Position numbers and translations under genes: made by a program
The notes under the pieces: generated by a model
Databases searched by the model: none
What the model saw: only the letters and a program-made list of their open reading frames with translations
What the model was told of the DNA's origin: nothing
Shown here: piece after piece, positions 1 through 64,000 of the stretch
How the letters are laid out: each line of letters begins with the position of its first letter
How positions within the stretch are numbered: position 1 is the first letter of the stretch
Source of the DNA: Rhodobacteraceae bacterium CCMM004
Lineage (GTDB): Bacteria > Pseudomonadota > Alphaproteobacteria > Rhodobacterales > Rhodobacteraceae
DNA: 64,000 bases
NCBI GenBank assembly: GCA_004005435.1
Contig: RZWH01000009.1
Span: forward strand, 1-64,000
Direction of reading: 5' to 3'

Positions 1-72
1 CCGGCGCCTGAGCGCTTCGGTATAGGCCGGCCAGTTCCTGGTCTTGTAGTTCGGGGGGGTGGGTCTGCTCAT
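1..72 (-). CDS. IS5-family transposase, N-terminal fragment
   Basis: The ATG is at 72 and 24 codons are open to the window edge. The translation starts MSRPTPPNYKTRNWPAY and continues TEALRRR, the typical opening of IS5-family transposases (N-terminal part ahead of the RGSLTIWFDP-type block). No DDE residue lies in the visible part. The second IS5 remnant at 1187-1539 has a diverged version of the same start (MSRVAPLADKTKNGPAD). Whether the rest of the gene is intact lies outside the window. Confidence 0.7.
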   Translation of the reverse strand, partial: MSRPTPPNYKTRNWPAYTEALRRR

Positions 73-119
73 GCAGCCCAGCTACCACGCTGGATTCACG
101 AGATGAATCCCTAACCGAA

Positions 120-135
<16 letters not shown>
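1..135 (-). mobile_element. IS5-family insertion sequence, one end only
   Basis: Read leftward from 135, the strand opens with GGCTCTGTTGCACC, which resembles IS5-type terminal repeats, and then carries the first codons of a transposase. The element runs off the left edge, so its length and other end are unknown. Its terminus abuts the flavin oxidoreductase gene at 136 and has replaced that gene's natural start. Confidence 0.75.
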
Positions 136-1151
<1,016 letters not shown>

Positions 1152-1186
1152 GTGGAGGGGCAACCGCAACCTGAATATGCGACCGG

Positions 1187-1539
1187 GCCTTTCACGGTCC
1201 GATGCGCGGGCCCACGGGGCGGAAACACCTCACGAACAGACTCGCGACAAATCCTGTCGTCTGCCACGGCGCCATACCGAACAGCGCGTTCATCGTCGGG
1301 CAGGCCCGGATCGCGGCATCGCTATACTCGGCCCGTCGGCTCCGCTTGCCGCTCGGCGGAGCCTCCTAGGCCGTTGTCGGATCGACCCAGATCGTCAGCG
1401 CGCCACGGCGCTTGAGCGCTTCGTCATCGGCGGGCCCGTTCTTGGTCTTGTCGGCGAGAGGCGCAACTCTGCTCATGCCGCCCAGCTACCACGCTGGGTT
1501 CAAAGGACGATCCCTCACCGGATTCATGCAGCAGAGCCC
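1187..1539 (-). mobile_element. Decayed IS5-family insertion sequence fragment
   Basis: The segment begins at about 1539 with GGGGCTCTGCTGCATGAATC, a variant of the terminal repeat seen at 135. The following sequence matches the other copy through the block GCCCAGCTACCACGCTGG before it diverges. Only the 5' third of the element is present; the 3' part and second inverted repeat are gone. It has the same orientation as the IS5 end at 1-135, so the two copies flank the truncated flavin oxidoreductase gene as direct repeats. Confidence 0.75.
1192..1476 (-). pseudogene. IS5-family transposase remnant with in-frame stop
   Basis: The frame from ATG 1476 reads RRGALTIWVDPTTA, then a TAG, then EAPPSGKRSRRAEYSDAAI and MNALFGMAPWQTTGF, which are hallmark blocks of IS5 transposases. 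The TAG stands where the family normally has Trp, so it is probably a TGG-to-TAG change. The frame ends at a TGA at 1192 and the catalytic DDE region is absent. Confidence 0.75.
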
Positions 1540-1850
1540 CCGACGACCAGTCGGCATGCCTGCCTGCCGGGGTTCGATCCATCTAGACGCTATGCTGGCG
1601 ACCTAAACCGCGTTCTCAAATCCGTGCGCGCCTCCGCGACTGCCCGGATTTGCTCGGCGACCTGAACGATACCCGTGGTTCCCACGGGTCGGCCGTCTGG
1701 CTGCAAGGTATGGCGCGCCCTTCCGCAACCACATCCTCTTGCAAAAGCCACGCATATCCGGCGGGGCTCTGCGTTTCTGGGTCTCGGCCGGGTGTGCAAG
1801 TCTGCGAGGTTGTTGCTCCGCAGGCGCGGCGGCCGTGCGCGGACGACATG
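1540..1850. other. Intergenic stretch, possible thiolase C-terminus remnant
   Basis: No intact gene is visible. On the minus strand between about 1600 and 1700 one frame reads DGRPVGTTGIVQVAEQIR. This resembles the conserved GHPVGATG block near the C-terminus of thiolase-fold enzymes, but the expected His is replaced and flanking frames are broken. It may be a degraded gene end; the similarity is short and could be chance. Confidence 0.25.
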
Positions 1851-2642
1851 TCAACCGAAGGCGAAGGCATCCATCGCGAGGACGCCGTAGTTTGTGCTGC
1901 GGTGCAGGCGCCGGCCGCCGCACGCCTCTCCGCCAGCGCCGAGGGCGAAGTAGAACGGCAGGATATGGTCGTCGGTCGGGTGGTTTTCGCGGCCGCCGGG
2001 CCACGTGTCGGGGGCGGCGATCAGCGCGTCGGTGCGGCCTTCAGCGATCCGGTCGGCGATCCAGTCCGCGAACTCCCGCGCAAACGGTTCGGCGGGACTG
2101 TTCAGATCGTATCCGCCGGCGAAGAACCGCTCCAGGTTGTGCGTCATGCTGCCCGAACCGATCAGGAGAATGCCTTCGTCGCGCAGAGGAGACAGGGCGC
2201 GACCGATCGCGGAGTGATGCCGGGGTGTCTCCTGTGGCTGGATCGACAGGGAGACGACGGGGATATCTGCGCCCGGATAGATCAGCGTCAGCGGAACCCA
2301 GACGCCATGGTCAAAGCCACGCTCTGGCTCGACCGCCGCGTCGAAACGCGCGGCCCGCAGCAGATCCGCGATCCGATCCGCCACGGCGGGGGCCCCGGGA
2401 GCACGATAACGCATGGCGTAGAGCTCGACGGGGAAGCCGCGGAAATCGTGGGTCGTCTCCGGCGCCGCCGCCCCGCTGACGGTGGGCGTATCGGCTTCAT
2501 AGTGGGCGGACATGACGACGATGGCGGTCGGCCGCGGAATCGTGCGACCCAGACCTTTGAGAAAATGATGGGCAGGGCAGTCTTCGAGCACGAGGCTGGG
2601 CGCTCCGTGCGACACGAACAGGGCGGGCATCCTATCGGCCAT
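1851..2642 (-). CDS. LigB/DODA-family extradiol aromatic-ring dioxygenase
   Basis: This 263-residue protein is a class III (LigB-type) extradiol dioxygenase related to 4,5-DOPA dioxygenase (YgiD/DODA), a metal enzyme that opens catecholic rings. The metal and active-site histidines lie in SHGAPS (H12), SAHYEAD (H47), FDHGVWVPL (H112) and GSMTHNLERF (H168), and the C-terminus STNYGVLAMDAFAFG fits the family. The start is set at ATG 2642 because the protein then opens MADRMPALFVSHG as relatives do. It overlaps the end of the LysR gene by 11 bases, so the two are probably coupled. The substrate is unknown; context suggests a catechol derivative as an alternative to intradiol cleavage. Confidence 0.8.
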   Translation of the reverse strand: MADRMPALFVSHGAPSLVLEDCPAHHFLKGLGRTIPRPTAIVVMSAHYEADTPTVSGAAAPETTHDFRGFPVELYAMRYRAPGAPAVADRIADLLRAARFDAAVEPERGFDHGVWVPLTLIYPGADIPVVSLSIQPQETPRHHSAIGRALSPLRDEGILLIGSGSMTHNLERFFAGGYDLNSPAEPFAREFADWIADRIAEGRTDALIAAPDTWPGGRENHPTDDHILPFYFALGAGGEACGGRRLHRSTNYGVLAMDAFAFG

Positions 2643-3546
2643 GGCGGGCGTGTCCTTTGCAGAGGCGCTGAGAGACGCGCAGGGCGATATCGACGAAGCG
2701 CCTGACATGAACCGACTGGTCGTCGATCCGGCTGTTGACGGACACCGCGGTCTTTGCGTCCGGGTTCGAGATCGGCACGTATCTTACGCCCTGCCTCTGC
2801 GCGGTGCCGACCGAGGCAGGCACAATGGCGGCGCCGACCTCGACGGAGACCAGTGAAATCGCCGTCTGGAAATCCATCGTGAACACGCGCGAGTCGGGCT
2901 CCAACCCGTCGTTGTGAAAGAGGTTCAGCACGTGATCGGCAAAGCTGGGCCGCGGTTTTTCGGGATAGAGGATCAGCGTTTCCTTGGCCAACTGGCGCAA
3001 CGCGACCCGCCCCACATTGGCGAAGGCGTGCGTGTCGGGGAGCGCGGCGACGAGAGGTTCCTCGATCAGTTGGCGCGAGGTGATCTCGGGGTCGTCCAGC
3101 TTGGGCCTGGCGATGGCGATGTCGATCTCGCGGCGGATCAGAGCGGTGCGCAGGCCCGCGTTGTTCATGGGAAACAGACCCAGAGCGACCTCGGGATAGT
3201 GCCGCCGGTAGGACTTCAGGACGTTGGGGATCACGCCATAGGTCGTCGAGCCCACGAATCCGATCCTCAGCCGCCCCTGGGCCCCCTGACCGATGCGCCG
3301 CGCTTCGAGTTCGGCTTCTTCCAAGAGAGAGAGGATTTCCTGCGCCCGTTCCAGCAGCTTCTCCCCGGCCTGGGTCAGCGTGACCTGGCTGCGTCCGCGG
3401 TTGAAGAGAAGGGCCCCGAGATCATCCTCGATCTGCTTGATCTGGCGGCTGAGCGGCGGCTGCGCGATGCCCAGCCGCTCGGCCGCGCGGCCGAAATGCC
3501 GCTCCTCGGCGACGGCGACGAAATACTCCAGCCAGCGGATTTTCAT
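2632..3546 (-). CDS. LysR-type transcriptional regulator (CatR/BenM-like context)
   Basis: This 304-residue protein has an N-terminal winged helix-turn-helix (MKIRWLEYFVAVAEERHFGR and AERLGIAQPPLSRQIKQIE, residues 1-45) and a periplasmic-binding-protein-like effector domain from about residue 90. It is the usual size for the family. The start at 3546 follows a run of seven G that can act as a ribosome binding site; a start at 3561 is less likely. It is immediately downstream of catB, an arrangement like CatR/BenM regulators that respond to cis,cis-muconate. Because it is transcribed with the genes it presumably controls, feedback is possible. The effector is inferred from context only. Confidence 0.85.
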   Translation of the reverse strand: MKIRWLEYFVAVAEERHFGRAAERLGIAQPPLSRQIKQIEDDLGALLFNRGRSQVTLTQAGEKLLERAQEILSLLEEAELEARRIGQGAQGRLRIGFVGSTTYGVIPNVLKSYRRHYPEVALGLFPMNNAGLRTALIRREIDIAIARPKLDDPEITSRQLIEEPLVAALPDTHAFANVGRVALRQLAKETLILYPEKPRPSFADHVLNLFHNDGLEPDSRVFTMDFQTAISLVSVEVGAAIVPASVGTAQRQGVRYVPISNPDAKTAVSVNSRIDDQSVHVRRFVDIALRVSQRLCKGHARHGR

Positions 3547-3573
3547 CGCGCCCCCCCACATCGCCAGCCTAGG

Positions 3574-4761
3574 CTAGGCGGCGGCGGGCCGCCAGGCGCC
3601 GTCCGCCACCTCGGCGATGTAATCTTCGTCGACGCTGACGCCCAGCCCCGGCCCCGTGGGGCAGGTGATGTGGAAGTCCCGAAACGAGAGCCCCTGCGAG
3701 ATCAGGTCGCGGGTCAGGATCCGTGGCCCGAAATGCTCGGTCCCCCAATGCAAGGCGGGCAAGGTCGAGAACACGGCGAGATGCGCGGCGGCACCGATGC
3801 CGCTTTCCAGCAGGCAGCCGCCGTAGAGCTCCATCCCGTGGGCCGCGGCGACGCCCGCCGCGCGCTTCATTTCCATCAGCCCGCCGCTCTTGACGAGCTT
3901 CAGCGACAGCACCGTGCCGGCGGCTGCCGCGCCCGCCTCGGCAACGTCACCGACGTCGAACGCGCCCTCGTCGATCATCACGGGCACCCGGCTGCGGGCA
4001 GTGATGCGGGCGAGGTTGATTCGGTCTCGGGCGGCCACCGGCTGTTCGATCAGGGCGATGCCGATCTCTTCCAACGCGGGGATCCAGCGGTTGCACTGCG
4101 CGACCGTCCAGCCCTGGTTGACGTCGACGATGACCTCGCATCCGGGCAGCGCCTCGACCAGCCTGCTCAGTCGCGCAACTTCGGACCTCGGATCCGAGAG
4201 GCCGATCTTGACCTTGAAGCGGCGGTGCTCGCGGGCGGCGAACTTGGCCCGCGCCTCGTCGATTTCCTGATCGACGTCGCCCGAGGCGAGGGCCCAGATC
4301 ACCTCGAAGCTGTCGTGGATACGGCCCCCCAGGAGCTGCGTGGCGGGCAGCTCCAGCGATCTGCCGACCGCATCGTAAAGTGCGCTTTCGATGGCGGCCT
4401 TGGCGGCGGTGTTGCGGCTCGCCGCCTTCGACATGGCGAGCGCCAGCGCCTCGAAACGGTTGGCGGACCGGCCCAGGAGGACCGGCGCCAGATAGGTGTG
4501 GATGCAGGATCGGATCGACTCGGGCGACTCTTCCGCCCAGCGGGGGCCACCGAGGCTCGACCCCTCGCCGTAGCCGACGACACCGTTGGCGAGCGTGATG
4601 CGCACCAACACGATCGCCTTGTGGCTGATATGCGTGTTCGAGAGCCTGTGGGCCCGGATCGTGGGCGCCTTGAGCGACGCCGTTTCGACCCTGGCGATGC
4701 GCAGCGCCTCTTCGTCGAACGCATCGCGCTGGGAGGCCGGTACCGGATTGACGACGTTCAT
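3574..4761 (-). CDS. catB: Muconate cycloisomerase (enolase superfamily)
   Basis: The 395-residue protein belongs to the muconate lactonizing branch of the enolase superfamily and should convert cis,cis-muconate to muconolactone in the cytoplasm. Visible residues are the base pair K183-V-K185, metal ligands D213, E239 and D264 (in VDVNQ, LIEQP and MIDEG), and the second catalytic lysine K288 (LSLKLVKSGG). Start 4761 is preferred over 4776 because GAGGG lies at the right distance upstream of it. It follows the dioxygenase gene in the same operon, as expected for the ortho-cleavage pathway. A substituted-muconate specificity cannot be ruled out. Confidence 0.85.
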   Translation of the reverse strand: MNVVNPVPASQRDAFDEEALRIARVETASLKAPTIRAHRLSNTHISHKAIVLVRITLANGVVGYGEGSSLGGPRWAEESPESIRSCIHTYLAPVLLGRSANRFEALALAMSKAASRNTAAKAAIESALYDAVGRSLELPATQLLGGRIHDSFEVIWALASGDVDQEIDEARAKFAAREHRRFKVKIGLSDPRSEVARLSRLVEALPGCEVIVDVNQGWTVAQCNRWIPALEEIGIALIEQPVAARDRINLARITARSRVPVMIDEGAFDVGDVAEAGAAAAGTVLSLKLVKSGGLMEMKRAAGVAAAHGMELYGGCLLESGIGAAAHLAVFSTLPALHWGTEHFGPRILTRDLISQGLSFRDFHITCPTGPGLGVSVDEDYIAEVADGAWRPAAA

Positions 4762-4807
4762 GAGAGCCCTCGACATAAGAAACTAAGGGGGCAGTCCCGC
4801 GGCCGGA

Positions 4808-4831
4808 CCGCGCGGGCGCATCCCCGCGCGG
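4808..4831 (-). promoter_or_regulatory. Stem-loop between catA and catB
   Basis: CCGCGCGGG and CCCGCGCGG form a perfect 9-bp stem with a 6-base loop in the 84-base gap between the two genes. It lacks a following T run, so it is more likely an mRNA-stability or attenuation element than a full terminator. Confidence 0.5.
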
Positions 4832-4845
4832 CCCCGTGGCCCGGG

Positions 4846-5718
4846 TTACTCGGCGGCCATCTGAGCTTCGGTCGCGGCACCCAGGACGAAATCGAAGCGC
4901 AGGACCAGATCGGTGTCGGCGCCCTCGGGAGCCTTCTCGAATTTGCCGATCAGGCTCTCCTTGACCGCGAACACGGTGTCGTTGTCCAGCCACTCGCTAT
5001 CAGCGTCGTAGACCTGGGTGATCAGCGGGCGGTAGCCGTCCTTTTGCAGGATGAAGTGCAGGTGCCCGGGGCGGTTCGGGTGGTGGCCCATGAACTGCAA
5101 AAGCTCGCCCGCCGTCTCGTCCTCGGGGATCGGGTAGGGGACCGGGCGCAGGGCGATCAGGGCGTAGTGGCCGTTTTCGTCCGTCTCGAACCGTCCGCGC
5201 AGGTTGTAGTCGGGTTGATCGGGGTCGTGGTTCTCATAGAGCCCGTTCGGCGCGTCCTCCCAGATGTCCAGCGTGGCACCGGCGATGGGATTGCCGTCGG
5301 CGTCGCGCACGTAGCCCTCGACATAGACCGTTTCCTGACCGTCGAAGGACTTTTGCACCGTTGACGCGCCCTTGGGCAGGACCGGCGGGTTCTCGCGATA
5401 GAACGGCCCCAGGACGGTGGATTCGCTCTGGTTGCCCGAGACTGGGTTGGTGATCATGTCCACCAGGACCTCGACACCCAGGATGTCGCCCAGCAGGATG
5501 AACTCCTGGCGCTTGTCGTTGGTCAACTGTCCGGCCCGCGCGAGGTAGTCGCAGGCGGCCATGAACTCGTCGTGGTTGAGGTTCACATCCTTCACGAAGC
5601 CGTGCAGATGGGTGATGAGCGAGGTCATGATCTCGCGCTGGCGGTCGGTGATGTCGCCGAACTTGCCCAGCGAGCCGATGACCACATCCGTGACGTTGTC
5701 GATGGTGACGTTTCGCAT
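4846..5718 (-). CDS. catA: Intradiol ring-cleavage dioxygenase (catechol/hydroxyquinol 1,2-dioxygenase)
   Basis: This 290-residue non-heme Fe(III) dioxygenase inserts O2 between the two hydroxylated carbons of a catechol. The four iron ligands are visible as Y161 (NGLYENHD), Y195 (PYPIPED), H219 and H221 (RPGHLHF). An N-terminal helical dimerisation domain (about 1-100) precedes the catalytic sandwich. Length and the blocks YNLRGRF and YPIPEDETAGELL resemble the hydroxyquinol/chlorocatechol branch rather than the 310-residue proteobacterial CatA. The adjacent cycloisomerase argues for a muconate-forming substrate, since hydroxyquinol cleavage would call for a maleylacetate reductase, which is not seen. 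A strong GGAGGAGG site precedes the ATG at 5718. Confidence 0.85.
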   Translation of the reverse strand: MRNVTIDNVTDVVIGSLGKFGDITDRQREIMTSLITHLHGFVKDVNLNHDEFMAACDYLARAGQLTNDKRQEFILLGDILGVEVLVDMITNPVSGNQSESTVLGPFYRENPPVLPKGASTVQKSFDGQETVYVEGYVRDADGNPIAGATLDIWEDAPNGLYENHDPDQPDYNLRGRFETDENGHYALIALRPVPYPIPEDETAGELLQFMGHHPNRPGHLHFILQKDGYRPLITQVYDADSEWLDNDTVFAVKESLIGKFEKAPEGADTDLVLRFDFVLGAATEAQMAAE

Positions 5719-5829
5719 TTTCTTTCCTCCTCCATGCGGGCCGTCTATGGCGATTTCGCGCGCCGTTCGGGCTCGTCGTTCGATGGGCTCAAGCTACGCA
5801 GTCCGGGGGCCCCACCCAATGCACGCAAG

Positions 5830-5845
5830 GGTATCGTGCAATACC
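5830..5845. promoter_or_regulatory. Dyad GGTAT-N6-ATACC upstream of catA
   Basis: GGTATCGTGCAATACC is a near-perfect inverted repeat about 110 bases upstream of the dioxygenase start. It matches 13 of 16 positions of the dyad at 7941-7956 in the IclR/HpaB divergent promoter. It is a candidate operator for the IclR or the LysR regulator of this locus. Confidence 0.5.
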
Positions 5846-5858
5846 ATCCGGCGCGGCC

Positions 5859-6413
5859 TCACCAGTGATTGCCCTCCAGCATCCACGCCGGATCGAGGAG
5901 CGGCGGGGTCTCCTCGTGCAGCTTGCCAAAGCGGCCCCTGTGAAAGGTTAGGGGCTGCGCGTCCGCGCTCGTCTCCAGCGCGCTGACCCGGCCGAGAAAG
6001 ATCACGTGGTCGCCCGCATCCACGGCCTTATCCACATGGGTGGCAAAGACGGCCGACGCCCGCCTGGCCACCGGCAGCCCGTCGAGGTCGCGCAGAGGCG
6101 CGCCGATATCGGGGTTCGGTCGGCCTGCGAAGTGCATCGCGATGTCCTCGGTCCCGCTGGCCAGGACCGAGACGGCGAACCTCCCCGAGCCTTCGATCAG
6201 GGCCAGCATCTTGGCGGTCTTGGCGATGGACACGGCGATCAGCGGCGGATCGAGCGAAATCGACATGAAGGCGTTGGCGGTCATGCCGTGATCGCGGTCC
6301 GCCAGGCGCGTCGTAATGATCGTCACGCCGGTGGCGAAGGCGCCGCAGGCATTACGGAACGCGATCGGATCGATGCCCTGTGGCATTGGCGCGGTGTCGA
6401 GGGCCGCTGTCAT
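5859..6413 (-). CDS. Flavin reductase (HpaC/DIM6-NTAB family)
   Basis: This 184-residue protein is a short-chain flavin reductase that uses NAD(P)H to make free reduced flavin for a partner monooxygenase. The family signature runs from IAFRNACGAFATGVTIITT through HGMTANAFMSISLDPPLIAV, with LDPAWMLEGNHW closing the fold. Start 6413 is chosen because GGAGGA sits 7 bases upstream and the protein then has family length. Its natural partner is the HpaB-type oxygenase encoded divergently at 8049. The gene lies 28 bases behind the FMN adenylyltransferase gene in the same operon, so flavin supply and flavin reduction are linked. Confidence 0.85.
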   Translation of the reverse strand: MTAALDTAPMPQGIDPIAFRNACGAFATGVTIITTRLADRDHGMTANAFMSISLDPPLIAVSIAKTAKMLALIEGSGRFAVSVLASGTEDIAMHFAGRPNPDIGAPLRDLDGLPVARRASAVFATHVDKAVDAGDHVIFLGRVSALETSADAQPLTFHRGRFGKLHEETPPLLDPAWMLEGNHW

Positions 6414-6441
6414 GGGTGGTTCCTCCGTAGATGCATTGGTG

Positions 6442-7041
6442 TCAGTCCATGGTCCCGGGCAGGCAGCCTTCGGCCGGCCAGCCGTGCAGCCGCCGCGCGT
6501 CTTCGCCGCGGCCGTCCTCGTAGAGGTTGCGGAGGCGGGTGCTGGAAATGCGCTCGCCCTCGGCACAGCCGATCTCTTCGATGACACGCGTGTCGAAATG
6601 GCGGGCCAGCGTGGCGACATCGCCTGCCCGACCGGCCCCGAAGCGGAAATCGGCCCCGACCCACACCTGCTGGGGGTTCAGGCGTCCCAACTCGTTCAGG
6701 AACGCCTCGGGCGGGCGCGCGGCGTAGTCGCGGTCGAACTGTGCGACGATGATGTGATCGATGCCGAAATGAGAGATCCGGCGCAACTTTTCATCGACGG
6801 GGGTGAGTTGCATCTTGCCTCCGAAGGCCGTCTTGGGCGGCGGATCGAAGGTGTAGACGACCGAGGCGCAGCCGGCCCGGCGCGCCTGGCGGGTAATCTC
6901 CAAGAGCAGCGCCTGGTGGCCGCGATGCACCCCGTCGAAGGTGCCGATCGTGACGATTGACGCAGACAAGGCCAGGCTGTCGTGCGGGTGGCGCTGGGCG
7001 TGGCCGCTCAGCGGCCGGTGGCTCTCCCAATCGGCGATCAT
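6442..7041 (-). CDS. Stand-alone FMN adenylyltransferase (FAD synthase domain of RibF)
   Basis: This 199-residue protein matches only the N-terminal nucleotidyltransferase half of bifunctional RibF. The ATP-binding block GTFDGVHRGH is at 33-42, followed by TFDPPPKTAF, VGADFRFGAGRAGD and ERISSTRLR. The riboflavin kinase domain of normal RibF (about 310 residues) is absent, so the protein should convert FMN to FAD but not phosphorylate riboflavin. Its ATG overlaps the stop of the IclR gene as ATGA. Placement ahead of a flavin reductase and opposite an FADH2-using monooxygenase suggests a dedicated FAD supply. Confidence 0.8.
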   Translation of the reverse strand: MIADWESHRPLSGHAQRHPHDSLALSASIVTIGTFDGVHRGHQALLLEITRQARRAGCASVVYTFDPPPKTAFGGKMQLTPVDEKLRRISHFGIDHIIVAQFDRDYAARPPEAFLNELGRLNPQQVWVGADFRFGAGRAGDVATLARHFDTRVIEEIGCAEGERISSTRLRNLYEDGRGEDARRLHGWPAEGCLPGTMD

Positions 7042-7844
7042 GCGACGTCCTCGGATGTCTTCGCCCCGGTGGCGGGCAGCGTGCCTGTGGGTTTGCTGGC
7101 ATCCCGCCAGCCCAGCCGCGCAGAGATGCGGTCGGCCGCCTGCACCGCGATGGCGCGATAGGCGCGCGGTTGCAGCATATAGCGGCTGAGCGGCACCGAC
7201 ATAGAGAGCGCGGCGATGCAGACCCCGGCATGGGAGCGGATGGGCGCGGCACAGGTGGCCAGATCGGGGTGCCATTCGCCCACCGCCTCGGCAAAGCCGG
7301 CCTCGCGGATCTCGGTGAGCCGGTTGCGCAGGGTCGACCGCGCCGTGACCGTTTCGTCGGTGAAGGCGGTCAGCTCTAGCGAATCCAGGACGCGCAAGAG
7401 CTCGGCCGTGGGCAGATGGGCCAACAGCAGTTTGCCCGCAGCGACGGCGTGGAGCGGCGTCTCGGAGGAGATCACGTCGCGGCTCACGCCCACCGGGCGG
7501 GTGCTGGGCTGCGACGACAGCGCGGCGAGACCGGCGCCCGCGAGCTCGACCACGTGGACCGTCTCGCCGTGGTCTTCGGCCGTGCGCGCGATGATCGGGC
7601 GGGCCGCCTCGACCAGGCCGTCGGTATTGGCCAGCACCTGCGCCAGCGCGGCCACCATCGGCCCCAGACGGAACCGCCCCGGGGCCTGCTTTTGCAAAAG
7701 ACCGGTCTGCGCCAGGCCGTTCAGCAGCTCGTGCGCAGACGAGTTCGCGAGACCGAGGAGCGCCGCGATCTCTCCGGTGCCGCGCTCCGGCGCGGTGACG
7801 GTGAAGAGCCCGAGCACCTGTCCGATTCGTTCCGCAGCTTTCAT
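7038..7844 (-). CDS. IclR-family transcriptional regulator
   Basis: The 268-residue protein has an N-terminal winged helix ([19 protein letters not shown], then [18 protein letters not shown], residues 6-50) and the IclR effector domain ([20 protein letters not shown] around 130). AAAGGA precedes the ATG at 7844. It is the first gene of the leftward operon and faces the HpaB-type gene across a 204-base gap with several dyads. IclR proteins often control aromatic catabolism (PcaR, PobR, CatR of actinobacteria), so this one probably controls both directions. The effector is unknown. Confidence 0.85.
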
Positions 7845-8048
7845 GGCGTTGTGTCCTTTGTGCAGTCTCGCGACGCGACGGGTCGGCCTGGCCGAATGGG
7901 GGCGCCTCTCTATGGTTCGGTATTTTCGAACATAAATCACGGTATCGGTCGATACCTTTCGGAATTTCGGAAAACACTGCATTTTCAGCTCGTCCCGCCG
8001 AAAGAGCGACGGATCGCACGACAGCCACAGCCGATTGGGAGGAATACC
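7845..8048. promoter_or_regulatory. Divergent control region between the IclR and HpaB-type genes
   Basis: This gap holds four candidate sites. GTTCG-N7-CGAAC is at 7915-7931. A perfect dyad GGTATCG-N2-CGATACC is at 7941-7956. An exact tandem repeat of TTTCGGAA is at 7957-7972. The ribosome binding site GGAGGAAT precedes the ATG at 8049. The dyad at 7941 recurs in similar form upstream of catA (5830-5845). Confidence 0.6.
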
Positions 8049-9599
8049 ATGGACGGAAGCAGACCGGCGAACACGCCCTATACGGGCTCGGAATACCTCG
8101 ACAGCCTCAAGGACAGCCGCGAGATCTACATCCACGGCGAGCGGGTGAAAGACGTCACCACCCACCCGGCCTTCCGCAACTCCACCCGCATGGTCGCGCG
8201 TTGGTACGACAAGTTTCACGAGAAGGCCGACCGCATCGGCGTGACGTGCGACAACGGTTCGAACGGGCTGACGCATCCGTTCTTTCTGGGCTCCAAGACC
8301 ACCGAGGATCTGGTCAAGTCGCGCGACGCCATCGCCGAGCTACAGCGCGTGTCCTTCGGCTGGATGGGCCGCTCGCCCGACTACAAGGCGTCGTTCCTAG
8401 GCACGCTCGGGGCGAACTCGGGATTCTACGGCGAATATGCCGACAACGCCAAGGCCTGGTATAGCAAGACGCAGGAGCGTCTGGACTATTGGAACCACGC
8501 CATCGTCAACCCGCCCATCGACCGCGACAAGGCGATCGAGGACGTGCGCGACGTGTTCATCCACGTTGAAAAGGAAACCGACGCGGGCCTCGTGGTGTCG
8601 GGCGCCAAGGTGGTCGCCACCGGCTCGGCTCTGACCCACTACAACTTCATCGCCCACTACGGGATCCCGATCAAGGACAAGTCCTTCGCGGTGCTCTTCA
8701 CCGTCCCGATGGATGCCGACGGGGTCAAGCTGATCTCGCGCACCTCCTACGAGTTGAACGCCGCCGTCACCGGCACGCCGTTCGACTATCCGCTGTCGTC
8801 GCGGCTGGACGAGAACGACTCGATCCTGGTCTTCGACAAGGTGCTGGTGCCCTGGGAGAACGTGTTCATCTACGGCGACGTCGAGAAGATCAACGCCTTC
8901 TTCCCCGCGTCGGGCTTCATCCCGCGGTTCACGCTGCACGGCTGCACCCGCCTGTCGGTCAAGCTGGAGTTCATCTCGGGCCTCTTCGCCAAGGCGGTGG
9001 AGGCGACGGGGTCCAAAGACTTCCGCGGCGTGCAGACGGCTGTGGGCGAGGTGATCGCCTGGGCGAACCTCTTCAAGGGCATCACCGACGCCATGGTCCA
9101 CAACCCGCTGCCATGGGAGGGCACGGACGGCTACAACCTGCCCAACATCTATTCGGGTCTGTCCTACCGGGTCTTCGCGCCCATGGCCTATGGCCGGATC
9201 AAGGAACTGATCGAACGCCATGTGGCCTCGGGCCTGATCTACCTTCCGGGGTCCGCGCTCGATTTCGAGAGCCCCGCCGTCCGCCCCTATCTCGACCGAT
9301 TCGTGCGCGGCTCGAACGGCTATGCGGCCATCGACCGGGTCAAGCTGCTCAAGCTGTTGTGGGACGCCATCGGGTCCGAGTTCGGCGGCCGGCACGAGCT
9401 CTACGAGACCAACTATGCGGGAAACTACGAAAACATCCGCATCGAGACCCTGCTGACCGCCCAGGCCACCGGCCAGCTCGACGCGATGAAGGCCTTCGCT
9501 GAGGAGTGCATGAGCGAATACGACCTCAACGGCTGGACCGCGTCCGATCTGATCAACCCGACCGACGTGAACGTATTGAAGAAGGTCGCTGCAATGTGA
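8049..9599 (+). CDS. HpaB-type FADH2-dependent aromatic monooxygenase
   Basis: The 516-residue protein is the oxygenase component of a two-component flavin monooxygenase (4-hydroxyphenylacetate 3-hydroxylase family, acyl-CoA dehydrogenase-like fold). Such enzymes add a hydroxyl ortho to a phenolic OH using diffusible FADH2. The HpaB opening [20 protein letters not shown] (residues 11-30) and blocks such as DPLTALY-free [11 protein letters not shown] and [11 protein letters not shown] are seen across the chain. GGAGG precedes the ATG. It is divergent from the flavin reductase operon that should feed it. The exact phenol is unknown; a simple phenol would give the catechol needed by the intradiol enzyme. 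Confidence 0.85.
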
Positions 9600-9606
9600 C
9601 CCTCTT

Positions 9607-9642
9607 TCCGGGCGGGGGCGTCCTCCCGCGCTGCCGCCCGGA
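9607..9642 (+). promoter_or_regulatory. Stem-loop after the HpaB-type gene
   Basis: TCCGGGCGG and CCGCCCGGA form a 9-bp stem around an 18-base loop just after the HpaB stop. No T run follows, so it may tune expression between the oxygenase and downstream genes rather than end transcription. Confidence 0.4.
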
Positions 9643-9675
9643 CCCATCCGACAGAACGCGACGAGACGGACTGAG

Positions 9676-10053
9676 ATGCTGACCGAGCTCCAAGACATGC
9701 AGGCACGACTGAACGCCACCCCGCATCTGTTGCGGCTGGGCCGCCTCTTTACCGAAACCGTGCAACTGCGCGTCGACGGCGACGAATACTACCTCAGCTT
9801 CGACCAGGGGCGGCTGGTCCAGATCACCGAGGGCCCCAGCCGCAAGACCCCATACCGCTTTGCGCTCGTCACCGATGCCGACGCGCTGCACAGATTCTGG
9901 GAACTGCGCCCGGAACCTGGGTTCCACGACATCTTTGGCCTGGTCAAGATCGGTCGGGGGCGGATCGAGGGGGATATCCTCACCCTGGTCAAGAACCTGC
10001 GGTTCTTCAAGGAGTTCATGGCGCTCGGTCGTTGGAAGGAGGCCGCCGCATGA
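9676..10053 (+). CDS. Small protein of unknown function, possibly SCP2-like
   Basis: This 125-residue protein is not confidently recognised. The order VDGDEYYLSFDQGRLVQITEG followed by RFALVTDADALHRFWE and a Gly-rich KIGRGRIEGD strand, ending in a helix, is reminiscent of SCP2 sterol-carrier folds that bind hydrophobic ligands, but key features cannot be verified by eye. It has no signal peptide or membrane segment. It lies between the oxygenase and hydrolase genes, overlapping the latter by ATGA. It could bind a pathway intermediate or fill a missing step such as lactone isomerisation; neither can be shown here. Confidence 0.7.
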   Translation: MLTELQDMQARLNATPHLLRLGRLFTETVQLRVDGDEYYLSFDQGRLVQITEGPSRKTPYRFALVTDADALHRFWELRPEPGFHDIFGLVKIGRGRIEGDILTLVKNLRFFKEFMALGRWKEAAA

Positions 10054-10907
10054 GCATCGAGCCGATCACCGGGCGCTACGTCACCGTCACCGTCGGGGAC
10101 GCCCCGCGCCGCATCTATTTCGAAGAGGCCGGGCAGGGCACGCCGGTTCTGTGCCTGCACACCGCTGGGGCGGACACGCGGCAATGGCGGCATCTGATGA
10201 ACGATGCCGAGATCACCGCGACCCACCGCCTGATCGCCTTTGACATGCCGTGGCATGGCAAATCTCTGCCGCCCGAAGGGTTCGAGACGCAGGAGTATCT
10301 GCTGACGACCGAGGCCTATATCGACACGGTGCTGGCGGTGATCGACGCGCTCGAGCTGGACCGGCCGGTCCTTGCCGGCTGCTCTATGGGTGGGCGGATC
10401 GCGCTGCAACTGGCCGCGCTGCACCCGGACCGCTTCGGCGGCTTCATCGCTATTGAGGCCAGCGATTTCCAGCCCGCCTGGTATGACATCGACTGGTTCC
10501 ATCGCCCCGACGCCCATGGCGGCGAGATGGGCGCCGCGCTGGTGTCGGCCAACATCTCCCCCTATGCGCCCGAGGCCGAGCGCTGGGCGACGCTGTGGAT
10601 GTTCATGCAGTCGGGCCCCGGCGTGTTCCGGGGCGATTTGAGCTTCTACACCCAGGACGACAGCCTGATCGGCCGGCTCGACCGGATCGACACGGGGCGG
10701 ACGCCGGTGCACCTGATCGTCGGGGCCTACGACCTGACCTGCACGCCGGAGGACGCCCAGCGCACCGCCGCCGCCATTCCCGGCGCGACCATCGCGGTCA
10801 TGGACGAGCTCGGCCATTTCCCGATGAGCGAGCATCCCGAGGGGTTCCGCCCGTTCTTTGCCGACGCGCTGGAGCGAATGGCCACACACTCCGCCCGCGC
10901 CGATTGA
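10050..10907 (+). CDS. Alpha/beta hydrolase, possible enol-lactone or ring-cleavage-product hydrolase
   Basis: The 285-residue cytoplasmic protein has the alpha/beta hydrolase core: oxyanion block LCLHTAGADTRQW near 35-47, nucleophile elbow AGCSMGGR (Ser at about 112), and a catalytic His in ELGHFPMSEHP near the end. AAGGAGG precedes the ATG, which overlaps the previous stop as ATGA. In this pathway the likely tasks are 3-oxoadipate enol-lactone hydrolysis (PcaD-like) or hydrolysis of a meta-cleavage product. The sequence alone does not decide between them. Confidence 0.8.
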   Translation: MSIEPITGRYVTVTVGDAPRRIYFEEAGQGTPVLCLHTAGADTRQWRHLMNDAEITATHRLIAFDMPWHGKSLPPEGFETQEYLLTTEAYIDTVLAVIDALELDRPVLAGCSMGGRIALQLAALHPDRFGGFIAIEASDFQPAWYDIDWFHRPDAHGGEMGAALVSANISPYAPEAERWATLWMFMQSGPGVFRGDLSFYTQDDSLIGRLDRIDTGRTPVHLIVGAYDLTCTPEDAQRTAAAIPGATIAVMDELGHFPMSEHPEGFRPFFADALERMATHSARAD

Positions 10908-10935
10908 AGCATTCACCCAAGGAGGAAGACGCCCC

Positions 10936-11070
10936 ATGGGTGAGGCGACATGCGCCGATTGCCGCAACCCCGCCTGCCGCCGCCTGCGCGACCTCACGGC
11001 CGCGATGGCCGGGCGCGCGCCGGCGCGCGCTCCGAAGGGCGTCGAGACGCGACACGCCACCACACTCTGA
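10936..11070 (+). CDS. 44-residue Cys-containing small protein
   Basis: An ATG at 10936 follows AAGGAGGAAG at an ideal distance and opens a 44-codon frame with TGA at 11070. The protein begins MGEATCADCRNPACRRLRDL and is otherwise basic. Cysteines 6, 9 and 14 form a CxxC-N4-C pattern that could hold a metal or an Fe-S cluster or act in redox. It lies between the hydrolase stop (28-base gap) and the beta-keto acid cleavage gene (22-base gap), so it is probably translated from the same mRNA. No family is recognised. Confidence 0.55.
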   Translation: MGEATCADCRNPACRRLRDLTAAMAGRAPARAPKGVETRHATTL

Positions 11071-11092
11071 CGCCTCAAGAGAGCAACCACCC

Positions 11093-11956
11093 ATGTCCAC
11101 GCGCACCCCGTGCATCATCTGCGTCGCAATCACCGGCTCCCTGCCGCGCAAGCGGGACAACCCCGCCGTGCCGATCTCGGTCTCCGAGCAGATCGAGTCG
11201 ACCCAGCAAGCCTATGAGGCGGGCGCGAGCATCGTCCACGCCCATGTGCGCAACCCCGACGAAAGCCCGTCGAGCGATCCCGACACCTTCGCGCACCTCC
11301 TGGACGGCATCCGCAGGCACTGCCCCGGCATGATCGTCCAGTTCTCCACCGGCGGTCGCTCGGGCGCCGGGCGCGAGCGGGGGGCGATGCTGTCCTTGCG
11401 GCCGGAGATGGCGTCGTTGTCTGTTGGCTCGAACAATTTTCCCACGCGGGTCTATGAGAACCCGCCGGACCTGGTGGACTTTCTCGCCGCCGAGATGCGG
11501 GCCTACGGGATCAAGCCCGAGGTCGAGGCCTTCGACCTGAGCCACATCCACAAGGCCGCCGAGATGGCACGCAACGGCCAGATCGACGCCACGCCCTATG
11601 TCCAGTTCGTCATGGGGGTGAAGAACGCGATGCCCGCGGACCGCGACGTCTTTGACTACTACGTGCGCACGGTTCACCGTCTCTTCGGGGCCGACGCGCC
11701 CTGGTGTGCCGCGGGCATCGGTGCCAGCCAGATCGTCCTGAACGAATGGTCGGTGACGTCCGGCGGTCATGCCCGCACCGGCCTGGAGGACAACGTCCGC
11801 CTCGACCGGTCGCGCCTCGCGCCCTCGAACGCGGCCCTCGTGCAGCGGGTCGTCGCGCTGTGCCAGGAGCACGACCGTCCCGTCGCAACCTGTGCGGAGG
11901 CCCGCGAGATCCTGGGTCTGATCCCTGCCGTCCAGGACGGCGTGGGCGTGGCGTAA
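11093..11956 (+). CDS. Beta-keto acid cleavage enzyme (BKACE, former DUF849)
   Basis: The 287-residue TIM-barrel protein belongs to the BKACE family, Zn enzymes that react a beta-keto acid with acetyl-CoA to give acetoacetate and a shortened acyl-CoA; the founding member cleaves 3-keto-5-aminohexanoate. The opening ICVAITGSLPRKRDNPAVP, the metal motif HAHVRN (H49, H51), FSTGGRSGAGRERG and the late block GGHARTGLEDN fit the family. If 3-oxoadipate is the substrate, the products would be succinyl-CoA and acetoacetate. It is the last gene of the rightward operon. Substrate assignment is inference from its neighbours. Confidence 0.85.
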   Translation: MSTRTPCIICVAITGSLPRKRDNPAVPISVSEQIESTQQAYEAGASIVHAHVRNPDESPSSDPDTFAHLLDGIRRHCPGMIVQFSTGGRSGAGRERGAMLSLRPEMASLSVGSNNFPTRVYENPPDLVDFLAAEMRAYGIKPEVEAFDLSHIHKAAEMARNGQIDATPYVQFVMGVKNAMPADRDVFDYYVRTVHRLFGADAPWCAAGIGASQIVLNEWSVTSGGHARTGLEDNVRLDRSRLAPSNAALVQRVVALCQEHDRPVATCAEAREILGLIPAVQDGVGVA

Positions 11957-12395
11957 GCGACCAGATCGGGCGCTCGCGCACATCCTCGACGGATGCCGAC
12001 GCCCATGTCGGCCCCCAGCCGCGCTCGACGTCGACCCAGGAGAAACCCACCGGCAGGGCCACAGAGAAGACCCCTCCCGATGCTATCGGCGCCCTGTCGG
12101 GCAGTGTCGTGCGCGCGCCGCCTTGGGACGCGCACCCGGAGTCTTCGAGCAGGAGATTTCCTGTCTATATCAGGTCTTCTCGCCCACTGAGCCGGGCCGA
12201 TCGTCTCCGCCAGACCGGGCGGCCGCCCGACCACCCTGCGGTGCGGGGCCCGTCATGAGCGGCTCGGCCAGCGCAGCGGCTTCACCTGGCTTGGCGAGGC
12301 TCGCCGCAACCGCTCTCAGTCTCGCCAAAGGTCTCCGCAATGGTCCCAGACGCCCTGCTGCCTGTCTTGCCGGACTCGATCCCGGAGCGCGGGGC
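11957..12395. other. Intergenic region ahead of a degenerate hydrolase pair
   Basis: No intact gene is seen in these 439 bases. A promoter-like element at 12161-12180, which reads AGACCTGATATAGAC on the minus strand, resembles AGACCTCATATAGTC at 18451-18465, in front of the membrane-anchored hydrolase gene. This suggests that the broken copy kept part of the control region of the intact module. Confidence 0.4.
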
Positions 12396-13385
12396 ATGAG
12401 GGCGCTGCATCAGAGCCTCGATCGGTTGAACGGCTGGCTCGTCGCCCGCCGTCCGCATGCCCCCGTCGCATCCACCCTTGCCGATCTGGACGAGGCGGCG
12501 GCGCTTGACCCACGGGACTCGCACGGGCCCCCGACGAAGGGTGCAGCCGATGCTTGCCCCCACCGGGCGGCCCGATGCCCGCACCGACCGCTTTTCGTTC
12601 CCCAGCGCCGCGCCCTCGGGGGATCCGGTCAACGACCGCGCCCACGGGATGCGCTGGCGGGCCGGGCCGAACCCCAGCGATGCGGCCGTCATCATGCTGA
12701 ATGGCGGGTTCGCGAATGGCTTCATGGCCGAAAGGCTCTTTGCGCCGCCATTCCTGGCGGCGGGCATGGATGTCGTCGCCCTGGCTCTGCCGTGGCACAT
12801 GGAGCGGGCGCTGGCCGCGTCGGCCTATAGCGGGCAGTATCTGTCGAGCGGGGACGTGCTCCGACTGGTCCGCGGCAGAGCCAGAGCGCCCAGGATGCCG
12901 CGGCGCTCGCGGAGGCTCTGTGCCGCGACGGCTATGCCCGGGTCTATGCCGGTGGGATCAGCCTGGGCGGGAACATCGCGGGGCAGGTCGCGTGCCTCGC
13001 GGCATTGGACGGCATCCACCTCGTCCTTCCCGCGGTGGACCTTTATGTGACCATTTGGCAGCCGCCTATCGGCGCAGGCATGGTGCCCGCGGCCCGAAGC
13101 GCCGGGGTCTTGGACGACGCCTTGGCCCGGGCCCTGCGGCTGATCGCACCGCGGCTGCTCTGCCCGCCGCACACGGAGGCCGCGCGCATGACCGTCGTCC
13201 ATGGCGCGCAAGATCTGCTCTGCCCGCCCCAACCCATCTGGGCATTGGCCGAGGAGTGGGGGATCGGCGATGTCCGAACCGTTTCGGCCGGGCACCGGAG
13301 CTTCGGTCTGCATATTCCCAAGGTCAGGAGGCTGCTGGCCGACGTCATGAAGAACCATCCACCGAGGGGATCATCGAGCCCATGA
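12396..13385 (+). pseudogene. Alpha/beta hydrolase pseudogene, copy A' with two frameshifts
   Basis: The frame opens MRALHQSLDRLNGWLVARRP, nearly the same as the intact paralogue at 17229-18218. It shifts frame at about 12545 and returns to the original frame at about 12880. The nucleophile elbow GGISLGGN and the C-terminal HGAQDLLCPP and AGHRSFGLHI are preserved but cannot be reached by normal translation. Reading without the shifts would stop at 12830. It is a paralogue (roughly two thirds identical by eye), not a recent exact duplicate. Confidence 0.8.
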
Positions 13386-14145
13386 GCTGCGATAGGCTGC
13401 GCACGTAGTCCATGCATCGCATGTTGGAGGGGCCGCTCGGGTGGCTCTTATCCCCAGGCGTGTGCAACGATCTCGAGATGGCGATGCTGCCGCGCGAGGT
13501 CCGCATGGCCCGCGCACGGGCCGTCGCCGTCCAGCACGCCGATCCGGCGGAGTTTCTCGATGCGCTCGGCGCTACCGTCGAGGCGCGGCGCCGCCTGGAA
13601 CGCCCGGCCGCCAAGGCCCTGGCCGCGTCGGCGCGCCGGCGGACGGCGCTCGAGCCGGTCGCCAAGCGCTTGGACGCGGCGGTCTGGGGCGGCGCTCCGT
13701 CCGCCCCTGCGACGCTGATCGCGCTGGAAGAAGAGCGGCGCGCCAGCTCCAAGGCGGCGGTGAAGCCCGGGATGCTCTTTCGCTTCCTCTGGAAGGAGGC
13801 CAGCATCGCGCCCACCGGCTTCGAGGTGCCTGCCCCGATGCAGGCGGTGGACCATGCGGCGGCCTGGCCGGAGCGGCCGGACCGGCTCTATGCCGCGCCC
13901 GAGATGCCCGAGCGGGTGGAGCGGTCCGCCGCGATCCCAGGCCCTGCCGGGCCGGAATACCTGATCCGGTTCCGCTCGCCGTCGCCGTTCACCGGCCATG
14001 ACACCGTGACGGCCCGGGTCTACGAGCCCGCCCCTTGCGGCGGCGTAGCCCCCACCTTCGTGTTCGGCAGCGGTATGGGCATGGTCTACGACCTCATCCG
14101 CTACCGGCCGAAAGACGACTATATGGTCCGCCGGCTCGCCCGGCG
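13382..14145 (+). pseudogene. Alpha/beta hydrolase pseudogene, copy B' with stop and 3' truncation
   Basis: The frame begins MSCDRLRT, then a TAG, then SMHRMLEGPLGWLL, matching MSREALRISSMHRLLGGP of the intact gene at 15838-17232. After the stop it follows its paralogue for about 245 residues and then breaks off at RRLARR (about 14145), just ahead of the nucleophile elbow, where insertion-sequence debris begins. The catalytic Ser and His are therefore lost. A start at the internal ATG 13412 gives a long open frame, but the product would be a hydrolase N-terminus fused to transposase residues. Confidence 0.8.
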
Positions 14146-14318
14146 CGTTGAGGACGTGGTGCAGACGCTAGAAAGGGGCTGTGCCAGGATCGTCCATCCA
14201 AAGACGATCAGGGTCGACAACGGCAGCGAGTTCATCTCCCGGGACCTCGACCTCTGGGCCTATGCCAACGAGGTCACGCTGGACTCTTCGCGGCCCGGAA
14301 AGCCGACCGACAACGGGT
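14146..14318 (+). pseudogene. IS3-family (IS407-like) transposase OrfB fragment
   Basis: The translation carries PKTIRVDNGSEFISRDLDLW, then ANEVTLDSSRPGKPTDN, part of the retroviral-type integrase core including the second catalytic Asp (VDNG). It is fused in frame to the truncated hydrolase on its left and is cut on its right by the terminal repeat of another IS3 element at 14319. Only about 57 codons remain. Confidence 0.8.
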
Positions 14319-15672
14319 TGAACCGCGCCGGGTTTGCCGGAGGCTCCAACGCCTGAGTCGGATGGAGCATCATGATCGAGACCACGAACACGTTCTCCCC
14401 TGCCGTGCGGTCGGTTCTCGAGACCGAGCCCCGACACCCGTCACGCTGGCAGGCGGTGATGTCGATCGCGGCGAAGATCGGCTGCACCGCGCAGACCCCG
14501 AACGAGGGGGTCGAGAAGGCCGAGGTCGACAGCGGCCGACGCTTAGGCATCCCGACCGAGATGGCTGAGGAGACGAAGACGCTCGAGCGGGAGAACCGCG
14601 AGCTGCGCCACGCGAACGAGATCCTCAGGAAGGCGTCGGCGTCTTTTGCGATGGCGGAGTTCATCGAGGGGCATCGGGGTGCGCATGGGGTCGCGCCGAT
14701 CTGCGCGGTTTTGCCGATCGCCCCTTCCACCTCCTACGATCACCTGGCGAAGCGATCCAATCCGGCGCGTCTGTCGGACCGTGCCCGCTGTGATGAGGCT
14801 CTGCGGCCCGAGATCCGACGCGTCTTTGGGGAGAACTGGCGCATCTACGGCATCCCCAAGGTCTGGCACCAAGTGCGCCGATAGGGCTTCGATGTCGCCC
14901 GCCGCACGGTGGCACGGCTGATGAAGGACATGGATATTCAAGGCATCATCCGCGGCAAGCCGCAGCGTACGACGATTCCGGTCAAGAAGGCTCCGTGCCC
15001 GTTGGACAAGGTGAACCGCGAGTTCCGCGTGCCGACACCCAACATGCTCTGGGGTCGTCCATCGAGCCGCCATCGGTTCAAGCCCGATGGACGACGATTT
15101 CACCTACGTCGCCACCTGAAAGGGCTTCGTCTCGTGCCGGGGCGTGCGCGGCCCCACTGGGGCCACGGGACCCTTCACCTCGCGTCATCGATGCCTATGC
15201 GCGCAGGATCGTCGGCTGGCGCGTCAGCACCTCAGCGCATGCGGGTTTCGTCCTCGACGCTTTGGAACAGGTGGGGCATGATCGACGCCCCGGGAAGGGT
15301 ATGGGACTGGTTCACCATGGCGACCGCGGTAGTTAGTATCTGTCCATCAAATACACCGAGCCCCTTGCCGAGGTCGGGATCGAGCCCTCGGTGGGCAGCG
15401 TCGGCGACAGCGACGACACCGCCTTGGCCGAGACGGTCAACGGGCTCTTCAAGGCCGAGGTCATCCGACGCTGCGGTCCATGGCGCAGCTTCGAGCCCGT
15501 TGAAGACGCGACCCTCGAATGGGTGGACTGGCTCAACAGCCGACGCCTGGTCGAGCCTATCGGAAACATCCCGCCCGCTGAAGCTGAGACCGACGTCTAC
15601 GCCGCTCTGGAAACTGAAAGCATCGCCGCGTTACTGACGACAATCAGCCTCCGGCAAACCCGGCGCGGTTCA
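14319..15672 (+). mobile_element. Degenerate IS3-family insertion sequence
   Basis: The left end TGAACCGCGCCGGGTTTGCC (from 14319) and the right end GGCAAACCCGGCGCGGTTCA (to 15672) are matching terminal inverted repeats that extend about 27 bases inward. The interior encodes OrfA/OrfB remnants with several lesions. No target duplication is obvious at the borders (GGT left, CCC right), so rearrangement after insertion is likely. The element sits inside the IS407-like fragment, giving a nested insertion. Confidence 0.85.
14372..15655 (+). pseudogene. IS3-family transposase OrfA-OrfB remnant
   Basis: OrfA-like residues (KTLERENRELRHANEILRKA, the coiled coil near the OrfA end) run directly into OrfB-like residues (HRGAHGVAPICAVLPIAPST), which suggests a small fusing deletion near 14645. 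A TAG stop at 14882 interrupts OrfB, and frame breaks occur near 15050 and 15340. Later blocks such as RIVGWRVSTSAHAGFVLDAL and EPSVGSVGDS mark the integrase core. The transposase cannot be made as one protein. Confidence 0.8.
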
Positions 15673-15837
15673 CCCGTCGACCACGAAAGGAGCGCCCTCG
15701 GAACGCCAGAGCCGTCTGGCCCGTAGCCGCCTACGACGGCGGGGGAACTCAAACCAGCGTATCGGACGTGACCAACGGGGTGTTCAGCAGACCTCGATGC
15801 GTGCTCGGCTTGAGAAAGAGAGCGCGGCGGACCCTAC
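15673..15837. other. Short spacer between IS3 element and hydrolase module
   Basis: These 165 bases hold no recognisable gene or hairpin. They separate the right IS3 end from the stop codon of the leftward hydrolase gene at 15838. Confidence 0.5.
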
Positions 15838-17232
15838 TCATGTCGCGAGCATGTCTGCGATGCGCGAGGCGGCCTCGTCGCTTCGGATCAGGCGCGCATA
15901 GAGCGCCATGTGGTCGGCGTCGTGGACGATGCGGTTGCGCTCTGGAACCTGCCAGCGATCGAGCAATTGGCGTGCGAGGGCGTAGGGGGTCGAGCGGTCG
16001 CGGCGTCCCAGATAGGTCAGGATCGCCTCGGGAGCGACGGCGGGGGTGTCCGGCGGGTCGAGGAGCGGCCGGAGCTGCGCCAGCAAGCCATCCGTCCACC
16101 CCGCATTCCTGACGGCCGCGCTGATCCCCAGCCTTTCCGACAGGTCCCCCATGACCACCACCTGATCCACATGGCCCGACCCGGCGCCGATGAACGCCAT
16201 GTCCGGCCGCATCTCCTCGGGCCATGTGCCGCAATGCCCAACGATCTGCTGGGTGACCAGCCCGCCGAGACTGACACCGCCGACGCCGATGCGCCGCGCC
16301 CCTTGCGCCCGCGCCCAAGCGACGATGCAGGCTGTTTCCTGGGCTTGGGCCGAGAACAGCTCGTAGATCGAGACCGGCGCGCGGGCGAGATAGGGCTCAC
16401 CGCTGTAGCGTCCGGGAACCTCCCGCCGTCCATGCCATGGGGATTCGGGGAGGACCGTGCGCACGCCGCGGGCGGCCAGTCGGCGGGCCATGTAGTCCTC
16501 CTCCGGCCAGTAGCGGATGAGGTCGTAGACCATGCCGAGACCGCTGCCGTAGACGAAGGTGGGCGCGTCCTTGCCCCCCGATGCGGGTTCGTAGACACGG
16601 GCGGTCACGGTGTCGTGGTCCGTGAACGGGGACGGCGACGGAAAGCGGATCAGGTATTCCGGTCCCGCCGGGCCGGGAATGGCCGCCGACCGTTCGACCG
16701 CCGCCGGGGCCTTCGGCGCCCCATAGAGCAGCGCGGGAGTCTTCACCCACTCCGCCGCGCGGGTCAGCGCCAGTGCCGGATCGGGCACGTCGAATGCCGT
16801 GGGCGCGATGCTCGCTTCCTTCCACAGAAACCGAAAAAGCAGGCCGGGTTTCACGGCCGCCTCAGAGAGCGCGCGGCGCCGTTCGTCCAGCGCGATCAGC
16901 GTCGCGGGATCGGGAGGGGTGCTGCCCCAGACCGCATCGTCCCATTGCGCTTGGACCGGCGCCAGGGCCGCGCGGCGGGATGCCAGGTCGGCCAACGCCT
17001 TGGCAGCAGGGGCTTCGAGGCGACGCCGGGCGGCAGCGTCGGCGCCGAGCGCATCCAGCAAACCCAACGGATCGGGATGGACGACCGCCACCGCCCGCGC
17101 GCGGGCCATGCGGAACTCGCGCGGCAGCATGGCCATCTTGAGGTTGTTGAGCGGACCCGTGGTCAGAAGCCATCCGAGTGGACCGCCCAGTAGGCGATGC
17201 ATGGACGAGATGCGAAGTGCTTCGCGGCTCAT
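15838..17232 (-). CDS. Alpha/beta hydrolase (ABHD18-like), gene B of an intact pair
   Basis: The 464-residue protein has a long N-terminal region (about 1-190) before an alpha/beta hydrolase domain. Visible blocks are TFVYGSGLGMVYDLIRYWPE, LPESPWHGRREVPG, the nucleophile elbow GGVSLGGL and a C-terminal HDADHMALY with the likely catalytic His. The spacing between the first strand and the nucleophile recalls the ABHD18 type. There is no signal peptide. Its ATG at 17232 overlaps the stop of gene A as ATGA. Substrate unknown. A broken paralogue is at 13382-14145. Confidence 0.75.
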   Translation of the reverse strand: MSREALRISSMHRLLGGPLGWLLTTGPLNNLKMAMLPREFRMARARAVAVVHPDPLGLLDALGADAAARRRLEAPAAKALADLASRRAALAPVQAQWDDAVWGSTPPDPATLIALDERRRALSEAAVKPGLLFRFLWKEASIAPTAFDVPDPALALTRAAEWVKTPALLYGAPKAPAAVERSAAIPGPAGPEYLIRFPSPSPFTDHDTVTARVYEPASGGKDAPTFVYGSGLGMVYDLIRYWPEEDYMARRLAARGVRTVLPESPWHGRREVPGRYSGEPYLARAPVSIYELFSAQAQETACIVAWARAQGARRIGVGGVSLGGLVTQQIVGHCGTWPEEMRPDMAFIGAGSGHVDQVVVMGDLSERLGISAAVRNAGWTDGLLAQLRPLLDPPDTPAVAPEAILTYLGRRDRSTPYALARQLLDRWQVPERNRIVHDADHMALYARLIRSDEAASRIADMLAT

Positions 17233-18218
17233 GATGTCAAATCTCCGATCGGTGGACAGTGTCTTGTCGCCTCGGCCAGCAGTCTCCTGACCTTGAGGAT
17301 ATGCAGACCGAAGCTCCTGTGGCCCGCTGCAAGGCACCGGACGTCGCCAATGCCCCACTCCTCGGCAAGGGTCGAGATGGGCCCGGGTGGGCAGAGGAGA
17401 TCGTGCGCGCCGTGGACGATGAGCATCCGCGCGGCCTGCGTGCGCGGCGGGCCCAGCAAATGCGGCGTGATCAGCCGCATCGCCTGGCCCACGGTGGCAT
17501 CGGGATACCCGGCCGTCCGCGCGGCGCGCACGATCCCCGCGCCGATAGGGGACTGCCAGATCGTCACGTAGGGGTCCACGGCCGGAATGACCATGTAGAT
17601 CGCGTCCAGTTCTGCCAGACACGCGACCTGCGCCGCGATATTGCCCCCCAGGCTGATACCCCCGGCAAAGACCCGGCGGTAGCCATCCTCGCGCAGAGCG
17701 TCGGCCAGCGCCGCGGCGTCCTGCGCGGCCTGTGCAAATCCGCGGACGAGCCGGGGAATGTCGCCGCTGAGCAGGTATTGCCCGCTATAGGCGGATGCGG
17801 ATGCGGCGCGCTCCATATGCCAGGGCAGGGCCAGCGCGATGACGTCGATTCCCGCCGCGAGGAACGGCGGTGCGAAGAGCCTCTCGGCCGTGAAGCCGGT
17901 GGCGAACCCGCCATGCAGCATGATGACGGCGGTATCGCTGCGGTCCTCTCCCGCCCGCCAGCGGATGCCGTGAACTCTGTCGTTGTTTGGATCGCCGGAG
18001 GGCGCGGCGCTGCGAAAGACGAACCGGTCGGTGCCGGTCCTGGCTCCGTCGGCAGGGGTGAAGATCGGCGACGCACGGTGCGGCGCGCCGTGCAGCTCTC
18101 CGGGTGCGCGCCGTGCGAGGTCATCCAGGTCGGCACGCGTCGACGCGACCGGAGCCTGGGGGCGGCGCGCGACCAGCCAGCCGTTGAGCCTGTCCAGGCC
18201 GTGATGGAGCGCCTTCAT
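17229..18218 (-). CDS. Alpha/beta hydrolase, gene A of an intact pair
   Basis: The 329-residue protein contains VIMLHGGFATGFTAERLFAP (first strand and oxyanion region), ALALPWHMER, the nucleophile elbow GGISLGGN, MLIVHGAHDLLCPPG (acid loop) and AGHRSFGLHI (catalytic His). It is distantly related in layout to gene B next to it. The start at 18218 gives MKALHHGLDRLNGWLVARRP, matched by the broken copy at 12396. It is the first gene of the pair and is divergent from the hydrolase at 18473. The role is unknown; having two different hydrolases as a conserved pair suggests they act together or as a complex. Confidence 0.75.
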   Translation of the reverse strand: MKALHHGLDRLNGWLVARRPQAPVASTRADLDDLARRAPGELHGAPHRASPIFTPADGARTGTDRFVFRSAAPSGDPNNDRVHGIRWRAGEDRSDTAVIMLHGGFATGFTAERLFAPPFLAAGIDVIALALPWHMERAASASAYSGQYLLSGDIPRLVRGFAQAAQDAAALADALREDGYRRVFAGGISLGGNIAAQVACLAELDAIYMVIPAVDPYVTIWQSPIGAGIVRAARTAGYPDATVGQAMRLITPHLLGPPRTQAARMLIVHGAHDLLCPPGPISTLAEEWGIGDVRCLAAGHRSFGLHILKVRRLLAEATRHCPPIGDLTS

Positions 18219-18472
18219 GCGGTTCGCTCCAGGCCGGGTGGCAGAGGCATCGTCGGCGAAGGGGATAGGGTCATTGCGGGACTCGTGCGTCTTGGATACC
18301 GAGGTGCGCGTTCTGCGGTCGCTGCTCGCAAGCGGGACAAGGGCGGTGGTCGGATCGGCTCGCGTGCCGGGCGCGCGCTCCGCCCCAGACGGGGGATCGG
18401 GCGGGCTGCCGCATCCGACGACGCGCATCGGCCGGGTTCACCGCGCGGGGAGACCTCATATAGTCTCAACAA
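18219..18472. promoter_or_regulatory. Divergent promoter region of the hydrolase genes
   Basis: The dyad GAGAC-N8-GTCTC (18450-18467) contains CATATAGT, a plausible -10 for the rightward gene that starts at 18473. A related element remains near 12161-12180 beside the broken copy. No other site is clear. Confidence 0.35.
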
Positions 18473-19591
18473 ATGATGCTGAAAGTCCTGGGCCTCATTC
18501 TTGCGGCAATCGTTGTCGCGGCCGTGGCGCTGTTGCCCGGGCGGGCGGCGGCGCGGCGCGCAGATGACGCCGCCCGCCGGACATCCGCGTCCACGGAGGG
18601 GGCCACCACGGACCGGCGAAGGGGCCGCCCACGCCGACCTGCGGCGGCGCTCGGCGTCGTTGTGGCGCTCGGCCTCGTGCTGTGGGCTGTGCTGACCGGT
18701 CTCGCCGGTCGCGATGTGCGCGCGCGGCTCGACGTCATCGACGCGCAGCGGCAGTTCGGCGACACCGGCGCGGGCCTTGTGGAATACGCGGTTGCGGGCG
18801 ACGGGCCGCCCATTCTCGTCATTCACGGTGCCGGCGGCGGCTTCGATCAGGGCCTGATCTTTGCCGAGGCGTTCGTCGGCGACGGCTATCGCTGGATCGC
18901 GCCGTCGCGGTTCGGGTATCTCGGCAGTCCACTGCCCGAAGATGCGTCGACCTCGGCGCAGGCCGATGCCTTTGCGGCGCTGGCAGACCATTTGGGCCAC
19001 GACCGCGTCCACGTCTTGGGCGTGTCGGGCGGCGCGCCTCCGGCTCTGCAACTCGCGGCCCGCCACCCCGAGCGCGTCGGCAGCCTGATGCTCATCTCGC
19101 CTGCGCCGTTCACGCCCCATGGCGCGCCGGACGGCGCACGCTCGATCCCGTCCTGGCTCTACGAGGCGCTGTTCGGCAGCGACACGGTCTACTGGGGTCT
19201 GTCCAAGCTCGCGCCGGGTCGGCTGCGCGAAGCCTTCGACGCGCGCCCCGATCTGCTCGCCGACGTCCCGGAGGAAGAGCGTCGGCGGGTCGACCGGATC
19301 GTCGCGTCGTTCCTCCCGGCCTCGCACCGCGTCGATGGCATCCGCAACGAGGGCGCGGCCATCGCCCCGGACGCGTCCTACCCGCTACAGAACATCACCG
19401 CGCCGACCCTGATCGTGCATGCGCGCGACGACAGGATTAATCCCTTTGCCATCGGTGACGATCTGTCCCGGAAGATCGCGAAAGCCGAGATCCTGGAAAT
19501 CCCGCGGGGCGGTCATTTGCTTCTAGGGCATCACGCGGACATCCGGAGCCACGTGCGTGCGTTTTTAGGTGGCATTTCCGTTTCCGAATAG
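18473..19591 (+). CDS. Membrane-anchored alpha/beta hydrolase
   Basis: The 372-residue protein has two hydrophobic segments near the N-terminus (residues 3-24 and about 58-79) separated by a basic, Arg-rich stretch, so the hydrolase domain is probably held at the inner membrane. The core shows ILVIHGAGGGFDQG, the elbow VLGVSGGAPPALQL (Ser in GVSGG), LIVHARDDRINP and a catalytic His in PRGGHLLLGHH. It is transcribed away from the hydrolase pair. The ribosome binding site is weak and a second ATG follows at once. Substrate not known. Confidence 0.75.
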   Translation: MMLKVLGLILAAIVVAAVALLPGRAAARRADDAARRTSASTEGATTDRRRGRPRRPAAALGVVVALGLVLWAVLTGLAGRDVRARLDVIDAQRQFGDTGAGLVEYAVAGDGPPILVIHGAGGGFDQGLIFAEAFVGDGYRWIAPSRFGYLGSPLPEDASTSAQADAFAALADHLGHDRVHVLGVSGGAPPALQLAARHPERVGSLMLISPAPFTPHGAPDGARSIPSWLYEALFGSDTVYWGLSKLAPGRLREAFDARPDLLADVPEEERRRVDRIVASFLPASHRVDGIRNEGAAIAPDASYPLQNITAPTLIVHARDDRINPFAIGDDLSRKIAKAEILEIPRGGHLLLGHHADIRSHVRAFLGGISVSE

Positions 19592-20084
19592 TTCGATGCG
19601 ACCCTTGGCCAGGTTTTGCCGCCCGACACCCCCTGGGCCCGTTGCGGACCGCCGCGGGGTGCAGCGTCACAGTCGAACCCTCTCGGCGCCAGCGAGGCTC
19701 ATGGCCCATAGGTGTCATCGGGAACCGTGCCTGCAACTTGCGCCGAACGATCGCGGTGCCGACCTTCGCCGCGCCGGGCGAGACGCCCCGCATAACGCTC
19801 GGCCTGGTGCGCTAAGGGGCGCCATTCCGATCCGCATCGGTCGGGATCCGACCGGGCCCTCGGCGCTGGCAGCCGCATCTCGGCTGATCTGCGCATTGCG
19901 AAAGCCACGACTGAGGCCCATGACCGGGTGCCATCTCCGGCCGGGCGTTTGGCTCACATCATGTCGAACTCATTTGCGATGTGCCTGACAAAAGGGCGGC
20001 GTGGCCGACGTCCGCCGACGATATTTGAAGGGGGGAGACCTGATCTACGCTCATTGAGACAGACATATCAAAAGGATTTTCGAC
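19592..20084. other. Intergenic region without recognisable gene
   Basis: These 493 bases show no open frame with a familiar protein signature and no insertion-sequence end. The last 50 bases hold the promoter and the ribosome binding site AAAAGGA for the lipoprotein gene at 20085. Confidence 0.4.
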
Positions 20085-20357
20085 ATGAAGAGGTTGGCTA
20101 TAGTTCCGTTCCTCGCCCTGGGTGCGCTCGCTGCGTGCAACGAGGCGGAGATGGCCGCCCTGATCGACGATCCCGGCGCGTTCTCGTGTCGCGAACGCGG
20201 GGTCGCGCTGATGAACGTGCCGTTCGAGCAAACCGCGTCGGACCTGATGCGGACGAACATCTTCGGCATCAGCACCTACAGAGTGCGCGCCGGCGGACGC
20301 ACGTTCAGCTGTATCGTGAACTCCGACGGTCTGATCACGGGGTTCTCGCGGGTCTGA
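20085..20357 (+). CDS. Small lipoprotein of unknown function
   Basis: The 90-residue protein starts MKRLAIVPFLALGALAACNE, a signal peptide with a lipobox (LAAC, Cys18), so the mature part is likely an envelope lipoprotein. The mature domain of about 70 residues has two further cysteines (Cys35 and Cys76) and no family is recognised. AAAAGGA precedes the ATG. It stands alone in a poorly organised region. Confidence 0.7.
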   Translation: MKRLAIVPFLALGALAACNEAEMAALIDDPGAFSCRERGVALMNVPFEQTASDLMRTNIFGISTYRVRAGGRTFSCIVNSDGLITGFSRV

Positions 20358-20580
20358 ACGCGACGTGGAGATGCGGCGGCCCGACCGCCGCGTTGCCGGA
20401 CTCGGCCACGCGGATGCGGCCGAGGACGCTGTCCGGGACCGGCGGCTGCGTCAGCGAGACCCGATAGCGCGAGAGCCACGTCGCACGATGCTGCGCCACA
20501 ACGGCCACCAGGAGGGCGGCCAGCAGCGCGCCGACCGCAACTCCGACAAGAAACAGCTTTACCTCGGTCGTCCGGGCGTC
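20335..20580 (-). CDS. Possible small single-pass membrane protein, start unclear
   Basis: A minus-strand frame that ends at 20335 encodes VKLFLVGVAVGALLAALLVA, a clear membrane helix, followed by about 50 mostly polar residues. It begins near the stop of the lysozyme-inhibitor-like gene, but no ATG or GTG with a ribosome binding site is visible close to the helix; the only ATG is far upstream inside that gene. It may be real with an unusual start or may be a chance frame. Confidence 0.3.
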   Translation of the reverse strand, partial: DARTTEVKLFLVGVAVGALLAALLVAVVAQHRATWLSRYRVSLTQPPVPDSVLGRIRVAESGNAAVGPPHLHVAFRPARTP

Positions 20581-21205
20581 ATCCGGTCGGCTCTTCGACG
20601 CAGGAAAGCGCACCGCCGGCCGGGGTCTGGAAACTGGCCTCGTCGCCCTGGGTCCAGAACTCGAACCGCCCGTCCGCATAGTCCTGCGCGAACCGCGCGC
20701 CCGACCCCGATGGGACGCGGGCCAGGACCACGGCGTTGTCGCGCCACCTGAGCGACACGAGGGAGTCGGTGGTGTTGACGAAGACGGCCGAGACGAGGGC
20801 GTCGAGCCCGTCGCAGCGATAGGCGAAGGGGCCCAGCGCCGTGCCGGCGTCGTCGTCGCCGCGGCTGTCGGCGTATCCGGTGCGCAACTCGTCGATCCGC
20901 ATGGCGTAGGACTCGGCGACGCATCGCTCCAGCGGCACCGATGCCTTCCAGCAGTCGTCGCGCCCCTTGACCCAGCCGCGCTGGATCGCCCTGAGCTCGT
21001 TCAGGCGCGCCTGGTACATAGACGGCCCGTCGACGGCCAGGTCGTAGAGGCGTGACACCTCCAGATCGAGTTCGGCGAGCGCCGGGTTGGCGCACACGGC
21101 CTCTTCGGCCGAACTTTCCGCGGCAGCACAGTCAAAGCTGGGGTCGAGCGCCCATGCTGCCCCGGCGGGCAGACAGACGGCAAACGCAAGAATCGAAAGT
21201 CTCAT
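20579..21205 (-). CDS. Secreted LprI-MliC domain protein, likely lysozyme inhibitor
   Basis: The 208-residue protein has a Sec signal peptide (MRLSILAFAVCLPAGAAWA). An LprI-type domain follows, with paired cysteines (FDCAAAESSAEEAVC and later DDCWKASVPLERC). The C-terminal half (from about 125) has the MliC pattern YRCDGLDALVSAVF, then VLARVPSGSGARF, then ALSC. Both domains are known from inhibitors of host or competitor lysozymes in the periplasm. GGAGA precedes the ATG. The two-domain arrangement is worth noting; activity is inferred. Confidence 0.8.
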   Translation of the reverse strand: MRLSILAFAVCLPAGAAWALDPSFDCAAAESSAEEAVCANPALAELDLEVSRLYDLAVDGPSMYQARLNELRAIQRGWVKGRDDCWKASVPLERCVAESYAMRIDELRTGYADSRGDDDAGTALGPFAYRCDGLDALVSAVFVNTTDSLVSLRWRDNAVVLARVPSGSGARFAQDYADGRFEFWTQGDEASFQTPAGGALSCVEEPTG

Positions 21206-21217
21206 GGCAGGTCTCCG

Positions 21218-22078
21218 CTATGTGTGATGCCCCAAATCGCCCTTCTGCGGACGTCGCTGTCGCAGATACAGAAACACGCCGACCAGCAGCAGGCCATAGA
21301 TCGGCTCGAACCCGAGCAAGAGAAGCTGTGCAAGCCCGCCCCCGGACGCCGCGCCGGCGGCGGTCGCGCTGGTCGCCGTGGTCACGGCCGGTGCGACCTC
21401 GGCGATGATCGTCGAGGTAATCGCGACCACCCCGTCCCACGAGGCGTGCAGCAGGACGGCCGGCCAGATCGACCCGGTGAGGAGCATGACCGCGCCGTAG
21501 AGGAGCCCGCCCCCGGCGGCGTGCACGACCTGGAGCGTGGTGTCGCCCAGTGGCTGGCCTCCGATCCAGTTGACGTAGTGCATCGCGCCGAACAGCAGCG
21601 ACGACACGACCAGCGCGGCCAGCGTGGACATGCGCCGCTGCAACCCGTGAAAGAGGATGCCGCGGAACAGAACCTCCTCGAAAATCCCCACGAGAGCGAC
21701 GAACACGATCAGGGACAGCAAGGCCTGCCAGGCGGGGAAGGGGACGTCGGCGCCCACGCCGATCACGATGGCCACGAAGAGCAGCAAGGACGTGAACAGC
21801 AGCGGGGGCAGAATCCACCACAGGCGGCGGAGGCGCGGCAGGGTGCTGATGCGGGCAGCCGCGAACCAGCCTAGGACGGCAACGACGAAGAGAACCGAGA
21901 TCGCTAGACCCAGCTCGAACCTCAGTTGCGCGACCATGCTGGCGACAGAGGTTTCGGTTTCGCCGCCGCCAAAGGCGTCCGACTGCCCCAGGCCGGGCAC
22001 GGCGAGCACTAGGAAGTATGCGAACACGATACCGCAGGCGACCAGCGCCGGCCGGGTCTCTGCAAAGCGCCCGATCAT
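21218..22078 (-). CDS. CPBP-family intramembrane metalloprotease
   Basis: This 286-residue membrane protein has about eight hydrophobic segments. The CPBP (Abi/Rce1-like) motifs are visible: FEEVLFRGIL (the EExxxR motif), then FGAMHYVNW (second motif with His and Asn), then LLHASWDG (third motif with His). Start 22078 gives MIGRFAETRPALVACG directly before the first helix. Such proteases cleave within membranes and have been linked to protein maturation or bacteriocin immunity. It ends 12 bases before the start of the LprI-MliC gene and is in the same direction, so the two may be cotranscribed. Confidence 0.8.
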   Translation of the reverse strand: MIGRFAETRPALVACGIVFAYFLVLAVPGLGQSDAFGGGETETSVASMVAQLRFELGLAISVLFVVAVLGWFAAARISTLPRLRRLWWILPPLLFTSLLLFVAIVIGVGADVPFPAWQALLSLIVFVALVGIFEEVLFRGILFHGLQRRMSTLAALVVSSLLFGAMHYVNWIGGQPLGDTTLQVVHAAGGGLLYGAVMLLTGSIWPAVLLHASWDGVVAITSTIIAEVAPAVTTATSATAAGAASGGGLAQLLLLGFEPIYGLLLVGVFLYLRQRRPQKGDLGHHT

Positions 22079-22184
22079 GGGCGGCCATCCGGGTCCGGGT
22101 GGCTCCGGCCCAAGGGCGCCGACCGTCCTGGCGTGCCGGTCCTGCGCGCGACGGCACCGAGCGCGGCACCCCGGCGGCGGGCCG

Positions 22185-22797
22185 TCATTCCGCGGTCTCC
22201 GCAAGGGTCCGGACGGCGATGGTCAGTAGCTCCGCCACCTGCGCCAGCCGGTCGACATCTATCTTGTCTGCGGTGTCCCCCGGCGCATGATGGTCATCGT
22301 TCAGGCCGCCGGTCAGCACCATGATGGGCAAGACATTGGCCGCAAGAGAGACCTGATCCGAAGGCAGCCCGCCCTCGCCGCTGGCAATCTGCGCGCCGCT
22401 CGCAGCCATCACCGCAAGCGACGGCGTTTCCGGGACATCGAGAAGCTTCAGGCCCGCGTCCTCGGTCGCGCCCGCAAGCGCGTCCGCGATGGCGGGCCAG
22501 CAGTTCGCGCCACTGGCAAAGACAGCGTTGTCGAAGGCCGCGCCGTCGCCGAGGGGGCGGCCAATGGCGTCGATGTTCAGATCCGATCTCGAGGAGGCGT
22601 GCCGCAAGATAGCCCGCACTCGCCGATCCGTAGGCGGTCCCGATGCTCCGGCCCTGCACGTCGTCGCTGGCGAGAAAACCGAGATCCGATGCGACGCGCT
22701 CTTGCGGCGGGGCCGCGTTCGCGTCGGCCGCGACACCGACGATGAGGCAAAATACCCGGGCTGGAAACGAGTTGCCCAGGGAGGGGCGATCACGCAT
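22185..22797 (-). pseudogene. M28-family metallopeptidase pseudogene with internal deletion
   Basis: One frame carries a signal-peptide-like start at 22797 and the M28 N-terminal block DLGFLASDDVQGRSIGTAYG up to about 22600. The other frame resumes at LNIDAIGRPLGDGAAFDNAV and continues to the stop at 22185. The central part of the family, with the zinc ligands (HYD, DD, EE), is missing and the frame changes at the junction. The gene is dead. Confidence 0.7.
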
Positions 22798-23282
22798 CTC
22801 GTGACCGGCGTTCGAGCGCCGCGCTGTCGAGCAAACCAATACGCATCGTTAAAAACTCCGGGCCAATCGACACTGACGCCATTGCGGACAACTGAACTCC
22901 GCATCGACATGCATGCCCAACACCCTTCGCGCGCACCTAGTCTTGCCCCGCCACGCGTCAACACGACGGCTCGTCGACCCCGCCCCCGATCATGCAGCGG
23001 TGATCCTGACTGCGATCCGGGGCTGCTCTCCGGGGTCGTCCATCGGCCAATGGGGTCTCCGGCTCCGCAGCGGGGCCGTGGCAAGCGCCGAAAGGACTCC
23101 TTGTCGCCGACTGCGACCGTTCGCGGACCGCCAATGTCATCCGCGCGCTTACATTCGTCTGACCGGCTGCCGTTGTGGGACGCAGCCTATCTTTGTTGTC
23201 GGAGCGCCATGACCGCCACTCGGCATTGTGCAACGGGACGAGCGGTGGCTCTTGTGGGCGGGGCCCGTCCCGAGCGTGTGAA
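22798..23282. other. Intergenic region without recognisable gene
   Basis: About 485 bases between the dead peptidase and the terminator of the monooxygenase operon show no convincing protein or repeat. Short open frames here lack ribosome binding sites and family signatures. Confidence 0.4.
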
Positions 23283-23308
23283 ACGACACGCGCCGGAGCG
23301 CGTGTCGT
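23283..23308 (-). terminator. Terminator of the VOC-monooxygenase-DUF2783 operon
   Basis: ACGACACGCGC and GCGCGTGTCGT form a perfect 11-bp stem with a 4-base loop, followed on the minus strand by TTTCAC. It begins 6 bases after the DUF2783 stop, where a factor-independent terminator is expected. Confidence 0.7.
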
Positions 23309-23313
23309 GGTTC

Positions 23314-23496
23314 TCACTTGGCGGCCTCAATCGCCATTTTCAGGTCTGCGAGTGACCCGACCTGGTTGGCCAGGATCAAGACGAGACGCGCGTTCATGTC
23401 GTTGGCGTCTTCGTCGCTCAGGTCGCGCTGGGCGTCCGTGAGCAGTTCGTAGAAGTCGTCGGGGCTCTCGATATTGGGCTCGAAGGTCAGGCTCAT
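23314..23496 (-). CDS. DUF2783 protein, paired with FAD monooxygenase (copy 1)
   Basis: The 60-residue protein MSLTFEPNIESPDDFYELLT continues to LARLVLILANQVG-type helices (NARLVLILANQVGSLADLKM) and is a DUF2783 member. It overlaps the upstream monooxygenase gene as ATGA, so translation is coupled. A second DUF2783 gene at 32879-33064 follows a paralogous monooxygenase in the same way (ANHIG in place of ANQVG). Function is unknown. The tight pairing suggests a small partner or chaperone of the flavoenzyme. Confidence 0.8.
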   Translation of the reverse strand: MSLTFEPNIESPDDFYELLTDAQRDLSDEDANDMNARLVLILANQVGSLADLKMAIEAAK

Positions 23497-25106
23497 CGGA
23501 TCGCTCCTGCTGTCGCTCTGGAAATCGCGGCCTTCACGGCCTCCGCATCGAAGTTGCGCCACCGGGCGGCAACATGTTGATCGGGTCTGATGAGGTAGAG
23601 CGCGCCGCCCCCTGCATCGTATCGCGTGGACACGAGGCCGTCGGGATCGTCGAAGTCGGTGCCGAGCGCGATGAGCTTTGGGCTGAAGGCGCCTGCGTCG
23701 ACGGGCTCCGCCGCGACGCCGAGCGCGAGAAGCGCAAATCCCCCCGTGAGCAGGTCCAGAAACCAGCCCGGCCGTCCATCTACCGAGATCGGCGCGTCGG
23801 CGGCGCAGGTCCCTGGGCGCATCTTGCCGTTCCACTCCCCGTCGTCCGGGGTGTTGAGCGGGCTGTCCAGATACGGCGTCGGTGTCGACAGGCGGCCCGA
23901 GTTCACCAGGGGTCTGGCGAACGGCGCGGTCTTGGCAAGGCTCAGAACGGCGTTGCGAAACCGCTTCGAGGCGCCGTTCTTTGGGGTGATGAAGTCGGTC
24001 GAGCGCGTGGAGTTCAACAGGTTGTCGTCCGCGGCATAGGCCCGTTCCCCGTGATAGGTGTCGAGGAGCGCCAGCGGCGCGTCGCCCTTCACCACGGCGG
24101 CGAGTTTCCAGGACAGGTTGTCGATGTCTTGGACACCGGTGTTGGCCCCCCGCGCGCCGAACGGCGACACCTGGTGGGCGGCGTCCCCGGCAAACAGCAC
24201 GCGGCCGTGCCGGAACTGGTCGATCCGGCGGCAGGCGAACTGATAGACCGAGGCCCATTCCAGTTCGAACTCCACATCGTCGCCGATCATCGCCTTGACC
24301 CGCGGAATGATGTTTTCCGGGCGCTTCTCGACCTCGGGGTCGCTGTCCCAGCCGAGCTGGAAGTCGAGGCGCCAGACGTCGTCGGACTGCTTGTGCAGCA
24401 GCGCCGACTGCCCCCGGTGGAAGTCGGGGTCGAACCAGAACCAGCGCTCGGTGGGGAAATCCGCCTTCATGACGATGTCGGCGATGAGAAAGCGGTCCTG
24501 AAAGAACTGCCCGGTGAACTCGGCGCCCACCATCCGGCGGACGTCCGAGTTCGCTCCGTCGCAGGCCAGGAGCCAGCCGGCCTCCATCGTAAAGATCCCG
24601 TCCGGGGTTTCCACCGCCAGCTCGACATGGTCGTCGTGCTGGTGCAGCGAGACGACTTTGTGTTTCCAGCGCAGGTCGATGTGCGGGCTCTTTTCGCACG
24701 CCTCGACCATGTATTCTTCGAGGTAGTATTGCTGGAGGTTGATGAACGCCGGGATCTTGTGGCCGTCTTCGGGCAGCAGATCGAAGGTGTAGACCTCCTC
24801 GTCGCGCAGGAATACCCGGCCGAGTTTCCAGCCCACGCCTTTGTCGATCATGCGCGCGCCGACGCCCAGCCGGTCCCAGATCTCCAGCGGACGCTTGGCA
24901 TAGCAAACGGCGCGCGACCCCACGGACACCGTGTTGTTGTCGTCGAGCACCACGACGTTCAGCCCCTGCGCGGCAAAGTCCAGTGCCGCGGTCAGGCCGA
25001 CCGGCCCGGCCCCCACGACGATGACCGTGTGGCGCACGGGGTTCCCGGTCTTCTGCTCCTCCGACTGCACATAGGCAAACTCGGGAAAATCGTAGGTGTT
25101 CAGCAT
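23493..25106 (-). CDS. FAD-dependent aromatic monooxygenase (copy 1)
   Basis: The 537-residue protein is a class A flavoprotein hydroxylase. It has the N-terminal dinucleotide fold TVIVVGAGPVGLTAALDFAA (residues 26-45), the DG motif LLACDGANSDVRR, and the flavin ribityl block GDAAHQVSPFGARGANTGVQ. The C-terminal thioredoxin-like tail ends LIRPDQHVAARW. Start 25106 overlaps the VOC stop by one base. The paralogue at 31251-32876 is similar throughout. The best guess is ring hydroxylation that produces homogentisate or a related hydroquinone for the nearby hmg genes. Confidence 0.85.
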   Translation of the reverse strand: MLNTYDFPEFAYVQSEEQKTGNPVRHTVIVVGAGPVGLTAALDFAAQGLNVVVLDDNNTVSVGSRAVCYAKRPLEIWDRLGVGARMIDKGVGWKLGRVFLRDEEVYTFDLLPEDGHKIPAFINLQQYYLEEYMVEACEKSPHIDLRWKHKVVSLHQHDDHVELAVETPDGIFTMEAGWLLACDGANSDVRRMVGAEFTGQFFQDRFLIADIVMKADFPTERWFWFDPDFHRGQSALLHKQSDDVWRLDFQLGWDSDPEVEKRPENIIPRVKAMIGDDVEFELEWASVYQFACRRIDQFRHGRVLFAGDAAHQVSPFGARGANTGVQDIDNLSWKLAAVVKGDAPLALLDTYHGERAYAADDNLLNSTRSTDFITPKNGASKRFRNAVLSLAKTAPFARPLVNSGRLSTPTPYLDSPLNTPDDGEWNGKMRPGTCAADAPISVDGRPGWFLDLLTGGFALLALGVAAEPVDAGAFSPKLIALGTDFDDPDGLVSTRYDAGGGALYLIRPDQHVAARWRNFDAEAVKAAISRATAGAIR

Positions 25107-25663
25107 CACTCTTTCCCCAGTTCCTTGGCATGGAGCCAGGCGGCGTGCTGAGGCGCCTTCTTGGTGCGGGACCATTCCTCCAGCATGTCCCATTTGACGT
25201 CGTCCAGACGCTTGATCATCTCGGCCTCCTTCGGGTCGGGGCAGGCGAGTTCGACGCGGTGACCGTTGGGATCGAAGAAGTAGATGGAATGGAAGATCGA
25301 GTGGTCGGTGACCCCCAGAACCTCGACGCCCTGCGCCTCCAGATGCTCTTTGAACCCCAGCAGCGTCTCGCGATCCTTGACCTTGAACGCGATGTGCTGG
25401 ACCCAGATCGGCGTGTTCGGATCGCGGCCCATCTCTGGCTTGGTCGGCAGTTCGAAGAACGCGAGCACGTTGCCGTTCCCAGCGTCGAGGAAGAGATGCA
25501 TGTAGGGATCGGGTTCGTGGGTCGACGGAACCTTGTCCTCGGCGATCGCCAGCACGAAGTCCATGTTGAGCATCTTGGTGTAGAACTCCACCGTCTCCTT
25601 GGCGTCCTTGCAGCGGTAGGCGACGTGGTGGATCTGCTCCAGCTTCAGGGTTTGTGCGGTCAT
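25106..25663 (-). CDS. VOC-family (glyoxalase/dioxygenase superfamily) protein
   Basis: The 185-residue protein has one pair of beta-alpha-beta-beta-beta repeats. The putative metal ligands are His in IHHVAYRCKD, His in VQHIAFKVKD and Glu in FDPNGHRVELACP. Start 25663 is preceded by GGAGGAG. It is the first gene of a leftward operon with the FAD monooxygenase and DUF2783 genes. It could be a small extradiol dioxygenase, an isomerase or a detoxifying lyase for a pathway product. Sequence cannot settle which. Confidence 0.8.
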   Translation of the reverse strand: MTAQTLKLEQIHHVAYRCKDAKETVEFYTKMLNMDFVLAIAEDKVPSTHEPDPYMHLFLDAGNGNVLAFFELPTKPEMGRDPNTPIWVQHIAFKVKDRETLLGFKEHLEAQGVEVLGVTDHSIFHSIYFFDPNGHRVELACPDPKEAEMIKRLDDVKWDMLEEWSRTKKAPQHAAWLHAKELGKE

Positions 25664-25681
25664 CGTGATCTCCTCCAGAGT

Positions 25682-25697
25682 CGTTGCATTTGCAATG
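25682..25697. promoter_or_regulatory. MarR-type operator 1
   Basis: CGTTGCATTTGCAATG contains the perfect dyad TTGCA-TT-TGCAA, 19 bases upstream of the VOC start codon. It matches the shared CGTTGCA-N2-TGCAACG pattern found five times in the two control regions of the homogentisate genes. Confidence 0.65.
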
Positions 25698-25723
25698 ATT
25701 AGCATGGAGGTCGGCTGCGCAAT

Positions 25724-25737
25724 TTGATCTAGATCAA
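25724..25737. promoter_or_regulatory. FNR/FnrL box
   Basis: TTGATCTAGATCAA is an exact match to the FNR consensus TTGAT-N4-ATCAA and is fully palindromic. It lies 61 bases upstream of the VOC start, next to MarR-type operator 2. Oxygen-responsive control of an O2-using operon would make sense. Confidence 0.65.
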
Positions 25738-25739
25738 TT

Positions 25740-25755
25740 CGTTGCGCCTGCAACG
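25740..25755. promoter_or_regulatory. MarR-type operator 2
   Basis: CGTTGCGCCTGCAACG is a dyad with 6-bp perfect arms and differs from the consensus by one base. It starts 58 bases from operator 1 and three bases from the FNR box. Confidence 0.6.
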
Positions 25756-25850
25756 AGTTTTATGCTTGTTTGCAAGGCAGAACCGCGATCACTCGATGGA
25801 ACTTCGGGCGGGCCGCTCGTCAACAGGTTGTGGTCAAACCAAGATTTAGT

Positions 25851-25866
25851 TGTTACATTTGCAACG
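25851..25866. promoter_or_regulatory. MarR-type operator 3
   Basis: TGTTACATTTGCAACG matches the shared dyad at 14 of 16 positions. It ends 29 bases before the start codon of the MarR gene at 25896, so it may serve autoregulation. Confidence 0.55.
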
Positions 25867-25895
25867 ATACTTTGTTGCGCGTGAGAGGAAGACCG

Positions 25896-26351
25896 ATGGA
25901 CCTAGACACCTACTTCCCCTACCTGCTCGCCTCGTCAGCAGAATCGTTTTCCCGCAAATTGGTGGAGGTCTATGGGCGCACCTACGGGCTCTCCCGCGAG
26001 GAATGGCGCCTCTTGCTGCTGTTGGCCGATGCGGGCGAACTCACGTCGCTGGAGCTGGCCAAGCGGACGACGCTGGACAAGGTTCAGGTCAGCCGCGCCG
26101 CGACGCGGCTCCAGGAAAAGCGTCTGATCCTCCGATCCGTCGACAAGACCGATCGCCGGTTGCGGCTCTATACATGTACCGAGAAGGGGCAGGCGCTGTT
26201 CGCCGAGATGTTCCCTAAGGTCGAGACGTGCGCGGACGCGATACTCGGCAACATGGAGGCCGACGATCTGGCGGCTCTGACGCGCGGTTTGAAGGCTCTG
26301 CAAGCAGCCATCGACCAATACGCTCAGGACAAGCTGAAGCTGGCCAGTTGA
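25896..26351 (+). CDS. MarR-family transcriptional regulator 1
   Basis: The 151-residue protein is a winged-helix MarR regulator: ELTSLELAKRTTLDKVQVSR (helix-turn-helix) and RSVDKTDRRLRLYTCTEKGQ (wing with the DxR signature). Start 25896 follows GAGAGGAAG. It is divergent from the VOC-monooxygenase operon across a gap with three TTGCA-type dyads and an FNR box, and it is convergent with maiA with only 3 bases between the stops. It probably represses the leftward operon until an aromatic ligand binds. Confidence 0.85.
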   Translation: MDLDTYFPYLLASSAESFSRKLVEVYGRTYGLSREEWRLLLLLADAGELTSLELAKRTTLDKVQVSRAATRLQEKRLILRSVDKTDRRLRLYTCTEKGQALFAEMFPKVETCADAILGNMEADDLAALTRGLKALQAAIDQYAQDKLKLAS

Positions 26352-26354
26352 TCG

Positions 26355-26975
26355 CTATGGCTTAACCGTCGCGTCGGGGTGAGCGCGTTGGAATGCCGGA
26401 ATGGCGTCGAGCGTCTTGCGGATCGCGGAGATCCTGGGAAACTGCCGCAGATCCAGCCCCCAACGCTCTGCATTATACACCTGCGGCATGAGGCAAACGT
26501 CGGCCAGGGTCACCCCGTCGCCGTAGGAGAAGTCCGTCCCCTTGACCATCGCCTCGTAGGACGTCAGCCCCTTGGTGATGAAGTGCGACATCCACGCTTC
26601 CATCGAAATGCGGTGGTCGGACTGATCCACGGCCCATTTAACGACGTGCAGGTTGCACACGGGGTGCGTTTCCATCGCGATCGCGTATGACAATGCGCGC
26701 ACCTCGGCGCGCCCGATGGGCGTCGCGGGCAAGAGGCCCAGGTTTCGCGTTTCGTCCAGGTATTCGATCTGTGCCAGCGATTGCGTCAGGCTGTGGCCGT
26801 CCAGTTCCAGGACCGGCACCAGACCTTGCGGATTTCTGGCAAGATGGTCGTCCGACAGTTGTTCCGCGTTCAGGAGGTTGACGCTGTGGGTCGTCCAGTC
26901 CTCTCCCGCCAGCCCGAGGGCGATGCGGACGCGGTAGCTGGCCGAGGACCGCCAGTAGTCATAGAGTTTGATCAT
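26355..26975 (-). CDS. maiA: Maleylacetoacetate isomerase (zeta-class GST)
   Basis: The 206-residue protein is a zeta-class glutathione transferase that isomerises maleylacetoacetate to fumarylacetoacetate with glutathione. The signature SSASYRVRIAL (residues 10-20) includes the catalytic SSxS and RVRIAL motif. NPQGLVPVLELDG and the later thioredoxin-fold contact TQSLAQIEYLDE form the glutathione site. It overlaps the MarR 2 gene by 17 bases and shares its transcript. With hmgA and fahA it completes the homogentisate pathway. Confidence 0.9.
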   Translation of the reverse strand: MIKLYDYWRSSASYRVRIALGLAGEDWTTHSVNLLNAEQLSDDHLARNPQGLVPVLELDGHSLTQSLAQIEYLDETRNLGLLPATPIGRAEVRALSYAIAMETHPVCNLHVVKWAVDQSDHRISMEAWMSHFITKGLTSYEAMVKGTDFSYGDGVTLADVCLMPQVYNAERWGLDLRQFPRISAIRKTLDAIPAFQRAHPDATVKP

Positions 26976-27411
26976 CGAGGTTTTCCGCTAGCAAATCGAG
27001 AGCGTGCCGAAGCGCCGGTTCCTGGTCGCAGAGAATGCGATTCAGCCGGTCCTGAAAGGCCGTGGCGATGGGGATCAGCTCTCCGAGCAACTCGGCCCCC
27101 CGATCGGTCAGGGCGAGCTTCAGAAGGCGCCGGTCGGTTGCGTCCATCTCCTTGATGAGAAAGCCCTTGGCTTCCAAACTCGCGGCGGCGCGGCTGACCT
27201 TGGACTTTTCGAGGCTGACGTGTTTTTCGATGTCCCTGATCGAGGGGCTGTCGCTGTAGCCGACGTTCAGCAGGACACGCCATTCGGGCATCGAGATACC
27301 GTAGTCCTTCTTGTACTGCGTCGCGAGCTCGGCGCTCAGCCGCGACGCCAGCACGGTCAACCGATACGGCAGGTACAGGTCCAGATCGAAGTCCGGCAGC
27401 GCCTTTTGCAT
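26959..27411 (-). CDS. MarR-family transcriptional regulator 2
   Basis: The 150-residue protein resembles MarR regulator 1 in layout. It has helix-turn-helix SPSIRDIEKHVSLEKSKVSR and wing EMDATDRRLLKLALTDRGAE. GAGGGGAG precedes the ATG at 27411. It is divergent from hmgA across a 135-base gap with two TTGCA-type dyads, so it likely represses hmgA and itself. The shared operator sequence with the MarR 1 region allows cross-talk between the two regulators. Confidence 0.85.
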   Translation of the reverse strand: MQKALPDFDLDLYLPYRLTVLASRLSAELATQYKKDYGISMPEWRVLLNVGYSDSPSIRDIEKHVSLEKSKVSRAAASLEAKGFLIKEMDATDRRLLKLALTDRGAELLGELIPIATAFQDRLNRILCDQEPALRHALDLLAENLDDQTL

Positions 27412-27452
27412 CCCAAGCTCCCCTCGTGCCTGTCCTGAAGGAAAGTCAATCT

Positions 27453-27468
27453 CGTTGCAAGTGCAATA
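27453..27468. promoter_or_regulatory. MarR-type operator 4
   Basis: CGTTGCAAGTGCAATA contains the perfect dyad TTGCA-AG-TGCAA and lies just upstream of the hmgA -35 element, starting exactly 29 bases before operator 5. Confidence 0.65.
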
Positions 27469-27474
27469 ATTTTC

Positions 27475-27503
27475 TTGACCTCGTTGCAAGTGAAACGAAT
27501 AAT
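27475..27503 (+). promoter_or_regulatory. hmgA promoter with MarR-type operator 5 in the spacer
   Basis: TTGACC (27475-27480), a 17-base spacer and AATAAT (27498-27503) make a sigma-70-type promoter. The spacer is TCGTTGCAAGTGAAACG, which includes operator 5 (27482-27497). A protein bound there would block RNA polymerase directly. Confidence 0.65.
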
Positions 27504-27546
27504 CGTCGCTGAAGCCGTGTTTTCGAATCGCCTGGAGGGGGGCCCG

Positions 27547-28905
27547 ATGAACGACATGACGCCGAGACCTGAGCCGACCGTTGCCAAGGACGGGGTGTCG
27601 ATCTCGACAGGCTACATGCCGGGCTTTGGCAACGATTTCGAAACGGAAGCTCTGCCCGGCGCTCTGCCACAGGGAATGAACAGTCCTCAGCGCTGCAACT
27701 ACGGCCTCTACGGCGAGCAGCTTTCGGGAACGGCCTTCACCGCGCCCAGCCATCAGAACGAACGCACGTGGTGCTACCGCATCCGGCCCTCGGTCAAGCA
27801 CTCTCACCGCTACGACAAGATCGACGTGCCTTACTGGAAATCTGCGCCGAACATCGACCCCGACGTCGTCTCGTTGGGGCAATACCGCTGGGATCCCGTC
27901 GAGGCGCAGGACGGCCTGAACTGGATCACCGGGATGCGGACGATGACGACGGCGGGAGACGTCAACACGCAGGTCGGCATGGCCACCCATGTCTATCTGG
28001 TGACCGAGAGCATGGTGGACCAGTATTTCTTCTCTGCCGACAGCGAGCTCTTGGTCGTTCCGCAGGAGGGGCGGCTGAGGTTCTGCACCGAACTGGGGAT
28101 CATCGACCTGGAACCGAAGGAGATCGCGATCCTGCCGCGCGGTCTGGTCTACCGTGTCGAACTGATCGACGGGCCGGCGCGCGGTTTTGTCTGCGAGAAC
28201 TACGGTCAGAAGTTCGAGTTGCCCGGCCGGGGGCCCATCGGGGCCAACTGCATGGCCAATCCGCGCGATTTCAAGACGCCCGTTGCGGCGTTCGAGGATC
28301 GGGAGACCCCGTCGACCGTGACGATCAAATGGTGCGGTCAGTTCCACGAGACCAAGATCGGCCACTCACCGCTCGATGTGGTCGCCTGGCACGGCAACTA
28401 CTGCCCGGTCAAATACGACCTGCGGACCTACTGCCCCATTGGGGCGATCCTGTTCGACCATCCCGATCCGTCGATCTTTACCGTGCTGACCGCGCCCTCC
28501 GGCCAGCCGGGCACCGCCAATATCGATTTCGTCCTGTTCCGCGAGCGCTGGATGGTGATGGAGGATACCTTTCGCCCGCCGTGGTATCACAAGAACATCA
28601 TGTCCGAACTGATGGGCAACATTTACGGGGAATACGATGCCAAGCCCCAGGGCTTTGTCCCGGGCGGCATCAGTCTGCACAACATGATGCTGCCTCACGG
28701 CCCCGACAAGGCGGCCTTCGAAAAGGCGTCGACCGCCAACCTCGGGCCCGACAAGCTCGACAACACCATGTCGTTCATGTTCGAGACACGCTTTCCGCAG
28801 CATCTGACAGCCTTCGCCGCAAAAGAAGCGCCGCTTCAGGACGATTACATCGACTGCTGGGCCGATATCGAGAAAAAGTTCGACGGCACGCCCGGCAAGA
28901 AATGA
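27547..28905 (+). CDS. hmgA: Homogentisate 1,2-dioxygenase
   Basis: The 452-residue protein opens the ring of homogentisate to maleylacetoacetate using Fe(II) and O2. The iron ligands, by spacing with the human enzyme, are H348 and E354 (WYHKNIMSE) and H384 (NMMLPHGPD). Start 27547 follows GGAGGGG at good spacing. It heads an operon of about 8.5 kb that continues through fahA, an MBL-fold gene, a second FAD monooxygenase-DUF2783 pair and a TRAP transporter. It is controlled by the promoter at 27475-27503. Confidence 0.95.
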
Positions 28906-28949
28906 AGCCGCGGATGTCGCGTCGACCGTTTCCATCACTGGAGTTGTAA

Positions 28950-30209
28950 ATGCCCCTGCTGAAATCCTGGGTCGAATCCGCAAACGCCGCGGACTGTCCC
29001 TTTCCCTTGAACAACCTGCCCTATGGCGTCTTTTCCACGCCGGACCTGAGCGCGCGCTGCGGAGTCGCCATCGGGGACATGATCCTGGACCTCAAGAGGG
29101 CGGAGGCCGACGGCGTCATCGCGCAATCCGGCGCCGCGGTGTTCGCCGGGCCGGCCTGGAACGCCTTCATGGCGCTCGGCCGGGATCGGTGGGCCGGACT
29201 GCGCAACCGCCTGACCGCGCTCCTGTCCGACGGGTCGGACGGGCAGACGGCGTTGTCGGCGCTTCTCGTGCCGATGGCTGACGCAACGATGCACCTGCCG
29301 ATCCAGGTCGCGGAGTACACCGATTTCTACGCGGGCCGGAACCATGCCTTCAACGTGGGCACCATGTTCCGGGGGGCAGAAAACGCCCTCCCGCCCAACT
29401 GGTTGCACATCCCGATCGGCTATAACGGGCGCGCCTCGTCCGTGGTGGTTTCGGGCACCGACATCCGCCGGCCGTGGGGTCAGCTCAAGGGGCCGAACGA
29501 CGACAGGCCACGGTTCGCACCGTCGCAGCGGTTCGACATCGAGTTGGAAATGGGCGCCATCGTCGGACAGCCGAGCAGCGGCCCGATCACGGTCCAGGAG
29601 GCCGACGACAACATCTTCGGGTACGTCCTGTTGAACGACTGGTCCGCCCGCGACATCCAGGCGTGGGAGTATCAGCCGCTCGGACCGTTTCAGTCCAAGG
29701 CGACCGCGACCTCGATCAGCCCTTGGATCGTGACCGCCGCGGCTTTGGAGCCGTTCCGCTGCGACACGCCGGAGCGCGAGGTCCCGCTCTTGGCGCATCT
29801 CCAGGATGCCGGACCGGCGCTCTTCGACATCGACCTGCGCGTGACGCTGGCCCCCGAGGGCAAGGCGGCGACGACCATCGCCGAGACCAACTACAACGTC
29901 ATGTACTACTCCGCCGCCCAGCAATTGGCGCATCACACCACGTCGGGCTGCCCGATGCGCGTGGGCGATCTGTTGGGATCGGGCACGATCTCCGGGCCGG
30001 ACAAGACCGCCCGTGGCTCGCTTTTGGAGCTGAGCTGGGGCGGCAAGGAGCCCCTGACGCTGGACAGCGGCGACACCCGCAGCTTCATCGAGGACGGCGA
30101 CACCCTGACGCTCGCAGGGGCCGCCCGCGGGGATGGGTTCACCATCGGCTTTGGCACCTGCGTGGGCACGGTCCGTCCCGCGCTCGACGACCCCTATACA
30201 CGCGGCTGA
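28950..30209 (+). CDS. fahA: Fumarylacetoacetase
   Basis: The 419-residue protein hydrolyses fumarylacetoacetate to fumarate and acetoacetate, the last step of homogentisate breakdown. The N-terminal SH3-like domain is followed by the FAH fold, with catalytic and metal residues in TDFYAGRNHAFNVGTMFRG (D125, H132) and the acidic block FDIELEMGAIVG. The length is typical. It is 44 bases behind hmgA in the same operon. Confidence 0.95.
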   Translation: MPLLKSWVESANAADCPFPLNNLPYGVFSTPDLSARCGVAIGDMILDLKRAEADGVIAQSGAAVFAGPAWNAFMALGRDRWAGLRNRLTALLSDGSDGQTALSALLVPMADATMHLPIQVAEYTDFYAGRNHAFNVGTMFRGAENALPPNWLHIPIGYNGRASSVVVSGTDIRRPWGQLKGPNDDRPRFAPSQRFDIELEMGAIVGQPSSGPITVQEADDNIFGYVLLNDWSARDIQAWEYQPLGPFQSKATATSISPWIVTAAALEPFRCDTPEREVPLLAHLQDAGPALFDIDLRVTLAPEGKAATTIAETNYNVMYYSAAQQLAHHTTSGCPMRVGDLLGSGTISGPDKTARGSLLELSWGGKEPLTLDSGDTRSFIEDGDTLTLAGAARGDGFTIGFGTCVGTVRPALDDPYTRG

Positions 30210-30259
30210 CACGGTAACTACCCCGCGGTTTCGACACGCAGGGGACAGGAGACAACGAG

Positions 30260-31210
30260 ATGGCAAAAGCATTCGCATCCCAGGGCGACCTGACGGAAAA
30301 GACGATCACCTTCGATGAGATCGGCGACGGGCTCTACGCCTTCACCGCCGAGGGCGACCCGAACTCGGGCGTGATCATCGGCGACGACAGCGTGATGATC
30401 GTCGAGGCGCAGGCGACCCCCCGCCTGGCCGGCAAGGTCATCGAGAAGGTCCGCGAGGTCACGGACAAGCCGATTTCCCATGTCGTGCTCACGCACTACC
30501 ACGCGGTCCGGGTGCTCGGGGCCTCGGCCTTCGACGCGTCGCAGATCATCATGTCGGACGTCGCCCGCGCTATGGTGGTCGAGCGGGGACAGGAGGACTG
30601 GGACAGCGAGTTTCAGCGGTTTCCCCGTCTTTTCGAAGGGCATGAGAGCATCCCGGGGCTTACCTGGCCGACGACGACCTTCAGCGGTGCCATGACCGTG
30701 TATCTGGGCAACCGCCGCGTCGACATCCGCCAGGTCGGCCGCGCCCACACCGCGGGCGACGCGGTGATCCACGTGCCCGACCAGAACGTCATGTTCACGG
30801 GCGACATCGTCGAGGATCACTCCGCCTGCTATTGCGGCGACGGCCATTTCCGCGATTGGGGCCAGACCCTGGACAATATCGCGGCCTACGACGTGGACGC
30901 CATCGCCCCGGGACGCGGGGGTGCTCTGGTCGGCAAGGACGCCGTCGCGCGCGCCATCGCCAGCACACGCGATTTCGTCGACAGCACCTACCACCCCGCG
31001 GTGCGGGTCGCCGCGCGCGGCGGGTCGCTCAAGGATGCCTGGGACGCGGTGCGCGAGGCCTGCGATCCCAAGTTCCAGGATTATGCGATCTACGAGCACT
31101 GCCTCCCGTTCAACGTCAGCCGCGCCTACGACGAGGCGCGGGGGATCGACACGCCGCGCATTTGGACCGCCGAACGGGACCTCGACATGTGGGAACAGCT
31201 CCAAGGCTGA
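30260..31210 (+). CDS. MBL-fold metallo-hydrolase with altered metal motif
   Basis: The 316-residue protein has the metallo-beta-lactamase fold. The usual HxHxDH motif reads THYHAVR here (H79, H81, then V83 and R84 in place of Asp and His), so the second metal site is probably altered or absent. Later ligands are present (RAHTAGDAVIH, FTGDIVEDH). It lies between fahA and the FAD monooxygenase gene. It may hydrolyse a lactone or thioester from the aromatic pathway, or bind one metal only. Confidence 0.8.
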   Translation: MAKAFASQGDLTEKTITFDEIGDGLYAFTAEGDPNSGVIIGDDSVMIVEAQATPRLAGKVIEKVREVTDKPISHVVLTHYHAVRVLGASAFDASQIIMSDVARAMVVERGQEDWDSEFQRFPRLFEGHESIPGLTWPTTTFSGAMTVYLGNRRVDIRQVGRAHTAGDAVIHVPDQNVMFTGDIVEDHSACYCGDGHFRDWGQTLDNIAAYDVDAIAPGRGGALVGKDAVARAIASTRDFVDSTYHPAVRVAARGGSLKDAWDAVREACDPKFQDYAIYEHCLPFNVSRAYDEARGIDTPRIWTAERDLDMWEQLQG

Positions 31211-31250
31211 TCCCGCCCCCACCGCTCTCCCTGACGACCTGAGGTGACCC

Positions 31251-32876
31251 ATGTTTCAGGACCGATATCCGCTCGCCTTCAAGCTCTATCCCTATAGAAA
31301 ATCGGCGGACCAGGACGCTCCGAGACCGGTGCGCCATCCGGTCGTGATCGTGGGCGGCGGGCCCATCGGAATGGCCGCTGCGCTGGACCTGGGCCGCCAG
31401 GGCATTCCGGCGCTCGTTCTGGACGACCACGAGGGCGTCGGCATGGGCAGCCGTGCGATCTGCTTTGCCAAGCGGACGCTGGAAATAGCGGATCGCTACG
31501 GCTGCGGCGCGCCGATGCTGGACAAGGGGGTGGTGTGGAACGTCGGCAAGGTGTTCCAGGACGACAGACAGGTGTTCGAGTTCAACCTGCTGCCCGAAAC
31601 CGGCCACCGCAACCCGGCCTTCATCAACCTGCAACAGCCCTACTTCGAGAAGTTCATTTTCGAAGCCATCGGCGCCGAGCAGGACCGCGGCGCCCCCATC
31701 GAAATCCGCGGCAAGAACCGCGTCGATGCGGTCGAGACCCATGGCGATCACGTCGTTCTGAGCGTCACGACGCCTGACGGCCCCTACACGGTCGAAGCCG
31801 ATTGGGTGATCGCCTGCGACGGCGCCAGCTCGCCGGTGCGAACCATGCTGGGCCTGGGGTTCGAAGGGCGCGTGTTCCAGGACAGCTTCCTGATCGCCGA
31901 CATCAAGATGACCTCCGACGACTTCCCGACGGAGCGGTGGTTTTGGTTCGAACCCCACTTCAAATCCGGCGCGTCGACGCTCCTGCACAAACAGCCCGAC
32001 GACGTGTGGCGCATCGACTTTCAGATCGGTTGGGACGTGGACCGCGCTGAGGAGTTGAAGGAGGAGAACATCCGCCGGCGGCTCGATGCCATGCTCGGGA
32101 ATGATGTCGACTATGAGATGGTCTGGTCGTCCATCTACACCTTCCAGTGTCGGCGCATGAAGAGATTCCGCCACGGGCGGGTCATGTTCGCCGGCGATGC
32201 CGCGCACCAGGTGTCGCCCTTCGGCGCCCGCGGCGCGAACTCGGGGTTCCAGGACGTCGACAACCTCGGTTGGAAGCTGGGCCTCGTCATCGCCGGCAAG
32301 GCGCCCGAAACCCTACTCGACACCTATGATGACGAACGCGTTTACGGCGCCGACGAGAACATCCTGAACTCGACGCGGTCGACCGATTTCATCACGCCGA
32401 AGTCGAAGGCCAGCCGGGGCTTTCGGGACGCCGTCCTCAAGCTGGCCGAGAAACACCCGTTTGCGCGACCGCTGGTGAACTCCGGCCGGCTCTCGGTTCC
32501 GTGCGTCTACGACCGCTCGGCGCTGAACGGTCCGGATATGCTGCCCGGCGGTCCGGCCAGGTCTCGCGTCGGGAGCCCGTGTCCCGACGCCCCGCTCGCG
32601 GACGGGTTTCTGCTCGACCGTCTCGGCAACGATTTCGTCGTGCTTGCCATCAATACCGAGCCTCCCTCGGACTTCGACGTGGCGGGCATCAAGGTCCGTT
32701 CCCTGCAGATCGCGACCGCCGACGATCCGTCCGGCGCCGTGCAAGACCGGTACTTGGGAACCGAGCCGCACGCCGTCTATCTCATCCGCCCCGACCAGCA
32801 CGTCGCGGCGCGCACCCGCACCTACGACGACGGCGTCTTTCGCGGCGCGCTGCTCACAGCCTGTGGAAAGGACTGA
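31251..32876 (+). CDS. FAD-dependent aromatic monooxygenase (copy 2)
   Basis: The 541-residue class A flavoprotein hydroxylase has PVVIVGGGPIGMAAALDLGR (dinucleotide fold), VIACDGASSPVRT (DG motif) and GDAAHQVSPFGARGANSGFQ (flavin ribityl site). It is paralogous over its full length to the protein at 23493-25106, including the C-terminal VYLIRPDQHVAAR. It is followed 2 bases later by a DUF2783 gene. A role in making homogentisate from a hydroxyphenylacetate is plausible. Having two copies may mean two ring substitution patterns are handled. Confidence 0.85.
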   Translation: MFQDRYPLAFKLYPYRKSADQDAPRPVRHPVVIVGGGPIGMAAALDLGRQGIPALVLDDHEGVGMGSRAICFAKRTLEIADRYGCGAPMLDKGVVWNVGKVFQDDRQVFEFNLLPETGHRNPAFINLQQPYFEKFIFEAIGAEQDRGAPIEIRGKNRVDAVETHGDHVVLSVTTPDGPYTVEADWVIACDGASSPVRTMLGLGFEGRVFQDSFLIADIKMTSDDFPTERWFWFEPHFKSGASTLLHKQPDDVWRIDFQIGWDVDRAEELKEENIRRRLDAMLGNDVDYEMVWSSIYTFQCRRMKRFRHGRVMFAGDAAHQVSPFGARGANSGFQDVDNLGWKLGLVIAGKAPETLLDTYDDERVYGADENILNSTRSTDFITPKSKASRGFRDAVLKLAEKHPFARPLVNSGRLSVPCVYDRSALNGPDMLPGGPARSRVGSPCPDAPLADGFLLDRLGNDFVVLAINTEPPSDFDVAGIKVRSLQIATADDPSGAVQDRYLGTEPHAVYLIRPDQHVAARTRTYDDGVFRGALLTACGKD

Positions 32877-32878
32877 CG

Positions 32879-33064
32879 ATGGCCGACCTCATCCTCGAGC
32901 CGAACCTGGGCTCGCCGGACGACTTCTATGCCGACCTGATCGCGGCGCACGACGGCCTGTCCGATGACCAAAGCGAGGCCTTTAACAACCGCCTCATTCT
33001 TGTGCTCGCCAACCACATTGGCGACCGCGCGATCCTGCGCCAAGCGCTGGAAGCTTCGAAGTAG
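32879..33064 (+). CDS. DUF2783 protein, paired with FAD monooxygenase (copy 2)
   Basis: The 61-residue protein MADLILEPNLGSPDDFYADL shares the EPNxxSPDDFY opening and the NxRLxLxLANxxG core with the protein at 23314-23496. It starts 2 bases after the monooxygenase stop. No catalytic residues are apparent. The repeated linkage to one type of flavoenzyme points to a physical or functional partnership. Confidence 0.8.
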   Translation: MADLILEPNLGSPDDFYADLIAAHDGLSDDQSEAFNNRLILVLANHIGDRAILRQALEASK

Positions 33065-33085
33065 TTCACCCAAAGGGAGGAAACC

Positions 33086-34123
33086 ATGACCTTTATTCGA
33101 TCCAATGTTCGCAGGCTGCTCTCGGGCGCCGTTCTCGGCGCGAGCCTGCTGACGTCGGCGGCAGCGTTTGCCGACACCACGCTCGCCTTGTCGAGCTGGC
33201 TGCCGCCGCGCCATCCCATCGTCGTGAACGCGATCAAGCCGTGGGCCAAAGAGGTCTCGGACGTCACCGACGGCCGGGTCACGGTGCGGGTGCTGGCCAA
33301 GCCGCTGGGCGCGCCGCCCGCGCACTACGACATGGCCCGCGACGGGATCGCCGACATCACGTATGGTCTGCATTCCTTCACCACCGACGACCGGTTCGTC
33401 CGTTCGCGGATCGGCCAGTTCTCGTTCCTCGGCGACGACGCCGTGTCCGGGTCGACCGCGTTCTGGAACGTCTATTCCGGGATGCTGGACGCCCAGGCCG
33501 AACACGAAGGGGTGAAGGTTCTCGGCCTCTTCGTTCATGGCCCCGGCGTGTTCCACAACAACGTCCGGCAGATCGAAACCCTGGCCGACCTCGACGGGCT
33601 GAAGATCCGCGTCCCCGGCGGCTATATCTCCGAGCTGATGTCCGATCTGGGCGCCGAGACCCTGTTCATGTCGTCGGGCGAGGTGTTTGAAAAGTTGTCG
33701 CGGGGCGTCATCGACGGCGTGACCTTCACCTACGAGGCGCTGACGGCGTTCAAACTGACCGACGACATCAAGTATACGATGCGCGCGCCCGGCGGCCTCT
33801 ACAACACGACCTGGTTCCTGGTCATGAACGAGGGCGCCTGGGCAGGCATCTCGGAAGAGGACCGCGCGGCCATCGAATCGATTTCCGGCGCCGCCTTTGC
33901 CGAGCGTGTGGGCGCCGCCTGGAACGACGCGGACGCCGCCGCTCTGGAGGCGATCGAGGAGGCCGGGATCCAGATCGCGGACGCGCCCGAGGCGCTGCTC
34001 GACGACATCAAGGCGGCCGCGGCCAAGCACGAGGCGGCCTGGTCCGAGGCCATCGCCGAAGACGGCTTCGACGGTGCCGCCGCCCTGGCCGAGTTCCGCG
34101 CCCAGACCGGCGTGGAGTTCTGA
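33086..34123 (+). CDS. dctP: TRAP transporter substrate-binding protein
   Basis: The 345-residue protein has a Sec signal peptide (about residues 1-29, ending AAAFA) and the DctP fold. Blocks include LSSWLPPRHPIVVNAIKPWA, the helix-strand LKIRVPGG carrying the conserved carboxylate-binding Arg, and GVIDGVTFTYEAL. It binds its ligand in the periplasm for the DctQM membrane complex encoded next. The position in the hmg operon suggests that an aromatic acid is imported. GGGAGG precedes the ATG. Confidence 0.9.
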   Translation: MTFIRSNVRRLLSGAVLGASLLTSAAAFADTTLALSSWLPPRHPIVVNAIKPWAKEVSDVTDGRVTVRVLAKPLGAPPAHYDMARDGIADITYGLHSFTTDDRFVRSRIGQFSFLGDDAVSGSTAFWNVYSGMLDAQAEHEGVKVLGLFVHGPGVFHNNVRQIETLADLDGLKIRVPGGYISELMSDLGAETLFMSSGEVFEKLSRGVIDGVTFTYEALTAFKLTDDIKYTMRAPGGLYNTTWFLVMNEGAWAGISEEDRAAIESISGAAFAERVGAAWNDADAAALEAIEEAGIQIADAPEALLDDIKAAAAKHEAAWSEAIAEDGFDGAAALAEFRAQTGVEF

Positions 34124-34126
34124 GCG

Positions 34127-34663
34127 ATGGAGCGGTTTCGACAGAGATACCGAAGCGATGACCGCGGGCTCGATGTCGGTCAGGTTCTCCAAAGCACGCT
34201 TGGGGTCGGGGCCGCTCTCCTTCTGTTCAGCCTGATCTTGGTCACCTGTGTCGATGTGGTGGGGCGGTATTTCTTTTCCGCCCCCCTCAGCGGCGCCTTC
34301 GAGATCACCGAGATCCTGCTCGCCGCGCTGGTGTTTGCGGCGCTGCCGCTCACGACCGAGCGCAAGGAGCATATCGAGGTCGACCTCTTGAACGTCGTCC
34401 TCGGCGATAAGGTCAGACAGGTCCTGTCGGCCTTCGCCGGGCTGTTTTCCGCCGCGCTTCTGGCCACCTTGGCGTGGCGGCTGGCCTCCCACGCGGTCCA
34501 TGCGGCGGCCGATGGGGCCACGACGAATGCGCTCGGCATCCCGCTCGCGCCGTTCGGATATCTGGCGGCCTTTTCCTGCCTGGTGAGCGCCTTCATCGCG
34601 TTCATGCGCGGCATCTATCCGCCCAAAGAACCGGATCACGAGGTGAGGGACGACCATGTTTGA
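34127..34663 (+). CDS. dctQ: TRAP transporter small membrane subunit
   Basis: The 178-residue protein has four hydrophobic segments and the DctQ signature GRYFFSAPLSGAFEITEILL. It bridges the binding protein and the large permease in the inner membrane. It is 3 bases behind dctP, and its last 8 bases overlap dctM. Confidence 0.9.
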   Translation: MERFRQRYRSDDRGLDVGQVLQSTLGVGAALLLFSLILVTCVDVVGRYFFSAPLSGAFEITEILLAALVFAALPLTTERKEHIEVDLLNVVLGDKVRQVLSAFAGLFSAALLATLAWRLASHAVHAAADGATTNALGIPLAPFGYLAAFSCLVSAFIAFMRGIYPPKEPDHEVRDDHV

Positions 34664-35975
34664 ATCGCTTGTCGGCTTTGCGATCCTCCTGGGTCTGATT
34701 CTCCTGCGCGTGCCCATCGCGTTCGCCATGGCGGCGGTGGGCGGCATCGGGTTCGCGCTCCTGCGCGGCTGGCAGCCGGCCTGGGCGATGACAGGCCAGA
34801 TCGCTTTCGACTCGGCCCTGTCCTACAGCCTGTCGGTCATTCCCCTGTTCATCTTCATGGGCAACGTGCTCGCCGCGTCGGGGGTGGCCCATGGGCTCTT
34901 TGCCGGGGCCGACCGCCTCTTTGGACGCACCCGGGGCGGCCTCGCCATGGCGTCGGTTTTCTCCTGCGGCGGGTTTTCGGCCGTCTGCGGATCGTCCCTG
35001 GCGACGGCCGCGACCATGTCCAAGGTCGCCATGCCCTCGATGCGCAAGTTCGGCTATCAGGACGGGATCGCCACGGGCTCGATCGCTGCGGGCGGGACGC
35101 TCGGAATCCTGATCCCCCCGTCGGTGATCCTGATCATCTACGGCCTTCTCACCGAAACCAACATTGCCAAGCTGTTCATCGCCGGCGTCATCCCCGGCAT
35201 CCTGGGGGTCGTGCTGTATCTCGTCGCGGTCAAGGTCGCGGTCTGGCTCAAGCCCGAGTTGGCGCCCGACGTCGTCGACGAACGCGAGCCGATGAGCAGG
35301 TCCGACGTGCTGGGCGTCTTCTGCGTGCTGGGGTTGTTTCTGTTCATCATGGTCGGCATCTACGGCGGCTTCTTCACCCCGACCGAAGCGGCGGGCATGG
35401 GCGCCGGCGCATCGGTGCTGATCGCGGTCGCGCTGCGAACGATGTCCTGGCGGGACTTCCTGACCGCCACCTTCGACAGCGTCCGGGCCACGGCAATGAT
35501 CTTTGCCGTCATCATCGGGGCCGAGCTGTTCTCGAACTTTGTGAACTTCGCCGGTCTTCCGGACGCGCTGGCCGGGCTGGTCCTGGACCTGGACATGCCG
35601 GTCTGGGCGGTGATGCTGGTGATCCTCGTGATTTACATGATCCTTGGCTGCGTGTTGGAGAGCCTGTCCATGGTGCTCCTCACAGTGCCGGTGTTCTATC
35701 CGCTCATGTATGAACTGCCGTTCACGAACGAGCTGCTCCTCGACCCGGAGATGGCATTGATCTGGTTCGCCATCGTCGTGGTGGTGGTGACCGAGATCAG
35801 CCTCATCACGCCACCGGTCGGCATGAACGTGTTTGTGCTGAAATCGGTGCTGAGGGACGTGCCGCTCGCCACGATCTTCCGCGGGGTGCTGCCGTTCTGG
35901 TTCGCCGACATCGTGCGGCTGGCGCTGCTCGTCTCGATCCCGTCGCTGTCGCTCTGGCTCGTCCTCGCGATGTAG
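34656..35975 (+). CDS. dctM: TRAP transporter large permease subunit
   Basis: The 439-residue protein has about 12 hydrophobic segments and the DctM family blocks IPLFIFMGNVLAASG, ATMSKVAMPSM, GILIPPSVILIIYG and LITPPVGMNVFVLK. It is the Na+-coupled transport channel of the TRAP system. It ends the hmg operon just before a strong terminator at 35983. Confidence 0.9.
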   Translation: MFESLVGFAILLGLILLRVPIAFAMAAVGGIGFALLRGWQPAWAMTGQIAFDSALSYSLSVIPLFIFMGNVLAASGVAHGLFAGADRLFGRTRGGLAMASVFSCGGFSAVCGSSLATAATMSKVAMPSMRKFGYQDGIATGSIAAGGTLGILIPPSVILIIYGLLTETNIAKLFIAGVIPGILGVVLYLVAVKVAVWLKPELAPDVVDEREPMSRSDVLGVFCVLGLFLFIMVGIYGGFFTPTEAAGMGAGASVLIAVALRTMSWRDFLTATFDSVRATAMIFAVIIGAELFSNFVNFAGLPDALAGLVLDLDMPVWAVMLVILVIYMILGCVLESLSMVLLTVPVFYPLMYELPFTNELLLDPEMALIWFAIVVVVVTEISLITPPVGMNVFVLKSVLRDVPLATIFRGVLPFWFADIVRLALLVSIPSLSLWLVLAM

Positions 35976-35982
35976 CCGCTCA

Positions 35983-36008
35983 CCCCCCGCGCCGAGCGGC
36001 GCGGGGGG
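35983..36008 (+). terminator. Terminator of the hmg-TRAP operon
   Basis: CCCCCCGCGCC and GGCGCGGGGGG form an 11-bp stem with a GAGC loop eight bases after the dctM stop, followed by GCTTCTC. The T run is short, but position and strength fit a terminator. Confidence 0.7.
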
Positions 36009-36171
36009 GCTTCTCGACCTCCAAGCGGGGCGCGGGGTTTCCCACCGCGCCTGCCAGGCGCCGCCCCAGGCCCGCCGTCCACCCGCTGCCTCCGCCCTGA
36101 GCACACTGCCCATTCCGACCGCTCCGGTGGACCGGTCAGCGGTGCGATCAACCGTCCGGGCGACGTTGCTG

Positions 36172-36213
36172 TTGACAGTCGACACGGACCAAATACAGAT
36201 TGGTGCAGACCAA
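36172..36213 (+). promoter_or_regulatory. Promoter and operator of the GntR-led transport operon
   Basis: TTGACA (36172-36177) is followed after 16 bases by TACAGA (36194-36199). Two overlapping dyads cover the -10: ACCAA-N7-TTGGT (36188-36204) and TTGGT-GCAG-ACCAA (36200-36213). They are likely sites for the GntR protein encoded directly downstream. Confidence 0.55.
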
Positions 36214-36230
36214 AGGGTAAATGTTCTGGG

Positions 36231-36953
36231 ATGTCGATGTATCGCGACGAACCGATCGAGCGGCAGGTTCTGCCTGAGAATCTCCGCGTATTGCAGGCGA
36301 TCCGGCAGATGGTGACGGACACGCTTCTGCCGTCGGACGGGCGCCTGCCGACCGAGCGTCGGCTCGCGACGGACCTCGGCGCGGGGCGCAGATCGGTGCG
36401 CTATGCACTCGACCAATTGGAGGCCGAGGGGCTGGTCTGGCGCAAGCAGGGCAAGGGCACGTTCGTCGGCCAACCCCCCGATCCGACAGAGAAGCTCGCG
36501 GCCGAGATCGCATCGGAAGTCGACCCGCTGACGGCGATGGAGGCGCGGCTCTGCATCGAGCCGGCGCTGGCCGATCTGTGCGCCCGCCGGGCGACCGCCG
36601 ACGACGTGGCCCTCTTGCGGCAACTGGCCGACCGCACACAGGCGGCGGGGATGGGCGAGGCGGCCGAGCTGTGGGACGGCGCCCTGCACCGGGCCATCGC
36701 CCGCATCGCGGGCAACCGGGTCATGCTGACCGCCTTCACCCTCATCGACGAGGTCCGCATGGGCGAGGAATGGCGGCGCAAGCGCCACCGCGCCCGCACG
36801 CCCGGCGCGCGCGCGGCCTACGACGACCAGCATGTGAGGATCATTGACGCCATCGACGCCCGCGACGGTGCCGCAGCGGCGGAGGTGATGCGCGAACACC
36901 TGAATGCGCTCATGTCCAACTTGCAGATCTCGCTGGACGCCGAGCGCCGGTGA
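36231..36953 (+). CDS. FadR-type GntR-family regulator
   Basis: The 240-residue protein has an N-terminal winged helix (LPTERRLATDLGAGRRSVRY, then EAEGLVWRKQGKGTFVG) and a C-terminal all-helical FCD domain with metal-type histidines (LWDGALHRAIARIAGN). It is the first gene of a 16-kb rightward run and overlaps the ABC ATPase gene by GTGA. It likely represses this operon, including itself, through the TTGGT/ACCAA dyads in front of it. Confidence 0.85.
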   Translation: MSMYRDEPIERQVLPENLRVLQAIRQMVTDTLLPSDGRLPTERRLATDLGAGRRSVRYALDQLEAEGLVWRKQGKGTFVGQPPDPTEKLAAEIASEVDPLTAMEARLCIEPALADLCARRATADDVALLRQLADRTQAAGMGEAAELWDGALHRAIARIAGNRVMLTAFTLIDEVRMGEEWRRKRHRARTPGARAAYDDQHVRIIDAIDARDGAAAAEVMREHLNALMSNLQISLDAERR

Positions 36954-37957
36954 CTTCCCCTCGCCCCCTCCTCGACGTCCAAGGTCTGACCATCCGGGTG
37001 TCCGGGGCCGAGCGGCCCCTGGTCGACGACGTGAGCTTTGCCCTCGATGCCGGAGAGACGCTGTGCATCGTCGGCGAGTCGGGTTGCGGCAAGAGCCTGA
37101 CCGCGCTGGCCCTGATGGGGCTCCTCGACGGCACGCCCCTGCGCATCGACGGCGGTGCGGCGGCATTTCAGGAGACCGACCTCCTGTCGGCGTCGCAGGC
37201 GTCGCTGAGGGCCCTGCGCGGCGACCGCATCGCGATGATTTTCCAAGAGCCGATGACCTCGCTCAACCCCGCACTCAGGATCGGCGATCAGATCGCCGAG
37301 GCGGTCTGCGGGCACCGCGGCGTCTCGCGCGAGGCTGGTCGGGCGCGCGCTTTGGAGATGCTCGAACGGGTGCGGATCCCCGCCGCGGCCAGCCGGTTGG
37401 ACGAATATCCCCACCAGCTCTCGGGGGGGATGCGGCAGCGGGTGATGATCGCCATGGCGCTGGCCAACGATCCCGCGCTGCTGATCGCGGACGAGCCCAC
37501 GACGGCGCTGGACGTGACCATCCAGGCCCAAATCCTCGATCTGATGCGCAACCTGGGCCACGAGACGGGAGCGGCGCAGATCATGATCACCCACGACCTG
37601 GGCGTCGTGGCCGAGATGGCGGACAAGGTGGCCGTGATGTATGCCGGACGGATCGTCGAGGCGGGCAGTGTCGCCCAGATCTTCGACAATCCGCAGCATC
37701 CCTATACCCTGGGTCTGATGTGCTCGATGCCGTCGCTGTCCGGGCGGGGCGCGCGGCTCGTCACCATCCCCGGGACGGTGCCCAGCCCGTCGGACATGCC
37801 GGTGGGCTGCCGGTTCGCCCCGCGCTGTCCGTTCGCAGATGCCACCTGCGCGGCGCCGCCGCCTCTGGCCGACGTCGAGACGGGCCACCGCGTCGCCTGC
37901 TGGCACGCCCCGATCGAACAGGCCGAGGCCGCACCGGCGTGGAGGGAGACGGCATGA
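36950..37957 (+). CDS. Dpp/Opp-type ABC transporter ATPase 1 (DppD-like)
   Basis: The 335-residue protein has Walker [10 protein letters not shown]-loop [10 protein letters not shown], signature LSGGMRQR and Walker [13 protein letters not shown]. The C-terminal oligopeptide-type tail contains cysteines ([14 protein letters not shown]) that in related proteins bind an Fe-S cluster. The start is GTG 36950 in a GTGA overlap with the regulator stop. It powers import through the permeases at 40650-42472 with its partner ATPase encoded next. Confidence 0.9.
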
Positions 37958-39054
37958 CCGCCCACATCCTGCGCGCCAGGGGTCTCACCCGCCGCTTCGT
38001 CGCGCACAAGCCGCTCTTCGGCGCGCCGAGCGTGGTGCAGGCGGTCAACGGCGTCGATCTGGACATCGTCGAGGGCGAAACCTTTGCCATCGTCGGCGAG
38101 TCGGGCTGCGGAAAATCGACGCTCGCCCGGCTCCTGTCCCACCTGATCGAGGCGTCGGAGGGCACCGTCGTCTACGACGGCCGCGACATCTCGGCTCTGA
38201 CGGGGGCCGAGCTGCGCGACCTCCGCCGCGAGATGCAGTTCATCTTCCAAGACCCGTTCTCGTCGCTGAACCCGCGGATGACCGTGGGCGCGCTGATCGG
38301 CGAGCCCCTGCGGATCCACCGCATCGGCACGGCGCCCGAGCGGCGGGCCAAGGTGGCCGAGCTCTTGGGCAAGGTCGGGCTGAGGCCCGAGCACGCCGAC
38401 CGCTATCCGCACGAGTTCTCCGGCGGCCAGCGGCAGAGGATCGGCATCGCCCGCGCCCTCGCCACGGCGCCGCGGGTGGTGATCGGGGACGAGCCCGTGT
38501 CGGCGCTGGATGTGTCGATTCAGGCCCAGGTGGTGAACATCCTCGAAGACCTCAAGGACGAGTTCGGCCTGACCCTGATCGTCATCGCCCACGACCTGGC
38601 GGTGATCCGGCACATCGCCGACCGGGTGGCGGTCATGTATCTGGGCGAGATCGTCGAACTGGGCGACGCGGCCGAGGTCTTTGCGGCGCCCCGGCATCCC
38701 TATACCGAGGCGCTGCTGTCGGCGATCCCGATCCCGGCCACCGGCGCCCGCAAAGTCCAGACCAAGATCGAAGGCGACCCGCCCAACCCGATCTCGCCGC
38801 CGCCCGGCTGCCGGTTCCACACCCGCTGTCCCTATGTCCAGGACGTGTGCCGGACCGACCGGCCGCGCCTGGCCGACATCGGCGGGGGACGTCAGGCGGC
38901 CTGCCATTTCGCCCGCGACCTGTCGCTCGACGGCATCCGCACCGACGACCGTCCGCGCCCCGCCGCGGTGGCGGACCGGTTCGCCCGCTACAGCGCGGCG
39001 CGCGCCGGCATGACGGCCAACGCCCAACACCAAGCACGTCAAACAGAGGAGTGA
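37954..39054 (+). CDS. Dpp/Opp-type ABC transporter ATPase 2 (DppF-like)
   Basis: The 366-residue protein has Walker [10 protein letters not shown]-loop FQDPFSSLNP, signature FSGGQRQR and Walker B VVIGDEPVSALD, and again the Cys-containing tail (CRFHTRCPYVQDVC). Its ATG overlaps the previous stop as ATGA. It forms a heterodimer with the first ATPase. The last 40 residues are a low-complexity extension. Confidence 0.9.
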   Translation: MTAHILRARGLTRRFVAHKPLFGAPSVVQAVNGVDLDIVEGETFAIVGESGCGKSTLARLLSHLIEASEGTVVYDGRDISALTGAELRDLRREMQFIFQDPFSSLNPRMTVGALIGEPLRIHRIGTAPERRAKVAELLGKVGLRPEHADRYPHEFSGGQRQRIGIARALATAPRVVIGDEPVSALDVSIQAQVVNILEDLKDEFGLTLIVIAHDLAVIRHIADRVAVMYLGEIVELGDAAEVFAAPRHPYTEALLSAIPIPATGARKVQTKIEGDPPNPISPPPGCRFHTRCPYVQDVCRTDRPRLADIGGGRQAACHFARDLSLDGIRTDDRPRPAAVADRFARYSAARAGMTANAQHQARQTEE

Positions 39055-39059
39055 CCGCA

Positions 39060-40571
39060 ATGCGTATCATGAAAACCCTGGGACTGGCGGCCGTTCTGGC
39101 CGCGACGAGCGGTCTCGTCCACGCACAGGATCTGCGGATCGGATTGCAAGAGGACCCAGATGTGCTCGACCCCGATCAGTCGCGCACCTTCGTCGGCCGC
39201 ATCGTCTATGCCTCGCTCTGCGACAAGCTGGTGGACATCACGCCTGAGTTGGAGATCGTCCCCATGCTCGCCACCGGGTGGGAGTGGAACGAGGACGGCA
39301 CCGAACTGACCATGACGCTGCGCGAGGGGGTGACGTTCCATGACGGCGAGCCGTTCAACGCCGAGGCTGTCGTGGCCAACATCGACCGCTCGCAGAACTT
39401 CGAGCTGAGCCGCCGCAAGTCCGAAGTGAAGTCCATCGAGAGCGTGGAGGCGGTAGACGACCTGACCGTCAAGTTCACGCTGTCGGCCCCGGATGCGACG
39501 CTGTTGGCGCAGTTCGCCGACCGCTCGGGCATGATGCTGTCGCCCAAGGCCACTGCCGAGGCGGGCGAGGAGTTCGGCCTCAACCCGGTCTGCGCCGGTC
39601 CCTTCACCTTCAAGGAGCGGATCCAGCAGGACCGCATCGTGCTGGAGAAGTTCACCGACTACTACCGCGCCGACGAGATCAACTTCGACACCGTCACCTT
39701 CCTGCCGATCCCGGACACCACGGTGCGGCTGGCGAACCTTCGGGCGGGCGATCTGGACATGCTCGAACGGCTCGCGGCGACCGACCTGGGCTCGGCCGAG
39801 GCTGACGACGGGCTGACGGTCGAGAAGGCCACGTCGCTCGGCTATCAGGCGATGACCATCAACGTGGGCAACGGTCCGCGGGCGGAGAACCCGCTGGGCG
39901 AGAATGCCGCGGTGCGCCAGGCGCTGTCGCTGTCCATCGACCGGGCGGCGTTGAACCAGGTGGTGTTCGAAGGCGCCTTCGCCCCCGGCAATCAACCCTT
40001 TGCGCCGACCTCGCCGTGGTACAACGCCGAGTTCCCGGTGCCCGAGCGCGACGTGGAAGCGGCCAAGGCGCTGCTCGCCGAGGCCGGGTTCGCCGATGGC
40101 GTGACCATCGAGGTCCAGGTCGCCAACAACCCCGTGCAGACCCAGGTGATGCAGGTGATCCAGTCCATGGCCGGCGAAGCCGGGATCACGATCGAACTGG
40201 CGGCCAAGGAGTTCGCCACGCTCCTCGCCGATCAGTCGGCCGGCGACTACACCGCCAGCCAGGTCGGCTGGTCCGGCCGCGTCGATCCCGACGGCAACAT
40301 CCACCAGTTCATGACCACCGGCGGCGGAATCAACGATTCCAAGTATTCCGACCCGGACATGGACAAGTTCCTGAACGAGGCGCGTCTCTCCACCGACCCC
40401 GCGGTGCGTAAGGAGAGCTACGACGCGGCCATCGCCAAGCAGCAGGAGGACATGCCGATCGTCTATCTCTATCACCCGGTGTGGATTTGGGTGCTGGACA
40501 ACGACATCGACGGCTTCACCCCCTATCCCGACGGAATGATCCGGCTGCACGGGGTGTCCAAGACCGAGTAA
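39060..40571 (+). CDS. ABC transporter peptide-type substrate-binding protein 1
   Basis: The 503-residue protein has a Sec signal peptide (cleaved near LVHAQ, residues 19-23) and the SBP family 5 fold: LATGWEWNEDGTELTMTLRE and GVTFHDGEPFNAEAVVANID are typical. It captures a peptide or similar solute in the periplasm. GAGGAG precedes the ATG at 39060; a second in-frame ATG follows three codons later. A strong stem-loop lies right after the gene. Confidence 0.9.
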   Translation: MRIMKTLGLAAVLAATSGLVHAQDLRIGLQEDPDVLDPDQSRTFVGRIVYASLCDKLVDITPELEIVPMLATGWEWNEDGTELTMTLREGVTFHDGEPFNAEAVVANIDRSQNFELSRRKSEVKSIESVEAVDDLTVKFTLSAPDATLLAQFADRSGMMLSPKATAEAGEEFGLNPVCAGPFTFKERIQQDRIVLEKFTDYYRADEINFDTVTFLPIPDTTVRLANLRAGDLDMLERLAATDLGSAEADDGLTVEKATSLGYQAMTINVGNGPRAENPLGENAAVRQALSLSIDRAALNQVVFEGAFAPGNQPFAPTSPWYNAEFPVPERDVEAAKALLAEAGFADGVTIEVQVANNPVQTQVMQVIQSMAGEAGITIELAAKEFATLLADQSAGDYTASQVGWSGRVDPDGNIHQFMTTGGGINDSKYSDPDMDKFLNEARLSTDPAVRKESYDAAIAKQQEDMPIVYLYHPVWIWVLDNDIDGFTPYPDGMIRLHGVSKTE

Positions 40572-40585
40572 CGCGCACGACCGGA

Positions 40586-40615
40586 GTGCCGCCCCGGCCA
40601 TGACCGGGGCGGCGC
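40586..40615 (+). promoter_or_regulatory. Stem-loop after binding-protein gene 1
   Basis: GCCGCCCCGG and CCGGGGCGGC form a 10-bp stem around CCATGA, extended by two more pairs. It is placed between the binding-protein and permease genes and likely protects the upstream mRNA, which would give more binding protein than permease. Confidence 0.55.
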
Positions 40616-40649
40616 ACCGTCCCTCCCACACGTGTTCCCAGGTGACGCC

Positions 40650-41594
40650 ATGCTCGCTTTCCTCGCACGCAGGATCCTCATCGCGATCCCCACGGTCATC
40701 CTGATCTCGATCTTCGTGTTCGGCCTTCAGCATCTGCTGCCCGGCGATCCGATCCTGGTGATGGCCGGAGAAGAGCGCGACCCCGAGGTCATCGCGGCGC
40801 TGCGTGAGAAGTATCGCTTCAACGATCCGATCCCGGTGCAGTACCTCGCCTGGGCGGGCAACGCGCTCCAGGGCGATCTGGGGATTTCCCTGCGCACGCA
40901 GCAGCCGGTGCTGGAGCTGATCGGGGAAAAGCTGCCGGTGACGATCCAACTGGCGGTCATGGCGCTGATCATCGCCATTCTGATCGGCATCCCCGCCGGT
41001 GTGCTTTCAGCCTACAAGAAGGGGACGTGGATCGACTGGGTCGCCAACATCGTCGCGCTGTCGGGGCTGTCGGTACCGAACTTCTGGCTGGGGATCATGC
41101 TGATCCTTCTGGTGTCGGTCAAACTGGGCTGGCTGCCGGCGTCGGGCTACATGCCCTTGACCGAGGATCCCCTGCAATCCATCCGCACCATGCTGATGCC
41201 CGCCTTCGTGCTCGGCACGGCCATCGCCGCCACGCTGATGCGTCACACCCGTTCGGCGATGTTGAGCGTGTTGAAATCCGATTATGTCCGCACCGCCCGG
41301 GCTAAGGGGCTCAAAGAGCGCGTCGTGTTGATCAAGCACGCGCTGCGCAACGCTCTGGTGCCGGTGGTCACGGTGATCACGCTGCTCTTCGGCGAGCTGT
41401 TGGCGGGCGCGGTCCTGACCGAACAGATCTTCACCATCCCCGGGTTCGGCAAGCTGGTGGTCGACGCGGTGTTCAACCGCGACTACGCGGTGGTGCAGGG
41501 GATCGTGCTCTGCACCGGCATCGCCTTTATCTTCATGAACATTCTGGCGGATGCCGCCTATCGCATCTTGAACCCGCGGATGTCCGACCGATGA
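40650..41594 (+). CDS. ABC transporter permease 1B (DppB-like)
   Basis: The 314-residue protein has six hydrophobic segments. The DppB opening LARRILIAIPTVILISIFVF and the cytoplasmic loop YVRTARAKGLKERVVLIKHA with the EAA motif are seen. It forms the membrane channel together with the next gene's product, which it overlaps by ATGA. Confidence 0.9.
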   Translation: MLAFLARRILIAIPTVILISIFVFGLQHLLPGDPILVMAGEERDPEVIAALREKYRFNDPIPVQYLAWAGNALQGDLGISLRTQQPVLELIGEKLPVTIQLAVMALIIAILIGIPAGVLSAYKKGTWIDWVANIVALSGLSVPNFWLGIMLILLVSVKLGWLPASGYMPLTEDPLQSIRTMLMPAFVLGTAIAATLMRHTRSAMLSVLKSDYVRTARAKGLKERVVLIKHALRNALVPVVTVITLLFGELLAGAVLTEQIFTIPGFGKLVVDAVFNRDYAVVQGIVLCTGIAFIFMNILADAAYRILNPRMSDR

Positions 41595-42472
41595 CCGCCG
41601 TGGTCGATCCCCAGGCGGTCGCAGACCCGCTCCCGCCCCGGCGCCGCAACCGCGCGTGGGAGAAGTTCCGCCGCAGTCCATCGGCGCTTCTGGGCGGGGT
41701 GCTGGTGCTGTTCTTCCTCATCGTGGCGATCCTGGCACCGGTGCTTCCGGTGCCCGGCCCGGCCGAAACCGACTGGTCGATGGTGCGCAAGCCCCCGTCC
41801 TGGGCGCACCCCTTCGGCACCGACGAGATCGGGCGCGACATGCTCAGCCGAATGATCTGGGGCGCGCAGGCGTCGCTGCTCGCCGGTGTCGTGTCGGTGA
41901 TGATCGCAGTGCTTCTGGGCGTGCCCCTGGGGATGCTGGCGGGCTATCTCCGCGGCTGGACCGACGCCGTGATCTCGCGCTTCACCGAGGCGCTGCTGGC
42001 GGCGCCCTTCCTGATCCTGGCCATCGCGCTCGCGGCCTTTCTCGGGCCGTCGCTGACCAACGCGATGATTGCCATCGGCCTCTCCGCCATGCCGATCTTC
42101 GTCCGGCTCGCCCGGGCGCAGACCCTCGCCGTGATGACCGAGGACTATGTGGAGAGCGCCCGCGCGGTGGGGATCGGGCATCTGGGCATGATCGGGCGCT
42201 ACATCCTGCCCAACATCATCCCGCCGATCATCGTGCAGGGGACGCTGACCATCGCCACGGCCATCATCGCCGAGGCGTCGCTGTCGTTCCTGGGCCTCGG
42301 CCAGCAGCCTCCGGCGCCGAGCTGGGGTGCGATGCTGAACATCGCCAAGAACTTCCTCGAACAGGCGCCGTGGATGGCGCTCTATCCGGGCGTCGCGATC
42401 TTTCTGGTGGTGCTGGGCTTCAACCTTTTGGGCGACGGTCTGCGCGACGCGCTCGATCCGCGGGATTCATAG
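41591..42472 (+). CDS. ABC transporter permease 1C (DppC-like)
   Basis: The 293-residue protein has an N-terminal cytoplasmic stretch, the DppC block WAHPFGTDEIGRDMLSRMIW and the EAA loop YVESARAVGIGHLGMIGRYI. It ends with GDGLRDALDP, typical of the family. It pairs with permease 1B. Confidence 0.9.
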   Translation: MTAVVDPQAVADPLPPRRRNRAWEKFRRSPSALLGGVLVLFFLIVAILAPVLPVPGPAETDWSMVRKPPSWAHPFGTDEIGRDMLSRMIWGAQASLLAGVVSVMIAVLLGVPLGMLAGYLRGWTDAVISRFTEALLAAPFLILAIALAAFLGPSLTNAMIAIGLSAMPIFVRLARAQTLAVMTEDYVESARAVGIGHLGMIGRYILPNIIPPIIVQGTLTIATAIIAEASLSFLGLGQQPPAPSWGAMLNIAKNFLEQAPWMALYPGVAIFLVVLGFNLLGDGLRDALDPRDS

Positions 42473-42492
42473 CAGTCATATCAGGGCAGAAG

Positions 42493-44286
42493 ATGACATT
42501 TACCACCAGACCCGAGATCCAAGGCACCTTTGGCGTTGCGACCTCGACCCATTGGATCGCCTCGGCCGTCGGGATGAAGATGCTGGAGGCCGGGGGCACC
42601 GCGGCCGATGCGGCCGCCGCCATGGGCTTCACCCTCCACGTGGTCGAGCCGCATCTGAACGGACCCTTGGGCGACATGCCCCTTCTCATCCGCCCCGCCG
42701 GAGACGCGGCGCCGCAGGTCGTCTGCGGCCAGGGCGTCGCGCCTGCGGCCGCGACCATCGCACATTACCGCGCCGAGGGGCTCGACCGGATCCCGGGCTC
42801 GGGTTTGTTGGCGACAGTGGTGCCGGGGGCGTTCGACGCCTGGATGCTGATCCTGCGCGACCACGGACGTCTACCCCTGCGCGATATCCTGGAGCCCGCA
42901 ATCCACTACGCCCGCCACGGCCATCCGGTGCTGCCGCGGGTGGCGGCGACCATCGCGGGGCTGGCCGACTTCTTTCGCGACGAATGGCCCACCTCGTTCG
43001 AGACCTGGCTGCCGGGAGGGCGGGCGCCGGAGGCGGGCGCGCTGTTTTGCAACCCGGCGCTGGCCGACACCTGGGAGCGGCTGTTGCGCGAGGTCGAGGG
43101 GACCGAGGGCCGCGCGGCACAGATCGAGGCGGCGCGGCGCGTGTTCTACCGGGGCTTCGTCGCCGAGGCGGTCGACGCCTGGGTGCGCCAAGCCTGCGTG
43201 ATGGACGCCTCGGGTGCGGCGCACAAGGGCGTGTTGACCGGCCAGGACATGGCCGATTGGGAAGCCACCTACGAGCCCACGCTCTCGGTCGACTACGAGG
43301 GCTGGACGGTGTGGAAGGCGGGGATGTGGAGCCAGGGTCCCTCGATGCTGCAATCGCTGCGCACGCTGGAGGGCAGCGGTATCGGCGAGATGGACAGCCG
43401 CGGCGCGGACTTCGTCCACACCGTGACCGAGGCGATGAAGCTGTCGTTCGCCGACCGCGAGGCGTATTACGGCGATCCCGCACACAGCGACATCCCGACC
43501 GAGCGGCTTCTGTCCGCCGACTACGCCCGTGAGCGCCGCGCGCTCCTCGGGGCCGAGGCGAACCTGGATCAGCGCCCGGGCCGCGTCGACGGGTTCGAGG
43601 CTCAGGCCGACGCCGCCATCGCCCGCGCGCGGGCGAGCCAGGAGGCCCAGGGCGGGGGTGTCGGCGCGGGCGAGCCCACCATGGCTCACCTGTCGGAAAA
43701 GCGGGGCGACACCGTGCATATCGACGTCATCGACCGCTGGGGCACCGCGGTCTCGGCCACCCCCTCGGGCGGCTGGCTGCAAAGCTCGCCGGTGGTGCCC
43801 GGTCTGGGAATGCCGCTCAACAGTCGGGCGCAGATGTTTTGGCTCGACGAGGGGCTGCCCACCTCGCTGGCCCCCGGGCGCCGTCCACGCACCACGCTCT
43901 CGCCCTCCATGGCCGAGGCGCCAGACGGCACCTGCCACGCCTTCGGCACGCCCGGCGGCGATCAGCAGGACCAATGGCAGCTCATGCTGTTCCTGCGCCT
44001 CGTCCACAGCGGCATGAACCTGCAAGAGGCCATCGACGCGCCGCTCTTCAACACCGCGCATTTCCAGGGGTCCTTCGACCCCCGGCCGGTGCGGCCTGGT
44101 CACCTGATGATAGAGCCGGATTTCGGCGAGGCGGTCATCGCCGATCTGCGCGGAAGGGGTCATGCGGTCGAGGTGGCGGCGCCCTGGACCATCGGGCGGC
44201 TGACGGCGGCCTGCCGGACGCCCGACGGGCTGCTCAAGGCCGCGGCGACCCCGCGGCTGATGCAGGCCTACGCGGTCGGGCGGTGA
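42493..44286 (+). CDS. ggt: Gamma-glutamyltransferase-family Ntn hydrolase
   Basis: The 597-residue protein is a GGT-like proenzyme expected to self-cleave before a Thr. The likely nucleophile is T407 in RGDTVHIDVID, aligned with the TTH(F/Y)S motif of classical GGT. The N-terminal ASTHWIASAVGMKMLEAGGT and AADAAAAMGF blocks are typical. No signal peptide is visible, so it should act in the cytoplasm on imported gamma-glutamyl or similar amide compounds. It follows the permease gene by 20 bases. Confidence 0.85.
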   Translation: MTFTTRPEIQGTFGVATSTHWIASAVGMKMLEAGGTAADAAAAMGFTLHVVEPHLNGPLGDMPLLIRPAGDAAPQVVCGQGVAPAAATIAHYRAEGLDRIPGSGLLATVVPGAFDAWMLILRDHGRLPLRDILEPAIHYARHGHPVLPRVAATIAGLADFFRDEWPTSFETWLPGGRAPEAGALFCNPALADTWERLLREVEGTEGRAAQIEAARRVFYRGFVAEAVDAWVRQACVMDASGAAHKGVLTGQDMADWEATYEPTLSVDYEGWTVWKAGMWSQGPSMLQSLRTLEGSGIGEMDSRGADFVHTVTEAMKLSFADREAYYGDPAHSDIPTERLLSADYARERRALLGAEANLDQRPGRVDGFEAQADAAIARARASQEAQGGGVGAGEPTMAHLSEKRGDTVHIDVIDRWGTAVSATPSGGWLQSSPVVPGLGMPLNSRAQMFWLDEGLPTSLAPGRRPRTTLSPSMAEAPDGTCHAFGTPGGDQQDQWQLMLFLRLVHSGMNLQEAIDAPLFNTAHFQGSFDPRPVRPGHLMIEPDFGEAVIADLRGRGHAVEVAAPWTIGRLTAACRTPDGLLKAAATPRLMQAYAVGR

Positions 44287-44296
44287 GGAGGCGACG

Positions 44297-45046
44297 ATGA
44301 CCTATTCCATCGTGGCGCGCGATGCCGAGACGGGCGAGCTGGGCGTGGTTGTGGCCAGCCGCTTCTTCGCCGTGGGCGCCCTGGTCCCGCATGTCCGCGC
44401 GGGCAAAGGCGCGGTGGCGACCCAGGCCTTCGTCAGCCCGCTCTGGGGGATCGACGCGGCCGACCGCCTGGCCGCCGGCGAAGCGCCGCAGGCGGTGCTG
44501 GACGCTCTGGTCGCCGCCGACGCGGGCCACGCCAACCGGCAGTTGCACATGGTGGACGCGCTGGGGCGCACCGCCGCCTACACCGGTCCCGACTGTGTGG
44601 ATTGGTGCGGGCATCTGACGGCCGAGGGCGTGTCCGTGGCTGGGAACATGCTGGCCGGAGAGGCGGTCGTCGCGCAGACGCTGGAGAGCTACCAGGCGCA
44701 CGCCGACCTACCGCTGATCGACCGGATGATGACCGCGATGGAGGCCGGTGCCGCGGCCGGTGGGGACAAGCGTGGCACCCAGTCCGCGGCGCTGATCATC
44801 CACCGATCCGATCCCTATCCCTGGCTCGACCTGCGCGCCGACGATCATCCCGACCCCCTGGCCGAGCTGCGGCGCCTCTACGAGGTCGCGCAGGAACGGT
44901 TCCTGATCATGGCCAAGACCCTGCCGACGCGGGCCAACCCGGACGGCACGCTCGACCGGACCGCCATCGACGCCGAAATCGCCGCGGCCGAGGACCGCCG
45001 AAAGGCCGCGGGCCGGGCCAGCCGGTCCCATGCCACACCGCTGTGA
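44297..45046 (+). CDS. DUF1028 protein (Ntn-hydrolase-like)
   Basis: The 249-residue protein starts MTYSIVARDAETGELGVVVA and contains VGALVPHVRAGKGAVATQAF and VAGNMLAGEAVV, which define DUF1028. This family is predicted to have an Ntn-hydrolase fold and is often encoded with peptide transporters and GGT-like enzymes, as here. It begins 10 bases after the GGT stop. Function is not established. Confidence 0.85.
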   Translation: MTYSIVARDAETGELGVVVASRFFAVGALVPHVRAGKGAVATQAFVSPLWGIDAADRLAAGEAPQAVLDALVAADAGHANRQLHMVDALGRTAAYTGPDCVDWCGHLTAEGVSVAGNMLAGEAVVAQTLESYQAHADLPLIDRMMTAMEAGAAAGGDKRGTQSAALIIHRSDPYPWLDLRADDHPDPLAELRRLYEVAQERFLIMAKTLPTRANPDGTLDRTAIDAEIAAAEDRRKAAGRASRSHATPL

Positions 45047-45188
45047 GAGGGCCGCATTGCATTTCGGCAGGGCTGCCGGTTTTCTGGACGGAGGGCCCGC
45101 GCGTGCACCGGTTTTGCGAGAGATCGCAAGATCATGACACGCGTCCGCGGCGCCAGGGGATATGAACGAGGCGGAACGGGGACCAGCC

Positions 45189-46841
45189 ATGACCGACCAT
45201 GAGATCACCGAAGCCGACATCGCGGCCGCCGAGCGGCTGCTCGCCGTGGCCTATACCGCGCAGGAGCGCGCGCAGATGGTCGGCAACCTCCAGGGCCAGA
45301 TCGAATCGGCGGTGGCGCGGCGCCAGGTCGAGCTGCCCAACACGGTGCCGATGACCCTACGCTTCGATCCGCGCCTTCCGGGGTTCGAGATGCCGCGGGC
45401 CGAGGGCGTGACCGGCACCGCGCCGGACGCGCCGCTGCCCGAGGACGACGCCGACATCGCCTTTGCCGGCCTGCCGCACCTGGCCCAGTGGATCGCCTCG
45501 GGCGCGCTGACCAGTCGGCGCCTGACCGAGATCTATCTGGACCGGATCGCGCGGCACAATCCGCAGCTCATGTGCTTCGCCACCGTCACCGCAGAGCTGG
45601 CGCTGGCCGAGGCGGACGCGATGGACGCGTTGACCGCGCAAGGCACGTCGCGCGGCCCGCTCCACGGCATTCCCTACGGGGTCAAGGACTTGTTCGACAC
45701 CGAGGGGATCGTCACCGGCTGGGGGGCGGAGCCCTATCGCGACCGGGTGCCCGATGCCGATGCGCGCATCGTCACCATGCTGCGCGAGGCGGGCGCGGTT
45801 CTGCTGGGCAAGACGACAGTGGGCGCGCTGGCCTACAACGACATCTGGTATGGCGGGGTGACGCGAAACCCGTTCAATACCAAAGAGGGGTCGTCGGGGT
45901 CGAGCGCGGGATCGGCCTCGGCCACGGCGGCGGGGCTCTGCGCCTTCGCCATCGGGACCGAGACCTTGGGCTCGATCACCTCGCCGTCGCAGCGCTGCGG
46001 CACAACCGGGCTGCGCCCCACCTTCGGGCGGGTCAGCCGGGCCGGGGGCATGGCGCTCTGCTGGTCGTTGGACAAGGTGGGGCCGATCTGCCGCGGGGTC
46101 GAGGACACCGCGCTGGTTCTCGACGCGATCAACGGCGGCGACCCGGCGGACCGCGGCTCGATCGACGCGCCCTTCGCCTTCGACGCGGGCAGGGGGATCG
46201 AGGGGCTGAAGCTGGGATACCTGCCCGAGGCCTTCGGCGAGGGGGCCACCGACGTCGATCATGCCGCGCTGGACGCGGCCAAGGCGCTGGGCATCGAGGT
46301 GGTCGAGGTATCCTTGCCCGACCTGCCCTACGGTGCGCTGATGAACGTGCTCTATGCCGAGGCGGCGGCGGCGTTCGAGCACCTGACCCTCACCGACGCC
46401 GACGACACGCTGACCTGGCAGGACGAGGGCGCCTGGCCGAATACGTTTCGCAAGGCGCGGTTTCTCTCCGCGGTCGACCACGTCCAACTCGACCGCCTGC
46501 GATATTTGGTGATGCAGGCGCTGGACGGGATGTTCAGGGAGGTCGACGCGGTAATTGGGCCGTTCATGACCGGGCCGATGCTGATCGCGTCGAACTTCAC
46601 CGGCCATCCTTGTCTGCACCTGCGGGCGGGGTTCGAGAACGTGGGTACCCGCAGCCCCGCGTCCCTGGGCGCGGGCAAGCTGACCACAGGCGAGGCGGCG
46701 CAGACGGGTGAGAAGCATCGCGTGCCTCAGGGCATCTCCGTCTGGGGGCGTCTGTTCGACGAGGGCACGATCCTGAACCTCGGGCTGGCCCTGGAGGCCA
46801 GCCTCGGTGTCGCGGACGAGCGGCCGCGCCTGGGCGATTGA
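45189..46841 (+). CDS. Amidase-signature hydrolase
   Basis: The 550-residue protein has the Ser-cisSer-Lys triad of amidase-signature enzymes: K166 (PYGVKDLFDT), S238 (GSSGSSAGSA) and S262 (TLGSITSPS), with the usual 24-residue spacing between the serines. It hydrolyses an amide, probably one delivered by the adjacent transporters. The start is set at 45189 (GGGGA upstream); an in-frame ATG at 45162 is an alternative. A 142-base gap separates it from the DUF1028 gene. Confidence 0.85.
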   Translation: MTDHEITEADIAAAERLLAVAYTAQERAQMVGNLQGQIESAVARRQVELPNTVPMTLRFDPRLPGFEMPRAEGVTGTAPDAPLPEDDADIAFAGLPHLAQWIASGALTSRRLTEIYLDRIARHNPQLMCFATVTAELALAEADAMDALTAQGTSRGPLHGIPYGVKDLFDTEGIVTGWGAEPYRDRVPDADARIVTMLREAGAVLLGKTTVGALAYNDIWYGGVTRNPFNTKEGSSGSSAGSASATAAGLCAFAIGTETLGSITSPSQRCGTTGLRPTFGRVSRAGGMALCWSLDKVGPICRGVEDTALVLDAINGGDPADRGSIDAPFAFDAGRGIEGLKLGYLPEAFGEGATDVDHAALDAAKALGIEVVEVSLPDLPYGALMNVLYAEAAAAFEHLTLTDADDTLTWQDEGAWPNTFRKARFLSAVDHVQLDRLRYLVMQALDGMFREVDAVIGPFMTGPMLIASNFTGHPCLHLRAGFENVGTRSPASLGAGKLTTGEAAQTGEKHRVPQGISVWGRLFDEGTILNLGLALEASLGVADERPRLGD

Positions 46842-46926
46842 GCGACAGAACCGGCCGACCAAGGCCGGCCGAGACCTGACGAGCGGGCACCGACACCTGC
46901 TAAACTTGCAACAAGGAGACTGAACG

Positions 46927-48471
46927 ATGAGACGCAGGGAGTTCCTGACGACCACATCCGCCCTGATGGGCGGCACCTTGCTCTATGGCGTGACCGGCCC
47001 CGCCCTTGCACAAGCCGAGCCCGTCCGCGGCGGCACGCTGATCTGGGGGCATTCGGAGACGACCCAGAACCTGGACATGCATCAGACCGGCACCGCCTCG
47101 ACGGGCCGCGTCCTGCAAAACGTGCACGACTCCATTGTCACGGTGGACAAGGACCTGAATGTCATCCCCAACCTCGCCGAGAGCTTCGAGCAGAGCGAGG
47201 ATGGGCTGACCTACACCTTCCGGCTGCGCTCGGACGTCATGTTCCACAACGGCGAGAAGATGACATCGGCGGATGTGAAGTACTCCTTTGAGCGCTGCGC
47301 CAACCCCGACACGGGGGCTGTGAACTTTGAGGTGTTCAACGCGGTCGAGAGCATCGAGACGCCCGACGACCTGACCGTGATCGTCACGCTGGGCGAGGTC
47401 AACGCGCCGTTCCTGTCGCGCCTGGCCGAGAACGGTGCGGGCGTCGTGATGCCCGAGGGATCGGGCGAGGAGCAGGGCAATGCGCCCGTCGGCTGCGGTC
47501 CTTTCCGCTTCGTCCGCCGCGAGTTCGGCAACGAGGTCGAGTTGGAGCGCTTCGACGACTACTGGGGCGGCCCCGCGTATCTGGACAAGGTCATCGCGCG
47601 CGAGATCACCGAACCCACCGTGCGCCTGACCGGCCTGCGGACGGGCGAGTTGCACATGATCAACGACATCCCCGCCGACCGCATCGCCGAGATCGAGGCG
47701 GACGGCGATCTCCAGGTTGTGTCGTGGTTCCCGCTGAACTGGGACTTCGTGAACTTCAACCACGACTTCGAGCCGTTCCAGAACCCGAAGGTGCGCGAGG
47801 CCTTCGACTACATGATCGACAAGGAGGTGCTGCTGGAGGGGGCGCTCTGGGGCCAGGGTGCGACCACGGCGTCGCCCAGCTATCCCACCTCGGCCTCCTA
47901 CAAGGAAGAGCTGGGGCAGCGGCCGCAGGACTTCGAGAAGGCCAAGGCGCTGCTGGCCGAGGCGGGCTATGGGCCGAACGAACTGTCCGTGGTGTTCAAG
48001 GTCACGACCAACTATCCCTACCACGTGGAATCCGCCCAGATCATGCTGGAGTGGTTCCGCATGGCCGGTGTCGACGCCTCCATCGAACAGCTGACGTGGT
48101 CGGATTGGTTGAGCCAGGTCTGGGTCGACAAGGACTTCCAGATCTCGATGATGAACTTCTTCACCCTGTGGGAGCCCGATTTCCTCTACTACTCCCTGTG
48201 GAACACCGAAGGCGCCTTTAACTACCGCAAGATCTCGAATGCGCAGATCGACGAGTTGACCGCCAAGGCGCGCGTCACCGTCGATCCCGCCGAGCGCGCG
48301 GCGATCTACAAGGACGTGCAGCAGGTCATCCACGACGAGACGCTGGACGTGATCCTGTGGTTCCGCAACGGCACCATCGGCGCGCAGCCCTCGGTCCAGG
48401 GGCTCGATACCATCGTGCACCCCAACGGATCGAACCTGCAGTTCCACAAGGTGTGGCTGGCCGAGAGCTGA
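46927..48471 (+). CDS. ABC transporter peptide-type substrate-binding protein 2
   Basis: The 514-residue SBP family 5 protein begins MRRREFLTTTSALMGGTLLY, a Tat-type signal with RRREF, so it may be exported folded, unlike binding protein 1 with its Sec signal. Family blocks GGTLIWGHSETTQNLD, LAESFEQSEDGLTYTFRLR and MFHNGEKMTSADVKYSFER are clear. AAGGAGA precedes the ATG. It serves the second transporter encoded next. Confidence 0.9.
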   Translation: MRRREFLTTTSALMGGTLLYGVTGPALAQAEPVRGGTLIWGHSETTQNLDMHQTGTASTGRVLQNVHDSIVTVDKDLNVIPNLAESFEQSEDGLTYTFRLRSDVMFHNGEKMTSADVKYSFERCANPDTGAVNFEVFNAVESIETPDDLTVIVTLGEVNAPFLSRLAENGAGVVMPEGSGEEQGNAPVGCGPFRFVRREFGNEVELERFDDYWGGPAYLDKVIAREITEPTVRLTGLRTGELHMINDIPADRIAEIEADGDLQVVSWFPLNWDFVNFNHDFEPFQNPKVREAFDYMIDKEVLLEGALWGQGATTASPSYPTSASYKEELGQRPQDFEKAKALLAEAGYGPNELSVVFKVTTNYPYHVESAQIMLEWFRMAGVDASIEQLTWSDWLSQVWVDKDFQISMMNFFTLWEPDFLYYSLWNTEGAFNYRKISNAQIDELTAKARVTVDPAERAAIYKDVQQVIHDETLDVILWFRNGTIGAQPSVQGLDTIVHPNGSNLQFHKVWLAES

Positions 48472-48486
48472 GGTCCCGCCGACCGG

Positions 48487-48511
48487 CCGGGGCGCAGCGA
48501 CGGCGCCCCGG
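48487..48511 (+). promoter_or_regulatory. Stem-loop after binding-protein gene 2
   Basis: CCGGGGCGC and GCGCCCCGG form a 9-bp stem with a 7-base loop, placed like the one after binding-protein gene 1. Confidence 0.55.
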
Positions 48512-48543
48512 TTCACCGACCTGCTGACAGGGGCATCCCGCGC

Positions 48544-49485
48544 GTGAGCTACCTTCTGAACCGCCTCTTTTCTATGGTGCTGACGCTGTTCCTGATCTCG
48601 GCGATCACGTTCGCGGTGACCAACATCCTGCCCGGCGACGTGGCGATGATGATCATGGGAACCCAGTCCAACCCCGAGGCGCTGGCGGGCCTGCGGGAGA
48701 GTCTGGGGCTGAACGACCCGCTCCTTGTGCAATACGGGCGCTGGATCGGCGGGATGCTGACCGGCGATTGGGGCACGTCCCTGGTGTTCAAGGAACCCAT
48801 CGCGCCGCTTCTGCTGCAAAAGATGACGGCGAGCGGCCTGCTGGTGCTGTTCTCCATGACCATCGCACTCACCTGTGCGATCCCGCTGGGGGTCTGGGCG
48901 GCGGTGCATGCCAACCGGTGGCAGGACACCGCGGCAAGCTCGACCGCGATGCTGGGGGTGAGCCTGCCCGATTTCTTCTGGGGCATCATGCTGATCCTGC
49001 TGTTCGCGCGGGGGCTCGGCTGGCTGCCTTCGTCGGGGTTCGTCGATCCGGCGGACGACTTCGGCGGCGCGGTGCGCCACGCGCTTCTGCCGTCGCTGGC
49101 GCTGGGCCTCGGCCTGATGGCGCATCTGACGCGGATGACACGGGCGACGATGACCGGCATCCTGAATCAGGAGTTCATCCGCGTGGCCCGCGCCAAGGGC
49201 CTGAACGAAAGCACCGTGGTCTGGCGCTATGGCCTGGCCAACGCCGTCGGGCCGGTGATGACCGTCGCCGGGTTGCAGATCGGCTATCTCTTCGGCTCGA
49301 TCATCGTGATCGAGAGCCTGTTCAACTACACCGGCATGGGGTGGCTGACCTATCAGGCGCTGCTGAACCGCGACATTCCCCTGATCCAGGCCAGTGTCTT
49401 TGTCATCGCGGCGGTGGTGATGCTGTCGAACCTCATCGTCGATCTGCTCTACGCGGTGGTCGACCCGCGGATCCGCCTGTCATGA
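48544..49485 (+). CDS. ABC transporter permease 2B (DppB-like)
   Basis: The 313-residue permease starts at GTG 48544 (MSYLLNRLFSMVLTLFLISA). It has six hydrophobic segments and the EAA loop FIRVARAKGLNESTVVWRYG. It overlaps permease 2C by ATGA. Confidence 0.9.
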   Translation: MSYLLNRLFSMVLTLFLISAITFAVTNILPGDVAMMIMGTQSNPEALAGLRESLGLNDPLLVQYGRWIGGMLTGDWGTSLVFKEPIAPLLLQKMTASGLLVLFSMTIALTCAIPLGVWAAVHANRWQDTAASSTAMLGVSLPDFFWGIMLILLFARGLGWLPSSGFVDPADDFGGAVRHALLPSLALGLGLMAHLTRMTRATMTGILNQEFIRVARAKGLNESTVVWRYGLANAVGPVMTVAGLQIGYLFGSIIVIESLFNYTGMGWLTYQALLNRDIPLIQASVFVIAAVVMLSNLIVDLLYAVVDPRIRLS

Positions 49486-50315
49486 AGGTGCCCGCCGCGT
49501 TTCGCAGCGCCAAGGGGATCGTCGGCGCGCTGGTCGTCCTGACCGTGCTGGCCGTGGCGATCCTGGCGCCGCTCCTGATCCCCGCCGACTGGGCCACCCG
49601 GATGGACATGCGCGCGCGGTTGGCGCCGCCGTCCTGGGCGCATCCTCTGGGCACCGATCAGTTGGGCCGCGACCTGCTGTTCCGGGTGCTGCTGGGTGCG
49701 CAGACCTCGATCTTCATCGCGGTGGCGGCGGTGATGATGTCCATCGTCATCGGCCTGCCGCTGGGGCTCATCTCGGGCTATGTCGGGCGGACCACCGACA
49801 ACGTGCTGATGCGGCTGGTGGACACGCTGCTCAGCTTTCCCGCGCTGCTCCTGGCGTTGACGATCTCGGCGGTCCTGGGGCCGAACCTGCAAAACACGAT
49901 CATCGCCATCGGCATCGCATTTACCCCGTTTCTGGCGCGGATCATCCGGGGCGAGGCCCTGCGCGTCGCGCAGATGCCCTATGTTGAGGCCGCCCGCACC
50001 GCCGGGAACTCGGACTGGCGGCTGATCACGCTCCACGTCCTGCCCAATATCATGCCGGCGGTGATCGTGCAGGCCACGATCAGCCTGGCCTTTGCCATCC
50101 TGGCCGAGGCGGGGCTGAGCTTTCTCGGGCTCGGCACCCAACCGCCGGACGCGTCCTGGGGGCTGATGATCCAGGCGTCGCGCGACTATCTCGACCGCGC
50201 GCCGTGGACTGCGCTGGTGCCCGGCGCGGCCGTCGCAATGACGGTGCTGGGGCTCAACATGTTCGGCGACGCGCTGCGCGACGCGCTCGATCCGCGCGCA
50301 CGGGGAGAGGCGTGA
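49482..50315 (+). CDS. ABC transporter permease 2C (DppC-like)
   Basis: The 277-residue permease has the DppC block WAHPLGTDQLGRDLLFRVLL, the EAA loop YVEAARTAGNSDWRLITLHV and the family end GDALRDALDPR. Its stop overlaps the next start as TGATG. Confidence 0.9.
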   Translation: MKVPAAFRSAKGIVGALVVLTVLAVAILAPLLIPADWATRMDMRARLAPPSWAHPLGTDQLGRDLLFRVLLGAQTSIFIAVAAVMMSIVIGLPLGLISGYVGRTTDNVLMRLVDTLLSFPALLLALTISAVLGPNLQNTIIAIGIAFTPFLARIIRGEALRVAQMPYVEAARTAGNSDWRLITLHVLPNIMPAVIVQATISLAFAILAEAGLSFLGLGTQPPDASWGLMIQASRDYLDRAPWTALVPGAAVAMTVLGLNMFGDALRDALDPRARGEA

Positions 50316-52156
50316 TGGCCACGGACCAGACGCCCCTCGTCAGCATCGACAAGCTGCGTGTCGAGTTCCGGGGCGAGGACGGCCCCATCGTCGGCGTCGA
50401 GGACGTGAGCTTTACCATCGCGCCCGGCGAAACCGTGTGCGTCGTGGGCGAGAGTGGGTCGGGCAAATCCGTCACTTCGCTGTCGCTGATGCGGCTGGTC
50501 GAGTTCGGCGGCGGCAAGATCACGGGCGGGCGCCTGAGCTTTTCCCTGAACGGCAAGCAAATCGATCTGGCGCAGACCGGGTCCGAGACGATGCAGGCGA
50601 TCCGCGGCGACGAGATCGGCATGATCTTTCAAGAGCCGATGACCTCGCTCAACCCCGTCTTCACGGTCGAGCGGCAGATGACCGACGGCCTGCGCGTCCA
50701 CCGCGGCATGTCGCGCAGCCAGGCGCGCGAGCGGGCGCTAGAGCTGCTGCGGCAGGTCCGCATCCCCGAGCCTGAGCGGCGGCTGGGGCAATACCCCCAC
50801 GAGCTGTCGGGCGGGATGCGCCAGCGGGTGATGATCGCGATGGCCATGGCCTGCGAGCCGCGGCTCTTGATCGCGGACGAGCCGACCACGGCGCTCGACG
50901 TGACGATCCAGGCCGAGATCCTGGCGCTGATCGACCGGCTGAAGCGGGACACCGGCATGGCGGTCCTCTTCATCACCCACGACATGGCCGTCGTGGCGCA
51001 GATGGCCGACCGGGTGGTGGTGATGTATCGCGGCAGGCTGGTCGAGGAGGGGCCGGTCGAGCGCATCTTTGCCGCGCCGCAGGAGGCGTATACCCGCAAG
51101 CTTCTGGCGGCGGTGCCGCGTCTGGGCGAGATGCGCGGCAAGCCCGCACCCGAGCCCATGCGCCTGGTGGGCGAAGAGCCGGCGCGCGCCGCGCCGCCAC
51201 CGGCCGATGCGGTGCCCGATCCGCTGTTGCAGGTCAGCAACCTGACCACCCGCTATCCGGTCAAGGGCGGCCTCTTTCGCCGCACCGTGGCCAACGTGCA
51301 CGCGGTCGAGGACGTCAGCTTCGAGATCGGGCGCGGTCAGACCCTGGCTCTCGTCGGCGAGTCCGGCTGCGGGAAGTCGAGCTGCGGGCGCTCGATCCTG
51401 CGGCTCTCCGAGCCCACGTCGGGGGAAATCCTGCTCGACCGCACCGACATCCGGGCGCTCAGCGCGCGCGATCTGCGGCGGCGGGCCTGGCGCGACATGC
51501 AGATGGTGTTTCAAGACCCCTTTGCCTCGCTCAACCCCTATATGCGGCTGCGCGATCAGGTGGCCGAGCCGATCCGCAACTACCGCATCGAGACCGGCGG
51601 TGGGGTCGAGGACCGGGTGGCGGACCTCTTCGACCGGGTCGAGCTGCCGCGCGCGTTCATGTCCCGCTTTCCCCACGAGTTGTCCGGCGGGCAGAGGCAG
51701 AGGGTCGCCATCGCCCGGGCCCTCGCCGTCAATCCCAAGCTGATCATCGCCGACGAGGCGGTGAGCGCGCTCGACGTGTCGGTGCAGGCTCAGGTGCTGA
51801 ACCTGATGATGGAGTTGCAGGCCGAGCTGGGGGTTTCCTACCTCTTCATCAGTCACGACATGGCAGTGGTCGAACGGGTCGCACACCGCGTGGGCGTGAT
51901 GTATCTGGGCCGCCTGGTCGAGATCGGCACCCGCCAGCAGGTGTTCGAAAACCCGCAGCACAGCTATACCAAGTCGCTGTTGTCCGCGGTGCCGGTCGCC
52001 GATCCGACACAGCGCACGATCCGGGAGGACCTGAAGTTCCGCCCGATCCCATCGCCCGTGTTCCCGCTGGACCATACGCCCGCTCCGTCGGTCTACGACG
52101 CGATCGCGCCGGGGCACCGGGTGCTGCGCGGCGATGCGGGCCTGGGGGCCGACTGA
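50315..52156 (+). CDS. Fused double ABC ATPase (GsiA-like)
   Basis: The 613-residue protein fuses two complete peptide-type ATPase domains. The first has Walker [27 protein letters not shown] and [12 protein letters not shown]. The second has [26 protein letters not shown] and LIIADEAVSALD, where Ala replaces the usual Pro after the Walker B Glu. This matches GsiA of glutathione importers in architecture, in contrast to the two separate ATPases of the first transporter in this operon. It ends the rightward run, 18 bases before the convergent Usp gene. Confidence 0.9.
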   Translation: MATDQTPLVSIDKLRVEFRGEDGPIVGVEDVSFTIAPGETVCVVGESGSGKSVTSLSLMRLVEFGGGKITGGRLSFSLNGKQIDLAQTGSETMQAIRGDEIGMIFQEPMTSLNPVFTVERQMTDGLRVHRGMSRSQARERALELLRQVRIPEPERRLGQYPHELSGGMRQRVMIAMAMACEPRLLIADEPTTALDVTIQAEILALIDRLKRDTGMAVLFITHDMAVVAQMADRVVVMYRGRLVEEGPVERIFAAPQEAYTRKLLAAVPRLGEMRGKPAPEPMRLVGEEPARAAPPPADAVPDPLLQVSNLTTRYPVKGGLFRRTVANVHAVEDVSFEIGRGQTLALVGESGCGKSSCGRSILRLSEPTSGEILLDRTDIRALSARDLRRRAWRDMQMVFQDPFASLNPYMRLRDQVAEPIRNYRIETGGGVEDRVADLFDRVELPRAFMSRFPHELSGGQRQRVAIARALAVNPKLIIADEAVSALDVSVQAQVLNLMMELQAELGVSYLFISHDMAVVERVAHRVGVMYLGRLVEIGTRQQVFENPQHSYTKSLLSAVPVADPTQRTIREDLKFRPIPSPVFPLDHTPAPSVYDAIAPGHRVLRGDAGLGAD

Positions 52157-52174
52157 TCCGCGGGCGGGTCCCGG

Positions 52175-53155
52175 TCAGTCCTGGAGGAGGGGACTGACGA
52201 AGCCCTCGGGCTTGACCGCCAATACGGGGCAGTCCAGGCGGTTGATGATGTTCTCGGCGGTGTTGCCGATGAACACGCCGCTCAGGCCGGTGCGGGCCAC
52301 CGTCCCCATGACGACCACATCCGCGGCCGTCCGGCGGCTCTGGGCGTGGATAACCGTCTCGGGCGTGCCGCGGGCCAGGCACGGGACGATCCGGGGCGAC
52401 GGGCCGACCTCTTTCCTCACCTGCGCGACAAAGCGGTCCATGGCATCGTGCCGCGCGTCGAGGATCTCGTTCACGTAGCGGTCGGCGGACATGCGCGCGT
52501 CCCGACCGCCGGCAAAGGCCCAGACCATGCCCTCGCCCATCGCCTCCCACGCGTGGAGGACCGTGACCTCGGCCTCGGGCGCGCGGGCGATCATGCAGGC
52601 GGCGTCGAGCACCCTGCGGTTCAGGTCCGCCAGCGTCTCGGGCTCGTCGGCATCCCAGAGATCCAGATCGACCGCGGCCAGCACGTGCCGCGGCACCGTC
52701 GCCGCCTCCGGCGTCAACAGCCAGACGGGGCAGGGGCACTTGCGCAACAGATGCTGGTCGGTGCTGGCAAAGAGAAAGCGGTTGAGCCCGGCCAGGCGTT
52801 CGGCCGTCTTGACCAGGACGTCGCAACCCGACGCCGCCGCGTGGCCCACCAGCTCAAAGAATGCCTTGCCGACCAGCACCTCGAACCTTGGCGGCCGGTC
52901 GGGCAGGATCTCGGCCAGGCGCGCGCCCACCTCCCGGCGCGTGTGCGCAACCGCCGCGTCGATCAGCCTCTGGGGATCCTCCCCCGACAGGCGCGACAGG
53001 ATCGCCAGGTCGTGGGGAGGCTCGACGCAGGCCACGACCTCCAGCTCGGCATCGTGGGCTTCGGCCAGGGCGCGCGCGGTGACGAGCGCGGTCTGCGCCC
53101 GGCCGGTGTCGGCGACGGCCAGGACCTTGCTCGGCCTGTCGATCCGCGCGCTCAT
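52175..53155 (-). CDS. Tandem-domain universal stress protein
   Basis: The 326-residue cytoplasmic protein has two Usp domains. The second ends with the nucleotide-binding motif GTVARTGLSGVFIGNTAENI (G-2x-G-9x-G(S/N) type) and LDCPVLAVKP. The first is more divergent (CPCPVWLLTP). The start overlaps the antiporter stop as ATGA, so the two are probably coupled. It likely responds to stress such as low oxygen. Confidence 0.85.
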   Translation of the reverse strand: MSARIDRPSKVLAVADTGRAQTALVTARALAEAHDAELEVVACVEPPHDLAILSRLSGEDPQRLIDAAVAHTRREVGARLAEILPDRPPRFEVLVGKAFFELVGHAAASGCDVLVKTAERLAGLNRFLFASTDQHLLRKCPCPVWLLTPEAATVPRHVLAAVDLDLWDADEPETLADLNRRVLDAACMIARAPEAEVTVLHAWEAMGEGMVWAFAGGRDARMSADRYVNEILDARHDAMDRFVAQVRKEVGPSPRIVPCLARGTPETVIHAQSRRTAADVVVMGTVARTGLSGVFIGNTAENIINRLDCPVLAVKPEGFVSPLLQD

Positions 53156-54876
53156 GCCGGCAGCTCCTTCTGCCCATCGGGGTCTTCGATGACATGGTCC
53201 GGCGCCTCGGCCTCGCCCGCGATCATCCGGGCCGCGGCAAAAGCGGCGTCGCGATAGGGCATGAGGACCAGATCCGCGCGCTGGGCCGTCAGCGCCGCCG
53301 CGGTCGCCTCGCGGTGCGCGGCCGCGGCGATCCGGCCGCCATAGCCCAGGTCGCGCGCGGCCCTGAGCAGCGCGTGGCGCGGATCGTCGTGGGTCAGGCC
53401 GGTGTCGTGTTCCGGCACCGCCATGACCAGCCATTCGGCGCGGGCCAGCGGGAGATGCGCCAGAAATTCGGGATCGGTGGCGTCGCCGAAGACCACATCG
53501 AACCCCTGTGCCCGGGCATGGCGCACCGCCTCGGGGCTGAAATCGACGCCCAGAATGCGCTTGCCCTCGTCGCGCAGCGCGGCGGCGATGCCCAGCCCAT
53601 AGCGCCCCAGCCCGAACAGGATCACGTCGTGGCCGCGGGCGGGGGCGATCCGATCCTCGGCGCGGGCCGTGGACCCGCGGCGCTCGAACACGCCCAGGAC
53701 CGGTTCGAACACGCGGTAGAGCTGGTGGGAATAGGTGATCATGTAGGTCGAGGCCGCGATGGTCACCAGGCCCACCAGCGTCACAAGCCCCAGGGCCTCG
53801 TCCGCCACGTGCCCGATCGACACGCCCATCGCCATGAAGATCAACGAGAACTCGCTGATCTGTGCGACCGTCAGCCCGGCGAGGAAGCCCGTGCGCTTGC
53901 GATACCCCATGGCACCCATGATCGCGAGGACGATGAGCGGGTTGCCGATCAGCACGAAGAGCGACAGCACGATGGCGGGTCCGACGCTCGCCCCCAGGAC
54001 CGACAGGTCGAGAGAGGCCCCGAGCGCGATGAAGAAGAACAGAAGGAGGAAGTCGCGGAGCGAGGCGAGCCGGGCCGCGATGGCCTCGCGGAACGGGGTC
54101 GAGGCCAGCGACACCCCAGCGAGCAGCCCACCCAGCTCCTTGCCGAAGCCCAGGTAGTGACCGACCGCGGCCAACAGGGCGGCCCACCCGATGGCGAAGG
54201 AGACCAGGAGTTCCGGCGCCCGCGACAACCGCTCGACCAGCGGATCGGCGACGTAGCGGATGAACACCACCACGAAGGCCAGCATCGCCAGCCCGTAGCC
54301 CAGCACCCGCAGCACATCGGCGACCGCCCCGTCGCCTTCGGCCGCGCCGCCCACGCCGATGGCCGACAGCGCGATCATCGCGACGACGACGACCACGTCC
54401 TGGACGATCAGGAACCCCAGGGCGATCCGCCCGTGCAGCGCGTCGATCTCGCGTTTGTCGGACAACAGCTTCACGATGATGATCGTGGACGAGAAGGTCA
54501 GCGCGATGGCGACGTAGAGTGCGGTGAGTGGGTCCAGCCCCATCCCCACCGCGATGAGATAGCCAAAGACGGTTGTGAACAGCACCTGGCCCAGCCCGGT
54601 GACGAGGGCCACCGGCCCCAGCGTCCGCACGAGGTTGAAGTCGAGCTTCAGACCCACGAGAAACAGCAAGAGCGCGATGCCCAGTTCTGCCAGGAGGTCG
54701 ATCTGCTCGTCCGACTGGGCGATGTCCAGAACCGAGGGTCCCGCGAGGATCCCCACCGCGATGAAGCTGACGATCAGGGGCTGGCGCAGCAGAAGGCCGA
54801 CGAAACCGACCCCCGCCGCCAGCACCAGGAGCGCCGCGATCTCGTAGAAGATATAGCCCTCGATGGCCTCGGTCAT
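53152..54876 (-). CDS. Kef-type cation/H+ antiporter with RCK domain
   Basis: The 574-residue protein has a CPA2-type membrane domain with about 12 helices (GLLLRQPLIVSFIAVGILAG, LIVQDVVVVVAMIAL) followed by a cytoplasmic RCK/TrkA-N domain with nucleotide-binding fold VILFGLGRYGLGIAAALRDE. It should exchange K+ or Na+ for protons under redox or ligand control. It lies between the alcohol dehydrogenase and Usp genes. Confidence 0.85.
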   Translation of the reverse strand: MTEAIEGYIFYEIAALLVLAAGVGFVGLLLRQPLIVSFIAVGILAGPSVLDIAQSDEQIDLLAELGIALLLFLVGLKLDFNLVRTLGPVALVTGLGQVLFTTVFGYLIAVGMGLDPLTALYVAIALTFSSTIIIVKLLSDKREIDALHGRIALGFLIVQDVVVVVAMIALSAIGVGGAAEGDGAVADVLRVLGYGLAMLAFVVVFIRYVADPLVERLSRAPELLVSFAIGWAALLAAVGHYLGFGKELGGLLAGVSLASTPFREAIAARLASLRDFLLLFFFIALGASLDLSVLGASVGPAIVLSLFVLIGNPLIVLAIMGAMGYRKRTGFLAGLTVAQISEFSLIFMAMGVSIGHVADEALGLVTLVGLVTIAASTYMITYSHQLYRVFEPVLGVFERRGSTARAEDRIAPARGHDVILFGLGRYGLGIAAALRDEGKRILGVDFSPEAVRHARAQGFDVVFGDATDPEFLAHLPLARAEWLVMAVPEHDTGLTHDDPRHALLRAARDLGYGGRIAAAAHREATAAALTAQRADLVLMPYRDAAFAAARMIAGEAEAPDHVIEDPDGQKELPA

Positions 54877-54900
54877 GGGTTCTGCCTTCTCTCCGCGCCC

Positions 54901-55920
54901 TTACACCGTCATCACGACGCGCCCGTCGATGCGGCCCTGGTCCATCCGCTCGAAGATGTCGTTGACGTTGTCGAGCGTGTCGGTGGCGTAGTGCGCCGCG
55001 ACCTTGCCCTCGGCGGCGAAGGCCAGGCATTCGGCCAGATCGGCGCGGGTGCCGACGATGGAGCCGCGGATCGTCTTGCGGTTCAGCACCACGTCGAAGA
55101 TGTTCAGCGGGAAGTCCCCGGGTGGGAGACCGACCAGGCTCATCGTTCCGCCGGGGGCCAGCATGTCGACGCCCTGCGCGAATGCGGCGTTGGACACGGC
55201 CGTGACCAATACGCCCTCCGCGCCGCCGAGCCGCGCGAGTTCGACCGCCGGGTCCTGGGTCGTGGCGTCGATGGCCGCCTCGGCGCCCAGCTTGCGCGCC
55301 AGTGCCAGCTTGTCCTCCGCCACGTCCACGGCGACGACGTGCAGGCCCATCGCGCGGGCATATTGCACCGCCAGGTGCCCCAGCCCTCCGATGCCGGAGA
55401 TCACCACGGTCTGGCCCGGGCGCAGGTCGCACTCCTTGAGCCCCTTGTAGACGGTCACGCCGGCGCAGAGGATCGGTGCGGCGGCGGCGAAGTCCAAACC
55501 GTCGGGCAGGTGCCCGACATAGGATGGATCGGCCGCCACATACTCGGCGAACCCGCCGTTGACGGTATAGCCGGTGTATTGCGGATCGGTCCGGCACAGG
55601 GTCTCCCAACCGGTCACGCAGGCGGAGCAATGCCCGCAAGCGTGGTGCAGCCAGGGCACGCCGACCCTATCCCCCTCCTTGACCGAGGTGACGCCGCGCC
55701 CGACTTCGGCGACAACGCCGACGCCCTCGTGCCCGGGGATGAAGGGCGGTTCGGGTTTCACCGGCCAGTCGCCGCGCGCCGCGTGCAGGTCGGTGTGGCA
55801 GACGCCGCAAGCCTCGACCTTGACCACGACCTGGCCCTCGGCCGCCGTGGGCTTCTCGACTTCGCGGATTTCCAGGGGTTCGGAGAACCCGGTCACGACG
55901 GCGGCTTTCATGGTGGGCAT
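54901..55920 (-). CDS. Zinc-dependent alcohol dehydrogenase (AdhP-like)
   Basis: The 339-residue MDR enzyme oxidises alcohols or reduces aldehydes with NAD(H). The catalytic zinc site is in EACGVCHTDLHAARGDWP and GHEGVGVV, the structural zinc cysteines in HACGHCSACVTGWETLC, and the cofactor motif is SGIGGLGHLAV. AAAGGAG precedes the ATG at 55920. It is encoded between the small HTH gene and the antiporter gene in one direction. Confidence 0.9.
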   Translation of the reverse strand: MPTMKAAVVTGFSEPLEIREVEKPTAAEGQVVVKVEACGVCHTDLHAARGDWPVKPEPPFIPGHEGVGVVAEVGRGVTSVKEGDRVGVPWLHHACGHCSACVTGWETLCRTDPQYTGYTVNGGFAEYVAADPSYVGHLPDGLDFAAAAPILCAGVTVYKGLKECDLRPGQTVVISGIGGLGHLAVQYARAMGLHVVAVDVAEDKLALARKLGAEAAIDATTQDPAVELARLGGAEGVLVTAVSNAAFAQGVDMLAPGGTMSLVGLPPGDFPLNIFDVVLNRKTIRGSIVGTRADLAECLAFAAEGKVAAHYATDTLDNVNDIFERMDQGRIDGRVVMTV

Positions 55921-56077
55921 TTGCGGGCTCCTTTGGGGTCGGGGGCGGGGTCGCGGTCGAGGGCGGCGGAACCCGGCGGCCAGAGCACCGGCGGGCTGTC
56001 GATGGCGAGAGGCCAGGCCGGACGAGGGGCGGCGGCCCCACCCGGCGCGGGGCCGTGCGGCGGGGCGTCGGCGCCGG

Positions 56078-56305
56078 TCATTGCGAGGTCGGGCCCGTCG
56101 GCGATCCGGTCTCGTCCCGCCAACTCGGCTCACGCGTCGCGTGCTCGTTGACGAAGGCCTCCAGGTCCTTGACTGCAACCCGGAACTCGCGCCCCAGCTT
56201 CACGGCCCGCAGCTCTTGCTGGTGGATCCAGGTGCGCACGGTCTGTTCGCGAACCTTCAACAGCTCCGCGATCTCCTGCGTGGTCAAGAACGGCTTGCTC
56301 AACAT
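56078..56305 (-). CDS. Small helix-turn-helix (excisionase/MerR-like) DNA-binding protein
   Basis: The 75-residue protein contains LTTQEIAELLKVREQTVRTW and ELRAVKLGREFRVAVKDLEA, a winged HTH of the excisionase family. GAGGGAG precedes the ATG. With no integrase, attachment site or phage gene nearby, it is more likely a local regulator of the adh-kef-usp genes than a phage excisionase. Confidence 0.8.
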   Translation of the reverse strand: MLSKPFLTTQEIAELLKVREQTVRTWIHQQELRAVKLGREFRVAVKDLEAFVNEHATREPSWRDETGSPTGPTSQ

Positions 56306-56649
56306 GTCGCTCCCTCAGATCTACTCCATCGTACACGCTGAGCGCACGTCAACCATCCCCAACGCATCTAAAGGTTCATTGACAGCAATCAATGGAGGTC
56401 CGGCGTTTTCAAGCGATCGGATCGGGGGACGGCGACGGATGCCACCCCCCCCGGAGCGGCTCCATGTGTGCCGGGAGCCAAGGCCGTCGCGTTGCCCGCA
56501 CGTGCGATGGTGCTGCCCAGCATGTCGCCGGGCAGAAGAAGGGGCTTGGGTGGATCAAGGGGTCGGCGGCGGCCAGGTCGGCGCGAGCACTCCTCCCGGC
56601 GGACCTTGCGCCGCCGAGAGTCCCGTCGCCCGCCGCTCGGGCGGAGGTC
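56306..56649. promoter_or_regulatory. Control region of the HTH-adh-kef-usp genes with FNR-like box
   Basis: TTGACAGCAATCAA at 56379-56392 matches the FNR consensus TTGAT-N4-ATCAA in nine of ten fixed positions, about 74 bases upstream of the HTH start codon. The rest of this 344-base gap shows no gene. Confidence 0.5.
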
Positions 56650-57567
56650 TCAGGCCGCGCTGGCTCGGGCGGTGAGGCCGAGGCCGTCCAGCACCGCCTC
56701 GACCCGCGCAGTCTCGTCGGCGTCGAGATCCAGGAGCGGCGCGCGGCAATACCCGCCCGGACGACCCAGGAGGTTCATCGCGCATTTCATGTTCGACGGG
56801 AACGTGCCGACCGCTCGCATCCCCTTGTCCAGTTGCGCGGTGCGGTGCTGCACTCGCCGCCCCTCCTCCAGCTTTGTGTCCTGGGCCAGGCGGGCCATGC
56901 CGATGGCCTCGCGCCCCATGACCTGCGATTCCATGCTTGAGACGTAGCCGGGGCAGCCCATCAGGATCGCGCCGAACCCGCGCTCGGCCGAGTGCCCGGC
57001 AAACACCTGGATCTTGTCGCCCGCGCTGGCCAGCGTCGCGACCAGTTCGTTGTAGTCGTTCGAGCTCTGTTTCAGCGCAACGATCCACTCCAGGTCGCAG
57101 ATTTCCGAGATGAAGGACGGGGACATGTTGATCCCGGTCCGCTTGGGCATGTTGTAGAGAAAGATCGGCACCTGCGCGGTGTCCGAGATCGCCTGGAAAT
57201 GCGCCTTGATCTCGCGCTCCTTGATCACCGCGTAGTAGGGCGGCATCACCAGCGCCCCGGCGCATCCCGCCGCAACCGCCGCCTTGGACAGCTCTGCGGT
57301 CTGCCGGGTCGACACGCCCGCGGTTCCGCCGATCACCGGCACCTCGCCGGCCTCGTCGGCGGCGAGGGCGAAGAGGTGCAGGCGCTCGTCAGGCGTGAGC
57401 GCCCACGCCTCGCCGGTGCAGCCCGCGACCACGATTCCGTCCGCGCCCTCGTCGATCATCAACGCGACGTTGGCGCGAAAGAGGTCCTCGTCGATCCCGC
57501 CCTCCTTGTCGAACGGGGTCGCGATGGCGACGAAGTTGCCGGACCAGTCGATCTTGCCGTCGTTCAT
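56650..57567 (-). CDS. Dihydrodipicolinate synthase-family lyase
   Basis: The 305-residue TIM-barrel protein has the Schiff-base lysine K166 (IVALKQSSND), the helper tyrosine Y138 (FLYNMPKRTG) and the carboxylate-binding GCTGE (about 49-53). Members cleave or dehydrate keto acids or imines, for example pyrroline-hydroxycarboxylate deaminase in hydroxyproline breakdown or keto-deoxy sugar acid dehydratases. TGTCGACA lies 44 bases upstream of its start. The three-subunit dehydrogenase in the same direction makes an imino acid route plausible. Confidence 0.85.
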   Translation of the reverse strand: MNDGKIDWSGNFVAIATPFDKEGGIDEDLFRANVALMIDEGADGIVVAGCTGEAWALTPDERLHLFALAADEAGEVPVIGGTAGVSTRQTAELSKAAVAAGCAGALVMPPYYAVIKEREIKAHFQAISDTAQVPIFLYNMPKRTGINMSPSFISEICDLEWIVALKQSSNDYNELVATLASAGDKIQVFAGHSAERGFGAILMGCPGYVSSMESQVMGREAIGMARLAQDTKLEEGRRVQHRTAQLDKGMRAVGTFPSNMKCAMNLLGRPGGYCRAPLLDLDADETARVEAVLDGLGLTARASAA

Positions 57568-57610
57568 CTCAGGGTCTCCTCAGTGGGGGGGGGCGCAACG
57601 GCCACATTTC

Positions 57611-57618
57611 TGTCGACA
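57611..57618. promoter_or_regulatory. TGTCGACA operator candidate upstream of the DHDPS-family gene
   Basis: TGTCGACA with flanks CATTTC and GTATGC lies in the gap between the aminotransferase stop and the lyase start. An almost identical site (CATTTTTGTCGACAGT) is at 63985-64000 before the enolase-superfamily gene. The FadR-type regulator at 62094 is the likely binder. Confidence 0.5.
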
Positions 57619-57662
57619 GTATGCAATATTTCGAGCCGCAGCAAGTGAGGCCGGGCGGCTTT

Positions 57663-59015
57663 TCAGAGGGTCAGAACCTCGGCAATCGCCGCCACCAGCG
57701 CGTCGATCTCGTCCTTGCGGGTCACCGCTGATACGCAGCCCGCGAGACCGGTGGTGAGGACGAAGCCACGGTTGAGCAGGGCGAGCGAGGCCAGCGCCTC
57801 CCACTCCTTGTCGGCCACGGCAGCGTCGGCGTAGTCGCGGATCGGGCCGGCCGCCGCCGTCAGCTTGAACAGCGAGCCCGCGCCGGTGACGGTGAGCGGC
57901 AGACCCGCGGTCGCGGCGGACAGGCGCCGCCGCACGGTCGCGCCCATGGCGTTCATCGCGGCAAAGGTCTCGGGCGTCAGCCGCGTCAGCGTTGCCAGTC
58001 CCGCAGCAGCCGTGGTGGGATTGCCGTTGTAAGTGCCCGCATGGGCGACGCGGTCGGGCCGGTCGGGCGCCGACAGATCCAGGATGTCGGCCCGCCCCGC
58101 AACGGCGCCACCGGGAAAGCCCCCGGCGATGACCTTGCCCAGAGTGACCAGGTCGGGGACGACGCCCAGCGTCCCCTGGGCGCCGCGATAGCCCAAGCGG
58201 AACGCGATGACCTCGTCGAAGATCAGCGCCGCACCGTGCCGGTCGCAGAGCCGCCGTGCCGCGGTCAGGAACGCGGGCTCCGGCAGGATCAGCCCCATGC
58301 GGTTCGCCACGGGCTCGATCAGCAGGGCGGCGATCTGGCCGCCGCGGTCGGCGAACGCCCGCTCCAGCGTCTCGGGGTCGTTGAAGGGCACGACGCCGAC
58401 GCGGCCCGCGTGCCCGGCCAGACCGGCGGTATCGGCCACAGGCGCCGATCCCACGGCCGCCTCCGGGGCGATCGACCAGCTCACGTCGTCGTAGGAGCCG
58501 TGATAGCTGCCCTCGCATTTCAGGATCAGCGACCGGCCCGTCGCAGCCCTGGCCAGGCGGACGGCCATCATCACCGCCTCGCTCCCCGAGTTTGTGAACC
58601 GCACCCGTTCGGCGCAGGGGAGGCGCCCGATCAGGAGATCTGCGAGGGCCAGTTCGGTCTCGGTGGGTCCGAAATACGCCGACCCCCGCGCCACCTGCGC
58701 GGTCGCGGCGGCCACCACTTCGGGCGCCGCATGGCCCAGAGGCAGCGCCGTGGCGTTGAACCAGAAGTCGGTGAGCCTCTGCCCGTCCGCGTCGATCAGC
58801 CGCGTGCCCAGGGCTTCGACGATGAAGGGCGTGTAAGGCGTGCGATAGATCGCGTCGCGGGTGAACCCGCCCGGAAACGCCTCGGACGCGCGGGCAAAGA
58901 GTGCGGCCGACCGGGGCGTTCGGCGGCGATACTCGGCCAGGATGTCGTCGTGCCGTGCCTTGAGCGCGGCATAGAACCCGCCGTCGGCGGTCGTCGGCGC
59001 GGGGCGGTCGGTCAT
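57663..59015 (-). CDS. Class III aminotransferase (GSA aminomutase-like)
   Basis: The 450-residue PLP enzyme has the phosphate-binding GSE (144-146), D267 in IFDEVIAFR that contacts the pyridine nitrogen, and the PLP lysine K294 in TLGKVIAGGF. It resembles glutamate-1-semialdehyde aminomutase-type enzymes that often act in catabolic clusters as transaminases. The start at 59015 gives family length, but its ribosome binding site is weak. It lies 73 bases after the FAD subunit gene and probably belongs to that operon. Confidence 0.85.
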   Translation of the reverse strand: MTDRPAPTTADGGFYAALKARHDDILAEYRRRTPRSAALFARASEAFPGGFTRDAIYRTPYTPFIVEALGTRLIDADGQRLTDFWFNATALPLGHAAPEVVAAATAQVARGSAYFGPTETELALADLLIGRLPCAERVRFTNSGSEAVMMAVRLARAATGRSLILKCEGSYHGSYDDVSWSIAPEAAVGSAPVADTAGLAGHAGRVGVVPFNDPETLERAFADRGGQIAALLIEPVANRMGLILPEPAFLTAARRLCDRHGAALIFDEVIAFRLGYRGAQGTLGVVPDLVTLGKVIAGGFPGGAVAGRADILDLSAPDRPDRVAHAGTYNGNPTTAAAGLATLTRLTPETFAAMNAMGATVRRRLSAATAGLPLTVTGAGSLFKLTAAAGPIRDYADAAVADKEWEALASLALLNRGFVLTTGLAGCVSAVTRKDEIDALVAAIAEVLTL

Positions 59016-59088
59016 GCGGTTCTGCGGCGCGGGCACCAGGGATCCTCCGGCGCCGATGGTCGTGCATCGGGGCCGTCGCTGGCAAGGG

Positions 59089-60234
59089 TCATGCGCCGTC
59101 GGGCGCGACCAGCCGCGCAGGATCGAAGAGCGGCATCTCTGGCGCGCGGCCCAGGATGCGGTCGGCCAGGAGTTGCGCGATGTAGGGCCCAATGGTGAAG
59201 CCGCCCCGCACGCAGGCCAGGACATAGGCGTCGTCCCGCCCCGGCACCGGTCCAGCGAGGGGCAGGCCGTCTGGCGCGCTGCCCTCCAGCCCCGCCCAGG
59301 CCCGCACCACCCGCGCGCCCCGCAGCGCCGGCACGGCATGGGCGGCCAGGCGCAGGTTACCGACCAGGTTCTCGGGCAGGATGTCGTGGGCGCCGGTCTC
59401 GGGGTCGCCGCGCCCCTGCCAACCCCCGCCGATCAGGACGGTGCCGTTCGCCGCCTGCTTGAGCGTCAGAAGGCCCGTGGCGGCGCCGATCACCCGGCGG
59501 ACGGTCTGAGGCATCCGCTCGGTCACCGCGACCTGGTTGACCCGGCAGGTCACCGGGATGTCCACGCCGTATGCTTGAGACAGCAGCGCCTCGGTCCAGG
59601 CGCCGCCGCAGATCGCCACCCGGGCGGCGCGCAGGGTGCCGCGGTCGGTCACGATGTCGGTCCCGCTCCCGCCGGGCACGATGCGGTCCACGGCGCAGTG
59701 CTCGTGGACCCGCACGCCCGCGGCCGCCAGCGCCCGCCGCATCGCCCGGCCGAGCAGATAGCTTCCGGCGTAGCCGTCGACGGGGCAGAAGCTCGCCAGC
59801 ACCGGCGCCGCGGACAGGCCCGGCTCCAACTCCCGCGCGCGGTTCGGTCCCACGATCTCGATGGGCGCGCCGCGGTCGGCCCGCGCCGTCATGCGGGTCG
59901 TCAGCGTCTCGGCCTCGTCGTCGGTGAAGGCCAGGGCCAGCCCCCCAACCTCGCGAAACCCCAGATCGTCGCCCAGCCAGTCGCCCGCCGTGCGCCACAG
60001 GTCGAGGCCGCGGAGGGCGTAGGGGATCAGCTCCTCGCGCTTGATCTGCACCGAAAGCGTGCCGGCGTTGACCCCCGACGCGGCCATGCACAGCCCCTGG
60101 CGATCCACGAGCACCACGCGCTGACCGGCCCGCGCCAGCCGGTGCGCAACGACGCAGCCCATGATTCCGCCGCCCACGACGGCGGTGTCGGCCGGACTGT
60201 CGAGCGACTGGGTCTGCGAGACGGCGGCGGTCAT
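59089..60234 (-). CDS. FAD-dependent amino/imino acid dehydrogenase, beta subunit (DAO fold)
   Basis: The 381-residue protein has a DAO-type FAD fold, TAVVGGGIMGCVVAHRLARA, and the C-terminal AWAGLEGSAPDGLPLAGPVP. It resembles the catalytic small flavoprotein of heterotrimeric octopine/nopaline, hydroxyproline and HcnC-type dehydrogenases. The start overlaps the alpha subunit stop by ATGA. It likely oxidises an amine next to a carboxylate. Confidence 0.85.
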   Translation of the reverse strand: MTAAVSQTQSLDSPADTAVVGGGIMGCVVAHRLARAGQRVVLVDRQGLCMAASGVNAGTLSVQIKREELIPYALRGLDLWRTAGDWLGDDLGFREVGGLALAFTDDEAETLTTRMTARADRGAPIEIVGPNRARELEPGLSAAPVLASFCPVDGYAGSYLLGRAMRRALAAAGVRVHEHCAVDRIVPGGSGTDIVTDRGTLRAARVAICGGAWTEALLSQAYGVDIPVTCRVNQVAVTERMPQTVRRVIGAATGLLTLKQAANGTVLIGGGWQGRGDPETGAHDILPENLVGNLRLAAHAVPALRGARVVRAWAGLEGSAPDGLPLAGPVPGRDDAYVLACVRGGFTIGPYIAQLLADRILGRAPEMPLFDPARLVAPDGA

Positions 60235-61646
60235 CGCGGCTCGAACGTCGGTTTGGGGATGTCGGCATAGCCGAAGTCGCCCAGCAGCGTCTCCATCGGC
60301 ACCGGCCGCAGCGGCGGGCGGACGGTCCAGCGCCCCACCGCGCCGCGGTCGACGCCGTGGCACGCGGCAAGGATCCCCGCCGCGACCTCGCCGCAGAGGC
60401 GGCCCTGGCAGGGACCCATGCCGCAGCGGGTGGCCGACTTGAGTTGGTTGACGTCGCGCGCGCCGGCGGCTGCGGCGGCCTCGATGGCGGCGCGGTCCAC
60501 GTCCTCGCAGCGGCAGACCACGGTGTCGCCGGTGACCTGGCCCAAGAGACCCGGGCGCGGCGCCATCGCCGCCGCGACGGCCCGACCGACCCGCGCCGCA
60601 CGGTCGCGGGCGCGGCGGAGCGGGCGGGCGGCGCGGTGGAACGTGGCGTCGTCGAGCGCCCCGGCGTCGTGCGCCGCGGTCAGCCCGGCCAGGCGCCCGG
60701 CCTGGGCGGCGGCTTCCGCCCCAGCCAGGCCGGTGCCGTCCCCGGCGAGGTAGAGCCCCTCGACCGAACTGCGCTGCACGGCGTCGGTGACCGGCACGCG
60801 GCTGCCGCTGTCCGCATCGTCCCTCAGGGCTGCACCCAACGCCGCGGCGATGTCCGTGGCCGGGATCAGGCCGTGGCCCATCGCGACGGCGCTGGCGGTG
60901 ACCGTCCGGTGACCGTCCGGGCGGGGCCGCCAGCCTGCGTCGACCGGCGCCAGGCGGACCGCGGCAACCCTGTCCTCCCCGGTGATCGACACGATCGTAT
61001 GGCGGAACAGGATGGGCACTCGGGCGGCGCGGATCCGCGCCATCCAGCCCACCCCCTGGCGCAACAAGGCGGGCCGCGTCGCCAGCGCCGGGAGTCGTCG
61101 GAGCCAGTCTCCGGGCGCCGCGAGGTCCGCCACCGCGGCGACGGCGGCACCCGCGCCGACCAGTCCGGCGGCCACGGCATAGACCAGCGGCCCGACCCCA
61201 GCGACCACCGTGGGACCGGCGGGATGCGTCCCGTGCGCCTTGAGCAGGATGGTCGCCGCGGCCAGGCCGATGACGCCGGGCGTCGCCGCCCCCGGCACCG
61301 GCACGATCCGCTCCACCGTGCCGGTGGCCAGGACGAGGCGGGGCGCCGACAACCGCTCGGACCCGCCCGGCGACAGGCACGACACGGAGAACCCCGGGGC
61401 CACATGCCAGACGCTCCGCCCCGGCAGATGCACGACCGCACTCGCCGCCAGACGCGCGCGCAGCGCCGCCCCCTCGGCGGTGCCGTTCAGCCCCGGATGC
61501 GCGGGTGCGCGGTGGACCTGACCCCCGGCGGCGGCGTTTTCGTCCACCAGCCCGACCTTCAGGCCGCGGCCCGCCGCCTCTAGCGCAGCGGCGGCCCCGG
61601 CGGGACCGGCACCGACGACCAGGAGGTCGAAGTCGCGCCCGCTCAC
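60231..61646 (-). CDS. FAD/Fe-S dehydrogenase, alpha subunit (HcnB/OoxA-like)
   Basis: The 471-residue protein starts at GTG 61646. It has a dinucleotide fold FDLLVVGAGPAGAAAALEAA, a second nucleotide domain, and a C-terminal BFD-like [2Fe-2S] segment VVCRCEDVD and ATRCGMGPCQGRLC. It is the large flavoprotein of the heterotrimer and passes electrons between the catalytic subunit and the ferredoxin-like subunit. GTGA overlap with the gamma gene indicates coupling. Confidence 0.85.
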   Translation of the reverse strand: MSGRDFDLLVVGAGPAGAAAALEAAGRGLKVGLVDENAAAGGQVHRAPAHPGLNGTAEGAALRARLAASAVVHLPGRSVWHVAPGFSVSCLSPGGSERLSAPRLVLATGTVERIVPVPGAATPGVIGLAAATILLKAHGTHPAGPTVVAGVGPLVYAVAAGLVGAGAAVAAVADLAAPGDWLRRLPALATRPALLRQGVGWMARIRAARVPILFRHTIVSITGEDRVAAVRLAPVDAGWRPRPDGHRTVTASAVAMGHGLIPATDIAAALGAALRDDADSGSRVPVTDAVQRSSVEGLYLAGDGTGLAGAEAAAQAGRLAGLTAAHDAGALDDATFHRAARPLRRARDRAARVGRAVAAAMAPRPGLLGQVTGDTVVCRCEDVDRAAIEAAAAAGARDVNQLKSATRCGMGPCQGRLCGEVAAGILAACHGVDRGAVGRWTVRPPLRPVPMETLLGDFGYADIPKPTFEPR

Positions 61647-61945
61647 GGACCCCCCCCGTCGGTCAGCCACACCTCCATCCCGTCGCGCACGGCCACCAGG
61701 CACGTCGGGCGCCGCCGTCCGTCGACCAGGGCGACGCATTGCTGGCACGTGCCCATCAGGCACACCAGGCCGCGCGGCCGCCCAGCGGGCGACACGCCCA
61801 GCGCCAGGCGGCCGGACGCGGCGAGGGCGGTGGCCAGGCACTCCCCCGCCACCGCCGAGACCGCCACGCCGTCCACGACAAGGACACAGCGGGGCGCGAC
61901 ATCGAGCGCGGGTGCGCGCACCCAGAGCGGGCCGTCAGCGGACAT
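61643..61945 (-). CDS. (2Fe-2S)-binding subunit of the dehydrogenase (HcnA-like)
   Basis: The 100-residue protein has the cluster cysteines C62, C67, C70 and C82 (VCLMGTCQQC and TC) of small Fer2_4-type subunits. It is the first gene of the heterotrimer operon and is divergent from the FadR-type regulator. Together with the alpha and beta subunits it forms an HcnABC/OoxABC/hydroxyproline dehydrogenase-type enzyme. Confidence 0.85.
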   Translation of the reverse strand: MSADGPLWVRAPALDVAPRCVLVVDGVAVSAVAGECLATALAASGRLALGVSPAGRPRGLVCLMGTCQQCVALVDGRRRPTCLVAVRDGMEVWLTDGGGP

Positions 61946-62093
61946 CGGAGCGGCCGCGTGGAGGCTGACCCGGCCGCGCGGGGGACGCGTCGACGGCCTC
62001 TGCCCGGGCGGTTATCGGTGCGCCAGCTTGGCCTGGGCCGCTTTTTTTGCCATTAGAGCGGGAGCCGGAGTGCGAACGGCGCGGGAGGACGGT

Positions 62094-62819
62094 ATGGGCG
62101 GCAAGCCGACGGGCAAGAGCGGGACGGCGCGATCCGCCAGGGACGATGCGGCGTTCTCGGGTCAGGCGCCGATCAAGCGCCAGGTCCTGTCCGTCCAGGT
62201 CTCGGAGATGATCGTGCAGGGCCTGGTCGACGGGCGGCTCAAGCCCGGTCAGCGGCTGGTCGAGACCGACATCGCCGATGCTCTGGGCGTCAGCCGCTCG
62301 CCGATCCGCGAGGCGTTGTCGGAGCTGACCCAACTCGGCGTCGTGACCCGCGAGCCCGGCCGCGGCTGCCGCATCCGCGAATGGTCGCGCGCGGATCTCG
62401 AAGACATGTTCGGCGTGCGCGGAGTGCTGGAGGGCTATGCCGCGGAACTGGCCGCCCAGAACATGACCCCCGCCGTCCAAAGCGCGTTTCAGAAGATCAT
62501 CGCGCGGATGCACACCGCGGCGGCGCGCGACGACTATGTGGGGATGATCGACCTGGATCTGGAGTTTCACGAGTTGCTCTGGTCGCTGTCGGGCAACCGT
62601 CTCCTGCAATCGGTGCTGGAGGGTCTCAGCCAGCAGTTCCGCCTTTTCCTGACCATGAACTGGCGGTTCCACGGCGGGTTGAAGGACGTCCCAGGCAATC
62701 ACGAGCGTCTCCTCGACGGGATCATCAGCGGCGAGCCCGCACAGGTGCGCACGGCCATGGACGAGCATGTCGTCGTGATGCAGATGATGACCACCCCCCG
62801 CGAGACCTCCGGTCCCTGA
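62094..62819 (+). CDS. FadR-type GntR-family regulator
   Basis: The 241-residue protein has a winged helix (GQRLVETDIADALGVSRSPI, REALSELTQLGVVTREPGRG) and an FCD effector domain (LDLEFHELLWSLSGNRLLQS). GGGAGGA precedes the ATG at 62094. It sits between the dehydrogenase operon (divergent) and the enolase-superfamily gene (convergent), and it is the natural candidate for binding the two TGTCGACA sites. Confidence 0.85.
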   Translation: MGGKPTGKSGTARSARDDAAFSGQAPIKRQVLSVQVSEMIVQGLVDGRLKPGQRLVETDIADALGVSRSPIREALSELTQLGVVTREPGRGCRIREWSRADLEDMFGVRGVLEGYAAELAAQNMTPAVQSAFQKIIARMHTAAARDDYVGMIDLDLEFHELLWSLSGNRLLQSVLEGLSQQFRLFLTMNWRFHGGLKDVPGNHERLLDGIISGEPAQVRTAMDEHVVVMQMMTTPRETSGP

Positions 62820-62842
62820 GACCCGGCTGCGCAGCTGCGGAC

Positions 62843-63970
62843 TCAGTCCCCGCCCGGCGTCCATCTGAACCGCTCGACGGTGTCGCGGTCGAGCTCGATG
62901 CCCAGGCCGGGGCCCGTGGGGACCTGCACGTGGCCGTCGACCTGACGGATCGGCGCGACCAGGAGGTCGGTCTTGAGCGGATTGTCGGTGGCATTGAACT
63001 CCAGGTAGTGCGGCCGCTTGAAGCTGGCCAGGCAATGGGCGGTGGCGGCGACCAGGATGTCGCTGGCCCAGCAATGCGGAATCACCTCGACGCCCCGGGC
63101 CTCGGCCAATGCGGCGATGCGCATGGTTTCTGTGATCCCGCCGCAGCGGGCGACATCGGGTTGGATGATGCGCAACCCGCCACGCTCCATCAGATCGCGG
63201 AAGCCGTGGCGCGTCGTTTCCTTCTCGCCGGTGGCGATGGGGGTGCGCGAGCGGTCGGTCAGCCGGGCAAAGCCGTCCAGGTCGTCGGGCGATAGGGGCT
63301 CTTCGAGGAACGCGACGCCATGCTCGGCCAGCGCGTCGCCCAGCCACAGCGCGTCCTCCAAGGGGACGGGCGTGCCCATGTCGATCATGATGTCCGGCCC
63401 GTCGCCGAGCGCCTCGCGCACCGCGGCCACCCATTTGACGTCGCTGCGCACGTCGTTGCCCAGCTTGCCCCAGCCGAACTTCATCGCGGTGAAGCCCGCA
63501 TCGCGGTGCCGCTGGGCGAGGTCCAGGATCGCCGGCACGTCCTTGGGCGTCAGGTCCGAGGCGTAGCAGCGCAGCCGCTCGGTCGTCGCCCCGCCCAAGA
63601 GCGCATGGACGGGCTGCTCGCAGGATTTGCCCAGGATGTCCCAGAGCGCCATGTCGATGGCGCTGATCGCGTGGACGACGACGCCGCGGCGTCCGTAAGT
63701 GCAGCTGTGGTGATACATCTTCTCCCACAGGGCGGTGACGCGGGTGGGGTCTTCGCCGATGAGCATCTGGCGCAAGCCCTGGCCGGTGAGCTGCGAGACC
63801 GGCGCGTCGATGACCGCCTTGAGCACCAGGGGCACCGTATGCGCCTCGCCCAGCCCGGTGATGCCCGCGTCGGTGTGGACCTCGACGATCAGCGTGTCCT
63901 GCAATCCATCGCCGTTCGGATGGACCTCCGGCAGACGGAGAATGGTGGTCTGAATATCGGTGATCTTCAT
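62843..63970 (-). CDS. Mandelate racemase/enolase-superfamily protein
   Basis: The 375-residue protein has the superfamily metal ligands D197 (IMIDMG), E223 (LEEPL) and E249 (ATGEKE), K164 in AMKFGWG as one catalytic base and D272-H299 (IIQPDVARCGG and IPHCWAS) as the other. This is the mandelate racemase-type arrangement of acid sugar dehydratases and some racemases/epimerases. ATG 63970 is preferred, with GTG 63982 as an alternative; neither shows a clear ribosome binding site. The next operator-like site is at 63991. Confidence 0.85.
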   Translation of the reverse strand: MKITDIQTTILRLPEVHPNGDGLQDTLIVEVHTDAGITGLGEAHTVPLVLKAVIDAPVSQLTGQGLRQMLIGEDPTRVTALWEKMYHHSCTYGRRGVVVHAISAIDMALWDILGKSCEQPVHALLGGATTERLRCYASDLTPKDVPAILDLAQRHRDAGFTAMKFGWGKLGNDVRSDVKWVAAVREALGDGPDIMIDMGTPVPLEDALWLGDALAEHGVAFLEEPLSPDDLDGFARLTDRSRTPIATGEKETTRHGFRDLMERGGLRIIQPDVARCGGITETMRIAALAEARGVEVIPHCWASDILVAATAHCLASFKRPHYLEFNATDNPLKTDLLVAPIRQVDGHVQVPTGPGLGIELDRDTVERFRWTPGGD

Positions 63971-63990
63971 CCGGTCACGCACGCCATTTT

Positions 63991-63998
63991 TGTCGACA
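63991..63998. promoter_or_regulatory. TGTCGACA operator candidate upstream of the enolase-superfamily gene
   Basis: TGTCGACA at the window edge lies about 20 bases from the start codon and shares the flanks CATTT-N-T and GT with the site at 57611-57618. Confidence 0.5.
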
Positions 63999-64000
63999 GT

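Follow-up and report, generated by a model that had tools for sequence, protein, structure and literature searches.

Predicted MarR-type operators and an FNR-type box at a two-regulator homogentisate locus of Rhodobacteraceae

When a homogentisate locus carries two MarR genes, do the repeated dyads in front of them form one type of operator for both of its halves, and which signals would such operators serve? In the stretch analyzed here (the window, 64,000 nucleotides), the right half is formed on the plus strand by hmgA (homogentisate 1,2-dioxygenase, 27547..28905; TIGR01015, 639.6 bits, cut-off 510.75), fahA (fumarylacetoacetase, 28950..30209; TIGR01266, 516.7 bits, cut-off 375.3), MBL (metallo-beta-lactamase-fold protein, 30260..31210; Pfam Lactamase_B), FADox2 (a FADox1 paralogue, 31251..32876; NF006002, 753 bits), and a DUF2783 small protein (32879..33064; PF10932, 5e-28). 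The left half lies on the minus strand and starts with a VOC-family protein (25106..25663), followed by FADox1, an FAD-dependent oxidoreductase of the aromatic-hydroxylase type (23493..25109; NF006002, 832 bits; Pfam FAD_binding_3), and a 60-aa protein (23314..23496) that by eye, with no Pfam score, resembles the DUF2783 protein at 32879. The VOC protein has a close solved relative, 9u42, and the closest one carries only the name "Glyoxalase", while the solved relatives of FADox1 are diverse.

Between both halves are MarR1 (151 aa, 25896..26351, plus strand), maiA (maleylacetoacetate isomerase, 26355..26975, minus strand; TIGR01262, 230.4 bits, cut-off 171.05), and MarR2 (150 aa, 26959..27411, minus strand), which overlaps the downstream maiA and is divergent from hmgA. 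Each regulator has the MarR family domain (Pfam MarR_2, 1.5e-11; PF12802, 44.7 bits, cut-off 27), and at E ≤0.001 in Pfam neither matches the IclR family, only MarR-type and related winged-helix families being found. Taking unit borders from gene order, dyads precede four putative transcription units, VOC-FADox1-DUF2783-like, MarR1, MarR2-maiA, and hmgA-fahA-MBL-FADox2-DUF2783 onward, maiA having no dyad of its own. Our main reading, with a probability of about 0.8, is that the five dyads are MarR-type operators through which a repressor system of this family would govern all four units, with an FNR-type input at the VOC promoter.

The dyads are all present where the first-pass annotation had placed them, and differ from CGTTGCANNTGCAACG at one or two positions. 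Of these predicted operators, to none of which a strand is assigned, operator 1 (25682..25697, CGTTGCATTTGCAATG, one mismatch) lies 18 bp away from the start codon of VOC, operator 2 (25740..25755, CGTTGCGCCTGCAACG, one mismatch) is 2 bp from the FNR-type box, and operator 3 (25851..25866, TGTTACATTTGCAACG, two mismatches) begins 45 bp ahead of the start codon of MarR1. Operators 4 (27453..27468, CGTTGCAAGTGCAATA, two mismatches) and 5 (27482..27497, CGTTGCAAGTGAAACG, one mismatch) occupy the MarR2 and the hmgA side, respectively, of the MarR2/hmgA divergent region. Judged by mismatches only, the window does not stand out: at up to three mismatches it holds six matches (the sixth at 12791, with three) where 3.68 are expected, and a count of six or more was reached in 14 of 100 shuffles, as a mere chance similarity would have it. 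The force of the evidence is in clustering and conservation. Genome-wide, four places are found at up to one mismatch, three of them being window dyads and the other on contig C17, and 20 at up to two mismatches (12 for the backwards motif), five of which fall in the same 1,816-bp part of the locus. The probability of at least five sites clustering in 1,816 bp is 5e-14, ignoring kinship and taking as background the other 14 places, with the C17 site omitted; this value and the conservation of the dyads in relatives leave chance similarity with almost no credence. A weight matrix at 10 bits or more recovers in the 64 kb the five dyads and nothing else, a result that is partly circular because the matrix was built from these dyads and the C17 site. 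This circularity is absent for GTTGC-N4-GCAAC, because this motif was found from other genomes alone, where no gapped palindrome is more frequent in the regions upstream of 31 MarR2 genes (20/31, 0.19 expected); at up to one mismatch, it coincides in the window with exactly the five dyads and no other place, and at two mismatches it has 18 further matches.

The claim that such sites occur only before the two MarR genes holds within the window and fails genome-wide, since a near-perfect dyad, TGTTGCAACTGCAACG, is located at C17:292684, where it separates a second hmgA (86% identical to its counterpart) from a third MarR gene (48% identity to MarR2). This third MarR/hmgA unit, the promoter filled by operator 5, and the conserved FNR-type box had escaped the first-pass annotation. 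As for the spacings, the starts of operators 4 and 5 are indeed 29 bases apart and those of operators 1 and 2 are 58; the proposed relation of 58 as twice 29 is, however, a coincidence. Genomes L088 and L089 combine 58 with 30, and L099 combines 57 with 29, so that the two distances vary independently. Also, 29 bp does not correspond to an integral number of turns of the helix. In L086 and others, the stretch of about 111 bp that separates operators 2 and 3 is absent, and their dyad 2 takes the place of operator 3.

Conservation in relatives, a point on which the operator proposal could have failed, was clear: the best 80 of the 110 loci found hold 160 sites against one for the backwards motif, counts that are not independent because these loci are related to each other. 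Dyads of at least 15 bits within 200 bp upstream were found for MarR2 in 30/31 cases, hmgA in 24/29, MarR1 in 41/79 (the other 38 MarR1 genes being without one), VOC in 8/18, fahA in 13/45, and MBL in 10/34; none was found for maiA (0/40), FADox2 (0/24), or FADox1 (0/5). These counts cover genes with at least 200 bp of DNA upstream in the locus and matches that begin at query residue 25 or earlier, with at least 40% identity for MarR and at least 60% for VOC or FADox. Seven genome pairs were the same genome under two ids, recognized by matching coordinates (L073/L087, L074/L086, L075/L092, L078/L099, L077/L102, L036/L138, and L037/L149), and were counted once in the VOC/MarR1 divergent-locus count given below.

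Also, a comparison of recognition helices with dyads in 20 hand-chosen regions, from 19 loci with hmgA or a divergent gene near the MarR gene, indicates that the operator type, as predicted from sequence, tracks the recognition helix of the regulator. For example, seven MarR-hmgA loci with the helix HKTK(I/V)SRAV have (A/G)GTTACAAA-type dyads instead, although one of this group, L025, also has a 13.8-bit site of the window type. If the dyads served another regulator, or were hairpins with the MarR genes adjacent only incidentally, they would not be expected to accompany MarR genes across families and to differ with their recognition helix, to fill the spacer of a promoter in one case, or to be absent before maiA and FADox2. 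Such an explanation is thus very improbable.

The promoter in question is that of hmgA, where TTGACC (27475-27480) and AATAAT (27498-27503) are separated by a 17-nt spacer made up of one T (27481) and operator 5. In relatives, TTGAC directly precedes 19/33 hmgA-proximal dyads, 3/11 before MBL and 3/15 before fahA, and none of those before MarR1 (0/41), MarR2 (0/31), or VOC (0/8). As the operator fills this spacer, repression of hmgA by blocking RNA polymerase is likely, in which a MarR dimer bound at operator 5 would exclude the polymerase from the promoter.

At the VOC promoter, a predicted FNR/FixK/NnrR-type box (25724..25737, no strand assigned, TTGATCTAGATCAA) lies between operators 1 and 2, and agrees with TTGAT-N4-ATCAA at every position. 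Its first base is at -74 from the VOC ATG, and its center is 29.5 bp upstream of a putative -10 element, i.e., at -41.5. This element, a weak one picked by eye, reads TAATCA (minus strand, 25701-25696); if it is the VOC -10, operator 1 straddles +1 and would cover the likely transcription start, operator 2 sitting beside the box. Perfect boxes number eight in 4.38 Mb (reversed control, 0). The operator 1/2 pair at a spacing of 57-58 is present in 10/10 VOC/MarR1 divergent loci, and the box at up to two mismatches in 9/10 comparable ones, the window being included in both counts; L099 is without it. The box adjoins 10/41 MarR1-proximal dyads, 0/33 of those at hmgA, and 0/31 at MarR2, and shows at least three mismatches in 12 of 16 examined MarR1 loci lacking a divergent VOC. 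Across the class, among 30 places with VOC relatives, 29 of which had complete upstream DNA, the window alone shows the box near the gene, which limits the association to the closer relatives of the window and, according to PMC6710368, Bradyrhizobium. L213 has a one-mismatch match at -258 from its VOC relative, and a GTTNCANNTGNAAC dyad occurs within 200 bp upstream of VOC in 6/28 class-wide loci (reversed upstream DNA, 0). Few of the 30 places have FADox1 beside VOC.

An activator of the Crp/Fnr family would probably act from this box on the VOC promoter, and perhaps on MarR1. The first candidate is the FnrL-like protein encoded in the genome, which has the Cys cluster and ETVSR. Since the box stands beside two dyads, the cluster is probably switched by substrate and oxygen supply together, FNR-type activation joining the second to the control by the first. 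Some MarR proteins are activators, and MarR1, with both regulators binding, could mainly activate or co-regulate the VOC-FADox1 unit instead of repressing it, given the location of operator 2, upstream of both the box and the presumed polymerase site. Operator 1, nonetheless, is placed as a repressor site would be, after the presumed -10 and ahead of the start codon of VOC, and the pair it forms with operator 2 is kept in all ten comparable loci, which makes an activating MarR1 improbable.

A single kind of operator before both halves of the locus, as first proposed, is supported by its conservation; whether it implies cross-regulation is another matter. The two regulators had been called similar, but they are just 34% identical and form separate clades (support for MarR1, 100/99) in a tree built from matches longer than 100 aa, above 60 bits, and free of internal stops (79 MarR1 rows, with the window's included), which carries a warning that its columns are few for this number of rows. 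MarR2 is found in 15/16 family genomes with MarR1 against 93/295 overall (own genome included; P 1.6e-7, ignoring kinship). Because separate clades go with the same half-site, CGTTGCA, each MarR would probably bind the operators of the other. Moreover, such dyads precede hmgA or fahA in 6/6 genomes with MarR1 where no MarR2 was found, which makes cross-binding plausible, and such dyads are also present where a genome has MarR2 but lacks a close MarR1. The shared operator type likewise makes cross-binding plausible, whereas similarity by itself does not imply cross-regulation.

Alternatively, labor could be divided, with MarR1 acting only on operators 1-3 and MarR2 only on 4-5, no cross-regulation in the cell, and a core shared by common ancestry. 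Besides the low identity and the separate clades, this agrees with half-sites of the GTTT/ATTT/GCTT types, which make up 21/78 by MarR1 against 3/64 by hmgA (identical sites dropped; P 5e-4, kinship ignored), a skew hinting at partly separate specificities; GTTT half-sites are 7/62 by MarR2 and 12/30 by fahA. It agrees also with L077, where MarR2 has the helix KPRVSRAV and is accompanied by CGTTTCAAAAGAAACG and CGTTACATTTGAAACG, while the MarR1-side site retains one TGTTGC half. However, six genomes argue against it, as CGTTGC-type dyads stand before hmgA or fahA there in the company of MarR1 alone, and the five window sites show no split, the sole GAAAC half lying on the hmgA side, within operator 5. 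We regard this division as a real possibility, although an unlikely one.

Under the shared-operator reading, the signal for release would probably be homogentisate or one of its precursors, for instance a hydroxyphenylacetate. A more elaborate scheme, tentative and as a whole rather doubtful, is a gate of two repressors and one activator, where two long-diverged MarR proteins with different ligands would compete at four units for a single type of operator, both ligands would be needed for full expression, and an FNR-type activator, bound between two operators, would give VOC-FADox1 a low-oxygen response, the spacings of 57-58 and 28-30 bp being kept in several alphaproteobacterial genera.

These predictions outline a concrete regulon through which marine and soil Alphaproteobacteria would control homogentisate breakdown; among the papers listed by searches on MarR and homogentisate, none names in its title or abstract opening an experimental MarR regulator of these genes in such bacteria. 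Also, since some genomes carry either of the two MarR genes and others both, they provide a natural test of operator sharing by two paralogous repressors. Finally, an exact promoter is offered for joint control by oxygen and substrate, suggesting a control mode for FAD-oxidoreductase operons like the anoxia-induced one of Bradyrhizobium.

Among known systems, HpaR, the MarR repressor of homoprotocatechuate genes, likewise controls an aromatic ring-cleavage pathway, but MarR1 and MarR2 (45.8 and 23.0 bits) stay below the curated cut-off of its model (TIGR02337, 121.2 bits). The benzoate genes of Rhodopseudomonas palustris, with BadR (MarR) and AadR (Fnr-like), also bring together a MarR repressor and an Fnr-type activator in one catabolic system, although that pathway is anaerobic. 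For homogentisate itself, HmgR of Pseudomonas putida represses the same pathway locally with homogentisate as anti-repressor, but it belongs to the IclR family (PMC5343134), while the regulators of the window are MarR proteins. HmgS is a MarR-family regulator with predicted local control of hmgAB in Alteromonadales, tabulated for three genomes of one gammaproteobacterial taxon; its linkage to hmg genes has a parallel here in MarR2, divergent from hmgA, and in the dyad before hmgA (24/29), whereas the passages on HmgS in PMC5343134 mention no second MarR or FNR-type box. On the oxygen side, the NnrR/FixK2-linked operon bll2330-bll2329-bsl2328 of Bradyrhizobium diazoefficiens has, by gene type, VOC, FAD-dependent oxidoreductase, and DUF2783 in the same order as the window, and its first gene was, in microarrays, 21.6-fold up in anoxia and 4.2-fold down in an nnrR mutant (PMC6710368). 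The account of this operon in that source differs in mentioning no MarR sites, and does not name it among the validated ones; its predicted box, TTGATCCAGATCAA, is at -73, next to -74 for the box of the window.

The homogentisate locus contains four transcription units, as inferred from gene order: a VOC-FADox1-small protein unit (minus strand, 25663 down to 23314), a MarR1 unit (plus strand), a MarR2-maiA unit of overlapping genes (minus strand) and an hmgA-fahA-MBL-FADox2-DUF2783 unit (plus strand), where TRAP-transporter-like genes, labeled by eye from the translation, follow DUF2783. The hmgA, fahA and maiA genes pass curated NCBIfam cut-offs, and MarR1 (25896-26351) and MarR2 (26959-27411) are MarR-family proteins by Pfam, with 34% identity between them. 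The five CGTTGCA-N2-TGCAACG-type dyads, operators 1 to 5, are found exactly at the coordinates of the first-pass annotation (25682, 25740, 25851, 27453 and 27482). Their number is not unusual for the window at up to three mismatches (6 matches, where 3.68 are expected, and a count this high in 14 of 100 shuffles). Genome-wide (4.38 Mb), 20 places match with up to two mismatches, and 12 match the reversed motif; five of these 20 fall in a 1,816-bp stretch at the homogentisate locus (P 5e-14, with the other 14 places as background).

The dyads were said to stand only before the two MarR genes and their divergent operons, which holds within the window but not in the genome-wide motif search. At up to one mismatch, the genome has four places, three of the window sites and one on another contig, C17. 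The C17 dyad is flanked by a third MarR gene, which shares 48% identity with MarR2, and by a second hmgA (86% identity), whose start codon it precedes by 42 bp; therefore, the regulator-operator-hmgA unit is present twice in this genome. The order on C17 (L001, 991-2920) is MarR gene, near-perfect dyad and hmgA. Also, the TGA stop of this MarR gene lies inside the TTGACA of the presumed promoter of the second hmgA.

Conservation in relatives was examined in the best 80 of 110 loci from a MarR1-relative search in named records (including Shimia, Ruegeria, Nioella, Litoreibacter, Paracoccus, Brucella/Ochrobactrum and Chelatococcus), using a matrix built solely from the six sites of the own genome and a cut of 15 bits. 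The dyads are conserved: 160 sites of at least 15 bits are observed in these loci, against 1 for the motif read backwards. Within 200 bp upstream, a dyad is present for MarR2 in 30/31 cases, hmgA in 24/29, MarR1 in 41/79, VOC in 8/18, fahA in 13/45 and MBL in 10/34, and for maiA (0/40), FADox2 (0/24) and FADox1 (0/5) in none of these loci. Moreover, a matrix-free count over the 31 MarR2 upstream regions gives GTTGC-N4-GCAAC as the top palindrome (20/31 against 0.19 expected). In the window, its matches with up to one mismatch are exactly the five sites; two mismatches add 18 places. On this comparative sequence evidence, the dyads are real, conserved MarR-type operators. Separately, VOC genes in four other families carry an upstream GTTNCANNTGNAAC dyad (L212, L216, L217, L218, L220 and L223), at -36 to -39 of VOC in four of the six, near where operator 1 lies in the window.

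The dyad type also changes with the regulator. Of 19 loci examined by hand, 11 have a dyad of at least 15 bits next to the MarR gene (15.0, right at the cut, in L017), and seven of the remaining eight, all MarR-hmgA loci (L021, L022, L024, L025, L026, L027 and L030), carry an (A/G)GTTACAAA-type dyad, selected by eye. L025 has an additional 13.8-bit site of the first type, and L028 has neither type. The MarR proteins of these seven loci read HKTK(I/V)SRAV, against EKSKVSRAA in MarR2 and DKVQVSRAA in MarR1, a stretch that we take, from the MarR fold, to be the recognition helix. This supports that the MarR proteins would be the readers of the dyads.

Cross-regulation by MarR1 and MarR2, proposed from their common operator type, is supported in part, as plausible cross-binding. 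A tree built from 126 sequences groups MarR1 as one clade (100/99) and puts MarR2 in a second (98/92), along with other MarRs linked to hmg genes and the C17 paralogue. MarR1 occurs with hmgA or fahA and no adjacent MarR2 at six loci (L124, L125, L131, L147, L149 and L157), in whose genomes, six of the 12 queried, the sole MarR2 match at E 1e-10 is MarR1 itself; the other six hold a better, separate match. A dyad precedes hmgA or fahA at all six loci, with 19 to 23 bits in five; the L124 dyads score about 15 and 14 bits (rounded), below the 15-bit cut of the upstream count. Conversely, in G003, G024, G025 and G035, MarR1 matches nothing better than the MarR2-type gene (E 2e-16 or weaker than 1e-17), and the dyad is present in 4/4 (L008, L016, L009 and L006). 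Among 295 family genomes, own included, MarR2 (E 1e-20) is present in 15 of the 16 with MarR1 (E 1e-25) against 93/295 overall (P 1.6e-7). However, GTTT, ATTT or GCTT half-sites make up 21/78 near MarR1 against 3/64 near hmgA (P 5e-4, kinship ignored), a skew that counts against full operator sharing; GTTT half-sites are 7/62 near MarR2 and 12/30 near fahA. Cross-binding of both proteins to shared operators is plausible.

With one T added, operator 5 fills the 17 nt that separate TTGACC (27475-27480) from AATAAT (27498-27503), and a MarR dimer bound there should exclude RNA polymerase from the hmgA promoter. In relatives, TTGAC directly precedes the dyads of hmgA in 19/33 cases, MBL in 3/11 and fahA in 3/15, and those of MarR1 (0/41), MarR2 (0/31) and VOC (0/8) in none. 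For adjacent dyads at distances of up to 80 bp, the commonest spacing is 28-30 bp (18 pairs), followed by 57-58 (8), 22-23 (7), 26-27 (7), 48-49 (6), 14 (4) and 71 (1). The spacing of 58 as twice 29 is a coincidence because 58 goes with 30 in L088 and L089, and 57 with 29 in L099. Between operators 2 and 3 (25756-25850), about 111 bases are absent from relatives such as L086, placing MarR1 farther from the shared VOC promoter region.

A perfect FNR-type box, TTGATCTAGATCAA, lies between operators 1 and 2 (25724-25737), one of eight in the genome (reversed control, 0). All ten VOC/MarR1 divergent regions, window included, have two dyads 57-58 bp apart, and nine carry the box 2 bp from dyad 2 with up to two mismatches (0 in four, 1 in four, 2 in one), being absent in L099. 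Were TAATCA the VOC -10, the center of the box would fall at -41.5, the usual place of a class II activator. Among 16 further MarR1 loci examined that lack a divergent VOC, the box has 0-1 mismatches in L087, L090 and L127, two in L120 and at least three in the other twelve; therefore, it may serve MarR1 too. Close to other VOC genes across the class, few of which have FADox1 beside them, the box was not found. A Crp/Fnr protein of this genome carries CPTCPIRNRAVCSRC and ETVSR, which we regard as FnrL-like marks, and another perfect box lies about 5.7 kb from its gene, 154 bp before a ccoG-resembling gene (named by eye).

A DUF2783-type protein of 60-61 residues follows each FADox paralogue (23314-23496 and 32879-33064), possibly a coupling subunit of these FAD-dependent oxidoreductases, an arrangement that we would liken to the two-part 3-hydroxyphenylacetate 6-hydroxylase MhaAB. 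The solved 'Glyoxalase' chain 9u42_A is very close to the VOC protein (25106-25663; E 2.5e-82) and could reveal its chemistry.

The VOC unit has the gene order of the Bradyrhizobium diazoefficiens operon bll2330-bll2329-bsl2328 (VOC, FAD-dependent oxidoreductase and DUF2783), for which PMC6710368 gives increases of 21.6-, 7.2- and 6.6-fold under anoxia, decreases of 4.2-, 3.7- and 3.5-fold in an nnrR mutant and a predicted box, TTGATCCAGATCAA, at -73, compared with -74 here. Regarding the regulators, a table in PMC5343134 lists HmgS, a MarR regulator predicted for hmgAB in Alteromonadales (3 genomes), and the same source cites the IclR-type HmgR of Pseudomonas. A search of titles and abstract beginnings, mostly outside the subscription literature, returned no MarR protein shown by experiment to regulate homogentisate genes in Alphaproteobacteria. 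The conserved FNR-type box raises the interest of the locus beyond its first-pass reading. Judged from sequence, the homogentisate genes here are probably under a new form of MarR control.
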